Shown in pieces: positions 1-41,424 of a DNA stretch of 41,424 bases. The position numbers and the translations under genes are program-made. The notes under the pieces are model-generated. The model was given only the letters and a program-made list of their open reading frames with translations. It did not search any database and was not told where the DNA came from. Position 1 is the stretch's first letter. Each line of letters opens with the position of its first letter. Origin of the DNA: Nitrosomonadales bacterium. GTDB taxonomy: Bacteria; Pseudomonadota; Gammaproteobacteria; Burkholderiales; Gallionellaceae. Location: contig JACPVZ010000071.1 of assembly GCA_016197305.1 (NCBI GenBank), positions 1 through 41,424 of the forward strand, written 5' to 3'.

Positions 1-1461
1 GTCCCTGACAAACAGATAGCCGTTGTCATCACGGTAAGCGGTGCGCCAGCCGGGGTGACTGAGCAGATAGTTCACCAGCGGGTATTGCTCGTTGCTGAAC
101 ATGTTGCTGTATGGAATCAGCACCAGATCGAAGTCGCCCTGCTCGAAGAAACTCCGGCCTTCCGGGGTGACCCACAGGATGTGAGTATAGGGAACCAGAC
201 GTTTGGGATCCAGCATCCTGCCGTCGATAAATACGGTGGCGGTGTTCTGCAGCTGCCAGGTCAGATAGCCACCCCAGTTCATCGTGTTGAAGATCCTGCC
301 GCCCAGATGGTTGTCCTTGATGAAGGCTGCCGCCCCGGCGGGAAAACGGTGTTCCTGCATGCCGTGCTGGAACATGCGGTCTTGCCTGAAGCCGTAGCCC
401 AGGCATGCCAGGGCTATCATCAGGGCGGACAGGTTGACCGCTGTTGCGGACAGGCTGATGCGGCTCAGCATACGGTTCAGGCTGGCTGCGACATAGGGGG
501 CGGCCAGTAGTACGAACAGCGGGATGTAGCGGTAGCCGGTGAGGCTGATCAGCGCGATCGTGACTACGACCAGGCCATGCTTCCAATAGGTGCGGTCAAT
601 AAACCCGGGCAGCGCCGCCACGGTCGTGGCCATGAAAACCCAGTAATACTTCGTCGTTGACCAGACCAGCCACGGGTAGGCGTATTCCGATACGCGGTCG
701 CGCAGTGGGTTGCCCCCGGCAAAAAAGACGTTCTCGACGAACAGGACGCGATGTATCGTCGCGAGCCCGTTGGGTGTGCAGGCCATCGCGATGGCGCTCA
801 GTCCTACGACGGCGAATATCGATTTGCTGGCCTGGGTCAGCCAGGGCCCGCCGGGGCGGCGTTTTTCCAGCAGCAGCCCGGTTCCGTACAATCCCAGCGC
901 CACCACGCCCAGCACCGATCCGGCATGGGTGTTGCTCCACAGCAGCATCACCAGCGGGATGCAGTACAGCAGCCAACGTCTGGCGCGGTGCATGTAGCCA
1001 TCGAGCAGCAGGAAGATCAGCGACAGATACAGGAAAGAAAAGAGCTGGGGGCGTTCGCCGGTATGCGCCATGATAGTCAGCCCGGCCAGCGCGGTGACGG
1101 ACAGCGAGAATAGGCCTGTGGTTGCGGCAAGTCGGCAGCGCCAGTACACGATGGCCAAGCACAGCGACAGTATCACAGCGCGCATCCAGATCACGCCGTC
1201 CAGATCGAAGTGGCTGTATATCGAGTACAGCATCACCTGGCCCAGCCACTGGCTCTTCAGCACGGTCTGCCCCCACACGTTGGCGGCATCGTAGACGCCA
1301 AACGGATCAGAGCCGGGAACCGCGCCGCTCTCTAGGATATGTTTCCCCGCGGCGATGTGCCACCAGAAATCGATATCCCATACCTTGACTGAAAAATAAC
1401 CAAAGAACGTGACCAGCAGGGCTGCCAGGGCCAGATATTCCAAGGATTTTCGTTGGTTCAT
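1..1461 (-). CDS. Glycosyltransferase-like integral membrane protein (3' end missing)
   Basis: One reading frame runs from an ATG at 1461 to the first base of the window without a stop: 487 codons, C-terminus cut off by the edge. After a hydrophobic N-terminus comes an acidic, aromatic stretch (WDIDFWWHIAAGKHI, then GAVPGSDPF, about residues 24-50). This resembles the first periplasmic loop of GT-C/ArnT- and PMT-like membrane glycosyltransferases. Several hydrophobic helices follow. Near the C-terminus, GGRIFNTMNWGGYLTWQL and then FIDGRMLDP match the soluble tail often seen in such hypothetical membrane proteins. The donor and acceptor cannot be told. Its divergent neighbour is an O-oligosaccharyltransferase-like gene, so a role in surface glycan or glycoprotein assembly is a reasonable inference. 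No clear Shine-Dalgarno precedes the ATG. Family-level call only. Confidence 0.7.
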   Translation of the reverse strand, partial: MNQRKSLEYLALAALLVTFFGYFSVKVWDIDFWWHIAAGKHILESGAVPGSDPFGVYDAANVWGQTVLKSQWLGQVMLYSIYSHFDLDGVIWMRAVILSLCLAIVYWRCRLAATTGLFSLSVTALAGLTIMAHTGERPQLFSFLYLSLIFLLLDGYMHRARRWLLYCIPLVMLLWSNTHAGSVLGVVALGLYGTGLLLEKRRPGGPWLTQASKSIFAVVGLSAIAMACTPNGLATIHRVLFVENVFFAGGNPLRDRVSEYAYPWLVWSTTKYYWVFMATTVAALPGFIDRTYWKHGLVVVTIALISLTGYRYIPLFVLLAAPYVAASLNRMLSRISLSATAVNLSALMIALACLGYGFRQDRMFQHGMQEHRFPAGAAAFIKDNHLGGRIFNTMNWGGYLTWQLQNTATVFIDGRMLDPKRLVPYTHILWVTPEGRSFFEQGDFDLVLIPYSNMFSNEQYPLVNYLLSHPGWRTAYRDDNGYLFVRD

Positions 1462-1796
1462 TTTTTGCGTTTCTTGGGTTGCGCGCCGGCAGTGGTTGAG
1501 ATGATTCCAGCCGATGGGGCCTTGTCGAGGCGGGCTCATGATAGCTTATTCCGCTTTTTCGATGAAGTGTCGTTGGGCGCAATCTGCCGGTGCGGCACAG
1601 CTGGCGCCGGATTCCAGTAAAATCCGCGGCTGCTAATGTCGTCGAATATCCAAATTATGAGTACACCACATTTCCCGTGCTGCCCGGCTCGTTGCATTCT
1701 GTCCGGTATGCTGCCGCTCGTGGGCATTTCAGCTCGATCCTGTTGCAGACAGGATGGCTGCTCGCACGGCTTCATCGAGAGCCGGTCTTGTTAGAC
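1462..1796. other. Divergent intergenic region, nothing firm
   Basis: These 335 bases separate two divergently read membrane-protein genes, so at least two promoters must lie here. A TAAAAT at 1618-1623 could be a -10 box for the rightward gene, but I see no matching -35. The frame of the rightward gene stays open upstream to 1590, but that extension is not hydrophobic and resembles no PglL N-terminus. A 45-codon cysteine-rich open frame at 1657-1794 lacks a ribosome binding site. Confidence 0.5.
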
Positions 1797-3578
1797 ATGC
1801 TTCGGCTGCGTTTGGGCAGACTCAGCCTCGCCGATGCCAGTCTCGCTCTGGTCGGCCTGATGTGGATTTTCCCTTTCTTGCATTATCGTCATCAATACCC
1901 ATTGACCACCTTCTACCAGGAATGGTGGAGTGCGCTGCTCGGCGTGCTGGCGCTGTGCTTGTTATGTGCGCGCAGTTATTGGGAGCGACCGGGAATCCCG
2001 CGCATCGTGCAGTTGCCGGTGGCGTTGATTTTTGTGGTGTTGTTGCAATGGGGGTTGGGGCCGGCCATCTATGTTCAGCAGGTGATGCTGTATGTTCTGT
2101 ATCTGCTATTTGCGGCGTTGCTGATGTTGCTGGGCGCGAGGTTGCGCGATTGCTTCGGCATAGACCAGCTGGCGCTGGTGCTTGCCGCATGTTTGCTGGT
2201 TGGCGCCGAGTTGAATGCGGCGATAGGCGTGATCCAGCAGTACCGTTGGTCGACGCCGCTGGATGCAGTGACCGTGATGAAAGTCTCATCCAGCGTGTTC
2301 GGCAACATCGCACAGCCGAATCATTTTGCCAATTACATCGCGTTGGGGCTGGCCTCGCTGGGTCTGCTGTATCAACAGCGGCGGGTGGCGACATACGGTG
2401 CGGTGCTGCTGGCGATCCCGTTGCTGTTCGTGATGACCCTGAGCGGTTCGCGCAGCTCATGGCTGTATTTGCTTTGGCTGGTCGGGCTGTCAGCGTGGTG
2501 GGGGTGGCGCGATGCGAAGCAGCGCCGGCTGTTGCGCTACAGTTTGTCGTTGCTGGCCGGGTTCGGCCTGATGCACCTGCTTGTGCAGTTGCCGTTGCTG
2601 ACGGTTGCGGGCAGCAGCACCGATACCGTACAGCGCCTGATCGGCGATGAAGTGACCGGCGGCGGGATTCGCCTTTATTTGTGGCGCGAGGCCGCGTTGA
2701 TGTTCGTCCAGTCCCCATGGCTGGGATCAGGATTCGGGCAGTTTGCGTGGCAGCATCTGCAGCTGCTGCCGGAGTTAAGGCAGCACGGTGTCGTCGGTCT
2801 GTACAACAACGCGCACAATCTGATCTTCCATCTGGCAGCCGAGGCAGGTGTCGCCGGATTGCTGGCATTGCTCGTTCCTTTGGCGCTATGGTGGGCAGGC
2901 TTGCACCGGATGACGATGGATGTGGGGTATTGGTGGGGCATTGTGATATTGGGCGTGCTGGGCATACACAGCCTGCTGGAATATCCGCTGTGGTACGCCT
3001 ATTTTATCGCGATCGCGGCGCTCCTGATGGGCGCGCTGGATCAGACCCGATATCGCCTGGAGTTGCGTCAGGCGGGACGCATCTCGGTGTTGGCGATGAT
3101 GCTGATGGGCGTGGTGACGCTGGTGCAGCTGCGCAGCGATTACCGGCAGCTCGAGCAGGCGGTAGCTGTCCGCCCGGCTTCCGGTTCTGCCGCGGCGCCT
3201 TTCGAAAACGTCAAGGCAAGCCTGGCCGAAATCAGTGCCGGTTCGTTGTTGTCGCCCTATGCGGAGCTGTTTATCAGTTCGCTGATCGAGGTAAATGCTC
3301 AGCGCGTCGGAGAAAAGCTGGCGTTGAACACCCGGGTGGCGCATTTCGCGCCGATCGGCCTGGTGGTGTACCGCCAGGTGCTGCTGCTGGCCCAGTCGGG
3401 CCGGATCGAACAGGCCAAAATCCTGCTGGTGCAGGCACTGTGGTCTTATCCGGCGGATTTTCCGGGGGTGCGCAAGCAGATTGCCGGGCTGGCCGATAAA
3501 GACCCCGCGCACTTTTCCGCTCTGCTAGAATTCGCAATCCAGAAAGAACAGGAATATCTGCATGCAGTTCGTCATTAG
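1797..3578 (+). CDS. PglL-type O-oligosaccharyltransferase / O-antigen ligase-like protein
   Basis: The 593-residue protein has about eleven hydrophobic helices and a C-terminal, mostly soluble helical region. An N-terminal FYQEWW motif, the central QPNHFANYI (about residues 173-181, with the conserved His) and SGSRSSWLYL further on are typical of the PglL_A/Wzy_C/Wzy_C_2 family. These enzymes transfer lipid-linked glycans to serine or threonine of pilins and other periplasmic proteins; relatives are O-antigen ligases. I chose the ATG at 1797 because the protein then begins just before the first helix, and its length fits PglL (about 600). Starting at 1590 would add 69 unrelated residues. The end overlaps the rhodanese gene by 17 bases. 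An MSHA pilus locus lies 3 kb downstream, so pilins are possible acceptors (inference). Confidence 0.75.
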   Translation: MLRLRLGRLSLADASLALVGLMWIFPFLHYRHQYPLTTFYQEWWSALLGVLALCLLCARSYWERPGIPRIVQLPVALIFVVLLQWGLGPAIYVQQVMLYVLYLLFAALLMLLGARLRDCFGIDQLALVLAACLLVGAELNAAIGVIQQYRWSTPLDAVTVMKVSSSVFGNIAQPNHFANYIALGLASLGLLYQQRRVATYGAVLLAIPLLFVMTLSGSRSSWLYLLWLVGLSAWWGWRDAKQRRLLRYSLSLLAGFGLMHLLVQLPLLTVAGSSTDTVQRLIGDEVTGGGIRLYLWREAALMFVQSPWLGSGFGQFAWQHLQLLPELRQHGVVGLYNNAHNLIFHLAAEAGVAGLLALLVPLALWWAGLHRMTMDVGYWWGIVILGVLGIHSLLEYPLWYAYFIAIAALLMGALDQTRYRLELRQAGRISVLAMMLMGVVTLVQLRSDYRQLEQAVAVRPASGSAAAPFENVKASLAEISAGSLLSPYAELFISSLIEVNAQRVGEKLALNTRVAHFAPIGLVVYRQVLLLAQSGRIEQAKILLVQALWSYPADFPGVRKQIAGLADKDPAHFSALLEFAIQKEQEYLHAVRH

Positions 3579-3972
3579 CAATTTTTTCCCGATTTCCGTG
3601 GCGGCGCTCAGCGGCGCCATGCTGCTATGGTCGATGTTTGGCAATCGTTTACGCGGCATACGCGAAGTCGACTGCAGTGCTGCGCTGCAGCTGATCAATC
3701 ATAAGGATGCGCTGGTGCTGGATGTGCGCGAAGAAAAGGAATACCAGTCCGGCCATGTTCTGAATTCGATGCTGATCCCGTTGTTCAAGCTGAACGAACG
3801 CATCGGCGAACTGGAAAAATACCGCGACCGGCCTGTCATCGTGATGTGCCGCAGCGGCAATCGTTCCACCAGCGCGTGCGCGCTGCTCGGCAAGCAGGGT
3901 TTTACACAGGTGTACAACCTGGCGGGTGGGATAACGGCATGGCAGAAGGCCAACCTCCCCCTGAAAAAATGA
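3562..3972 (+). CDS. Membrane-anchored rhodanese-like protein (YibN type)
   Basis: A 136-residue protein with one N-terminal membrane helix (about residues 5-26) and a single rhodanese domain. The active-site loop reads CRSGNRS, and LDVREEKEYQSGHV is the usual rhodanese substrate-side motif. Such domains carry a persulfide on the loop cysteine and transfer sulfur; the precise partner is unknown. The order rhodanese, grxC, secB, gpsA is the same as yibN-grxC-secB-gpsA in Escherichia coli, which supports the assignment. The start overlaps the PglL-like gene and the stop overlaps the grxC start region, so the genes are probably co-transcribed. Confidence 0.9.
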   Translation: MQFVISNFFPISVAALSGAMLLWSMFGNRLRGIREVDCSAALQLINHKDALVLDVREEKEYQSGHVLNSMLIPLFKLNERIGELEKYRDRPVIVMCRSGNRSTSACALLGKQGFTQVYNLAGGITAWQKANLPLKK

Positions 3973-4229
3973 TGGCCGAGGTCGTGATGTATTGCACCGC
4001 GGTGTGCCCGTATTGTGTCCGTGCGGAGCAATTGTTGCGGCATAAAGGCGTGCTGCAGATCGACAAGATTCGTGTCGATCTGCAGCCGGAGTTGCGGGCC
4101 GCGATGATGGAGAAGACCGGGCGGCGCACCGTGCCGCAGATTTATATCAACGGTGAGCATGTCGGCGGTTACGATGATCTGGCCGCGCTCGATCATGCCG
4201 GAAAACTGGATCAATTATTAACGAAATAA
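3972..4229 (+). CDS. grxC: Glutaredoxin 3
   Basis: An 85-residue glutaredoxin with the CPYC dithiol active site (about residues 11-14), the cis-proline motif TVPQIYING and the GG-containing glutathione-binding stretch VGGYDDLAAL. It reduces disulfides and glutathionylated proteins using glutathione in the cytoplasm. Two in-frame ATG codons are adjacent (3969 and 3972). I chose 3972 because MAEVVMY aligns with the start of E. coli Grx3; 3969 would add one Met. The start overlaps the rhodanese stop (TGATG). Only 16 bases separate the stop from the next gene. Confidence 0.93.
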   Translation: MAEVVMYCTAVCPYCVRAEQLLRHKGVLQIDKIRVDLQPELRAAMMEKTGRRTVPQIYINGEHVGGYDDLAALDHAGKLDQLLTK

Positions 4230-4245
4230 TCTCAAAGGAAACGAT

Positions 4246-4812
4246 ATGACCGAGGCAGCACAGAATCAGCAACCGATATTCAGCATGGAAAAGATCTACG
4301 TGAAGGATATCTCGCTGGAGATACCCCACGCTCCCCAGGTTTTTCTGGAGCGCGAAAACCCGCAAATCGATGTCCAGCTGAACACCCAGGCTGGAGCGGT
4401 CGAGGAAGGTATCTTCGAGGTCGTGGTGACCGCGACTGTGACCGCCAAGGCCGGCGACAAGGTGATGTTCCTGATCGAGGCCAAGCAGGCGGGCATCTTC
4501 CAGGTTCGCCATGACCGCTACATGCCGTTCGAGCAGATAGTGACGCTGGATAGCTGGGTCAAGGTGCGCGACCGATCGGGCGGTCTGTACTGGGTGGAGA
4601 AACGCGTGCTGAGCAGCAAGCGTTATGTCGTTGCATTGCCGACCGTGCTGGAGGCGCGCGCCGCGCCCGATGCGGGGGCGGCCAGGGCATTCAAGGTGAG
4701 TCAGCAGGTGGCGCTGGAATGGCTGGAATCTACCGGCAGCGGCTGGATCAAGGTGCGCCATCAGGACGGTGAGGTCGGCTATGTGCGCAGCACCGAGGTG
4801 TGGGGCGGCTGA
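4246..4812 (+). CDS. secB: SecB N-terminal half fused to an SH3-domain protein (chimera)
   Basis: Residues 1 to about 86 are clear SecB: FSMEKIYVKDISLEIPHAP, FEVVVTATV and the conserved VMFLIEAKQAGIFQ. From about residue 88 the protein no longer follows SecB. The conserved second half (normally continuing to GIACPNILFPYAR and NFEALY) is absent. Instead, residues 89-188 form bacterial SH3-like repeats (LDSWVKVRDRSGGLYWVEKR; GWIKVRHQDGEVGYV). This matches SH3-type proteins often found between secB and gpsA, but without their signal peptide and first residues. SecB is normally about 150-170 residues and works as a cytoplasmic tetrameric export chaperone. The missing half contains much of the tetramer and substrate surface, so chaperone function is doubtful. 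The frame is continuous across 4501-4516. An in-frame deletion or an assembly collapse would both explain it. A good ribosome site (AAAGGAAACG) precedes the ATG. Confidence 0.88.
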   Translation: MTEAAQNQQPIFSMEKIYVKDISLEIPHAPQVFLERENPQIDVQLNTQAGAVEEGIFEVVVTATVTAKAGDKVMFLIEAKQAGIFQVRHDRYMPFEQIVTLDSWVKVRDRSGGLYWVEKRVLSSKRYVVALPTVLEARAAPDAGAARAFKVSQQVALEWLESTGSGWIKVRHQDGEVGYVRSTEVWGG

Positions 4813-4884
4813 AGCGTGCGACTGGTCTGGCCCAAAACAGCTGTGTTCATGCCCGCCACAATATTTTGAATTGCGATAACTGAC

Positions 4885-5886
4885 ATGAGAGTTACTATCC
4901 TTGGCGCGGGAGCGTGGGGAACCGCGCTCGCGATCAGCCTGTCTGCGCATCATCGCGTCACGCTGTGGGCTCGCAGCGGGGTGCAAATCGAAACGATGCG
5001 CAGCGCACGCTGCAACCAGCGCTATCTGCCCGACATAGCGCTGCCCGCGGCGCTTGTGCTGACCGCAAATATCGAGCAGGCGTTGGCGGATGCGGACCTG
5101 GCGATCATCGCTGTGCCGACCGCGGCCTTGCGCGCCACCCTGCAACAGTTGCTGGCAGCAACACCGCGTCGAGCCGGGCTGGGGGTGGTGTGGGTGTGCA
5201 AGGGGTTCGAGGCGGGGACGTCGATGCTGCCGCATCAGGTCGTGGCCGAGGTGTTGCCGGCGGCGATGCGATCCGGGGTGTTGTCCGGGCCCAGTTTCGC
5301 GCAGGAGGTGGCGCGCGATCTGCCTACCGCGCTGACCCTGGCTTCCGCCGACGATGAGTTTGCGCGCACGACTGCGCAGGCCTTGCACCACTCGCGTTTG
5401 CGTATCTATGCCAGCAACGATGTGGTGGGGGTGGAGGTGGGCGGCGCGGTGAAGAACGTGATGGCGATCGCTGCCGGGATATCGGATGGTCTGGGCCTGG
5501 GCCATAACGCCCGTGCAGCGTTGTTGACGCGCGGCCTGGCAGAGATCACGCGGCTGGGGTTGAGGCTGGGCGGGTGTGCCGAAACGCTGGGCGGCTTGTC
5601 CGGTGCGGGCGATTTGATCCTGACCTGTACCGGGGACCTGTCGCGCAACCGTCAGGTGGGGCTGCTGCTGGCCCAGCAACATGACCTGGCGGAAATATTG
5701 CACCGGCTGGGGCATGTCGCAGAGGGGGTGTACACGGTGCGCGAAGTACATCAGCTTGCATTGCGGCTGGATGTTGCAATGCCGATCTGCGAGGCGGTGT
5801 ACCGCATTTTATACGAGCATGTGCCGGCCTCCGAGATGGTGGCGGCGCTGTTGAGTCGTGTCCCCGGTGTGGAGTTCGATCAGTGA
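4885..5886 (+). CDS. gpsA: Glycerol-3-phosphate dehydrogenase [NAD(P)+]
   Basis: A 333-residue cytoplasmic enzyme, normal length for GpsA. The N-terminal Rossmann motif GAGAWGTALA (about residues 7-16) binds NAD(P)H. The segments GPSFAQEVA, GGAVKNVMAIAAG with the catalytic lysine, and GLSGAGDLILTCTG are family hallmarks. It reduces dihydroxyacetone phosphate to sn-glycerol-3-phosphate, the backbone for phospholipids. It lies 72 bases after the SecB-SH3 gene, the standard order for this cluster, and converges on trmL with a 12-base gap. No unusual residues seen. Confidence 0.96.
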   Translation: MRVTILGAGAWGTALAISLSAHHRVTLWARSGVQIETMRSARCNQRYLPDIALPAALVLTANIEQALADADLAIIAVPTAALRATLQQLLAATPRRAGLGVVWVCKGFEAGTSMLPHQVVAEVLPAAMRSGVLSGPSFAQEVARDLPTALTLASADDEFARTTAQALHHSRLRIYASNDVVGVEVGGAVKNVMAIAAGISDGLGLGHNARAALLTRGLAEITRLGLRLGGCAETLGGLSGAGDLILTCTGDLSRNRQVGLLLAQQHDLAEILHRLGHVAEGVYTVREVHQLALRLDVAMPICEAVYRILYEHVPASEMVAALLSRVPGVEFDQ

Positions 5887-5898
5887 TGTGCTTGTTGG

Positions 5899-6372
5899 CT
5901 AGGCGCTGATCAGCGCGCCGTCAAAATCGTTCTGCCGCCACGCTTCGTATACCGTCACGGCTACCGTATTGGACAGGTTCAGGCTGCGGCTATGCGGCAG
6001 CATGGCCAGGCGCACCCGCTGCTCAACGGGAAAGTTGTCCAGTATCTCGGCGGGCAGGCCACGGCTCTCCGGGCCGAACAGGAAGGCATCGTCTCTCTGG
6101 AAGCGAGTGGCATGCAGCGGCTGAGAACCCTTGGTGGTCAGCGCGAAGACTCGTGACGCGTTCAATCCGGACAGGCAGTCCTGCAGGGTATCGTGCACAT
6201 GCAGCGTGGCGAATTCGTGATAATCCAGGCCTGCGCGCAACAGTTGTTTGTCTTCCAGTGAAAAACCGAGCGGCTTGATCAGGTGCAATTGGCAACCGGC
6301 GTTGGCGCACAGACGGATAATGTTGCCGGTATTGGGCGGAATTTCGGGCTGGTACAGGATCACATGGAACAT
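5899..6372 (-). CDS. trmL: tRNA (cytidine(34)-2'-O)-methyltransferase
   Basis: A 157-residue SPOUT-class methyltransferase. The N-terminus [20 protein letters not shown] and the C-terminal knot segments [10 protein letters not shown] and [19 protein letters not shown] are diagnostic for TrmL/YibK. It methylates the ribose of the wobble base of tRNA-Leu isoacceptors with S-adenosylmethionine. In E. coli this gene is also close to secB-gpsA, which agrees with the neighbourhood. Read leftward, it converges on gpsA and shares a 97-base divergent region with mshE. Length and motifs are complete. Confidence 0.95.
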
Positions 6373-6391
6373 GAAAAGTATCGCTTAAGGC

Positions 6392-6420
6392 TTGTCAGTG
6401 TCGGGAAAAACGGCTAACTT
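6392..6420 (+). promoter_or_regulatory. Candidate sigma-70 promoter of the mshE block
   Basis: TTGTCA (6392-6397) and TAACTT (6415-6420) are separated by exactly 17 bases, 50 bases before the mshE ATG. The same -10 hexamer with the same spacing occurs before mshI. A 7-base inverted repeat (AACTTCA 6416-6422 / TGAAGTT 6432-6438, 9-base loop) overlaps the -10 and expected start site and could bind a regulator. Found by eye only; untested. Confidence 0.4.
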
Positions 6421-6469
6421 CAAGGCTTAGATGAAGTTGCGTCACGAATGTGTCTAATCAGGGGGAATT

Positions 6470-8173
6470 ATGGCGCGTCCAGAAAAAGTTCGCTTAGGCG
6501 ATTTGCTGGTCCAGCAAAAACTCATTTCACAGGAACAACTGGTTTTTGTGCTTGAGCAGCAGAAACGCAGCGGACGCAAGCTGGGTCGCGTACTGGTGGA
6601 CAATGCCTTCGTCACCGAGGAGCAGATTTCCGAGGCGCTCGCCAAGCAGCTCAATATCCCATACATCAACCTCAAGTACTACACGATCAATCTCGACCAG
6701 GTCAGGTTGCTGCCCGAAAATCAGGCGCGGCGTTTTCGGGCGATCGTGCTGGAAGAGCGCAACGGTGTCTTGCTGGTCGGCATGGCCGATCCTACCGACC
6801 TGTTTGCCTTCGACGAGATTGCGCGCACGCTGAAGCGCGATGTCGACGTCGCGGTGGTCACCGAAGGCCAATTGCTGGAAAGCATAGACCGCGGCTATCG
6901 CCGTACCGAAGAGATCAGCGGCCTGGCGCGTGAGCTGAGCGAGGATATCGGTGACACCTACATCGACTTCGGCGCACTGACCGATAGTGTCGGCAGCGAG
7001 GATGCGCCGGTGGTCAAACTGTTGCAGACGATGTTCGACGATGCCACGCAGATACGCGCATCCGACATACACATCGAGCCGCAGGAAGGACGCCTGATGA
7101 TACGTTTTCGTATCGATGGCGCACTGCACCTGCAGACCGAGGCGGACAACAAGATCGCCCCTGCGCTGGTATTGCGCCTGAAGTTGATGTCAGGCCTGGA
7201 TATTTCAGAGAAGCGCCTGCCGCAGGACGGGCGCTTCCATGTGCGCGTGCGCGATCAGGGCGTGGATGTGCGTATCGCCACCTGCCCGACGCAGAACGGC
7301 GAATCGGTGGTGATGCGTCTGCTGCGCCAGGATGGCGGCATGGTCGGCCTGGACAAGCTGGGCATGCCGCCCGACATGCTCAAGCGTTTCCGTGAAATCA
7401 TCCGGCGCAGCAACGGCATGATCCTGGTGACCGGACCGACCGGCAGCGGTAAGACCACCACGCTGTATTCCGCGCTTGCCGAGATCAACACCCTCGAGCA
7501 GAAAATCATTACCGTCGAAGACCCGGTGGAGTACCGCCTGCCCGGCATCTCGCAGGTGCAGGTCAACGAGAAGATCGACCTGACCTTCTCGCGCGTGCTG
7601 CGGTCGGCCTTGCGTCAGGACCCGGACGTGATCCTGATCGGTGAAATGCGCGATGCCGAGACTGCGCAGATCGGCTTGCGCGCGGCGATGACCGGACACT
7701 TGGTTTTCTCCACGCTGCATACGCGCGATGCGGCGGGTACGCTGTTCCGTTTGGTGGACATGGGCACGCCGCGTTTCATGGTCGCCTCATCGGTGCAGGC
7801 GGTGGTTGCGCAGCGGCTGTTGCGCTGCGTGTGCGACAGTTGCAGCGAGAAACACATCCCCAGCCCGCAGGAAGTGGAGTGGCTGAATGCCGAAGGTGTG
7901 GCTTCTGAACAGTATGCGGGGCTGCTGCATGGGCGTGGTTGTTCGCATTGCAACGGCACTGGCTACCGCGGGCGCATGGGCGTTTACGAGCTGCTGGAAA
8001 TGAATCGCGAGATGGTCGAGGCGGCCGCACATGAGAGCGTCAACCACTTCATGCAGGTGGCGCGTGGGCATATGCAAGGCAAGACCATATTGGATAACGC
8101 AATCGCGCAGCTGTGCAAGGGCAGGACCACGGTGGCCGAAGTGATGCGCATCAGCAACCAAGTAGAGGATTGA
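6470..8173 (+). CDS. mshE: MSHA pilus extension ATPase MshE (c-di-GMP-binding)
   Basis: A 567-residue GspE/PilB-type secretion ATPase that powers pilus assembly at the inner membrane. The N-terminus holds two tandem 24-residue MshEN motifs, RLGDLLVQQKLISQEQL (from residue 8) and KLGRVLVDNAFVTEEQI (from residue 37). These are the known c-di-GMP-binding signature of MshE. Downstream are the Walker A GPTGSGKT (322-329), Walker B VILIGEMRD (387-395), the His-box region TGHLVFSTLHT, and a zinc tetracysteine (C453, C458, C491, C494). The start has a strong Shine-Dalgarno GGGGGA at 6461-6466. It is followed after 2 bases by mshG. The motif set implies that extension is switched on by c-di-GMP, as shown for Vibrio cholerae MshE (family knowledge). 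Confidence 0.95.
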   Translation: MARPEKVRLGDLLVQQKLISQEQLVFVLEQQKRSGRKLGRVLVDNAFVTEEQISEALAKQLNIPYINLKYYTINLDQVRLLPENQARRFRAIVLEERNGVLLVGMADPTDLFAFDEIARTLKRDVDVAVVTEGQLLESIDRGYRRTEEISGLARELSEDIGDTYIDFGALTDSVGSEDAPVVKLLQTMFDDATQIRASDIHIEPQEGRLMIRFRIDGALHLQTEADNKIAPALVLRLKLMSGLDISEKRLPQDGRFHVRVRDQGVDVRIATCPTQNGESVVMRLLRQDGGMVGLDKLGMPPDMLKRFREIIRRSNGMILVTGPTGSGKTTTLYSALAEINTLEQKIITVEDPVEYRLPGISQVQVNEKIDLTFSRVLRSALRQDPDVILIGEMRDAETAQIGLRAAMTGHLVFSTLHTRDAAGTLFRLVDMGTPRFMVASSVQAVVAQRLLRCVCDSCSEKHIPSPQEVEWLNAEGVASEQYAGLLHGRGCSHCNGTGYRGRMGVYELLEMNREMVEAAAHESVNHFMQVARGHMQGKTILDNAIAQLCKGRTTVAEVMRISNQVED

Positions 8174-8175
8174 GC

Positions 8176-9414
8176 GTGGCGGTATTTTCCTACAAGGGGC
8201 GCAACACGCGTGGTGATCTGGTCGAGGGCACTCTGGATGGGGACGACAGCAGCGCGATTGCCGACCAGTTGATGAACATCAGCATCACGCCGATTGAAAT
8301 CAAGCTGTTTACCGGGCGTCGCAAGAGCGATTCAAAGCAGTCCGACTGGCTCAAGCGCATGTTTACCGAAAAACCGGTCACGCCTATGGACGTGATGCTG
8401 TTCAGCCGCCAGATGTATACACTGCTCAAGGCAGGCGTGCCCATCATGCGCGCCTTGGCCGGTTTGCAGGAGTCCACGCAGAACCCGGTGTTTTCCGCGG
8501 TGTTGCAGGAGCTGCGCGAGAGCCTGGACAGCGGGCGTGAGCTTAGCGCCGCGATGCGCCGCCATCCCAAGGTGTTTTCCCCGTTCTATGTCAGCATGGT
8601 GCAGGTCGGTGAGATGACCGGCATGCTGGATTCCACGTTCATGCGCCTGTTCGAGTATCTGGAATTCGAACGCGATATGCGCGAACGAATACGTACTGCG
8701 CTGCGCTATCCCAGCTTCGTGATTGCCGCGATGGCGGTCGCGATCGTTGTCATCAACCTGTTCGTGATCCCGTCCTTTGCCAAGGTATATGCCGGTTTCC
8801 ATGCGGAATTGCCGATGTTGACCAGGTTGCTGATGGGGTTCTCGGCCTTCATGGTCAACTACTGGCTGGTGATGCTGGCGATGCTGGCCGGTGCAGGATA
8901 CGGGTTCCGTTTCTATATCAACACGGTTGCAGGCCGTTACAAATGGGATCGCTATAAATTCAAACTGCCCATCGTCGGCAGTATCATCCTCAAGGGCACG
9001 CTGTCCCGTTTCGCGCGCAGCCTGGCGCTGTCATTCAAGAGCGGCATGCCGATCCTGCAGGCGATGAATGTGGTCGCGATGGTGGTGGATAACGAGTTCA
9101 TGCGCGGACGGGTCGAGCAGATGCGCGACGGGATAGAGCGCGGCGAAAGCATCCTGCGCACCGCCCATGCGACAGGCGTATTCACACCTATCGTGCTGCA
9201 GATGATCGCCGTCGGCGAAGAGACCGGCGACATGGACGGCATGATGCAGGAGGTGGCCGACATGTACGAGCGCGAAGTCAAATACGAGGTTGCGACGCTC
9301 AGCACCAAGATCGAACCCATCCTGATCGTGACGCTGGGCATCATGGTGTTGATCCTGGCGCTGGGGGTGTTCCTGCCGATGTGGGATCTCGGCAAGGCCG
9401 CGATGCATCGATGA
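8176..9414 (+). CDS. mshG: MSHA inner-membrane platform protein MshG
   Basis: A 412-residue GspF/PilC family protein. It has two T2SSF domains (first around VMLFSRQMYTLLKAGVPIM, second around FARSLALSFKSGMPILQA), each followed by membrane helices, and the C-terminal EPILIVTLGIMVLILALGVFLPMW. It is the platform that couples the MshE motor to pilin insertion. I chose the GTG at 8176, two bases after the mshE stop, because AGAGGA lies just upstream and VAVFSYKGRN matches family N-termini. The frame is open further upstream inside mshE, but those residues resemble nothing. The stop overlaps the ATG of the next prepilin gene (ATGA). Confidence 0.93.
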   Translation: MAVFSYKGRNTRGDLVEGTLDGDDSSAIADQLMNISITPIEIKLFTGRRKSDSKQSDWLKRMFTEKPVTPMDVMLFSRQMYTLLKAGVPIMRALAGLQESTQNPVFSAVLQELRESLDSGRELSAAMRRHPKVFSPFYVSMVQVGEMTGMLDSTFMRLFEYLEFERDMRERIRTALRYPSFVIAAMAVAIVVINLFVIPSFAKVYAGFHAELPMLTRLLMGFSAFMVNYWLVMLAMLAGAGYGFRFYINTVAGRYKWDRYKFKLPIVGSIILKGTLSRFARSLALSFKSGMPILQAMNVVAMVVDNEFMRGRVEQMRDGIERGESILRTAHATGVFTPIVLQMIAVGEETGDMDGMMQEVADMYEREVKYEVATLSTKIEPILIVTLGIMVLILALGVFLPMWDLGKAAMHR

Positions 9415-9464
9415 AGCCCGGAGCAATGATGAAGCCCGGGGCAATGATGAAGCCCGGGGCAATG
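9411..9464 (+). repeat. Three tandem 18-base units at a prepilin start
   Basis: Units at 9411-9428, 9429-9446 and 9447-9464 each read ATGAAGCCCGGRGCAATG and encode MKPGAM. The second and third are identical; the first differs by one base. Each begins and ends with an in-frame ATG, so the leader peptide of the prepilin has several possible starts. Confidence 0.95.
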
Positions 9465-9977
9465 GGGGGCGAGCGCGGTTTTACCCTGATCGAGCTGATT
9501 GTGGTTACAATCATTGTCGTCATCGTGATGGGCGTGATGCTGAACCGCTTCACCTATTATCAGGAGCAGGCCGAGAAGGCCGCGATGGAGAATGTGGCGG
9601 GCGCATTGCAAAGCGCGCTGACGCTGCAAGTCGGGCGGGTGCTGACGCGCGGCAAGAGGTCCGACCTGGCTGCGCTGGCCGAGGACAATCCGATGAACTG
9701 GCTGCAGCAGAAGCCTCACAACTATGCCGGCGAGTTTTATGCGCTCACGCCTCGGGCGGTGGATTCGGGCAATTGGGTGTTCGATCTCAAGTCGCGGGAG
9801 CTGGTGTACATTTTGCACAACAGCAAGTATTTCAAGCCGGGCAAGGAGGGTTACAAATGGATACGCTTTCATGTGGTGGTCAGCTATGAAGCTTCGAATC
9901 TGCCCTCGTTGCGCGACGAACCTGCCCAGTTTACCGGCGCGCTGTTCCAGCCGGTCGAGCCATACAGCTGGTTCTGA
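9411..9977 (+). CDS. MshF-like minor prepilin
   Basis: A type IV prepilin with the class III-type cleavage site ERG/FTLIELIVVTIIVVIVM: Gly at -1, Phe at +1, Glu at +5. The globular part is about 165 residues. The gene follows mshG with a 4-base overlap, the position of mshF in known MSHA loci; similarity to MshF is by position and general shape. The start is ambiguous. Starts at 9411, 9429 and 9447 give leaders of 23, 17 and 11 residues, and 9462 gives 6. GGAG at 9420-9423 lies 5 bases before the ATG at 9429, so that start may be the best used. It would be cut by a prepilin peptidase not encoded here and placed in the pilus tip or base. Confidence 0.8.
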   Translation: MKPGAMMKPGAMMKPGAMGGERGFTLIELIVVTIIVVIVMGVMLNRFTYYQEQAEKAAMENVAGALQSALTLQVGRVLTRGKRSDLAALAEDNPMNWLQQKPHNYAGEFYALTPRAVDSGNWVFDLKSRELVYILHNSKYFKPGKEGYKWIRFHVVVSYEASNLPSLRDEPAQFTGALFQPVEPYSWF

Positions 9978-9985
9978 TAGAAGCC

Positions 9986-10597
9986 ATGTTTACTGACCTG
10001 GTCGATCTGTTGCTGTGGCGCGCGCTGGCGACTTTCCTGCTGGTTGTTTCCGGTGCAGGCGCGGCGCTGGCGCTGGTGCTGATCTTCAGGCCGCACTGGC
10101 TGGAACCGATCAATCGTATCGCCAACCGCTGGATCTCCACGCGCCATCTGACCCAGTTCCTGGATCGCAGCTTCAGCATCGAATCCTGGTGCTACCGTTA
10201 CCATCGTCCGTTGGGGATCGCGGTGATGCTGGGAGCCGGTTATATCCTCGGTTATTTCGGCCTGTGGTTCGACAGGAGCGCCGCATTGCAGCACTGGGCG
10301 CGCCTGATGCACCGCGCGCTGCTGGAGGCGTTGCTGGACGCGATGGTGCTCAGTGCCTTGGCCGGCGCTGCGGTGGCGCTCGCGGTGGGCGCGTTTTTAT
10401 GGCTACGCCCCAGCATGTTGCGCGACATGGAGGTCCAGGCCAATCGCTGGGTGTCTTCGCGCCGCGCGACCAAACCGCTGGAAATCCCGCGCGATCAGGC
10501 AGAGCGTTTTGTTGTTCAGCATGCGCACCGCATAGGCTGGCTGCTGCTGCTTGCAAGTATCTACCTGTTTTTTATCGTATTCCGCCTGTCGCTGTAG
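9986..10597 (+). CDS. Internally duplicated four-helix membrane protein, function unknown
   Basis: A 203-residue protein I do not recognise. Four hydrophobic segments lie at about 13-34, 76-94, 118-139 and 183-200. The two halves are homologous: RPHWLEPINRIANRWISTR (35-53) aligns with RPSMLRDMEVQANRWVSSR (141-159), offset 106 residues. In each half a helix is followed by an RP motif, an ANRW(I/V)S(T/S)R amphipathic loop and a second helix. The gene begins 8 bases after the mshF-like stop and ends 160 bases before mshA, inside the pilus locus and in the same orientation. That suggests co-expression with mshE-G-F. It has no catalytic-looking residues and no prepilin site. It is not one of the classical msh genes I know. 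A helper of pilus assembly or envelope insertion is only a guess. Confidence 0.75.
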   Translation: MFTDLVDLLLWRALATFLLVVSGAGAALALVLIFRPHWLEPINRIANRWISTRHLTQFLDRSFSIESWCYRYHRPLGIAVMLGAGYILGYFGLWFDRSAALQHWARLMHRALLEALLDAMVLSALAGAAVALAVGAFLWLRPSMLRDMEVQANRWVSSRRATKPLEIPRDQAERFVVQHAHRIGWLLLLASIYLFFIVFRLSL

Positions 10598-10630
10598 GGT
10601 GACCGTCGGTCGGTTAATGGTTGGGCAAGG

Positions 10631-10659
10631 TTGCAGCTGTTTAAGAGTTTGCTTATAGT
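10631..10659 (+). promoter_or_regulatory. Candidate sigma-70 promoter of mshA
   Basis: TTGCAG (10631-10636) and TATAGT (10654-10659) with a 17-base spacer lie about 100 bases before the mshA ATG. The -10 matches five of six consensus bases; the -35 is weaker. A separate promoter makes sense because mshA is the major pilin and has its own terminator. I looked for a sigma-54 -24/-12 element and found none. Confidence 0.4.
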
Positions 10660-10757
10660 GCAAACGTGCGGTCAAATTTTGCTGCGGCAAGAGCTGGTCA
10701 GGCACGGTGAGTGGCTGAATTAAAGAGGTTGCGGCCTCAAACTTTTAGGAGATAAAA

Positions 10758-11216
10758 ATGAAACATCAACAATCTGGTTTTACCCTGATCGAACTGATCA
10801 TGGTGATTGTGATTCTGGGCATCTTGGCAGCGACCGCGTTGCCGAAATTTGTGGATTTGCGTTCGGATGCAAATCGGGCCGCAGCTAATGCGATTGCGGG
10901 CTCTTTGAGTGCCGCAAGCGCTATCAACTCTGGTGGTTGCGCGCTATCGAGTAACGCGGCAGTCGCTGGGAAGTGCGTGCCCCTATCGGCTGCGACTGCG
11001 ACCTGTGCCAGCATTGGTGCGCTGACACAGCCAGCTACTAACTTTACAGTTGGGGCGACTTTGCCAGCAGCAACTGTACAGGGTACTTTGTACATCGTCG
11101 CTGCGGCCGCACCGGCTCTTACCACTGCCGGCACAACATGCAATTTCGTTTATGGCGATGGATCGGCAACTGGAATTACGGGCTTGTCGTTTGTCGGCCA
11201 CGCGACTGGTGCTTAA
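10758..11216 (+). CDS. mshA: MSHA major pilin MshA
   Basis: A 152-residue prepilin with a 7-residue leader ending in Gly, then FTLIELIMVIVILGILAATALPKFVDL, the typical hydrophobic N-terminal helix of MshA. The body is small and rich in Ala, Thr and Ser, with four cysteines (near residues 56, 67, 77 and 126) that can form disulfides in the globular domain. AGGAG at 10747-10751 gives a strong ribosome site 6 bases from the ATG. A classic intrinsic terminator follows at 11269-11296, so it can be made as an abundant single-gene transcript. Position between the motor block and mshCDOPQ is canonical. After peptidase cleavage it polymerises into the pilus fibre. Confidence 0.9.
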   Translation: MKHQQSGFTLIELIMVIVILGILAATALPKFVDLRSDANRAAANAIAGSLSAASAINSGGCALSSNAAVAGKCVPLSAATATCASIGALTQPATNFTVGATLPAATVQGTLYIVAAAAPALTTAGTTCNFVYGDGSATGITGLSFVGHATGA

Positions 11217-11268
11217 GTTCAGGAAATGTGAACTGACGACTGATTTACACCAAGTGCTGTAAACCAAC

Positions 11269-11296
11269 AAGGGAGGCTTCGGCCTCCCTTGTTTTT
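11269..11296 (+). terminator. Rho-independent terminator after mshA
   Basis: A perfect 9-base stem AAGGGAGGC / GCCTCCCTT (11269-11277, 11282-11290) closes a stable TTCG tetraloop and is followed by GTTTTT. This is a textbook intrinsic terminator, 53 bases past the mshA stop. Confidence 0.93.
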
Positions 11297-11365
11297 CATT
11301 CGTCATGTCCCTGTTTTGTTACACTGCTCGCTAATGTCAATTCAGTTACAGAAGGTCTATAGGGC

Positions 11366-11905
11366 ATGCGTTTGAGTTCCGGCCAAATCAAAGCAAACAA
11401 GCGGGATTGTAAGTGCTCTGTGCAGGATGAATCGTGGCCGTGCAGTTTTCGCATAGTCGTCAATCAGCGCGGCTTCACATTGGTCGAGCTGATCATGACG
11501 ATGGTCATCATTGGCATTCTCGCCGCGGTGGTTGCGCCGCGCTTCTTCGATAACAACGTGTTCCAGTCGCGCGGTTTTTCCGATCAGGTGCAGGCGTCGT
11601 TGCGCTATGCGCAGAAAATCGCAATCGCGCAGCATCGCTTCGTGTGCGTCGCATTTTCCGGCACCAGCATCACGCTGAGCACGGGTGCGACCACCGCCTG
11701 CGGCACGCCGCTGGCCTCGCCGTCGGGCGATCCCGGCTATGTGGTCAATGCCCCCTCGGGTGTAGCCTTTACCGCGCTGCCGACGAACTTCAGTTTCGAT
11801 GCGCTGGGCAGGCCCAACCCCAATGCTGTGCAAACCCTGGCGATTGCCGGGGCAGCCAATTCCATCACGATAGAGGCAGAGACCGGCTATGTGCATTCGC
11901 CATAA
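11366..11905 (+). CDS. mshC: MSHA minor prepilin MshC
   Basis: A prepilin with the cleavage motif QRG/FTLVELIMTMVIIGILAAVVAPRFF and a GspH-like body. The sequence NNVFQSRGFSDQVQASLRYAQKIAIAQHRFVCV is characteristic of MshC. Starting at the only in-frame ATG (11366) gives a 36-residue leader, unusually long for this class. A GTG at 11420 would give an 18-residue leader but has no clear ribosome site. The protein is 179 residues from the ATG. Its end overlaps mshD by 17 bases. It begins the minor-pilin run C-D-O-P that follows the mshA terminator, so a promoter should lie in 11297-11365, though I see no convincing one. Confidence 0.88.
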   Translation: MRLSSGQIKANKRDCKCSVQDESWPCSFRIVVNQRGFTLVELIMTMVIIGILAAVVAPRFFDNNVFQSRGFSDQVQASLRYAQKIAIAQHRFVCVAFSGTSITLSTGATTACGTPLASPSGDPGYVVNAPSGVAFTALPTNFSFDALGRPNPNAVQTLAIAGAANSITIEAETGYVHSP

Positions 11906-12464
11906 GCAGCGCGGCATCAGCCTGATCGAGCTGATCATGTTCATCGTGATCGTCAGCGTCGCGCTGGCAGGCATCCTGCTGGTGATGAACAAGACCACAC
12001 AGGGCAGCGCCGATCCCATCGTGCACAAGCAGGCGCTGGCCATCGCCGAATCGTTGCTGGAAGAAATCGAGCTGATGCCGTTCACCTATTGCGATCCTAA
12101 CGATGCGAACGCCCAGACGGCGCTGGCCCCCGCCGGAGCATGTGCGGTCGCGGCCAACGAGGAGAGCACCGTGATCGGTCCGGAGGCGGGCGAAGCGCGT
12201 TTGAATCCGGTTACGCCATTCGATAACGTCAGCGATTACCATGGGTTCGGCATGGCATCGGGCGCGATCCTGGACATCACCGGATTGAACACCGGCTTGA
12301 GCGGCTACACCCTGCAGCCTATCGTAGTCACGCCTGTCGCGACGCTGCCGAATGTTGCGACGAACGATGCCTTGCTGATCACCGTCACCGTGGTGGGCCC
12401 GGACAACCTGCCGGTCGTGGTCGAGGGCATACGCACCCGCTATGCGCCGAGGGCGACGCCATGA
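11889..12464 (+). CDS. mshD: MSHA minor prepilin MshD
   Basis: A 191-residue prepilin with leader MCIRHKQRG, then ISLIELIMFIVIVSVALAGILLVMN. Isoleucine rather than phenylalanine at +1 is allowed in this family. The next stretch, SADPIVHKQALAIAESLLEEI and ELMPFTYCDPNDANA, is a strong MshD hallmark. It overlaps both mshC (17 bases) and mshO (4 bases), so translation is probably coupled. It acts with MshC, O and P in the pilus-initiating minor pilin complex (family inference). Confidence 0.9.
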   Translation: MCIRHKQRGISLIELIMFIVIVSVALAGILLVMNKTTQGSADPIVHKQALAIAESLLEEIELMPFTYCDPNDANAQTALAPAGACAVAANEESTVIGPEAGEARLNPVTPFDNVSDYHGFGMASGAILDITGLNTGLSGYTLQPIVVTPVATLPNVATNDALLITVTVVGPDNLPVVVEGIRTRYAPRATP

Positions 12465-13336
12465 TGCCGTTGCCGACACAAAGAGGCTTCACGCTGGTCG
12501 AGATGATCCTGGTGATCGTGATCACCGGCATCATCGGCGGCATCGTCGCGGTGTTCCTCAAGGCGCCGATGCAGCAATATGTCGATGTGGCGCGCCGTGC
12601 CGACATGACCGACATCGCCGATACCGCGCTGCGCCGCATTTCGCGCGACCTGCGTCTGGCGTTGCCGAACAGTGTGCGCAGGGCAGGTGTGTGCGACGGG
12701 GTGTCGCCCTGTTTCATTGAATTCCTGCCGACCGGTTCGCCGAGCTGTGCCACCAATACCGTCTGCCTGGGCGGCGGGCGTTACCGCGCAGGGCCGGGCG
12801 GAACCAACGACGAGTTGAGCTTTGCGGTCGCGGATAGCAGCTTTGAGGTGCTGGGGACGATGCCCACGATGGTGGCGGGCGACCAGATCGTGGTATACAA
12901 CCTGGGCACGACCGGGGCCGATGCCTACGTGGGCAACAACCGCACCGCCGTTTCAGCCGCACCCGCAGGAAGCATCGTGAGCATTGCGCCCAAGCTGTTT
13001 CCGTTCGATTCGCCGGGCCACCGTTTCCATGTGGTTTCGACGCCGGTCACCTATGCCTGCGACGGCGCGGGGACGCTGTGGCGTTATTGGGGTTATGCGA
13101 TACAGGATGTGCAAACCAAGACCGATACCATCGCCAAGCTGGATGCGCTGGTGTTGCCGGCGACGACCACCAGGGGCAAGGCAAGAATGGCCGGCAATGT
13201 CGGCAGTTGCCGCTTCACTTACGACAACAATGTGGTGGCACAGCGCTCCGGTCTGGTCACGATGCACCTGGGCATCACCGAGCAGGGTGAGACGGCCACG
13301 CTGTACAGCGCCGCGCATGTGAGCAATCAGCCATGA
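12461..13336 (+). CDS. mshO: MSHA minor prepilin MshO
   Basis: A 291-residue protein, the largest of the minor prepilins here, as usual for MshO/GspJ-like subunits. The leader ends TQRG, then FTLVEMILVIVITGIIGGIVAVFL. The following MQQYVDVARRADMTDIADTALRRISRDLRLALPNSVR is typical of MshO. Two in-frame ATGs (12461, 12464) are both possible; the first overlaps the mshD stop. The large beta-rich C-terminal part has several cysteines. The stop region overlaps mshP by 4 bases. Confidence 0.92.
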   Translation: MMPLPTQRGFTLVEMILVIVITGIIGGIVAVFLKAPMQQYVDVARRADMTDIADTALRRISRDLRLALPNSVRRAGVCDGVSPCFIEFLPTGSPSCATNTVCLGGGRYRAGPGGTNDELSFAVADSSFEVLGTMPTMVAGDQIVVYNLGTTGADAYVGNNRTAVSAAPAGSIVSIAPKLFPFDSPGHRFHVVSTPVTYACDGAGTLWRYWGYAIQDVQTKTDTIAKLDALVLPATTTRGKARMAGNVGSCRFTYDNNVVAQRSGLVTMHLGITEQGETATLYSAAHVSNQP

Positions 13337-13770
13337 AGACAATGCGCAAAATTCAACGGGGTTTCAGCCTGATTTCGGCGATCTTCCTGCTGGTGGTGAT
13401 CGCCGCACTCGGGACTTTCGCGGTGACGCTGTCCACCACGCAGCAGCAGAGCGCCGCGCTGGACGTGCTGGGCGCGCGTGCCTACCAGGCTTCGCGCGTC
13501 GGCATCGAATGGGGGGCATATCAGGTGTTGCCGGCTTCTGCTGCGGCCTTTGCATCGACCTGCCGTACTGCGGGTAGCCATAGTCAGATATTGAGCGGTC
13601 TGCCGAACTCGCTGGCCGGTTTTACTGTCACAGTGCAATGCAACGCCAGTTCGCATGTCGAGGCGACCAGCACGCTGTGGGTGTACAACCTGACCTCGAC
13701 TGCGGCACAGGGGGTGGTGGCAAACCCTGATTATGTCGAGCGGCAGATGGCGGTGACGATCGCGCAATAA
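13333..13770 (+). CDS. mshP: MSHA minor pilin-like protein MshP
   Basis: A 145-residue protein with leader MKTMRKIQRG and hydrophobic helix FSLISAIFLLVVIAALGTFAV. The position normally holding Glu at +5 is Ser here (FSLIS). Lack of Glu5 is known for MshP/GspK-PilX-like minor pilins, which can sit at the pilus tip. The TLSTTQQQSAALDVLGARAYQASRVGIEWGAYQ segment is typical of MshP. It is followed by mshQ after 43 bases. Confidence 0.88.
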   Translation: MKTMRKIQRGFSLISAIFLLVVIAALGTFAVTLSTTQQQSAALDVLGARAYQASRVGIEWGAYQVLPASAAAFASTCRTAGSHSQILSGLPNSLAGFTVTVQCNASSHVEATSTLWVYNLTSTAAQGVVANPDYVERQMAVTIAQ

Positions 13771-13813
13771 CCTCTGCGGTTGGTGGTCATGTGTTTTAAC
13801 AGGAGTCATTGCA

Positions 13814-16800
13814 ATGAAACTTTTCACGATACGTGCTGCTCATGTTCTGGTTTTTCTCTGCATGGCAATGTTTGCGCAAGGTGCTGCGGCATTGTGTATC
13901 AGCACCGCGGTAAACAAGGACTGGAAAGACAATATCTGGACCGCAACGGCGCCGGATACCAACGCGACCTGCAACACCGGTTCAGGTCCGGCTGCAGGCA
14001 GCAGCGTCGTGATCGCGAGTGGCAGCAACATCCTGGTGGATACCAATACGTTGACGGTGGCCAACGTGACCATCAATTCGGGCGGCACCTTGCAAGGTAA
14101 AGTCAACAACACGCTCAGCCTGACCGGCAATCTGACCAATGGCGGAGGCACATTTACTGCGGGTAGCGGCACGGTCGCGCTGGTGGGTTCGACAACGCAA
14201 ACCATCAGTGGAACATTTGCATTTTCCAATCTGACGTTGTCCAACCCGGCGGGAGTGACGATTTCAGGAACGGTTTCCGTCACAGGTGCTTTTACCCCGG
14301 GAACGACGCCTGTCACTGTACTGGCCGGTTCTACGCTGACGATTAATGGTGTGCTTTATACCGGCCCGTGCAGCGGGATTTACGGGGCAGGTTATTGCAC
14401 GGCGCCTTCAGTGACGGCGATCAATACCGCGAGCGGCAATCCCACTGCTGCAGCGAGCGTTTCCTGGACGGTCACTTTCAATACCAGTGTGGCCGGTTTA
14501 AACAGCGGCAATTTCACGCTGGTCAGCACCGGGTTGGGTGGGGCTCCGGCGATTACCTCGGTCGCGGGCAGCGGCGCAACCTGGACAGTTACCGCAAGCA
14601 CCGGAACGGGGACTGGCACACTGGGTTTGAACATGACCAGCAGCACCGGCGTGACCCCGGCAGTAACCGGTTTGCCGTTCACCGGGCAGGTGTATTCAGT
14701 CAGGCCGCCTACGCCGGTGACGTATTATCACGACACAACAGCGGGCATGGCGATAGGATTCGACGGTGCGACGAATGTGGTGTCGGGCACCAATGTGACC
14801 ATCCCGCCTGTCATCACGGCATCATTGGTCAAAACCAGCGCCTGTACCGGCAATGCCCGGTCGGCTAATCACCCGACCGGGACATATACGCAATCGCGAT
14901 GGTATCTCAACGCCAATTACGCGGTCGATACGAGTATCGGCGCAAACCCTGCAGGTAGCGCACGCCTGCGGGGCGGGGCAGCTACCGATACGGTCATCGT
15001 GCGTCTCTATGACTACGATCCCGTGTCGGGAGCAAAGCTGCTGATCGGTTCCAGCGCCCCGATCACGCTGACTACATTCAATACAACGACTAGCTATCCC
15101 TATACGATCAGCAGCCCTGTCTATACTGTGGTCGCCGGTCATCGCCTGATGCTGCAATACGATTTCAATCAGCCTGTCGCGACCTATAACGCGCGTGTCT
15201 ATTGTTCTGCGACTGGTGCTTATATCACGGTGATTGAAACACCCACGGTTGCAGTTGCCGTCGATCACTATGAGTTGTCCTTGCCGACGGCCAGCCTTGC
15301 CTGCCTGCCCAGCACGGTGACGGTCACGGCTTGTAAAGACAGCAGCAGCCCCTGCACCAACAAGTCTCCGGATGTCAGCGGCAAGACCGCCACGCTGGCA
15401 ACCAATGCCGGGATGCTGGCTGCTGCCACCGTGACTTTCAATGCTGCGGGTGTGGCCAGCACTACATTGAGCTATCCCGCTGCCGTTGACGGGGCGGCGG
15501 TGTCGGTGAGTCTCTTCGGCGAGCAGGCTGCTGCGGTCAATCTGCGCAAATGTTGTCCCGACGGGGCAAGTTGCGCGGTTGCGAACAGTTGCTCCACGAC
15601 CTTCAACACGGCCGGTTTCCTGTTCTCCGCGGCGGCAAACGGCGCAGCGGCAACCATCCCCAGCCAGATCGCGGGCACGTCTTCGGCCACCTATTACCTG
15701 CGGGCAGTGAAGACGAACACTGCGACGATGGCTTGCCAGTCCGCGTTGGCGGGTGCGCAGACGGTCAACTTTGCCTATGAGTGTATCGACCCCACCACTT
15801 GCTACGCGGCCAACCTGATGAGCGTGAACGGGGGGGCGGCAACCACGATCGCACGCAACAACAACGGCAGCGTGGCAAGTTACACCGGGGTCAACATGAC
15901 TTTCGATGCGAACGGCAATGCACCCTTCACGTTCAACTATGGCGACGTGGGGCAGGTGAAGCTGCATGCCAGCAAGGCGGCCGGCGGGGCATTGCTGTCT
16001 GCGCTGACGGGTTCTACCAATGCTTTTGTGACCGCGCCCGGCGGCTTCGTATTGTCCGGCATCAGTCAGACGGCGGCGCCGAATCTGGCGAATCCCGCCG
16101 CTGCGAATGCGGCCGGTGCAAAATTCGTCAAGGCCGGGGAAGCGTTTTCCGTTACCGCTACGGCGGTGACTTCGACCGGGAGCGTCGCCTATAACTACGG
16201 CAGGGAGAATAGCCCGGAAAGCGTCAGGCTGACGCCTGCGCTGGTCGCCGGATTGGGTTTGACCAACAATCCGGCGGTGAGCGGGGCTTTCGGCGCTTTC
16301 GGGAAAAATTGCAGCGGTGTGGCCGATCCCGCCTGGACAGGCATGGCTTGCGGAACGGCATTCGCATGGAACGAGGTGGGTATCATCAAATTGACGCCGG
16401 GTGTGGCGGATGGCAATTATCTCGGCGCGGGTGATGTCGTGGGCACCCAAACCGGCAACGTCGGGCGATTCTATGCGGCAAAATTCGCGCTGTCGGGTGG
16501 CGCAATCGCCAACCGTACCGCGCTTTCAGGCTGCACCGTGCCGGCGGGTTGCGGTACGTTTACCTATATCGGCGAACCGATGAGCGCGGTATTTTCACTG
16601 ATTGCCAAGGCGGCAGACGGGACGACCACATTGCAGAATTATGCGGCCGCGAATCAGTTTGCCAAACTGGACCCGCTCGCGGCGGTGACGTCCGGAACGG
16701 GCGGCCCGCTTGTGATCGGTGCGGTGGACAGTTCTGCTGCGCGGACGCCGTTCCCGCCCTGTGGGGGGGGGCCGGTTCATCCTTGTCTGACTGCTGCGCA

Positions 16801-17416
16801 GGCGACATCGGGCACCTTCGCATCGGGTGTGGCGAGCGTCACGGTGCCGCTTGCGATCTACCGGGATAATGCGGTTGCCGCAGGCCCTTATGCGGTGCTG
16901 GATATCGGCATCGCCCCGCAGGATGGCGATGGCGCGGCCATGGCGGCATATGACCTGGATACCGTGAATGTGGTCGCGGGCGCGAACAACCATGCGAAGG
17001 TCGGGCGCACCGAGGCGCGGTATGGGCGGCTGAAATTATCCAATGCACACGGCTCGGAGTTGTTGCCGCTGCCGATCAGCGTGACTGCGCAATATTGGAA
17101 CGGCGCGACCTATGTCACCAACGCGCTGGACAGCCACAGCAGTTTCGCAGCGTCCGATGTGATTTTCAGCAACCCACAGAAAAACCTGGCTGTAGGTGAG
17201 ACCAGCGTCGTTACGCCACCGGCTGCGGTGGTATTCAGCAGCGGGGTTGCGGGCTACCAGTTGGCAAGGCCAAGTGGCGGTGACGGCAAGTACGATGGCA
17301 GCCTGGACATGGCGGTGAACATCATTGCTGCATACTTGCCAAGCAATACGGCACGCGCCACCTTCGGAGTTTACAAGGGCAACAACGAGTTCATTTACTT
17401 GCGTGAGAGTTACTGA
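13814..17416 (+). CDS. mshQ: Large MSHA surface protein MshQ (DUF6701-type)
   Basis: A 1200-residue exported protein. A signal peptide (residues 1-27, AQGAAA before the mature LC) leads into a parallel-beta-like repeat region rich in Asn, Thr and Gly (about 65-185). An Ig-like module follows (about 195-290, with GLNSGNFTLV and a WTVTASTGTGTGTL stretch). The long C-terminal region opens with DHYELSLPTASLACLPSTVTVTAC and ends AYLPSNTARATFGVYKGNNEFIYLRE, both features of DUF6701/MshQ proteins. It is the final gene of the pilin block, as in other MSHA loci. It is probably cell-surface or pilus-tip associated, with a possible adhesive role (inference). A run of nine G at 16763-16771 (Cys-Gly-Gly-Gly-Pro) could slip and truncate the protein. 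Confidence 0.88.
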   Translation: MKLFTIRAAHVLVFLCMAMFAQGAAALCISTAVNKDWKDNIWTATAPDTNATCNTGSGPAAGSSVVIASGSNILVDTNTLTVANVTINSGGTLQGKVNNTLSLTGNLTNGGGTFTAGSGTVALVGSTTQTISGTFAFSNLTLSNPAGVTISGTVSVTGAFTPGTTPVTVLAGSTLTINGVLYTGPCSGIYGAGYCTAPSVTAINTASGNPTAAASVSWTVTFNTSVAGLNSGNFTLVSTGLGGAPAITSVAGSGATWTVTASTGTGTGTLGLNMTSSTGVTPAVTGLPFTGQVYSVRPPTPVTYYHDTTAGMAIGFDGATNVVSGTNVTIPPVITASLVKTSACTGNARSANHPTGTYTQSRWYLNANYAVDTSIGANPAGSARLRGGAATDTVIVRLYDYDPVSGAKLLIGSSAPITLTTFNTTTSYPYTISSPVYTVVAGHRLMLQYDFNQPVATYNARVYCSATGAYITVIETPTVAVAVDHYELSLPTASLACLPSTVTVTACKDSSSPCTNKSPDVSGKTATLATNAGMLAAATVTFNAAGVASTTLSYPAAVDGAAVSVSLFGEQAAAVNLRKCCPDGASCAVANSCSTTFNTAGFLFSAAANGAAATIPSQIAGTSSATYYLRAVKTNTATMACQSALAGAQTVNFAYECIDPTTCYAANLMSVNGGAATTIARNNNGSVASYTGVNMTFDANGNAPFTFNYGDVGQVKLHASKAAGGALLSALTGSTNAFVTAPGGFVLSGISQTAAPNLANPAAANAAGAKFVKAGEAFSVTATAVTSTGSVAYNYGRENSPESVRLTPALVAGLGLTNNPAVSGAFGAFGKNCSGVADPAWTGMACGTAFAWNEVGIIKLTPGVADGNYLGAGDVVGTQTGNVGRFYAAKFALSGGAIANRTALSGCTVPAGCGTFTYIGEPMSAVFSLIAKAADGTTTLQNYAAANQFAKLDPLAAVTSGTGGPLVIGAVDSSAARTPFPPCGGGPVHPCLTAAQATSGTFASGVASVTVPLAIYRDNAVAAGPYAVLDIGIAPQDGDGAAMAAYDLDTVNVVAGANNHAKVGRTEARYGRLKLSNAHGSELLPLPISVTAQYWNGATYVTNALDSHSSFAASDVIFSNPQKNLAVGETSVVTPPAAVVFSSGVAGYQLARPSGGDGKYDGSLDMAVNIIAAYLPSNTARATFGVYKGNNEFIYLRESY

Positions 17417-17426
17417 TGCTCCCGAT

Positions 17427-17461
17427 CGCCACAGCGCCTGGGGGTAGAGGACGCTGTGGCG
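17427..17461 (+). terminator. Hairpin after mshQ, possible terminator
   Basis: A perfect 10-base inverted repeat CGCCACAGCG / CGCTGTGGCG (17427-17436, 17452-17461) encloses a 15-base loop, starting 11 bases after the mshQ stop. No T-run follows, so it may stabilise the 3' end or assist Rho rather than act as a classic intrinsic terminator. Confidence 0.45.
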
Positions 17462-17530
17462 TGACGCATATCCGATAGCGGGATTTCACGGCAACCCGCC
17501 TGGATATTGCGGCTAAAAATATAAAATCTA

Positions 17531-17559
17531 TTGACAACAACGGGTTATTTGATTAACTT
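17531..17559 (+). promoter_or_regulatory. Candidate sigma-70 promoter of the mshI-N block
   Basis: A perfect -35 TTGACA (17531-17536), 17-base spacer and TAACTT (17554-17559) resemble the mshE promoter in -10 and spacing. Transcription would start about 17566, only a few bases before the mshI ATG at 17570, giving an almost leaderless message. A second -10-like TATAAA at 17520-17525 has no clear -35. Confidence 0.35.
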
Positions 17560-17569
17560 CGCGTCAGTT

Positions 17570-18532
17570 ATGAAAATCCCGGCTATCCATTCTTTTTTCA
17601 AGCGCAAAAGCCGCGAGGTCGGCTGGTTTGCGATCACGCTGGGCGAGCACGGCATCTGTTTTGCGAAGCTGAAAAGCAGGCACAATAGTGTGATGCCATA
17701 CGTGGAGCGCTGCGAGTACCATGCGGTCTATGAGGTATCCCCCGCTACGTTGGAAAAGCTGCGGCGCGAATCGCATGTCGGGCGTTGCGATTTCACGACC
17801 CTGTTGTCACCGGGCGAATATCAGATGTTGCTGGTCGATGCGCCGAATGTTCCGGCCGACGAGCTGAAGACGGCGATACGCTGGAAGATCAAGGACAGTT
17901 TAAGCTACCACATCGATGATGCGACGCTGGACGTGTTACAGATACCTGCGAGCAAGTACGGTTCCGATCGTGCGCAATCGATATATGCCGTCGCGGCGCC
18001 CGATACGGTGATCAAGAAACGCATCGAATTTTTCGAACAGGCCGGGATCGAACTGGGCGTGATTGATATTCCGGAAATGGCACAACGCAATATCGCCGCA
18101 CTGTACGAGCAGGAGGACAGGGCGCTGGTTTTGCTCGCCTTCGACGATAGCGGAGGCTTGCTGACGTTTACCTCTGGCGGCGAATTGTTTCTGGCGCGGC
18201 GCATGGAGATCAGCGCCAGACAGTTGCAGGATGCCAGCGAGGAGCTGCGCGAACAGTATCGCGGGCGTGTCGAGCTGGAGGTGCAGCGCTCGTTGGATTA
18301 TTTCGATCGCCAGTTCAATCACCTGCCGGTCAGTCGTATGCTGGTGAGTGCGCCGGACAGCACCGGGCTGGTGGAGTATTTGTCGGAGATCGTCGGTGCC
18401 AAGGTGGAGAAGCTCGATCTGTCCGAAGTGATGGATATCAGCGCCATTCCGGAGCTTGCGGATAGCGAGTTTGCCGCGCATGTGTTGCCGGCATTGGGTG
18501 CGGCCTTGCGCAAAGAGAGGCGCGAGCTATGA
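17570..18532 (+). CDS. mshI: MSHA biogenesis protein MshI (PilM-like)
   Basis: A 320-residue cytoplasmic PilM/actin-like fold protein. Visible hallmarks are the N-terminal GWFAITLGEHGICFAKL strand pair, LLSPGEYQMLLVDAPNVPADELKTAIRWKIKDSL, and LVLLAFDDSGGLLTFTSGGELFLARRMEIS. MshI recruits the PilN/PilO-like membrane partners that follow. I chose the ATG at 17570 because the protein then starts just before the conserved domain; a TTG at 17531 would add 13 residues and coincides with the promoter -35. No clear Shine-Dalgarno precedes the ATG, consistent with a near-leaderless start. It overlaps the next gene by 4 bases. Confidence 0.9.
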   Translation: MKIPAIHSFFKRKSREVGWFAITLGEHGICFAKLKSRHNSVMPYVERCEYHAVYEVSPATLEKLRRESHVGRCDFTTLLSPGEYQMLLVDAPNVPADELKTAIRWKIKDSLSYHIDDATLDVLQIPASKYGSDRAQSIYAVAAPDTVIKKRIEFFEQAGIELGVIDIPEMAQRNIAALYEQEDRALVLLAFDDSGGLLTFTSGGELFLARRMEISARQLQDASEELREQYRGRVELEVQRSLDYFDRQFNHLPVSRMLVSAPDSTGLVEYLSEIVGAKVEKLDLSEVMDISAIPELADSEFAAHVLPALGAALRKERREL

Positions 18533-19200
18533 GCCAGCAGATCAATCTGTTCGATCCGATTTTTCTGGCGAAGCGCAAGTATTTTTCACTGTTGGCGATG
18601 CTGCAGGCATTGGGTCTGATCGTCGTTGGGTCGTTGTTGTTTTATGGTTACGCTTTCTACCAGGTGCAATACCTGAACGATCAATCGCTGGATGACGCCA
18701 AGCGTTATAAAGACGATATGGCTCGATATGAGCGCTACAAGGCCGAGTTCTCGCCACAGCAGGCCGCCCTATCGTTGCAGAGCGAGGTGCAGCAACTGGA
18801 ACGGCAGGTGGCTGAGCAGGCCGAGCTGGTGGAAACGCTGAAATCGGGTGCGGTGGGGAATACCAGTGGTTATTCGGGTTACATGAGCGCGTTCGCTCGT
18901 CAGTTGGTGCAGGGGCTCTGGTTGACCGGCTTCGAAATGAGCGGGGACGGTGCGCAGATCAGCCTGAGCGGTGGCGTACTGAGTCCGGAGCTGTTGCCTA
19001 CCTATATCCAGCGCCTGGGCCGGGAGCCGGTGATGCAGGGGAAATCATTCGCTACCTTGCAGATGAGACAACCGAAGACAGATGCTGCGGCAGATTCCAA
19101 GCCTACGGCATTGGCAGGCTATGTTGAATTTACGCTGCACTCCGCGCCTGAGCATTCCAGGGCCGAGAATCCCACGTCTGAAAGCGGAGCAAAGCAATGA
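18529..19200 (+). CDS. PilN-like MSHA assembly protein (MshI2 type)
   Basis: A 223-residue bitopic protein starting MSQQINLFDPIF, the PilN-like opening that binds PilM/MshI. One membrane helix spans about residues 23-43 (LLAMLQALGLIVVGSLLFYGYA). A coiled-coil rich in Gln and Glu (about 75-105, LQSEVQQLERQVAEQAELVETL) follows, then a ferredoxin-like periplasmic domain. Position between mshI and mshJ and overlaps of 4 bases with both support a role in the inner-membrane alignment complex. In some genomes this gene is named mshI2, so I left the symbol empty. Confidence 0.85.
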   Translation: MSQQINLFDPIFLAKRKYFSLLAMLQALGLIVVGSLLFYGYAFYQVQYLNDQSLDDAKRYKDDMARYERYKAEFSPQQAALSLQSEVQQLERQVAEQAELVETLKSGAVGNTSGYSGYMSAFARQLVQGLWLTGFEMSGDGAQISLSGGVLSPELLPTYIQRLGREPVMQGKSFATLQMRQPKTDAAADSKPTALAGYVEFTLHSAPEHSRAENPTSESGAKQ

Positions 19201-19886
19201 AGGCGATGAAAAGCTATTGGCAGCTGATAAGCGCGAAGATAGACGCGATGTCGCTGCGCGAGCGCGTGATGATATTTGCCGCCGCCGCGTTCTTGCTGGG
19301 CTCGCTGTTGAACGCGCTGTTGCTCGATCCGTTGTTGAACAAACAGAAAATCCTGTCTGCGCAGGTGGTGCAGCAGCAGGAACAGGCAAAAGCGTTGCGT
19401 GCGCAGCTGGAGGGGCTGTTGCAGGCCAGGAGTGACGATGCGCATTCGCCGTTGCGCACCCGGGTAGCCGAGCTCAAGCGACAGTTGCAGGAGCAGCGGG
19501 AGTATGTGCAAGGCCGCCGCGATCGCATGGTCGAGCCGAGCAAGATGTCGGCGCTGCTCGAACAGGTGCTGAAGCACAATCAACAATTGCAGCTGGTCGA
19601 GCTGACGACCTTGCCGGTGAGCCCGTTGCTGGAGCGCACTGCTGCGAATGATGCCACGCTACCCGCGAATTTACTGGCCGGGCAGAAACAGATTTTCAAA
19701 CACGGTGTGCGCATCAAGCTGCGCGGCGGTTATCTGGATATGCTGCGTTACGTGACCGCGCTGGAAAAAATGCCGGTGCAGATGATCTGGGCCGATGCGA
19801 GCCTGAGCGTGGAGAAGTACCCTGATGCGGTGCTGACGCTGACGCTGTATACCTTGAGTCTGGACAAGACATGGCTGACCATCTGA
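19197..19886 (+). CDS. mshJ: MSHA biogenesis protein MshJ (PilO-like)
   Basis: A 229-residue protein with a short cytoplasmic N-terminus, one membrane helix (about 24-46, VMIFAAAAFLLGSLLNALLLDPLL), a long coiled coil with many Gln, Arg and Lys (about 50-110) and a C-terminal ferredoxin-like domain. YLDMLRYVTALEKMPVQMIWADASLSVEKYP is the typical MshJ end segment. It would pair with the PilN-like protein in the periplasm. It overlaps mshK by 16 bases. Confidence 0.88.
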   Translation: MKAMKSYWQLISAKIDAMSLRERVMIFAAAAFLLGSLLNALLLDPLLNKQKILSAQVVQQQEQAKALRAQLEGLLQARSDDAHSPLRTRVAELKRQLQEQREYVQGRRDRMVEPSKMSALLEQVLKHNQQLQLVELTTLPVSPLLERTAANDATLPANLLAGQKQIFKHGVRIKLRGGYLDMLRYVTALEKMPVQMIWADASLSVEKYPDAVLTLTLYTLSLDKTWLTI

Positions 19887-20296
19887 TAACGTATCTGCTT
19901 GCCGTGCCGCTACTGACAGCCTGGTGTGCGCAGGCCGAGGTGCTGCCTGATCCGACCCGGCCGCCGTCGAGCGAAAAGGTGCATGCCACCGCGGCCGATG
20001 CGGAGCCCAAGACGGCGGCGCTGCAATCCATCATCCTGTCCAGGAACCGCCGTGCCGCGATTATCGATGGCGAGACCGTCGAGCTGGGTGGTCTGCATGG
20101 AGATGCCCGGTTGCTCGAAGTGAACGAGGGGAGTGTGGTCTTGTCCGGAGCACAGGGGAGGCGGGTGTTGACGTTGTTCCCCGGCGTCAGGATCAGCGGT
20201 AAGCAGGACAACAAAACAAATCAAACAGCGCCGGTAGGCGAGGTGCGGTCCGGTCAGCGCAAGGCCAGACCGGAAACACCCAAGGAGGAAAAATGA
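19871..20296 (+). CDS. mshK: MSHA biogenesis protein MshK (PilP-like)
   Basis: A 141-residue protein with an N-terminal signal (about 1-22, LLAVPLLTAWCAQA), then LPDPTRPPS, a motif shared by MshK, PilP and GspC-like proteins. A short beta domain (about 52-110: LQSIILSRNRRAAIIDGETVELGG) follows. The tail is rich in Lys, Gln and Pro. It sits in the periplasm and links the alignment complex to the secretin MshL. It overlaps mshJ by 16 and mshL by 4 bases. Confidence 0.87.
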   Translation: MADHLITYLLAVPLLTAWCAQAEVLPDPTRPPSSEKVHATAADAEPKTAALQSIILSRNRRAAIIDGETVELGGLHGDARLLEVNEGSVVLSGAQGRRVLTLFPGVRISGKQDNKTNQTAPVGEVRSGQRKARPETPKEEK

Positions 20297-21996
20297 GAGT
20301 GACGTTACGCTTGGCAGCCCTGTTGCTGCTGGCAGGCTGTGCCACGCACAGCGGCAAAAACCAGACTGCGGACGCGATTCAGCGCGAAATGAACCAGGCC
20401 GCGCAAGACAGCGCACAAGTCAGCAAGCCGGACGAGGTGAGCAATGCCTTGTTGCCCCCGCTGTCGGTGGATATGCCCAAGCTCGACAGCAAGCAGCTGG
20501 AGACCCGTTTCGACCTGTCGGTGAACAACACGCCGGTCAATCAGGTGTTCATGGCGATCGTGTCGGGTACCCGCTACAGCATGCTGCTGCACCCCGATGT
20601 CAGCGGCAACATCTCCCTGAACCTGAAGGACGTGACGGTGTTTGAGGCGCTGGAAGCGATACACGAGATGTACGGTTACGACTACAAGACCGACGGGACG
20701 CGCATCTACATCCAGCCGCTGACGCTGCAGACCCGGATATTCCAGGTCAATTATCTGACCGGTTTGCGCGAGGGCAAGTCTTCGTTGCGCGTTAGCTCGG
20801 GTTCGGTTTCGGATAATGCCTCGGGCGGCACCGCAGGATCGGTTTCCTCCACCGCCAGCAACACAACCGGAACTTCCCATGCGACGGAAAGCAGCAAGGT
20901 CAGCATGACCAGCAGCACCGATTTCTGGACCGAGCTGAGCCAGTCGTTGCAAGCGATCGTCGGTAGCGACAAGGGGCGCAGCGTCGTGATCAGCCCGATG
21001 TCGGGCGTGATCGTGGTGCGCGCGATGCCGGACGAATTGAAGAATGTCGCGGCCTACCTCAAGGCCTCGCAGATTTCGATCGAGCGTCAGGTGATACTCG
21101 AGGCCAAGATCGTCGAGGTTCAGTTGAACGACGGATTCCAATCCGGCGTGAACTGGGGCGTGTTCCGGAATCGCGCGAACAGCAGCATAGGCCTGGGGCA
21201 GGTGGGTGCGGGCGCGACCATGCTGCCGGGAACGGCAGGTGCCGGTACGCTGACGGCCAATCCACTGGTGGGCGGTGGGGCATTGAATGCGACGCCCGGC
21301 GCCAACCTGATCAATGCGACGCCGGCCGGTCAGACCGCCGGGACGTTGTTCGGCCTGGCATTTCAGACCAGCAACTTTGCCGCGCTGTTGAATTTCCTCG
21401 AGTCGCAGGGCAATGTGCATGTGTTGTCCAGCCCGCGCATCGCGACGCTGAACAACCAGAAGGCGGTGCTGAAAGTCGGCACCGATGAGTTTTTCGTCAC
21501 CAATGTGACCACGACGACGACGACCGGCACGGCAACCACCAGCACGCCTTCGGTGACGCTGCAGCCGTTCTTTTCCGGCATCGCGCTGGACGTGACGCCG
21601 CGCATCGACGAGAACAACGACATCATCCTGCATGTGCATCCCTCGGTCAGTCTGGTCAGCACGGTGAACAAGACGGTCAATACCGGAACCGGCGGTACGC
21701 TGAACCTGCCGCTGGCCTCCAGCTCGGTGTCCGAGACCGACAGCATCGTGCGTGCCAAGGATGGGCAGATCGTCGCGATCGGGGGCTTGATGCGCCAAGC
21801 GACTTTCGATGACCAGTCCGGCTTGCCTGGCCTGCCCAAGACGCTGTTCGGCCAGACCAGTCAGCGTAGCGAGAAGCGCGAACTGGTGATCCTGCTCAAA
21901 CCCACGGTGGTGGACAACGACAAGGACTGGTCGGAAGACATCACGCACAGCCGTGACCGCGTCAACGGCCTGATGGGACGGAGCAACGCACGCTGA
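20293..21996 (+). CDS. mshL: MSHA outer-membrane secretin MshL
   Basis: A 567-residue secretin with a lipoprotein signal ending LLAG/C (Cys at about 16), so it is probably a lipid-anchored pilotin-independent type. An STN-like domain (about 60-150), an N-domain (ERQVILEAKIVEVQLNDGFQSGVNW) and the secretin core (VLSSPRIATLNNQKAVLKVG, VTPRIDENNDIILHVHPSVS, GLPGLPKTLFG) follow in order. A Ser/Thr/Gly-rich stretch at about 175-205 and a Thr run (VTTTTTTGTATTSTPS) are low-complexity loops of the kind found in gates. It forms the ring through which the pilus exits. The stop overlaps the mshM start by one base. Confidence 0.93.
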   Translation: MRVTLRLAALLLLAGCATHSGKNQTADAIQREMNQAAQDSAQVSKPDEVSNALLPPLSVDMPKLDSKQLETRFDLSVNNTPVNQVFMAIVSGTRYSMLLHPDVSGNISLNLKDVTVFEALEAIHEMYGYDYKTDGTRIYIQPLTLQTRIFQVNYLTGLREGKSSLRVSSGSVSDNASGGTAGSVSSTASNTTGTSHATESSKVSMTSSTDFWTELSQSLQAIVGSDKGRSVVISPMSGVIVVRAMPDELKNVAAYLKASQISIERQVILEAKIVEVQLNDGFQSGVNWGVFRNRANSSIGLGQVGAGATMLPGTAGAGTLTANPLVGGGALNATPGANLINATPAGQTAGTLFGLAFQTSNFAALLNFLESQGNVHVLSSPRIATLNNQKAVLKVGTDEFFVTNVTTTTTTGTATTSTPSVTLQPFFSGIALDVTPRIDENNDIILHVHPSVSLVSTVNKTVNTGTGGTLNLPLASSSVSETDSIVRAKDGQIVAIGGLMRQATFDDQSGLPGLPKTLFGQTSQRSEKRELVILLKPTVVDNDKDWSEDITHSRDRVNGLMGRSNAR

Positions 21997-22952
21997 TGTA
22001 CTTACAGCATTTCGGGCTGCGCGAGCCGCCATTCAGTCTGACGCCCGACACCAGCTTCTTCTTCGCCTGTGACAGCTATCAGGAAGCGCTCAATACGCTG
22101 CTGGTGGCCGCGCGCAATGGCGAGGGATTCATCAAGATCACCGGCGAGGTGGGCAATGGCAAGACGCTGTTGTGCCGCAAGTTTCTCGCTACGCTGAATC
22201 AGGGGGAGCAGGCAACCACGCCGATCGGCACGCAGGACCAGGCGTCCGAGGCGCCCAAGGCCCCGCGTTTCGTCACGGCTTATATTCCCAATCCCTATCT
22301 CGAGCCGCGCAGTCTGTTGTTGGCGCTCGCCGAGGAGCTGCGTGTGCCGCTGGAACCGGAGGCCGATCAGCATCTGTTGCTGAAAGGTTTGACGCGCGCG
22401 TTGCTGGGTTGCGCACGCAACGGGCAGCGTGCGCTGGTGTGTCTGGACGAGGCTCAGGCGATGCCGCTCGAAAGTCTGGAAGTATTGCGTCTGCTCACCA
22501 ATCTTGAGACGGAGAAGCGCAAATTGCTGCAAGTGGTGCTGTTCGGCCAATCGGAGCTGGACGAGCGGTTGCGCCATCACTCGGTGCGCCAGTTGCGCCA
22601 GCGCATCAGCTTCCAGTACCAGTTGCAGGGGTTGCGCAGGGATGAGCTGGAGCGCTATCTGCATCATCGTCTCGAGGTTGCGGGGTTTTCCGGCGAGGCG
22701 TTGTTCAACAGTGCTGCAGTCGGGAAGCTGCACCGCATCACCGGGGGCACGCCGCGTCTGGTGAATATCATCGCGCACAAGGCGCTGATGCTGGCGTTCA
22801 GCGAGGGCGGAAAACAGGTGTCCAGCAGGCATATCCGCGATGCGGGAACCGATACGCCCGAGGTGCGCCGCGACTGGTTGCCGCTGGCATTGACGCTGAC
22901 CGGTGTCGCGGTGGCCTTGTCACTGCTGGTTGCGTGGATGGTGCTGCGGTGA
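21996..22952 (+). CDS. mshM: MSHA accessory ATPase MshM (ExeA/GspA-like)
   Basis: A 318-residue AAA ATPase beginning MYLQHFGLREPPFSLTPDT, the usual ExeA-type start. Walker A is GEVGNGKT (about residues 49-56) and Walker B is ALVCLDEAQ. The region RITGGTPRLVNIIAHKALMLAF is a conserved sensor segment. One membrane helix ends the protein (WLPLALTLTGVAVALSLLVAWMVL). Relatives help place the secretin in peptidoglycan. It starts on the last base of mshL and its stop overlaps the mshN start (GTGA). Confidence 0.92.
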   Translation: MYLQHFGLREPPFSLTPDTSFFFACDSYQEALNTLLVAARNGEGFIKITGEVGNGKTLLCRKFLATLNQGEQATTPIGTQDQASEAPKAPRFVTAYIPNPYLEPRSLLLALAEELRVPLEPEADQHLLLKGLTRALLGCARNGQRALVCLDEAQAMPLESLEVLRLLTNLETEKRKLLQVVLFGQSELDERLRHHSVRQLRQRISFQYQLQGLRRDELERYLHHRLEVAGFSGEALFNSAAVGKLHRITGGTPRLVNIIAHKALMLAFSEGGKQVSSRHIRDAGTDTPEVRRDWLPLALTLTGVAVALSLLVAWMVLR

Positions 22953-24082
22953 GTGTGATCAACCAGATGCTGACCCAGCTCGAGCAGCGCGGCGTGCATG
23001 CTCCAGCTGAGCATGCACAGGTGCGTGCCGTGCCGCCAGCCAGGAAAAAAACGGCGCTGTATTGGTTGTTGTCGGGTCTGCTGTTGTCCGTGGGGCTGGC
23101 GGTATGGCAGTGGCTGCCGCAGCGGTGGATTGCACGGCCGGCAGGAGCGATAACGCGTGTCGAGCCGGCTCACAACCCGGTAGCTGCTGTTTCGGCAGCA
23201 CTGCCCCTCGCCGCTTCCGCGGTTGCCGTGGCACCCGTGGTGCCGGTCAATGCGCTCCGGGTCGAGCCTCAGCCGGATAATGCGGTACCGGCCTTGCACT
23301 TGAGCTTCGAGTTGAGCTCGATACCATTGCCTTCCGTGCTGCGTCAGGTGACGGAACAGCCCAGGCAAACGGGCCAGGTTGACGCACCAGCAAGCATTCC
23401 CGTGTCGCCCAGGCAGGCTGACATGAAACAGGGCGGCGAGCGTGTCGCCATCGCGGCGAAAACGCCGGGTACAGTGCAATCAACCAAACCTGTACCGGAG
23501 CTGAAGCGGGTCAGCCCCGGCCAGCTGGCCGATGCGGAATTTGCCAAGGCGGCCGAGCTGATGCAGCAGGGACGTGTGATCGAGGCGATCGCCGGTTATG
23601 AGGCTGCGCTACGCGAGTATCCGGCCCATGATGCTGCACGCCAGGCGTTGGTGGCATTGCTGCTGGAAGGGAAGCGCGGTGGCGATGCCGAGCGCGTGCT
23701 GCAGGAGGGATTGAGCCGTCGGCCCGAGCACACCGGATTCGCGATGCTGCTGGCACGCCTGCAAGTGGAGCGCGGTGCGGTCGAGCAGGCTACTGCGACA
23801 CTCGAGAAATCGTTGCCTTACGCGGATGCGCAAGCCGATTTTCAGGCGTTCTTCGCCGCGTTGCTGCAGCGCCAGAATCGCCACAAGGAGGCGATCAACC
23901 ACTACCAGATTGCCTTGCAACTGACGCCCGGGAACGCGGTCTGGCTGATGGGGTTCGGCATCTCGCTGCAGGCGGTGCAGCGCAACGTGGATGCCAGGGA
24001 GGCGTACCGACGTGCGCTGGAGACGAATGCGCTCAGCCCGCAATTGCAAAAATTCGTGCAGCAAAAACTCCGCGCGTTATAA
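22949..24082 (+). CDS. mshN: MSHA biogenesis TPR protein MshN
   Basis: A 377-residue protein beginning (M)SVINQMLTQLEQRG, the family N-terminus. A membrane helix (about 37-57), a long Pro/Ala/Val linker (about 60-185) and tetratricopeptide repeats in the C-terminal half (for example ELMQQGRVIEAIAGYEAALREYPAHDAAR and INHYQIALQLTPGNAVWLMGFG) follow. I chose the GTG at 22949, overlapping the mshM stop, because it gives the expected N-terminus; an upstream GTG at 22934 would add 5 residues. It is the last gene of the block and converges on comF with a 6-base gap. Confidence 0.9.
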   Translation: MSVINQMLTQLEQRGVHAPAEHAQVRAVPPARKKTALYWLLSGLLLSVGLAVWQWLPQRWIARPAGAITRVEPAHNPVAAVSAALPLAASAVAVAPVVPVNALRVEPQPDNAVPALHLSFELSSIPLPSVLRQVTEQPRQTGQVDAPASIPVSPRQADMKQGGERVAIAAKTPGTVQSTKPVPELKRVSPGQLADAEFAKAAELMQQGRVIEAIAGYEAALREYPAHDAARQALVALLLEGKRGGDAERVLQEGLSRRPEHTGFAMLLARLQVERGAVEQATATLEKSLPYADAQADFQAFFAALLQRQNRHKEAINHYQIALQLTPGNAVWLMGFGISLQAVQRNVDAREAYRRALETNALSPQLQKFVQQKLRAL

Positions 24083-24088
24083 GCTGTT

Positions 24089-24802
24089 TCAATGTGGCAG
24101 CGTGCGCGCTACCACCCAGACGCTGACCGTGGCAGCACCTCTTTCCAGCACCGCTTCGGCCAGTGCATTCAGGCTGGCGCCGCTGGTCAGCACGTCGTCG
24201 ATCAGTGCGACATGCTTGCCAGTCATGTCGGTACTGCACAGGAAAGCCTTGCGCATGTTTTTCTTGCGATCCTGCCAGCGCAGCGCGGATTGCGGCGGCG
24301 TGTCACGTACGCGTCGGCAAGTGTGCGTTGCCAGCTCGATCTTCAGTTCGCGGGACAGTTTTCCGGCAAGCAATTGTGCCTGATTGAAACCGCGTTCGCG
24401 CAGCTTGTTCGGGTGTAGCGGCATCGGCAGCAGCAGGTCGGGCAGCGTACCGGCATCAATGCGTTGCGCCAGTTTGCATGCAAACTGCTCGGCCAGCGCG
24501 AGCTGCTCACGGTATTTCATCGCCTGGATTAGCTTGTCGACCGGGAAGGCGTAGGCGAATGCCGCGTGGGCATGAGTGAATAGCGGCGGGTGCTGCAGGC
24601 AATGGCCGCAGATTTCACCGTGAGGTGTGGGTAGCGCGCATACCGGGCAGCATGCCGTGCTCAGGTAAGGCAATGCGCGGTCACAGGCCTGGCACCACAG
24701 CCCGCCATGACTCATGCCGCCGCATAGCACGCAGGGTTGTGCTGGTACGAGCAGCTCAATTATTGGGCTGATATTCAGTTTTTTGAGGTTTAAAATTGAC
24801 AA
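24089..24802 (-). CDS. comF: ComF family phosphoribosyltransferase-like protein
   Basis: A protein of about 237 residues with an N-terminal zinc-binding part (CVLC, CQAC, CPVC, CGHC) and a C-terminal PRT fold. The PRPP loop is [25 protein letters not shown] and [22 protein letters not shown] are the ComF/GntX signature. ComF is needed for DNA uptake in competent bacteria; GntX relatives have less clear roles. There is no ATG at a suitable site: the frame stays open upstream past the bioB start, and the next internal ATG would delete the first zinc cysteines. I therefore chose the TTG at 24802. It is divergent from bioB with 60 bases between. Confidence 0.88.
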
Positions 24803-24822
24803 GCACTCGCCCTTTCTAGGAT
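24796..24822 (+). promoter_or_regulatory. Candidate sigma-70 promoter of the bio operon
   Basis: TTGACA (24796-24801) and TAGGAT (24817-24822) with a 15-base spacer lie 40 bases before the bioB ATG. The -35 is perfect, the -10 keeps the key TA and T bases, and the spacer is short. No BirA-type operator palindrome was recognised. Confidence 0.35.
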
Positions 24823-24862
24823 GATGCGCCGCTGCCGAACCATCATACCCAGTAAAACCGCC

Positions 24863-25858
24863 ATGAGCACCCAGACTATCGAATTCGTCCGTCCGATCAA
24901 GCGTTCCACCGCACCGCAGCGCTGGAGCGTCGCGGAAGTGGAAGCGCTGTTCAAGTTGCCGTTTGCCGATTTGCTGTATCGCGCCCAGCAGGTGCATCGC
25001 GAGCATTTCGATCCGAACGCGGTACAGCTCTCCACTTTGTTGTCGATCAAGACAGGCGGTTGTTCAGAGGACTGCGGCTATTGCCCGCAATCGGCGTTTC
25101 ACAATGCGGGCGTGGAAAACCGCAAGATGCTGGATGTCAGTGAAGTGGTCAAGGCCGCGAAAGCCGCGCAGCAGAGCGGCGCGGACCGTTTCTGCATGGG
25201 CGCGGCATGGCGTGAACCCAGCGACGAGGACATGGCGAGCGTGGTCGAGATGGTCAAGGCAGTACGCGGCCTGGGCATGGAGACCTGCGCGACACTGGGC
25301 ATGCTGAACGACAGGCAAACCGAGCAGCTGCGCGATGCGGGGCTGGATTATTACAACCACAACCTGGATACCTCGCCCGAATTCTATGGCGACATCATCA
25401 GCACCCGGGACTATCAGGACAGGCTGGATACGCTGGAGCGCGTGCGCTGCGCGGGCATGCATGTGTGCAGCGGTGGCATCGTTGGCATGGGTGAGGACCT
25501 GGCCCAGCGCGCCGGCTTGATCGCGCAACTGGCCAACATGGAACCTTATCCGGAGAGCGTGCCGATCAACAATCTGGTGAAGGTGGAAGGCACGCCGCTG
25601 GCGCAGACCGAAGACCTCGACCCGCTGGACTTCGTGCGCACCATCGCGGTGGCGCGCATCACCATGCCCAGGGCGCGCGTGCGCCTGTCCGCCGGGAGGC
25701 AGCAGATGTCCGACGCGGTCCAGGCACTGTGTTTCCTGGCCGGGGCGAATTCAATTTTCTATGGCGAGCAGCTGTTGACCACCGGAAACCCCGAGGCGGA
25801 GCGCGATCGCGCGTTGCTGGACAAGCTGGGTATGTACCCTTTCGCCGAAAAACACTAA
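24863..25858 (+). CDS. bioB: Biotin synthase
   Basis: A 331-residue radical-SAM enzyme that inserts sulfur into dethiobiotin. [13 protein letters not shown] holds the three cysteines of the [4Fe-4S] cluster. [13 protein letters not shown] and [27 protein letters not shown] are further family marks for the [2Fe-2S] side and C-terminus. I chose the ATG at 24863 (MSTQTIEF), which matches betaproteobacterial BioB starts. An in-frame ATG at 24821 has an AGG just upstream but would add 14 unlike residues. It heads the run bioB-F-H-C-D. bioA is not in the window. Confidence 0.96.
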
Positions 25859-25870
25859 GGAAAATGCAGA

Positions 25871-25944
25871 TTGGGTTAGCGCAGCGTAACCCAACCTTGC
25901 ATCCCGTTGGGTTACGGCGTAAAGCCGCGCCTAACCCGACCTAC
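25871..25944. repeat. Pair of REP-like palindromes between bioB and bioF
   Basis: Two related palindromes stand in tandem. The first, 25871-25894, has TTGGGTTA / TAACCCAA arms around GCGCAGCG. The second, 25906-25940, has GTTGGGTTA / CTAACCCGAC-type arms around a GC-rich centre and continues CTAC. Such GGGTTAGCG..CGTAACCC elements are common dispersed intergenic repeats in proteobacteria (from general knowledge). They fill nearly all of the 94-base gap and could form mRNA hairpins that affect bioF expression. Confidence 0.8.
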
Positions 25945-25952
25945 AAAACCCG

Positions 25953-27107
25953 ATGCCATTTGTTGATTTGCAAAAAGAGCTGGATGAGCGCGCTGCTCTT
26001 GGCCTGCTGCGCCAGCGGTACGTATTGGACAGCCCGCAATCGCCGCATATCGTGGTCGACGGCAAGCCTTATCTCGCCTTCTGCAGCAACGATTATCTCG
26101 GCCTCGCCAATCACCCCAGGTTGATCAGCGCATTGCAGCAGGGCGCGGCGCAATACGGAGTGGGGGCGGGTGCGGCGCATCTGGTCAGCGGGCACAGCCG
26201 CGCACATCACCAGCTGGAACGGCAACTCGCCGAATTTGTCGGCAAGCCTGCCGCGCTGCTGTTCTCTACCGGCTACATGGCGAATCTCGGTGTGGTGCAG
26301 GCGCTGCTCGGCAAGGGCGACACGGTGTTCGCGGACAAGCTCAACCATGCCTCCCTGAACGATGCGATGCTGCTGTCGCGCGCAGAGGTGCAGCGCTACC
26401 GCCACAACGACATCGCACAGCTTGCCCAACTGCTGGAAAAGACCGGCAGCGGGCGCAAGCTCATCATCACCGATGCGGTGTTCAGCATGGATGGCGATCT
26501 CGCCTCTATCCCCGGGTTGCTGGCACTGTGCGAACGGCACGATGCCTGGCTGCTGGTCGATGACGCGCACGGTTTCGGCGTTCTGGGCGAACAGGGAAGG
26601 GGTTCTCTGGCGCATTTCGGTGTTGCCTCCCCGCGCATCCTCTACATGGCGACGCTGGGCAAGGCGGCGGGTGTGTCTGGTGCGTTCGTCGCGGCGGAAC
26701 AAATAGTCATAGACACGCTGGTCAACCATGCGCGCAGCTATGTATACACCACCGCCGCATCGCCCGCGTTGTCCGGCGCCTTGCTGGGAAGCCTGTGCCT
26801 GATCGAGCAGGGCGATGCGTTGCGCAGCCATGTACACGACTTGATTGCACAGCTGCGCAGCGGCCTGCAAGGTATGCGCTGGCAATTGATGCCGTCAACC
26901 ACCGCGATACAGCCGCTGCTGGTCGGCGACAATCAGGCTGCCGTGGCGTTGAGCGGCGCGCTGCGCGAGCGCGGCATCTGGGTCGCGGCGATACGACCGC
27001 CCACGGTGCCGCAAGGGACGGCAAGGTTGCGTATCACCCTGTCGGCTGCACATAGCGCCGCAGATGTGAGCCGTTTGATCGAGGCGCTGCATGAACTTGC
27101 ACGTTGA
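25953..27107 (+). CDS. bioF: 8-amino-7-oxononanoate synthase
   Basis: A 384-residue PLP-dependent alpha-oxoamine synthase that condenses pimeloyl-ACP (or CoA) with alanine. CSNDYLGLANHP, GAGAAHLVSGHSRAHHQLE, the Asp-His pair LLVDDAHGFGVLG and the Schiff-base lysine in YMATLGKAAGVSGAF are all present. Length is normal. The gene overlaps bioH by 17 bases, implying coupled translation. No clear Shine-Dalgarno precedes the ATG; the palindromic repeats lie directly upstream. Confidence 0.95.
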   Translation: MPFVDLQKELDERAALGLLRQRYVLDSPQSPHIVVDGKPYLAFCSNDYLGLANHPRLISALQQGAAQYGVGAGAAHLVSGHSRAHHQLERQLAEFVGKPAALLFSTGYMANLGVVQALLGKGDTVFADKLNHASLNDAMLLSRAEVQRYRHNDIAQLAQLLEKTGSGRKLIITDAVFSMDGDLASIPGLLALCERHDAWLLVDDAHGFGVLGEQGRGSLAHFGVASPRILYMATLGKAAGVSGAFVAAEQIVIDTLVNHARSYVYTTAASPALSGALLGSLCLIEQGDALRSHVHDLIAQLRSGLQGMRWQLMPSTTAIQPLLVGDNQAAVALSGALRERGIWVAAIRPPTVPQGTARLRITLSAAHSAADVSRLIEALHELAR

Positions 27108-27948
27108 CCGTTACGCATATGCGGGTGAGGGCGAGAGTGGCGCACCGCTGCTGCTGATCCACGGCTGGGGCATGCATGGCGGGATGTGGCGCGGCGTCGC
27201 GGAACAGATGGCGCAACATTGCAGCGTGATGGCGGTGGATTTGCCGGGGCATGGATACAGCGCATGGGGCGGCAAGTGCAAAAATGATAGTGGCAAGTGG
27301 GGAGTGGAAAGTGGGAAAACCGCTCCCCACTCCCCGCTTGCCACTTGCCATTCCACATTGGACTCCATCGTCGATCAATTGTCGTCACAGTTCGACGGGA
27401 CGCTGTCGTTATGCGGCTGGTCTCTGGGCGGCCAGGTCGCGCTACGCTGGGCGATGCGTCATCCGCAGCAAGTGCGGCGTCTGATCCTGGTGGCAAGCAC
27501 GCCCTGTTTCGTGCGGCAGCCGGATTGGTGCTGCGCGATGGCCGGAGCAACGCTGCAGGAATTCGCAGCCGCGTTGCAGCAGAATTACGCGCTGACGCTG
27601 CGCCGTTTTCTGGCGCTGCAGGTTCGAGGCAGCGAACAGGAGCGCGAGTTGTTGGTAACATTGCGCGACGCCCTGTTCAGCCGTGGCGAACCGGATTTTT
27701 CGGCGTTGCAGTCCGGCCTGGATATCCTGCGCGACTGCGATCTGCGCGAACAGCTGGCAGGTATGGAAACGGACACGCTGGTGCTGGCCGGTGAACGTGA
27801 TACCCTCACGCCGGTACAGGCGTCGAGCTATATGGCGAGCCAGCTGCCGCATGCGCAACTGGCAACCATCAGGGGGGCGGCACATGCGCCGTTCATGTCG
27901 CATCCGGAGGAATTTTTGCAGTGCCTGAAGAGTTTTTTACATGAATGA
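27091..27948 (+). CDS. bioH: Pimeloyl-ACP methyl ester carboxylesterase with an extra internal segment
   Basis: A 285-residue alpha/beta hydrolase. LIHGWGMHGGMW forms the oxyanion region, GWSLGG carries the nucleophile (Ser111), and AGERDTLTP and GAAHAPF hold the Asp and His. BioH cleaves pimeloyl-ACP methyl ester to end the BioC-BioH stage of biotin synthesis. The family is about 255 residues. The surplus is a Lys/Gly/Ser-rich segment at about residues 58-88, between GHGYS and TLDSIVDQL, encoded by an imperfect palindrome at 27271-27350. The frame is kept and all catalytic motifs remain, so the gene may still work. The insert falls in a surface loop before the helix that precedes the nucleophile strand. 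It overlaps bioF and bioC. Confidence 0.92.
   Translation: MNLHVDRYAYAGEGESGAPLLLIHGWGMHGGMWRGVAEQMAQHCSVMAVDLPGHGYSAWGGKCKNDSGKWGVESGKTAPHSPLATCHSTLDSIVDQLSSQFDGTLSLCGWSLGGQVALRWAMRHPQQVRRLILVASTPCFVRQPDWCCAMAGATLQEFAAALQQNYALTLRRFLALQVRGSEQERELLVTLRDALFSRGEPDFSALQSGLDILRDCDLREQLAGMETDTLVLAGERDTLTPVQASSYMASQLPHAQLATIRGAAHAPFMSHPEEFLQCLKSFLHE
27271..27350. repeat. Imperfect palindromic element inserted in frame in bioH
   Basis: TGGCAAGTGG (27291-27300) is perfectly complementary to CCACTTGCCA (27341-27350), and GGGGAGTGG (27299-27307) to CCACTCCCC (27327-27335); a short bulge and a loop of about 19 bases complete the structure. GGCAAGTG also occurs as a direct repeat at 27271-27278. The composition (runs of AGTGG/CCACT) differs from the surrounding coding DNA. 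Confidence 0.8.
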
Positions 27949-28813
27949 ATATGCAATAGATAAACGCCAGGTTCGCCGTGCATTCAGTCGTGCCGCCGCG
28001 GGTTACGACAGCGAGGCGGTGTTGCAGCGCGAAGTCTGTTCGCGCATGCTGGAGCGGCTGGACTACATCAAGCTGCGGCCCGGGCGCATCCTGGATGCCG
28101 GCAGCGGCCCCGGCTGGGGTACCCGCCAGCTGGCGTGCAGGTATCCGGATGCGCAGTTGCTCGCGCTGGATATCGCGATCGGCATGTTGCAGGCGGCACG
28201 TGGGCATTCCAGCTGGTGGCAGAAACTGTTCGGTGGCACCAAGCAGCTGCATCTGTGTGGAGATATCGAAGCCTTGCCGCTCGCGGCCAACAGCGTGGAG
28301 ATGGTGTGGTCGAATCTGGCGTTGCAGTGGTGCAACGATCTGCCGGCGACGTTCGTCGAGTTGCACCGCGTGCTGAAAGTCGATGGTTTGCTGATGTTCA
28401 GCACCTTCGGCCCGGATACGCTGAAGGAACTTCGGCAGGCTTTCCATGGCGTGGATAGCCATAATCACCTGAACCGCTTCGCCGACATGCACGATATCGG
28501 CGACATGCTGACGCACGGCGGGTTTGCCGAGCCGGTGATGGATATGGAGTATCTGACGCTGACCTATGATGACGTGCGCGGCGTGATGCATGATCTGAAG
28601 GCCATAGGCGCGCACAATGCCACCGCAGGGCGTGGCCAGGGCTTGATGGGCAAGCAGGCGTGGGCCCGGCTGATCGACAACTATGAGCGTCTGCGCCGCG
28701 ACGGCAAGCTGCCGGCCACCTACGAAGTGGTGTACGGCCACGCCTGGAAGCCGCAGCCGCGTGTCACACGCGACGGCGCTGCAATCATCAAGACCTCTTT
28801 CAAAATAAAATGA
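27941..28813 (+). CDS. bioC: Malonyl-ACP O-methyltransferase
   Basis: A 290-residue class I SAM methyltransferase. VRRAFSRAAAGYD is the BioC N-terminal hallmark; ILDAGSGPGWGTRQLA binds SAM; SNLALQWCNDLP and LKVDGLLMFSTFGPDTLKELR are typical of BioC. It methylates the free carboxyl of malonyl-ACP so that fatty acid synthesis can build the pimelate chain, which BioH then demethylates. It is slightly longer than E. coli BioC (251) mainly through extra residues after the SAM motif (WWQKLFGGTKQ) and at the C-terminus, as in other betaproteobacteria. It overlaps bioH by 8 bases and bioD by 4. Confidence 0.95.
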   Translation: MNEYAIDKRQVRRAFSRAAAGYDSEAVLQREVCSRMLERLDYIKLRPGRILDAGSGPGWGTRQLACRYPDAQLLALDIAIGMLQAARGHSSWWQKLFGGTKQLHLCGDIEALPLAANSVEMVWSNLALQWCNDLPATFVELHRVLKVDGLLMFSTFGPDTLKELRQAFHGVDSHNHLNRFADMHDIGDMLTHGGFAEPVMDMEYLTLTYDDVRGVMHDLKAIGAHNATAGRGQGLMGKQAWARLIDNYERLRRDGKLPATYEVVYGHAWKPQPRVTRDGAAIIKTSFKIK

Positions 28814-29481
28814 ACTACTTCGTGACCGGCACCGACACCGCGGCAGGCAAGACGCTGATCAGTTGCGCGTTGCTGCACGGCTTCGCCGCTCAGGGCAAGC
28901 GCGTGGTCGGGATGAAGCCGGTCGCGGCGGGTTGTGACGATAACGATCAGCATGAAGATGTGTTGCGCCTGCGCGCGGCCAGCAATGTGCTGGCGAGCAA
29001 GGGGCAGATCAATCCCTATAGTTTTACTCGTGCCGTCGCACCGCATCTGGCCGCGCAATTTTCCGGCGTGCAGATCAATTTCGAGCGTATCGAGGAATCC
29101 TACGAGGAGTTGAACAAGCTAGCCGATGTGGTGGTCGTCGAGGGCGCGGGCGGTTTCCTGGTGCCGCTGAATGCCAGCCAGGACAGCGCGGACCTGGTTC
29201 GGCAGCTGGCGATCCCCGTGGTTCTGGTGGTCGGGATGCGTTTGGGATGTTTGAACCATGCGCTGTTGACGGTCGAGGCGATCGCGGCACGTGGCCTGAG
29301 CCTGGCGGGGTGGGTGGCGAATGTTGTGGACGGCGGGATGGAGATGCTGAACGAAAATATCGCCGCATTGCAGCAGCGCATCGCCGCGCCCATGCTGGGT
29401 GTGGTGCCGTTCCAGGCACAGCCGGATGCGCGCGCGATCGCATCGCTGTTGGATTTGGCTTTGCTGGAGGTGTCGGCATGA
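28810..29481 (+). CDS. bioD: Dethiobiotin synthetase
   Basis: A 223-residue P-loop ligase that closes the ureido ring of dethiobiotin with ATP and CO2. The N-terminal GTDTAAGKT is the P-loop, GMKPVAAGC carries the substrate-binding Lys, and VVVEGAGGFLVPLN is the switch-like motif. The length is normal. It overlaps bioC by 4 bases, and its stop overlaps the next ATG (ATGA), so the next two genes may be carried on the bio transcript. Confidence 0.95.
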   Translation: MNYFVTGTDTAAGKTLISCALLHGFAAQGKRVVGMKPVAAGCDDNDQHEDVLRLRAASNVLASKGQINPYSFTRAVAPHLAAQFSGVQINFERIEESYEELNKLADVVVVEGAGGFLVPLNASQDSADLVRQLAIPVVLVVGMRLGCLNHALLTVEAIAARGLSLAGWVANVVDGGMEMLNENIAALQQRIAAPMLGVVPFQAQPDARAIASLLDLALLEVSA

Positions 29482-30188
29482 CCGACTTCAGCGTCGTCGC
29501 GGTATTTTTCGTCGGCCTGCTTGGGGGCGTGCACTGCCTCGGCATGTGCGGCAGCATCGTCGGCATCCTGACCGGGCAGTTGCCCAAGGATGCGGTGCGC
29601 TGGCCGTTCCACCTTGCCTATAACGGCGGACGGCTGGCCAGTTACACGCTGGCGGGAGCGCTGGTCGGCGCAGTCGGGCAGGCCGGTTTGCTGTTGCGCG
29701 ACCAGGTGCCGGTACAGCATCTGCTGTTTGCCTTGTCCAGCCTGATGCTGATCGCGCTCGGGCTGTATCTGGCCGGCATCTGGGGCGTGGTGCGACAGAT
29801 CGAGGGCGCGGGACGCCTGTTATGGCAGCGCATCCAGCCGCTGACGCGCGGCTTGTTCCCCGTTGCCACCCCGCTGCGCGCGCTGCTGCTCGGCACGCTG
29901 TGGGGATGGTTGCCGTGCGGTCTGGTGTACAGCGTGCTGGTCACGGCGCTGGCCAGCGGCCATGCGCAAAGCGGCGCGCTGATCATGCTCGCGTTCGGCC
30001 TGGGAACGCTGCCCAATTTGTTGGCGATCGGCCTGTTCTGGGAAAACAGCAAGCGCTGGGTTCAATCCCGTCAGGTGCGGCTTGGCGCTGGCCTGCTGGT
30101 GGCTGGCTTCGGTGTCTACGGCCTGATCAAGGTGGGGTACACGTTTTACACGCTGGGTTGGGCGGGGAGTTGCCATGTGGCTGCGTAG
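29478..30188 (+). CDS. TauE/SafE (UreH-like) family membrane protein
   Basis: A 236-residue protein with about six membrane helices. The first helix ends in GGVHCLGMCGSIVG, the HC..MCG signature of the sulfite exporter TauE/SafE or urease accessory UreH-like branch. Members of this branch are often encoded next to cytochrome oxidase assembly genes, and the Cys/His/Met residues suggest metal handling. The SCO1 gene that follows supports a copper role here (inference); sulfite export is not supported by the context. I chose the ATG at 29478 overlapping the bioD stop. It overlaps SCO1 by 14 bases. Confidence 0.8.
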   Translation: MTDFSVVAVFFVGLLGGVHCLGMCGSIVGILTGQLPKDAVRWPFHLAYNGGRLASYTLAGALVGAVGQAGLLLRDQVPVQHLLFALSSLMLIALGLYLAGIWGVVRQIEGAGRLLWQRIQPLTRGLFPVATPLRALLLGTLWGWLPCGLVYSVLVTALASGHAQSGALIMLAFGLGTLPNLLAIGLFWENSKRWVQSRQVRLGAGLLVAGFGVYGLIKVGYTFYTLGWAGSCHVAA

Positions 30189-30765
30189 CCTGATCGTGAT
30201 CGCTTTGCTAGCGCTGTTGGCCGATTGTGAAGAACCCAGGCTGCCATCGCCATTCCACGCCGGCGACGTCAGCGCCCAATTCGCGCAGGCGGATTTTCAA
30301 CTGACCGACCACAACGGCAAGCCGCGCACGCTGGCGGATTTTCGCGGCAAAGTGGCCGTGCTGTTTTTCGGTTATACCCATTGCCCGGATATCTGTCCCA
30401 CCACGCTGGCCGATCTGGCGCAGGTGAAGCGCAAGCTGGGCCAGGATGCGGATAAGCTTCAGGTGTTGTTCGTCACGCTGGACCCGGAGCGCGATACGCG
30501 CGAGTTGTTGGCGCAGTATGTCCCGGCATTCGACCCGGAGTTCCTGGGCTTGTACGGTGATTTGCAAGCAACAGCGCAAGCTGGAAAGGTCTTTGACGTG
30601 ACGTTTGAGAAGCAGAAGACATCCTCCGGTTATAGCCTGGATCACAGTACCGGCACGTTCCTGATCGGCCCTGACGGCAAGGTGCGCCTGCGTGCTCCCT
30701 ATGGGCAGCGCACCGAGTGGATGGTGGACGACATCAAGCTATTGCTGGCGATGCAACGGAGTTGA
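30175..30765 (+). CDS. SCO1/SenC-type copper chaperone
   Basis: A 196-residue thioredoxin-fold protein. The copper ligands are visible: the CxxxC pair in THCPDICPTT and the His in LDHSTGTF. FGYTHCPDICP, VTLDPERDT and FLIGPDGKVR are family motifs. Proteins of this group deliver copper to the CuA or CuB site of cytochrome c oxidase. The N-terminus is a signal (IALLALLADC); the residue before the Cys is Asp, which is unusual for a lipobox, so lipidation is uncertain and it may be a simple membrane anchor. It overlaps the TauE-like gene and ends 3 bases before the kinase gene. Confidence 0.92.
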   Translation: MWLRSLIVIALLALLADCEEPRLPSPFHAGDVSAQFAQADFQLTDHNGKPRTLADFRGKVAVLFFGYTHCPDICPTTLADLAQVKRKLGQDADKLQVLFVTLDPERDTRELLAQYVPAFDPEFLGLYGDLQATAQAGKVFDVTFEKQKTSSGYSLDHSTGTFLIGPDGKVRLRAPYGQRTEWMVDDIKLLLAMQRS

Positions 30766-30768
30766 GCG

Positions 30769-32811
30769 ATGCAAAGAGTGAGCGAATTCCTGTACCGAAA
30801 AATGAGCTGCGATATCGACGTGTCGAATTTCCCGATACGCGCCGAGCAGATACGCACCCGCCTGCGGGGATACCCGTTGATGATCGCGACCCAGCTGATA
30901 GTCGCGCTGTTGTTGTGCGCGTTGATGTGGGACAAGGTCTCGCATGGGGTGCTGCTGGGCTGGCTGGCGGGCCTGTATGCGGCGCATCTGCTGGAAGGCT
31001 GGCACTGGTGGCGGTATCGGCAGGCGACCAGCACGGTGGCGGAATGCCGCCAATGGCGCACGCGCTTCATCGTGTTCGTCACGCTGGTCGGAGTGGCATG
31101 GGGCAGCGCCGGGACGCTGATGTTTGTCGAGGGCGATCTGGCCTATCAGGCGATGCTGATTTGTGTGGTGCTGGGGCTGGCGGCGGGTGCCACGACGATC
31201 AATCCGGTGTTTCCGCCGGCCCTGTATATCTATGTGACGCTGCTGATCCTGCCGCTTACTGTGGAAAATATCCTGCTTGCCGATGCAACGCACCTGACTC
31301 TGGCGGGCATGCTGTCGGTCTACCTGGTATTCGTGTTGAATGCCGGAGGCGATCTGGCGAAGACGTTTGAGCTGTCGTTGCGCAGGGAGCTGGAAAATAT
31401 CAGGCTGGTGGAACAAATGACCGAGGAGAAACTGCGCGCCGAACGGGCGCAGCTTTCGGCCGAGCAAGCCAACCAGATGAAATCCAAGTTTTTCGCGGCA
31501 GCCAGCCACGATTTGCGCCAGCCCATGCATGCGCTGGCGCTGTTCGTCGAGGTGCTGAAAGGCAGGGAGCACGACGAGCAGACGATCCGTTTGATCGGGC
31601 AGGTGGAAAATTCGGTCGAGGCTTTGGCGGGGATGTTTGACGCATTGCTGGATATTTCCAAGCTGGATGCCGGTGTGGTGCAGCCGCACTGTGAGGATGT
31701 CAGGATTCAGGCGCTGCTGGACCGGATGTATGCGGAATTTTCATGGCTGGCGCACGACAAGGGGTTGAATTTCGAGGTGGGCAATTGTCCGCATGCGGTC
31801 TATACCGATCCGTTGTTGCTGGAACGGGTGCTGCGCAATCTGATTTCCAATGCGGTGCGCTACACCGATCGTGGCGGTGTAACCGTGACTTGCGAGACTG
31901 TCGAGGAGGGGGTGCAGCTGGTGGTGCGCGACACCGGGATCGGCATCGCTCCCGAACATTTTCCGCACATCTTCGAGGAATACTATCAGGTCGGCAATCA
32001 GCAGCGCGACCGCAGCAAGGGCCTGGGGCTGGGGCTGGCCATCGTCAAACGTCTGGAACAGTTGCTTGGTTACCGGATGAAACTGGACTCGACGCTGGGA
32101 AAGGGGAGCTGCTTCACCTTGCTGGTGCCGTTTGGCCGCCGCATCTCCAGGATTCTGTTGGTGGATGACCACGCGCTGTTTCGTGAAGGCATGCGCTATG
32201 TGTTGCAGCAGTTGTCCGTGGCAGTCGAGGTGCTTGAGGCGGGGAGCTTCCCGGATGGTGTAGGGATGGCCGAGCGGCATCCGGATTTGAGCCTGGCCTT
32301 GCTGGACTTGCACATGCCGGGCAGCGAGGGTGCGGCATCCATCAGGTTATTTAGCCAGCGTTATCCGAATGTCCCGGTGGTCGTGGTGTCCGGTGAGGAA
32401 GGGCGCAATGTGATGGAAAAGGTCATGGATGCAGGCGCGAGCGGGTTTGTGTGCAAGAACTCCAGCGCCGCGGTGATGCTGGGTGCGCTCAACCTGGTGC
32501 TGGCCGGTGGCGTGTTCATTCCTCCGCAAATGTTGCAGCGGCACGCGGCGTTGGCAGAGCAGGAAGCGCCTCCGGTCGATGGGCGCAGCACGCGTACCAG
32601 CGAGTATGGCTTGACCGGACGTCAGATGCAGGTGCTGGCGCAATTGGCATCCGGTGCGTCGAACAGGGAGATTGCCGAGCAGATGGGGATCGCGGAAGGA
32701 ACCGTGAAGATACATGTTGCCGCAACCTACCAAGCGTTACGGGTTAACAGCCGTATGGAGGCGGTGCGCGTCGCCAAGCAACTCGGGCTGATCGGTGGAC
32801 TCGATGGCTGA
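30769..32811 (+). CDS. Membrane histidine kinase fused to a NarL/FixJ-type response regulator
   Basis: A 680-residue protein with all parts in one frame. Six hydrophobic helices (about 36-54, 60-78, 99-118, 124-143, 150-170, 176-194) are followed by a coiled coil (about 200-240). HisKA has [12 protein letters not shown] with the phosphoacceptor His247. The HATPase has N-box [11 protein letters not shown] (356-366), DTGIGIA (388-394) and GLGLGLAIV (418-426). A receiver (462-575) has Asp466/467, phosphoacceptor Asp513 in LLDLHMPG and Lys563. A LuxR-type HTH (about 612-672) has [26 protein letters not shown]. Kinase and DNA-binding regulator are normally separate proteins; here the join is at [13 protein letters not shown] (457-468) with almost no linker. 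Its signal and targets are unknown. The last bases overlap ftsK. Confidence 0.88.
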
Positions 32812-35071
32812 GGCAAGCGGCGATCTGGCGAGCAACAAGCTGTTCGTCCTGTTGCGCGAATCGCGCTGGCTGCTGCTGGTGGCTGCGGCGCTGTATATCG
32901 CGCTGGTTCTGTATGGCTATAACCGTGCCGATCCGGCCTGGTCGCACAGCGCCAGCGCTGCGCTGACGAGCAATCCCGGCGGCGTGCTGGGCGCCTATCT
33001 TGCCGATCTGCTGTTTTATCTGTTCGGGTTTTCCGCGTGGTGGTGGGTGCTGTTCATGCTGCAACGGGTGTGGGCGGGCTATCACCAGTTGCGTTCCGGG
33101 AGCATTTTCAGCAAGCGCGCATTGTGGGTGTCGCTGGCCGGGTTCGCATTGCTGCTGCTGTCCAGCAGCGCCCTCGAAGCTATCCGCATGTACACGCTGA
33201 AGGTGGCGCTGCCAATGGCGCCCGGCGGCATGTTCGGCATGCTGATCGGCGACATGCTGGCACGTCTGCTGGGGTTTACCGGCGCAACCTTGTTGCTGCT
33301 GACGGTGATTGCTACCAGCTTCAGCCTGTTCAGCGGATTGTCATGGCTGCGCTTCGTCGACTGGCTGGGCGCGACGCTGGAGACCGTCTATCACTGGCTT
33401 TGGCTGACCTGGCAGACTCGCCAGGACAAACGTATCGGTGCGCAGGCGATGACCGAGCGGGGTGCGGTCATCGAGGAAGAGAAGAAACGGGTCGAGGAGC
33501 ATCAGCCTATACATATCGAGATGCCGGTGCTGGAAGTGCCCAGGTCGGCGCGTGTGATCGAGGAAATGCAGGCACCCTTGTTCGCCGAGATGCCCGACTC
33601 CCCGCTGCCGCCGCTGCATTTGCTCGACCCGGCCACACAGGCTGTCGAACTGGTCTCCGCCGATACGCTGGAATTCACTTCGCGGCTGATCGAGCGCAAG
33701 CTGAAAGACTTCGGCGTCGAGGTCAAGGTGGTCGCGGCCTATCCCGGTCCGGTGATTACCCGCTACGAGATCGATCCCGCCGTCGGCGTGAAGGGCAGCC
33801 AGATCACCAACCTGGTCAAGGATCTGGCGCGCGCGCTGTCGGTGGTCAGCATCAGACTGGTCGAGACGATACCCGGCAAGGCCTACATGGCGCTGGAGCT
33901 GCCCAATCCCAAGCGCCAGATCGTGCATCTGTCGGAAATCCTCGGTTCGCAGGTCTACGCCGAGATGCATTCCGCGCTGACCATCGCGATGGGCAAGGAC
34001 ATCGCCGGCAAGCCGGTGGTCGCCGATTTGGCCAAGATGCCGCATGTGCTGGTGGCCGGCACCACCGGGTCGGGCAAGTCGGTGGCGATCAATGCGATGA
34101 TCCTGAGCCTGCTGTACAAGGCCACGCCGCACCAGGTGCGCCTGTTGCTGATCGACCCCAAGATGCTGGAGTTGTCGGTGTATGAGGGAATACCGCACCT
34201 GATTGCGCCGGTGGTGACCGATATGCGCCAGGCTGCCTCCGGCCTGAACTGGTGCGTGCAGGAAATGGACAGGCGCTACCGGCTGATGTCGGCGCTGGGG
34301 GTGCGCAACATTGCCGGTTATAACCAGAAGGTGGCCGAGGCGATCAAGGCGGGGAAACCGCTGACCAATCCGTTCACGCTGACGCCGGAGAATCCAGAGG
34401 CGCTGGAAGAGATTCCGCTGCTGGTGGTGTTCATCGACGAGCTGGCCGACCTGATGATGGTGGTCGGCAAGAAGATCGAAGAGCTGATCGCGCGTCTGGC
34501 GCAGAAGGCGCGCGCTTCCGGCATTCACCTGGTGCTGGCGACGCAGCGCCCGTCGGTCGATGTGATCACCGGCCTGATCAAGGCCAACGTGCCGACGCGC
34601 GTGGCATTCCAGGTCTCGAGCAAGATCGATTCGCGCACGATACTCGACCAGATGGGCGCGGAAGCCTTGCTAGGCCAAGGCGACATGCTGTACCTGCCGC
34701 CCGGCACCGGTTATCCGCAGCGTGTGCATGGCGCATTCGTGTCGGATCAGGAAGTGCATCGCGTCGCCGAATATCTGAAGGCGCAGGGCGAGCCGCAATA
34801 CATCGAGGGCGTGCTCAACTCGCTGGATGAATCCGCCGAAAATGGCGAAGGCGGTGCCAGTCTGGATGCCGAAGCAGATCCGCTCTATGACCAGGCTGTC
34901 GAGATCGTGCTGAAAAACCGCCGTGCCTCGATTTCGTTGGTGCAGCGCCATCTGCGCATCGGCTACAACCGTGCCGCGCGTCTGGTCGAGCAAATGGAAG
35001 CGGCCGGCCTGGTCTCTGCGATGCAGAGCAATGGCAACCGCGAAGTGCTGGCCCCCAATCGTGCCGAGTAA
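32804..35071 (+). CDS. ftsK: DNA translocase FtsK
   Basis: A 755-residue FtsK/SpoIIIE-type motor. The N-terminal 200 residues hold four or five membrane helices that anchor it at the septum. A short acidic linker leads to the motor: Walker [14 protein letters not shown], Walker [15 protein letters not shown], and [21 protein letters not shown]. The C-terminal gamma winged helix (about 690-750, [34 protein letters not shown]) reads KOPS and touches XerD. It pumps chromosome ends to the division site and activates dimer resolution. I prefer the ATG at 32804 over the GTG at 32795 (three extra residues). It overlaps the kinase gene by 8 bases and is followed by lolA after 7 bases. Confidence 0.95.
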
Positions 35072-35078
35072 AAAAATC

Positions 35079-35690
35079 ATGTTGAAAAAAACCTGTGCGT
35101 TTCTGTTGTGCCTAGTGTCGCTCGATGTGCACGCCGGCGCGATCGAGAAACTCAAGGGCTTTATCGCGGCGACCCATTCCGCCCAGGCGAGCTTCACCCA
35201 GGCGGTGTTCGACCAGAACGGCAAGCGCATGCAAAGCGCTTCGGGCACGATGCAGTTCCAGCGTCCGGGCAAGTTTCGCTGGACCTACCAGAAGCCTTAC
35301 GAGCAGATCATCGTCGGCGATGGCGAAAAATTCTGGTTGTATGACGCAGACCTGAATCAGGTGACGGTAAAAAAACTGGATGCCGCACTGGGCGGCAGCC
35401 CCGCAGCACTGCTATCCGGCAGCAACGAGATTGAGCGCGGTTTCACGCTCAAGGAGGCAGGCACGCAGGACGATCTGGAGTGGCTGCAGGCGATACCCAA
35501 AAGCCAGGACAGCAGCTTCGAGAAGATACGCATGGCATTCAATGCGCAAGCCGAGCTGATCGTGATGGAGCTGCACGATACGTTCGGGCACAAGACTGTG
35601 TTGCGCTTTTCGGCGATGCAGCGCAATCCGAAGCTGCCTGTGCAGCAGTTCCAGTTCGTGCCGCCCAAGGGCGCGGACGTGCTGGAGTAA
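35079..35690 (+). CDS. lolA: Outer-membrane lipoprotein carrier protein LolA
   Basis: A 203-residue periplasmic protein with a signal peptide (about 1-19, AFLLCLVSLDVHA/G). QASFTQAVFDQNGKRMQSASGTMQFQRPGKFRW is the family core, followed by YEQIIVGDGEKFWLYDADLNQVTV. LolA accepts lipoproteins from LolCDE and carries them across the periplasm to LolB. The ATG at 35079 follows the ftsK stop by 7 bases and gives a correct signal peptide. ftsK-lolA-rarA-serS is a widely conserved order, also in E. coli, which supports all four calls. Confidence 0.95.
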   Translation: MLKKTCAFLLCLVSLDVHAGAIEKLKGFIAATHSAQASFTQAVFDQNGKRMQSASGTMQFQRPGKFRWTYQKPYEQIIVGDGEKFWLYDADLNQVTVKKLDAALGGSPAALLSGSNEIERGFTLKEAGTQDDLEWLQAIPKSQDSSFEKIRMAFNAQAELIVMELHDTFGHKTVLRFSAMQRNPKLPVQQFQFVPPKGADVLE

Positions 35691-35709
35691 GGGTGTCGCG
35701 CCCTTGCCT

Positions 35710-37029
35710 ATGTCGACCGTCGATTTGTTCGATCCCGCCAAGCCTGCCGCCCCGCTAGCCGAAAGGCTGCGCCCGCAACATATAGATGAGGTAGTCGGGC
35801 AGTCGCATCTGCTGGGCGAAGGGCGGCCATTGCGTCTGGCTTTCCAGTCCGGCAGGCTGCATTCGATGATCCTGTGGGGGCCGCCGGGTGTGGGCAAGAC
35901 TACGCTGGCACGGTTGATGGCGCAGGCCTTTGACGCAGAGTTCCTGCCGCTGTCCGCGGTGCTGTCCGGCGTGAAGGACATCCGCGAGGCGATCGCGCAG
36001 GCGCAGCAGATGCTGCAGCAGCGCGGTCGCCATACCATCCTATTTGTCGACGAAGTGCACCGCTTCAACAAATCGCAGCAGGATGCCTTCCTGCCTTTCG
36101 TCGAGCAGGGCCTGGTGACCTTCATCGGCGCGACGACCGAGAACCCGTCCTTCGAGGTGAACAACGCGCTGCTGTCGCGCGCGCAGGTCTATGTGCTGCA
36201 TGCGTTGTCGGCGGAGGAGCTGGCGCAATTGTTCGCGCGCGCGCAGCAGGTGGCGATGCCCGAAGTGCGCTTCGAAGACGATGCGAAGGAGCGCATCATC
36301 GGCTACGCCGACGGCGATGCGCGGCGCCTGTTGAACGTGCTGGAGCAGTTGCATACCGCGGCCCAGACGGCAGGCGTGAAAAATATCGATGTCGCGTTCC
36401 TGGACAACACGCTGGCGCAGAACCTGCGCCGTTTCGACAAGGGCGGCGAGGCGTTCTACGACCAGATCTCCGCGCTGCACAAATCGGTGCGCGGCTCCAA
36501 TCCCGATGCCGCTCTGTACTGGCTGGTGCGCATGCTGGACGGCGGCGCGGATGCGCGCTATCTGGCGCGGCGCATCGTGCGCATGGCCTGGGAAGACATC
36601 GGCCTGGCCGACCCGCGTGCGATCCAGCTGGCCAACGATGCGGCACAGACCTATGAGCGCCTCGGCTCACCGGAAGGCGAGCTGGCGCTGGCTCAGGCGG
36701 TGCTGTATCTGGCCTGTGCGGCCAAGTCCAACGCCGGGTATGTCGCGTATAATGCCGCGCGCGCCTGGGTGGCTCAGGATGGGTCGCGTGAGGTGCCGCT
36801 GCATCTGCGCAATGCGCCGACCAAACTGATGAAGCAACTCGACTACGGCAAGGATTACCGTTACGCGCACGATGAGGCGGGCGGTTATGCGGCAGGCGAA
36901 AATTATTTTCCGGACGACATGCCGGCAGTGAGTTTCTACCAGCCTGTCGAGCGCGGGCTGGAAGCTAAGATCGCCGAGAAGCTGGCACATCTGCGGGCGC
37001 TGGATGCAGCGGCGAAAAAGAAAACGTGA
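35710..37029 (+). CDS. rarA: Replication-associated recombination ATPase RarA (MgsA)
   Basis: A 439-residue AAA+ ATPase related to clamp loaders. Walker A GPPGVGKTTLARL, Walker B ILFVDEVHRFNKSQQDAFL and sensor 1 FIGATTENPSFEVN are present. The C-terminal tetramerisation part has the GGADARYLARRIVRMAWEDIGLADPR and KSNAGYVAYNAARAW motifs. RarA acts at stalled replication forks and interacts with SSB. ATG at 35710 chosen; a TTG at 35704 would add two residues. It follows lolA by 19 bases. Confidence 0.95.
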   Translation: MSTVDLFDPAKPAAPLAERLRPQHIDEVVGQSHLLGEGRPLRLAFQSGRLHSMILWGPPGVGKTTLARLMAQAFDAEFLPLSAVLSGVKDIREAIAQAQQMLQQRGRHTILFVDEVHRFNKSQQDAFLPFVEQGLVTFIGATTENPSFEVNNALLSRAQVYVLHALSAEELAQLFARAQQVAMPEVRFEDDAKERIIGYADGDARRLLNVLEQLHTAAQTAGVKNIDVAFLDNTLAQNLRRFDKGGEAFYDQISALHKSVRGSNPDAALYWLVRMLDGGADARYLARRIVRMAWEDIGLADPRAIQLANDAAQTYERLGSPEGELALAQAVLYLACAAKSNAGYVAYNAARAWVAQDGSREVPLHLRNAPTKLMKQLDYGKDYRYAHDEAGGYAAGENYFPDDMPAVSFYQPVERGLEAKIAEKLAHLRALDAAAKKKT

Positions 37030-37032
37030 GGG

Positions 37033-39323
<2,291 letters not shown>

Positions 39324-39354
39324 CTGCATGCGTAATGAAAAGCCAGGCGCATAG

Positions 39355-40128
39355 ATGAAAATCGTCCATCTGCTCGGCATCGCCGGGGTCGAGTCACATG
39401 AACAGCCAACTGCGCGGCTGTGGGCTAAGCGCCTGGAGTGGCCGATGCTGGCGGTGGCATTGTGGATTCCGGTGCAGTGGTATCTGGCGGAAACGCAGAT
39501 CATCTCGCTGGCTCAGGGGAAAGTTGCCGACTGGCTCATCTGGTTGGCCTTCCTGTTTGAAACAGCCTTGCTGACCGGGCTGGTCCGGAACAAGCGCGAT
39601 TACCTGCTGCGTAACTGGATGAACCTGGCCATTATCGTCGGTGGCCTGCCCATCGTTTGGCAATATACCCCGTTGATTGGCCTGATGCGCAGCCTGCGTC
39701 TGGTGCTGGTGGTCGTTTTGCTGGCACGCTTGTCCAGGACGATACGCAAGCTGCTGTCGCGCCATCAGCTCGGCACCACGTTGGTGGTGGCCTTCGTCAC
39801 GATGGTGTTGTCCGGTGTGATCGTATCGCGTCTGGATTCTTCCATCGGCAGCATTTGGGATGGCATGTGGTGGGCATGGGTCACGATGGCCACGGTGGGC
39901 TATGGCGATGTGGTGCCGCACAACGCCGCAGGGCGGATGTTCGGTGCGCTGCTGATTTTGTTCGGCGTGGTGCTGTTGTCGTTGCTGACCGCGAACCTGG
40001 CGGCGTTCTTTATCGGCAGCGATGTCGAGAAAGTGGAACAGGAGGAGAAGCAGGCGGATCGCTTGCTGGCCGATATTGCGGCACGGCTGGATCGGATCGA
40101 AAAAAAGCTCGATCGGCTCGAACGTTGA
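39355..40128 (+). CDS. Voltage-gated-like potassium channel protein
   Basis: A 257-residue protein of the six-helix ion transport family. Helices S1-S4 cover about residues 28-130; the S4-like segment has regularly placed arginines (LMRSLRLVLVVVLLARLSRTIRKL). The pore loop has the potassium selectivity filter TVGYGD (about residue 180), followed by the last helix. A coiled-coil tail (about 220-257, RLLADIAARLDRIEKKLDRLER) probably drives tetramer assembly. Function in potassium or membrane-potential homeostasis follows from the filter; the gating signal is unknown. No clear Shine-Dalgarno of its own: the ATG overlaps the stop of the small ORF before it. It converges on mltF with 15 bases between. 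Confidence 0.9.
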   Translation: MKIVHLLGIAGVESHEQPTARLWAKRLEWPMLAVALWIPVQWYLAETQIISLAQGKVADWLIWLAFLFETALLTGLVRNKRDYLLRNWMNLAIIVGGLPIVWQYTPLIGLMRSLRLVLVVVLLARLSRTIRKLLSRHQLGTTLVVAFVTMVLSGVIVSRLDSSIGSIWDGMWWAWVTMATVGYGDVVPHNAAGRMFGALLILFGVVLLSLLTANLAAFFIGSDVEKVEQEEKQADRLLADIAARLDRIEKKLDRLER

Positions 40129-40143
40129 GCTGCGGCATTGCCG

Positions 40144-41424
40144 CTAACGCAGCAGGCGCTTTAGCGGTTCGAGCAGGCGATGCGACATGGAGGCCTGTGC
40201 GGCCGGCGGATTGTCGGGCTCGATACGCCTCAGCAAGTCATAGTAGCTGCGTATGCTCTCCACCAGGATCACCGCTTCCCCGCCGCGCGCATAGCCGTGT
40301 TTCAGGGTCTCATAGTAGCCCGGCTGGTTGAGCAGCGGCATCCATTTTTTGACATCCATCCAGCTGTCCGGGTCGAGCCCGGCACGCTGAGTCAGGATGC
40401 TGGCATCTTCCAGGTGGCCGTACCCCTGGTTGTAGGCGGCCAGCGCGAGCCAGGTGCGGTCAGGCTCAGGCACGTGATCTGGCATCTGCTCCTTGAGCAG
40501 CACCAGATATTTCGCTCCGGCAATGATGCTTTCGCGCGCATCCAGGCGATTGCTGACTTGCATCCGGTCTGCGGTGTCTTCGGTCAGCATCATCATGCCG
40601 CGCACGTTGGTGTAGGAGGTGGCGAGCGGGTCCCATTGCGATTCCTGGTAGTCCAATGCGGCCAGCAAGCGCCAATCGATCCCTGTCAGTCGGGCCGCCT
40701 CCTCGAACAGCGGACGGTATCGCGGCAAATCCTCGCTGATCTTGGTGATGAAAGAGGTCGCATCGAGCGATTTGAGCCGGCCGCTGTGGCCGTAATAGCG
40801 CTCCAGCAGGCGGTTGAGCGTTCCCTCGGCCTGCAAGTGGGTGAAAAATATCTGTGCTTCATTGAACAGTTCGGGATCGGCGTCCACCGAAAAAGCCCAG
40901 GCCAGCCTGGAAGGGGTGCCGATGTCGAAGGTCGAGACCAGGTTGGCGTAGTAGTTGCGGGCATCGGCAAATTGCAACTCATTGGCGACTGCGCAATCCA
41001 GTACGCCTTCGGAAACGCGTTGCAACAGGTCTTTGAAGCCAAGCTGGGAGAATGCGATCCAGCGCAGCGAGGGCGTTTTTTCGCGGGCTTCGCGCAAGGC
41101 GACTTCCTGGGCCGATCCTGCGACAACGGCCAGCCTGATGCCGTCCAGGTCAGACAGTTTTTTGGGCAGCTTGCCTTCGCGGTTGCAAATGATCTGCTCG
41201 CGCACGGTCTGGTAGCTGGGGCCGAAATGCAGCGAGTGGATGTTGGTCTCGCTGCGCAGCGAGGCGGCCGCCAGGTGGGCATTGTTTTTGCGCAGGGCTT
41301 GTTCGACTTTGTCGGGTGGGCTGGGAATCAGTTCGATCCGGGTATGCAGGTGCTCGCTGAACAGCCTGGCCAGCTCCCGCTCGAACTCGGCTTCCGCGCC
41401 TTGCGAGGCTTCGGGGACGATGAC
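40144..41424 (-). CDS. mltF: Membrane-bound lytic murein transglycosylase F (5' end missing)
   Basis: The frame is open from the right edge to a TAG at 40144: 426 residues, N-terminus and signal peptide cut off. The first about 220 residues are a solute-binding-like domain (SBP_bac_3 type: LDGIRLAVVAGSAQEVALRE, VLDCAVANELQF). The C-terminal SLT domain begins TGIDWRLLAALDYQESQWDP, where the Glu is the catalytic acid, followed by RGMMMLTEDTADRM and LALAAYNQGYGHLEDA. MltF cleaves peptidoglycan glycan strands with formation of 1,6-anhydro-muramic acid at the outer membrane. E. coli MltF is about 500 residues, so some 70 residues probably lie outside the window. Confidence 0.93.
   Translation of the reverse strand, partial: VIVPEASQGAEAEFERELARLFSEHLHTRIELIPSPPDKVEQALRKNNAHLAAASLRSETNIHSLHFGPSYQTVREQIICNREGKLPKKLSDLDGIRLAVVAGSAQEVALREAREKTPSLRWIAFSQLGFKDLLQRVSEGVLDCAVANELQFADARNYYANLVSTFDIGTPSRLAWAFSVDADPELFNEAQIFFTHLQAEGTLNRLLERYYGHSGRLKSLDATSFITKISEDLPRYRPLFEEAARLTGIDWRLLAALDYQESQWDPLATSYTNVRGMMMLTEDTADRMQVSNRLDARESIIAGAKYLVLLKEQMPDHVPEPDRTWLALAAYNQGYGHLEDASILTQRAGLDPDSWMDVKKWMPLLNQPGYYETLKHGYARGGEAVILVESIRSYYDLLRRIEPDNPPAAQASMSHRLLEPLKRLLR

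Follow-up and report, generated by a model that had tools for sequence, protein, structure and literature searches.

An in-frame secB-SH3 chimeric gene upstream of gpsA in a Gallionella-group metagenome bin, probably the remnant of a recent deletion

The SecB fold is composed of four strands and two helices. In the excerpted text of PMC4257090, helices alpha1 and alpha2 are described as building the tetramer and the client groove, and residues D20, E24, L75 and E77 of E. coli SecB are linked to SecA binding. For E. coli secB mutants with polarity on gpsA the same excerpts report a defect on rich LB agar, and for a non-polar secB deletion they report cold sensitivity; the gene order is secB then gpsA, as in the locus described here, and loss of secB need not silence gpsA (PMC4257090). 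The change that we describe, if real, differs from those mutations in that it arose naturally, kept the frame and joined secB to another gene. Our literature searches on a fusion of SecB with SH3 listed one review, on Gram-positive bacteria, and those on Gallionella secB listed no work; the word "fusion" is absent from the accessible portion of PMC4361572.

We analyzed a stretch of DNA of 41,424 nucleotides (hereafter the window), which is contig 14 of a 169-contig bin of 1,990,822 bases (completeness 79.7%, contamination 3.7%). According to the list of open reading frames and its translation, positions 4246-4812 of the forward strand form a single open frame of 188 residues, in which SecB residues 1-89 are followed by a hybrid codon 90 and then by the tail of an exported protein with two SH3 domains. 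The SecB model PF02556, which has 141 positions, matched residues 6-89 over its positions 2-85 (101.9 bits with a cut-off of 26), while a Pfam search of the protein gave two SH3_4 stretches above threshold, the best at residues 137-187. The in-frame fusion of SecB to an SH3 protein, which an earlier note had proposed from the sequence alone, is thus borne out. The features of the locus are listed below; G064 is a one-contig genome that served as the reference because it ranked first by summed identity of the SecB half, the SH3 part and gpsA.

3562..3972, + strand: rhodanese-domain protein gene, upstream (PF00581, 75.1 bits; collinear 136-residue counterpart in G064, 71% identity)
3972..4229, + strand: glutaredoxin (grxC-like) gene (PF00462, 73.3 bits; same locus as secB in relatives)
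4246..4812, + strand: SecB-SH3 chimeric gene, 188 residues (open reading frame, translation, Pfam)
4246..4513, + strand: secB-derived part, the beta-sheet half, with residues 1-89 plus one base of codon 90 (PF02556 positions 2-85 of 141; 4513 is the last base of a blastn block against G064)
4513..4515, + strand: hybrid codon 90 (GAC) with the putative deletion junction 4513|4514, G probably from the secB side and AC probably from the SH3 side
4514..4812, + strand: part derived from the SH3 protein, with a truncated first repeat and the second repeat (Pfam, genome scan, G064 blocks)
4654..4806, + strand: second SH3 repeat (PF06347 positions 7-56 of 56)
4885..5886, + strand: gpsA, intact, downstream (PF07479, 186.1 bits; PF01210, 160.9 bits; 78% identity to G064)

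Just upstream of the rhodanese gene, positions 1590-3578 encode an O-antigen ligase or PglL-type glycosylation ligase (Wzy_C, Wzy_C_2, PglL_A).

We compared the two halves of the chimera with the families from which they derive. Residues 6-87 aligned without gaps to residues 5-86 of E. coli SecB (E = 9.4e-16; family models PF02556 and TIGR00809, structures 1QYN from E. coli and 1FX3/1OZB from H. influenzae), and the SecA-contact residues of the beta-sheet are kept in this ungapped alignment, with D21, E25, L76 and E78 corresponding to E. coli D20, E24, L75 and E77. However, the chimera did not match SecB over its full length, scoring 90.3 with TIGR00809 (cut-off 102.8) and 130.3 with NF004394 (cut-off 181), whereas the intact SecB of G064 scored 165.8 and 230.9, respectively. 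After residue 89 the sequence is SH3-derived, such that the SecB sheet is kept while helices alpha1 and alpha2 are both gone; with a PF02556 match that ends at position 85 of 141, the half that serves the tetramer and client groove is missing, as had been claimed.

The SH3 part of the chimera shares 48-83% identity with the copies, at the loci of relatives, of an exported protein (PF06347/PF08239) that occupies the same place before gpsA. Compared to those copies, it lacks the N-terminal export helix, the mature N terminus and the front of the first SH3 repeat. Only part of the "two-repeat" description in the earlier note therefore stands: in a genome scan with SH3_4 (PF06347), the second repeat is present over positions 7-56 of 56, but the first, at 4504-4614, covers positions 19-55 of 56 and alone falls below the cut-off, giving one and a part repeat rather than two full ones. 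With the SH3-and-anchor model TIGR04211, the second repeat of the chimera scored 22.9 bits and the intact relative 23.8 (cut-off 65). The predicted structure of an intact relative (mean pLDDT 87.2) has an N-terminal helix at 7-24, which we read as a putative signal peptide; this hydrophobic helix is absent from the chimera, which starts with SecB, in keeping with the earlier claim that the signal peptide had been lost. The chimera resumes at R59 of the intact relative and lacks the three strands ahead of it (33-36, 40-44 and 53-58); the first repeat of the intact protein matches positions 4-55, and two stretches pass the threshold. The break on the SH3 side thus lies within a domain, as would be expected of a random deletion and not of domain shuffling.

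An AlphaFold model of the fusion had a mean pLDDT of 79.8 and a pTM of 0.43, and in the alignment behind it the C-terminal halves of the SecB rows were misaligned on SH3 columns; two other alignments (A3 and A4), which put pieces of SH3 onto columns of SecB, were set aside. Residues 1-25 and 29-34 and the junction at 90-92 had pLDDT values below 50, while the ten-residue blocks from 131 onward were at 92-98. A Foldseek search with this model listed SH3 proteins of bacteria on the one hand and SecB on the other, each matching part of it.

Comparison with G064 placed both breakpoints at 4513|4514, in codon 90. G064 is still distant from the window (identities of 84% for the SecB half, 77% for the SH3 part, 78% for gpsA and 85% for grx), and the two are collinear over a chain of 22 blocks from 1849 to 41421 (30.4 kb aligned, 77.5% identity) in which the first 1.8 kb of the window has no block. 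Two adjacent blocks meet at 4513 / 4514, where G064 carries 344 bases between them and the window adds 0. Among the 21 block boundaries, to which this comparison was confined, it is the sole one with 0 window bases and hundreds in G064; at the other 20 the difference is at most 117 bases, save two at which the window is longer. When the split point was slid along the G064 sequences, a single best position was found (57 of 66 bases), each neighbor giving 56 with no plateau. Because G064 has GTG on the SecB side and AAC on the SH3 side of the join, we read the GAC of the window as G plus AC. Of the 63 relatives in the non-redundant set described below, 59 could be parsed by the pattern used; the SecB codon at the junction site begins with G in 20 of them and the SH3-side codon is AAC in 21, while the preceding codon, CAT in the window, is AAT in 32, AAC in 25 and CAT in 2. 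The missing length implied by these 59 relatives ranges from 323 to 466 bases with a mode of 350 (n = 9), and together with the 344 bases of G064 it matches the roughly 300-400 extra bases anticipated for a two-gene version. The switch from SecB to SH3 sequence, which had been put at about residue 88, does occur but slightly later, at codon 90. Microhomology between the breakpoints, also suggested earlier, was rejected, since the split-point scan against G064 gave one peak with zero bases in common at the join; in the ancestor's own sequence, a microhomology of a base or two may have existed.

A join of this kind could be an artefact of the metagenome assembly, with some 344 bases lost through a chimeric read, an erroneous merge or a join made at low coverage; the organism itself would then have two normal genes. 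The sequence derives from a single bin of 169 contigs with 3.7% contamination, which is compatible with such an error, but, judged against G064, the breakpoints share no sequence with each other, which argues against a collapse in a k-mer graph and led us to reject a repeat-driven collapse; in addition, the reading frame is kept and the remaining boundaries of the chain do not show the same pattern. We consider an artefact possible but rather unlikely. Of the two origins offered by the earlier note, deletion is therefore favored, while assembly collapse is weakened by the lack of a common stretch at the breakpoints. We believe that a real and recent in-frame deletion of about 344 bases probably destroyed both genes and left behind a chimera that is null for both. 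A real deletion is most likely because no repeat is seen that would explain a collapse and the join accounts for every base, although a join would preserve the frame with a chance of only 1 in 3.

The organization of the locus in relatives was assessed in several collections. In a search of 76 genomes of the same genus, 70 had a match, the window's own included, and among these the window alone gave a single match spanning residues 1-188. The fusion was found in none of the 69 other matching genomes: in 68 of them SecB and SH3 fell into different matches, of which each genome had two or three, and the remaining one (G069) had a SecB match only, its SH3 gene being separate and cut by a contig end. 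The presence of separate genes in all 69 is in keeping with an artefact. Since SecB is present in these genomes, whether beside or apart from SH3, its loss is presumably costly. Frames were parsed in 93 further loci, a redundant set in which many are the same contig present in two collections; 91 had a SecB of at least 140 residues and a separate SH3 frame, and the other two, both from the contig of G034, had SH3 and gpsA only. In the non-redundant set, defined as the 63 relatives in which grx, secB, SH3 and gpsA were all found, SecB and SH3 were separate frames at one locus with grx and gpsA in every case (63/63), which confirms that the SH3 gene normally stands on its own between secB and gpsA. 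With the longest frames taken, 20 of 44 relatives showed a one-base overlap between the SH3 start and the stop of secB. The exported two-SH3 protein of the secB-gpsA interval (e.g., L002:1498-1965(-)) is without a family name, and it accompanies secB throughout this Gallionella-group genus and also in further families within the order. E. coli presumably has no SH3 gene between secB and gpsA.

We also looked for a fused copy beyond the genus. At E <= 1e-36, a threshold at which a less similar fusion in a remote family would go unnoticed, 7 of 300 genomes sampled from the order matched, and the match of the window itself was the only one to cover both halves. The fusion was likewise absent from 48 related genome_contigs loci (mostly Gallionella, Gallionellales, Gallionellaceae, Candidatus Ferrigenium and Nitrosomonadales), a set from which the window's own record was possibly excluded and in which 47 of the 48 are labeled metagenome-assembled. 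The exact junction sequence had no match in viral_contigs, where none was expected.

Six same-genus genomes had no match (G001, G021, G073, G075, G087 and G098). In the first five, gpsA had no match or only a remote one (27-30%), and in G098 gpsA begins at base 71 of its contig. These six genomes therefore do not demonstrate secB loss, and we rejected the idea that secB is dispensable throughout the genus. G001, which is 99% complete, had no SecB, SH3 or gpsA match (gpsA at E <= 1e-5); either the block is missing from its assembly or the lineage has replaced it. In loci L123 (G069) and L124 (G087), genes that we take to be trmL-like and pilus-ATPase-like occur together with no gpsA upstream in the stretches covered, and the block order seems to be broken there.

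A search for another secB, which the earlier note had called for, found none in the bin (79.7% complete), the sole SecB match being the chimera. In principle, an earlier duplication of secB could have made the fusion redundant, with an intact copy lying in the unassembled fifth of the genome; at 79.7% completeness and in 169 contigs, the bin is such that another secB could sit in the missing part. However, the genus search gave one SecB match per matching genome, and with the SecB model G027 and G036 had one SecB each and G018 had one plus a match below the cut-off, making a duplication highly improbable. The additional match in G018 (L054, G018:C77:71774-72112) is SecB-like and scored 20.6 bits with a cut-off of 26. 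The SecA of the bin has 905 residues with the four SecA domains and a SEC-C motif at 885-903, i.e., the zinc tail is kept.

Neither half of the chimera shows decay, whether judged by conserved positions, branch lengths or dN/dS. At positions conserved in at least 95% of sequences, the window has 0 changes among 26 in the SecB half and 0 among 25 in the SH3 part; leave-one-out means in relatives were 0.59 and 0.33, respectively, and the zeros are therefore ordinary. On a fixed tree in which the window's position is weakly supported (24-25 at the nearest supported nodes), its terminal branch accounted for 1.6% of tree length in the SecB half (rank 13 of 64) and 2.3% in the SH3 part (rank 5), the latter being somewhat long and near the value for gpsA (2.0%, rank 7). 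For grx the value was 1.1% (rank 20), but many genomes carry an upstream-extended grx frame (127 residues versus 85 in the window), which makes grx an unreliable reference in all three comparisons; gpsA serves better. Relative to G064, dN/dS was 0.066 for the SecB half, 0.172 for SH3, 0.152 for gpsA and 0.244 for grx (dS 0.67-1.37), and over five relatives it was 0.066-0.176 for the SecB half and 0.093-0.252 for SH3, these values being averages over a long branch of which much may predate the fusion. The SecB half of the intact G064 gene gave 0.111-0.154 with three relatives. Given this lack of decay, the fusion is recent compared with the length of the branch, is under constraint, or is not real. 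Both halves are conserved to the degree seen in intact genes, which suits an artefact or a constrained chimera no less than a recent event.

A constrained chimera could be a working protein in which the SecB beta-sheet, with its SecA-contact face, acts as a SecA-docking or regulatory module that carries cytoplasmic SH3 domains. The four SecA-binding residues, the SecA zinc tail, the low dN/dS of the SecB half and the confidently modeled second SH3 domain are all compatible with such a function. Nevertheless, the tetramer-packing helices are missing, the first SH3 repeat is cut, the region of the first strand and the junction were modeled with low confidence, the dN/dS signal may largely have been acquired before the fusion, and no second genome with the fusion was found in the genus, the 48 loci or the 300 genomes of the order. 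We consider a working module improbable. Its boldest form, likewise improbable, would be an expressed chimera of natural origin whose SecA-docking sheet, rid of the client-binding helices, bears the SH3 domains; the lineage would then have given up SecB while keeping the SecB-binding zinc tail of SecA.

We favor the recent deletion instead. With the size seen in G064, it would have cost secB its 3' half and the SH3-protein gene its 5' third, and the reading frame would have been preserved by chance. The resulting molecule, if it is real in cells as we infer, would consist of the SecB beta-sheet without its helices and of one and part of another SH3 domain, would be retained in the cytoplasm and would most likely be inactive, a null for both genes. 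A fusion that keeps the frame creates no early stop ahead of gpsA, and we would expect gpsA to have been spared. Protein export would presumably continue via SecA, perhaps with DnaK, trigger factor or further chaperones assisting. A real junction would represent a natural loss of secB in a genus whose other matching genomes keep the gene, and a snapshot taken just after the loss, with the frame and the downstream gpsA spared and the zinc tail of SecA still present. It would then allow one to ask how a diderm iron oxidizer exports proteins without SecB and how long the SecA tail survives. Were it an artefact, the case would serve as a reminder that chimeric genes in metagenome bins call for support from reads even when the join is clean and in frame.

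Elsewhere in the window, three further regions differed from collinear G064. The region 13490-17522 is 1203 bases longer in the window; within it, 13814-17416 holds a 1200-residue frame (DUF6701 and a G8 domain) where G064 has one of 767 residues, and only the ends of the two are alike. Between two conserved blocks, 39036-39356 holds about 306 bases more than G064. Finally, 30769-32811 is one frame of 680 residues in the window and two frames of 489 and 224 residues in G064 (L105), which points to a frameshift or split there.
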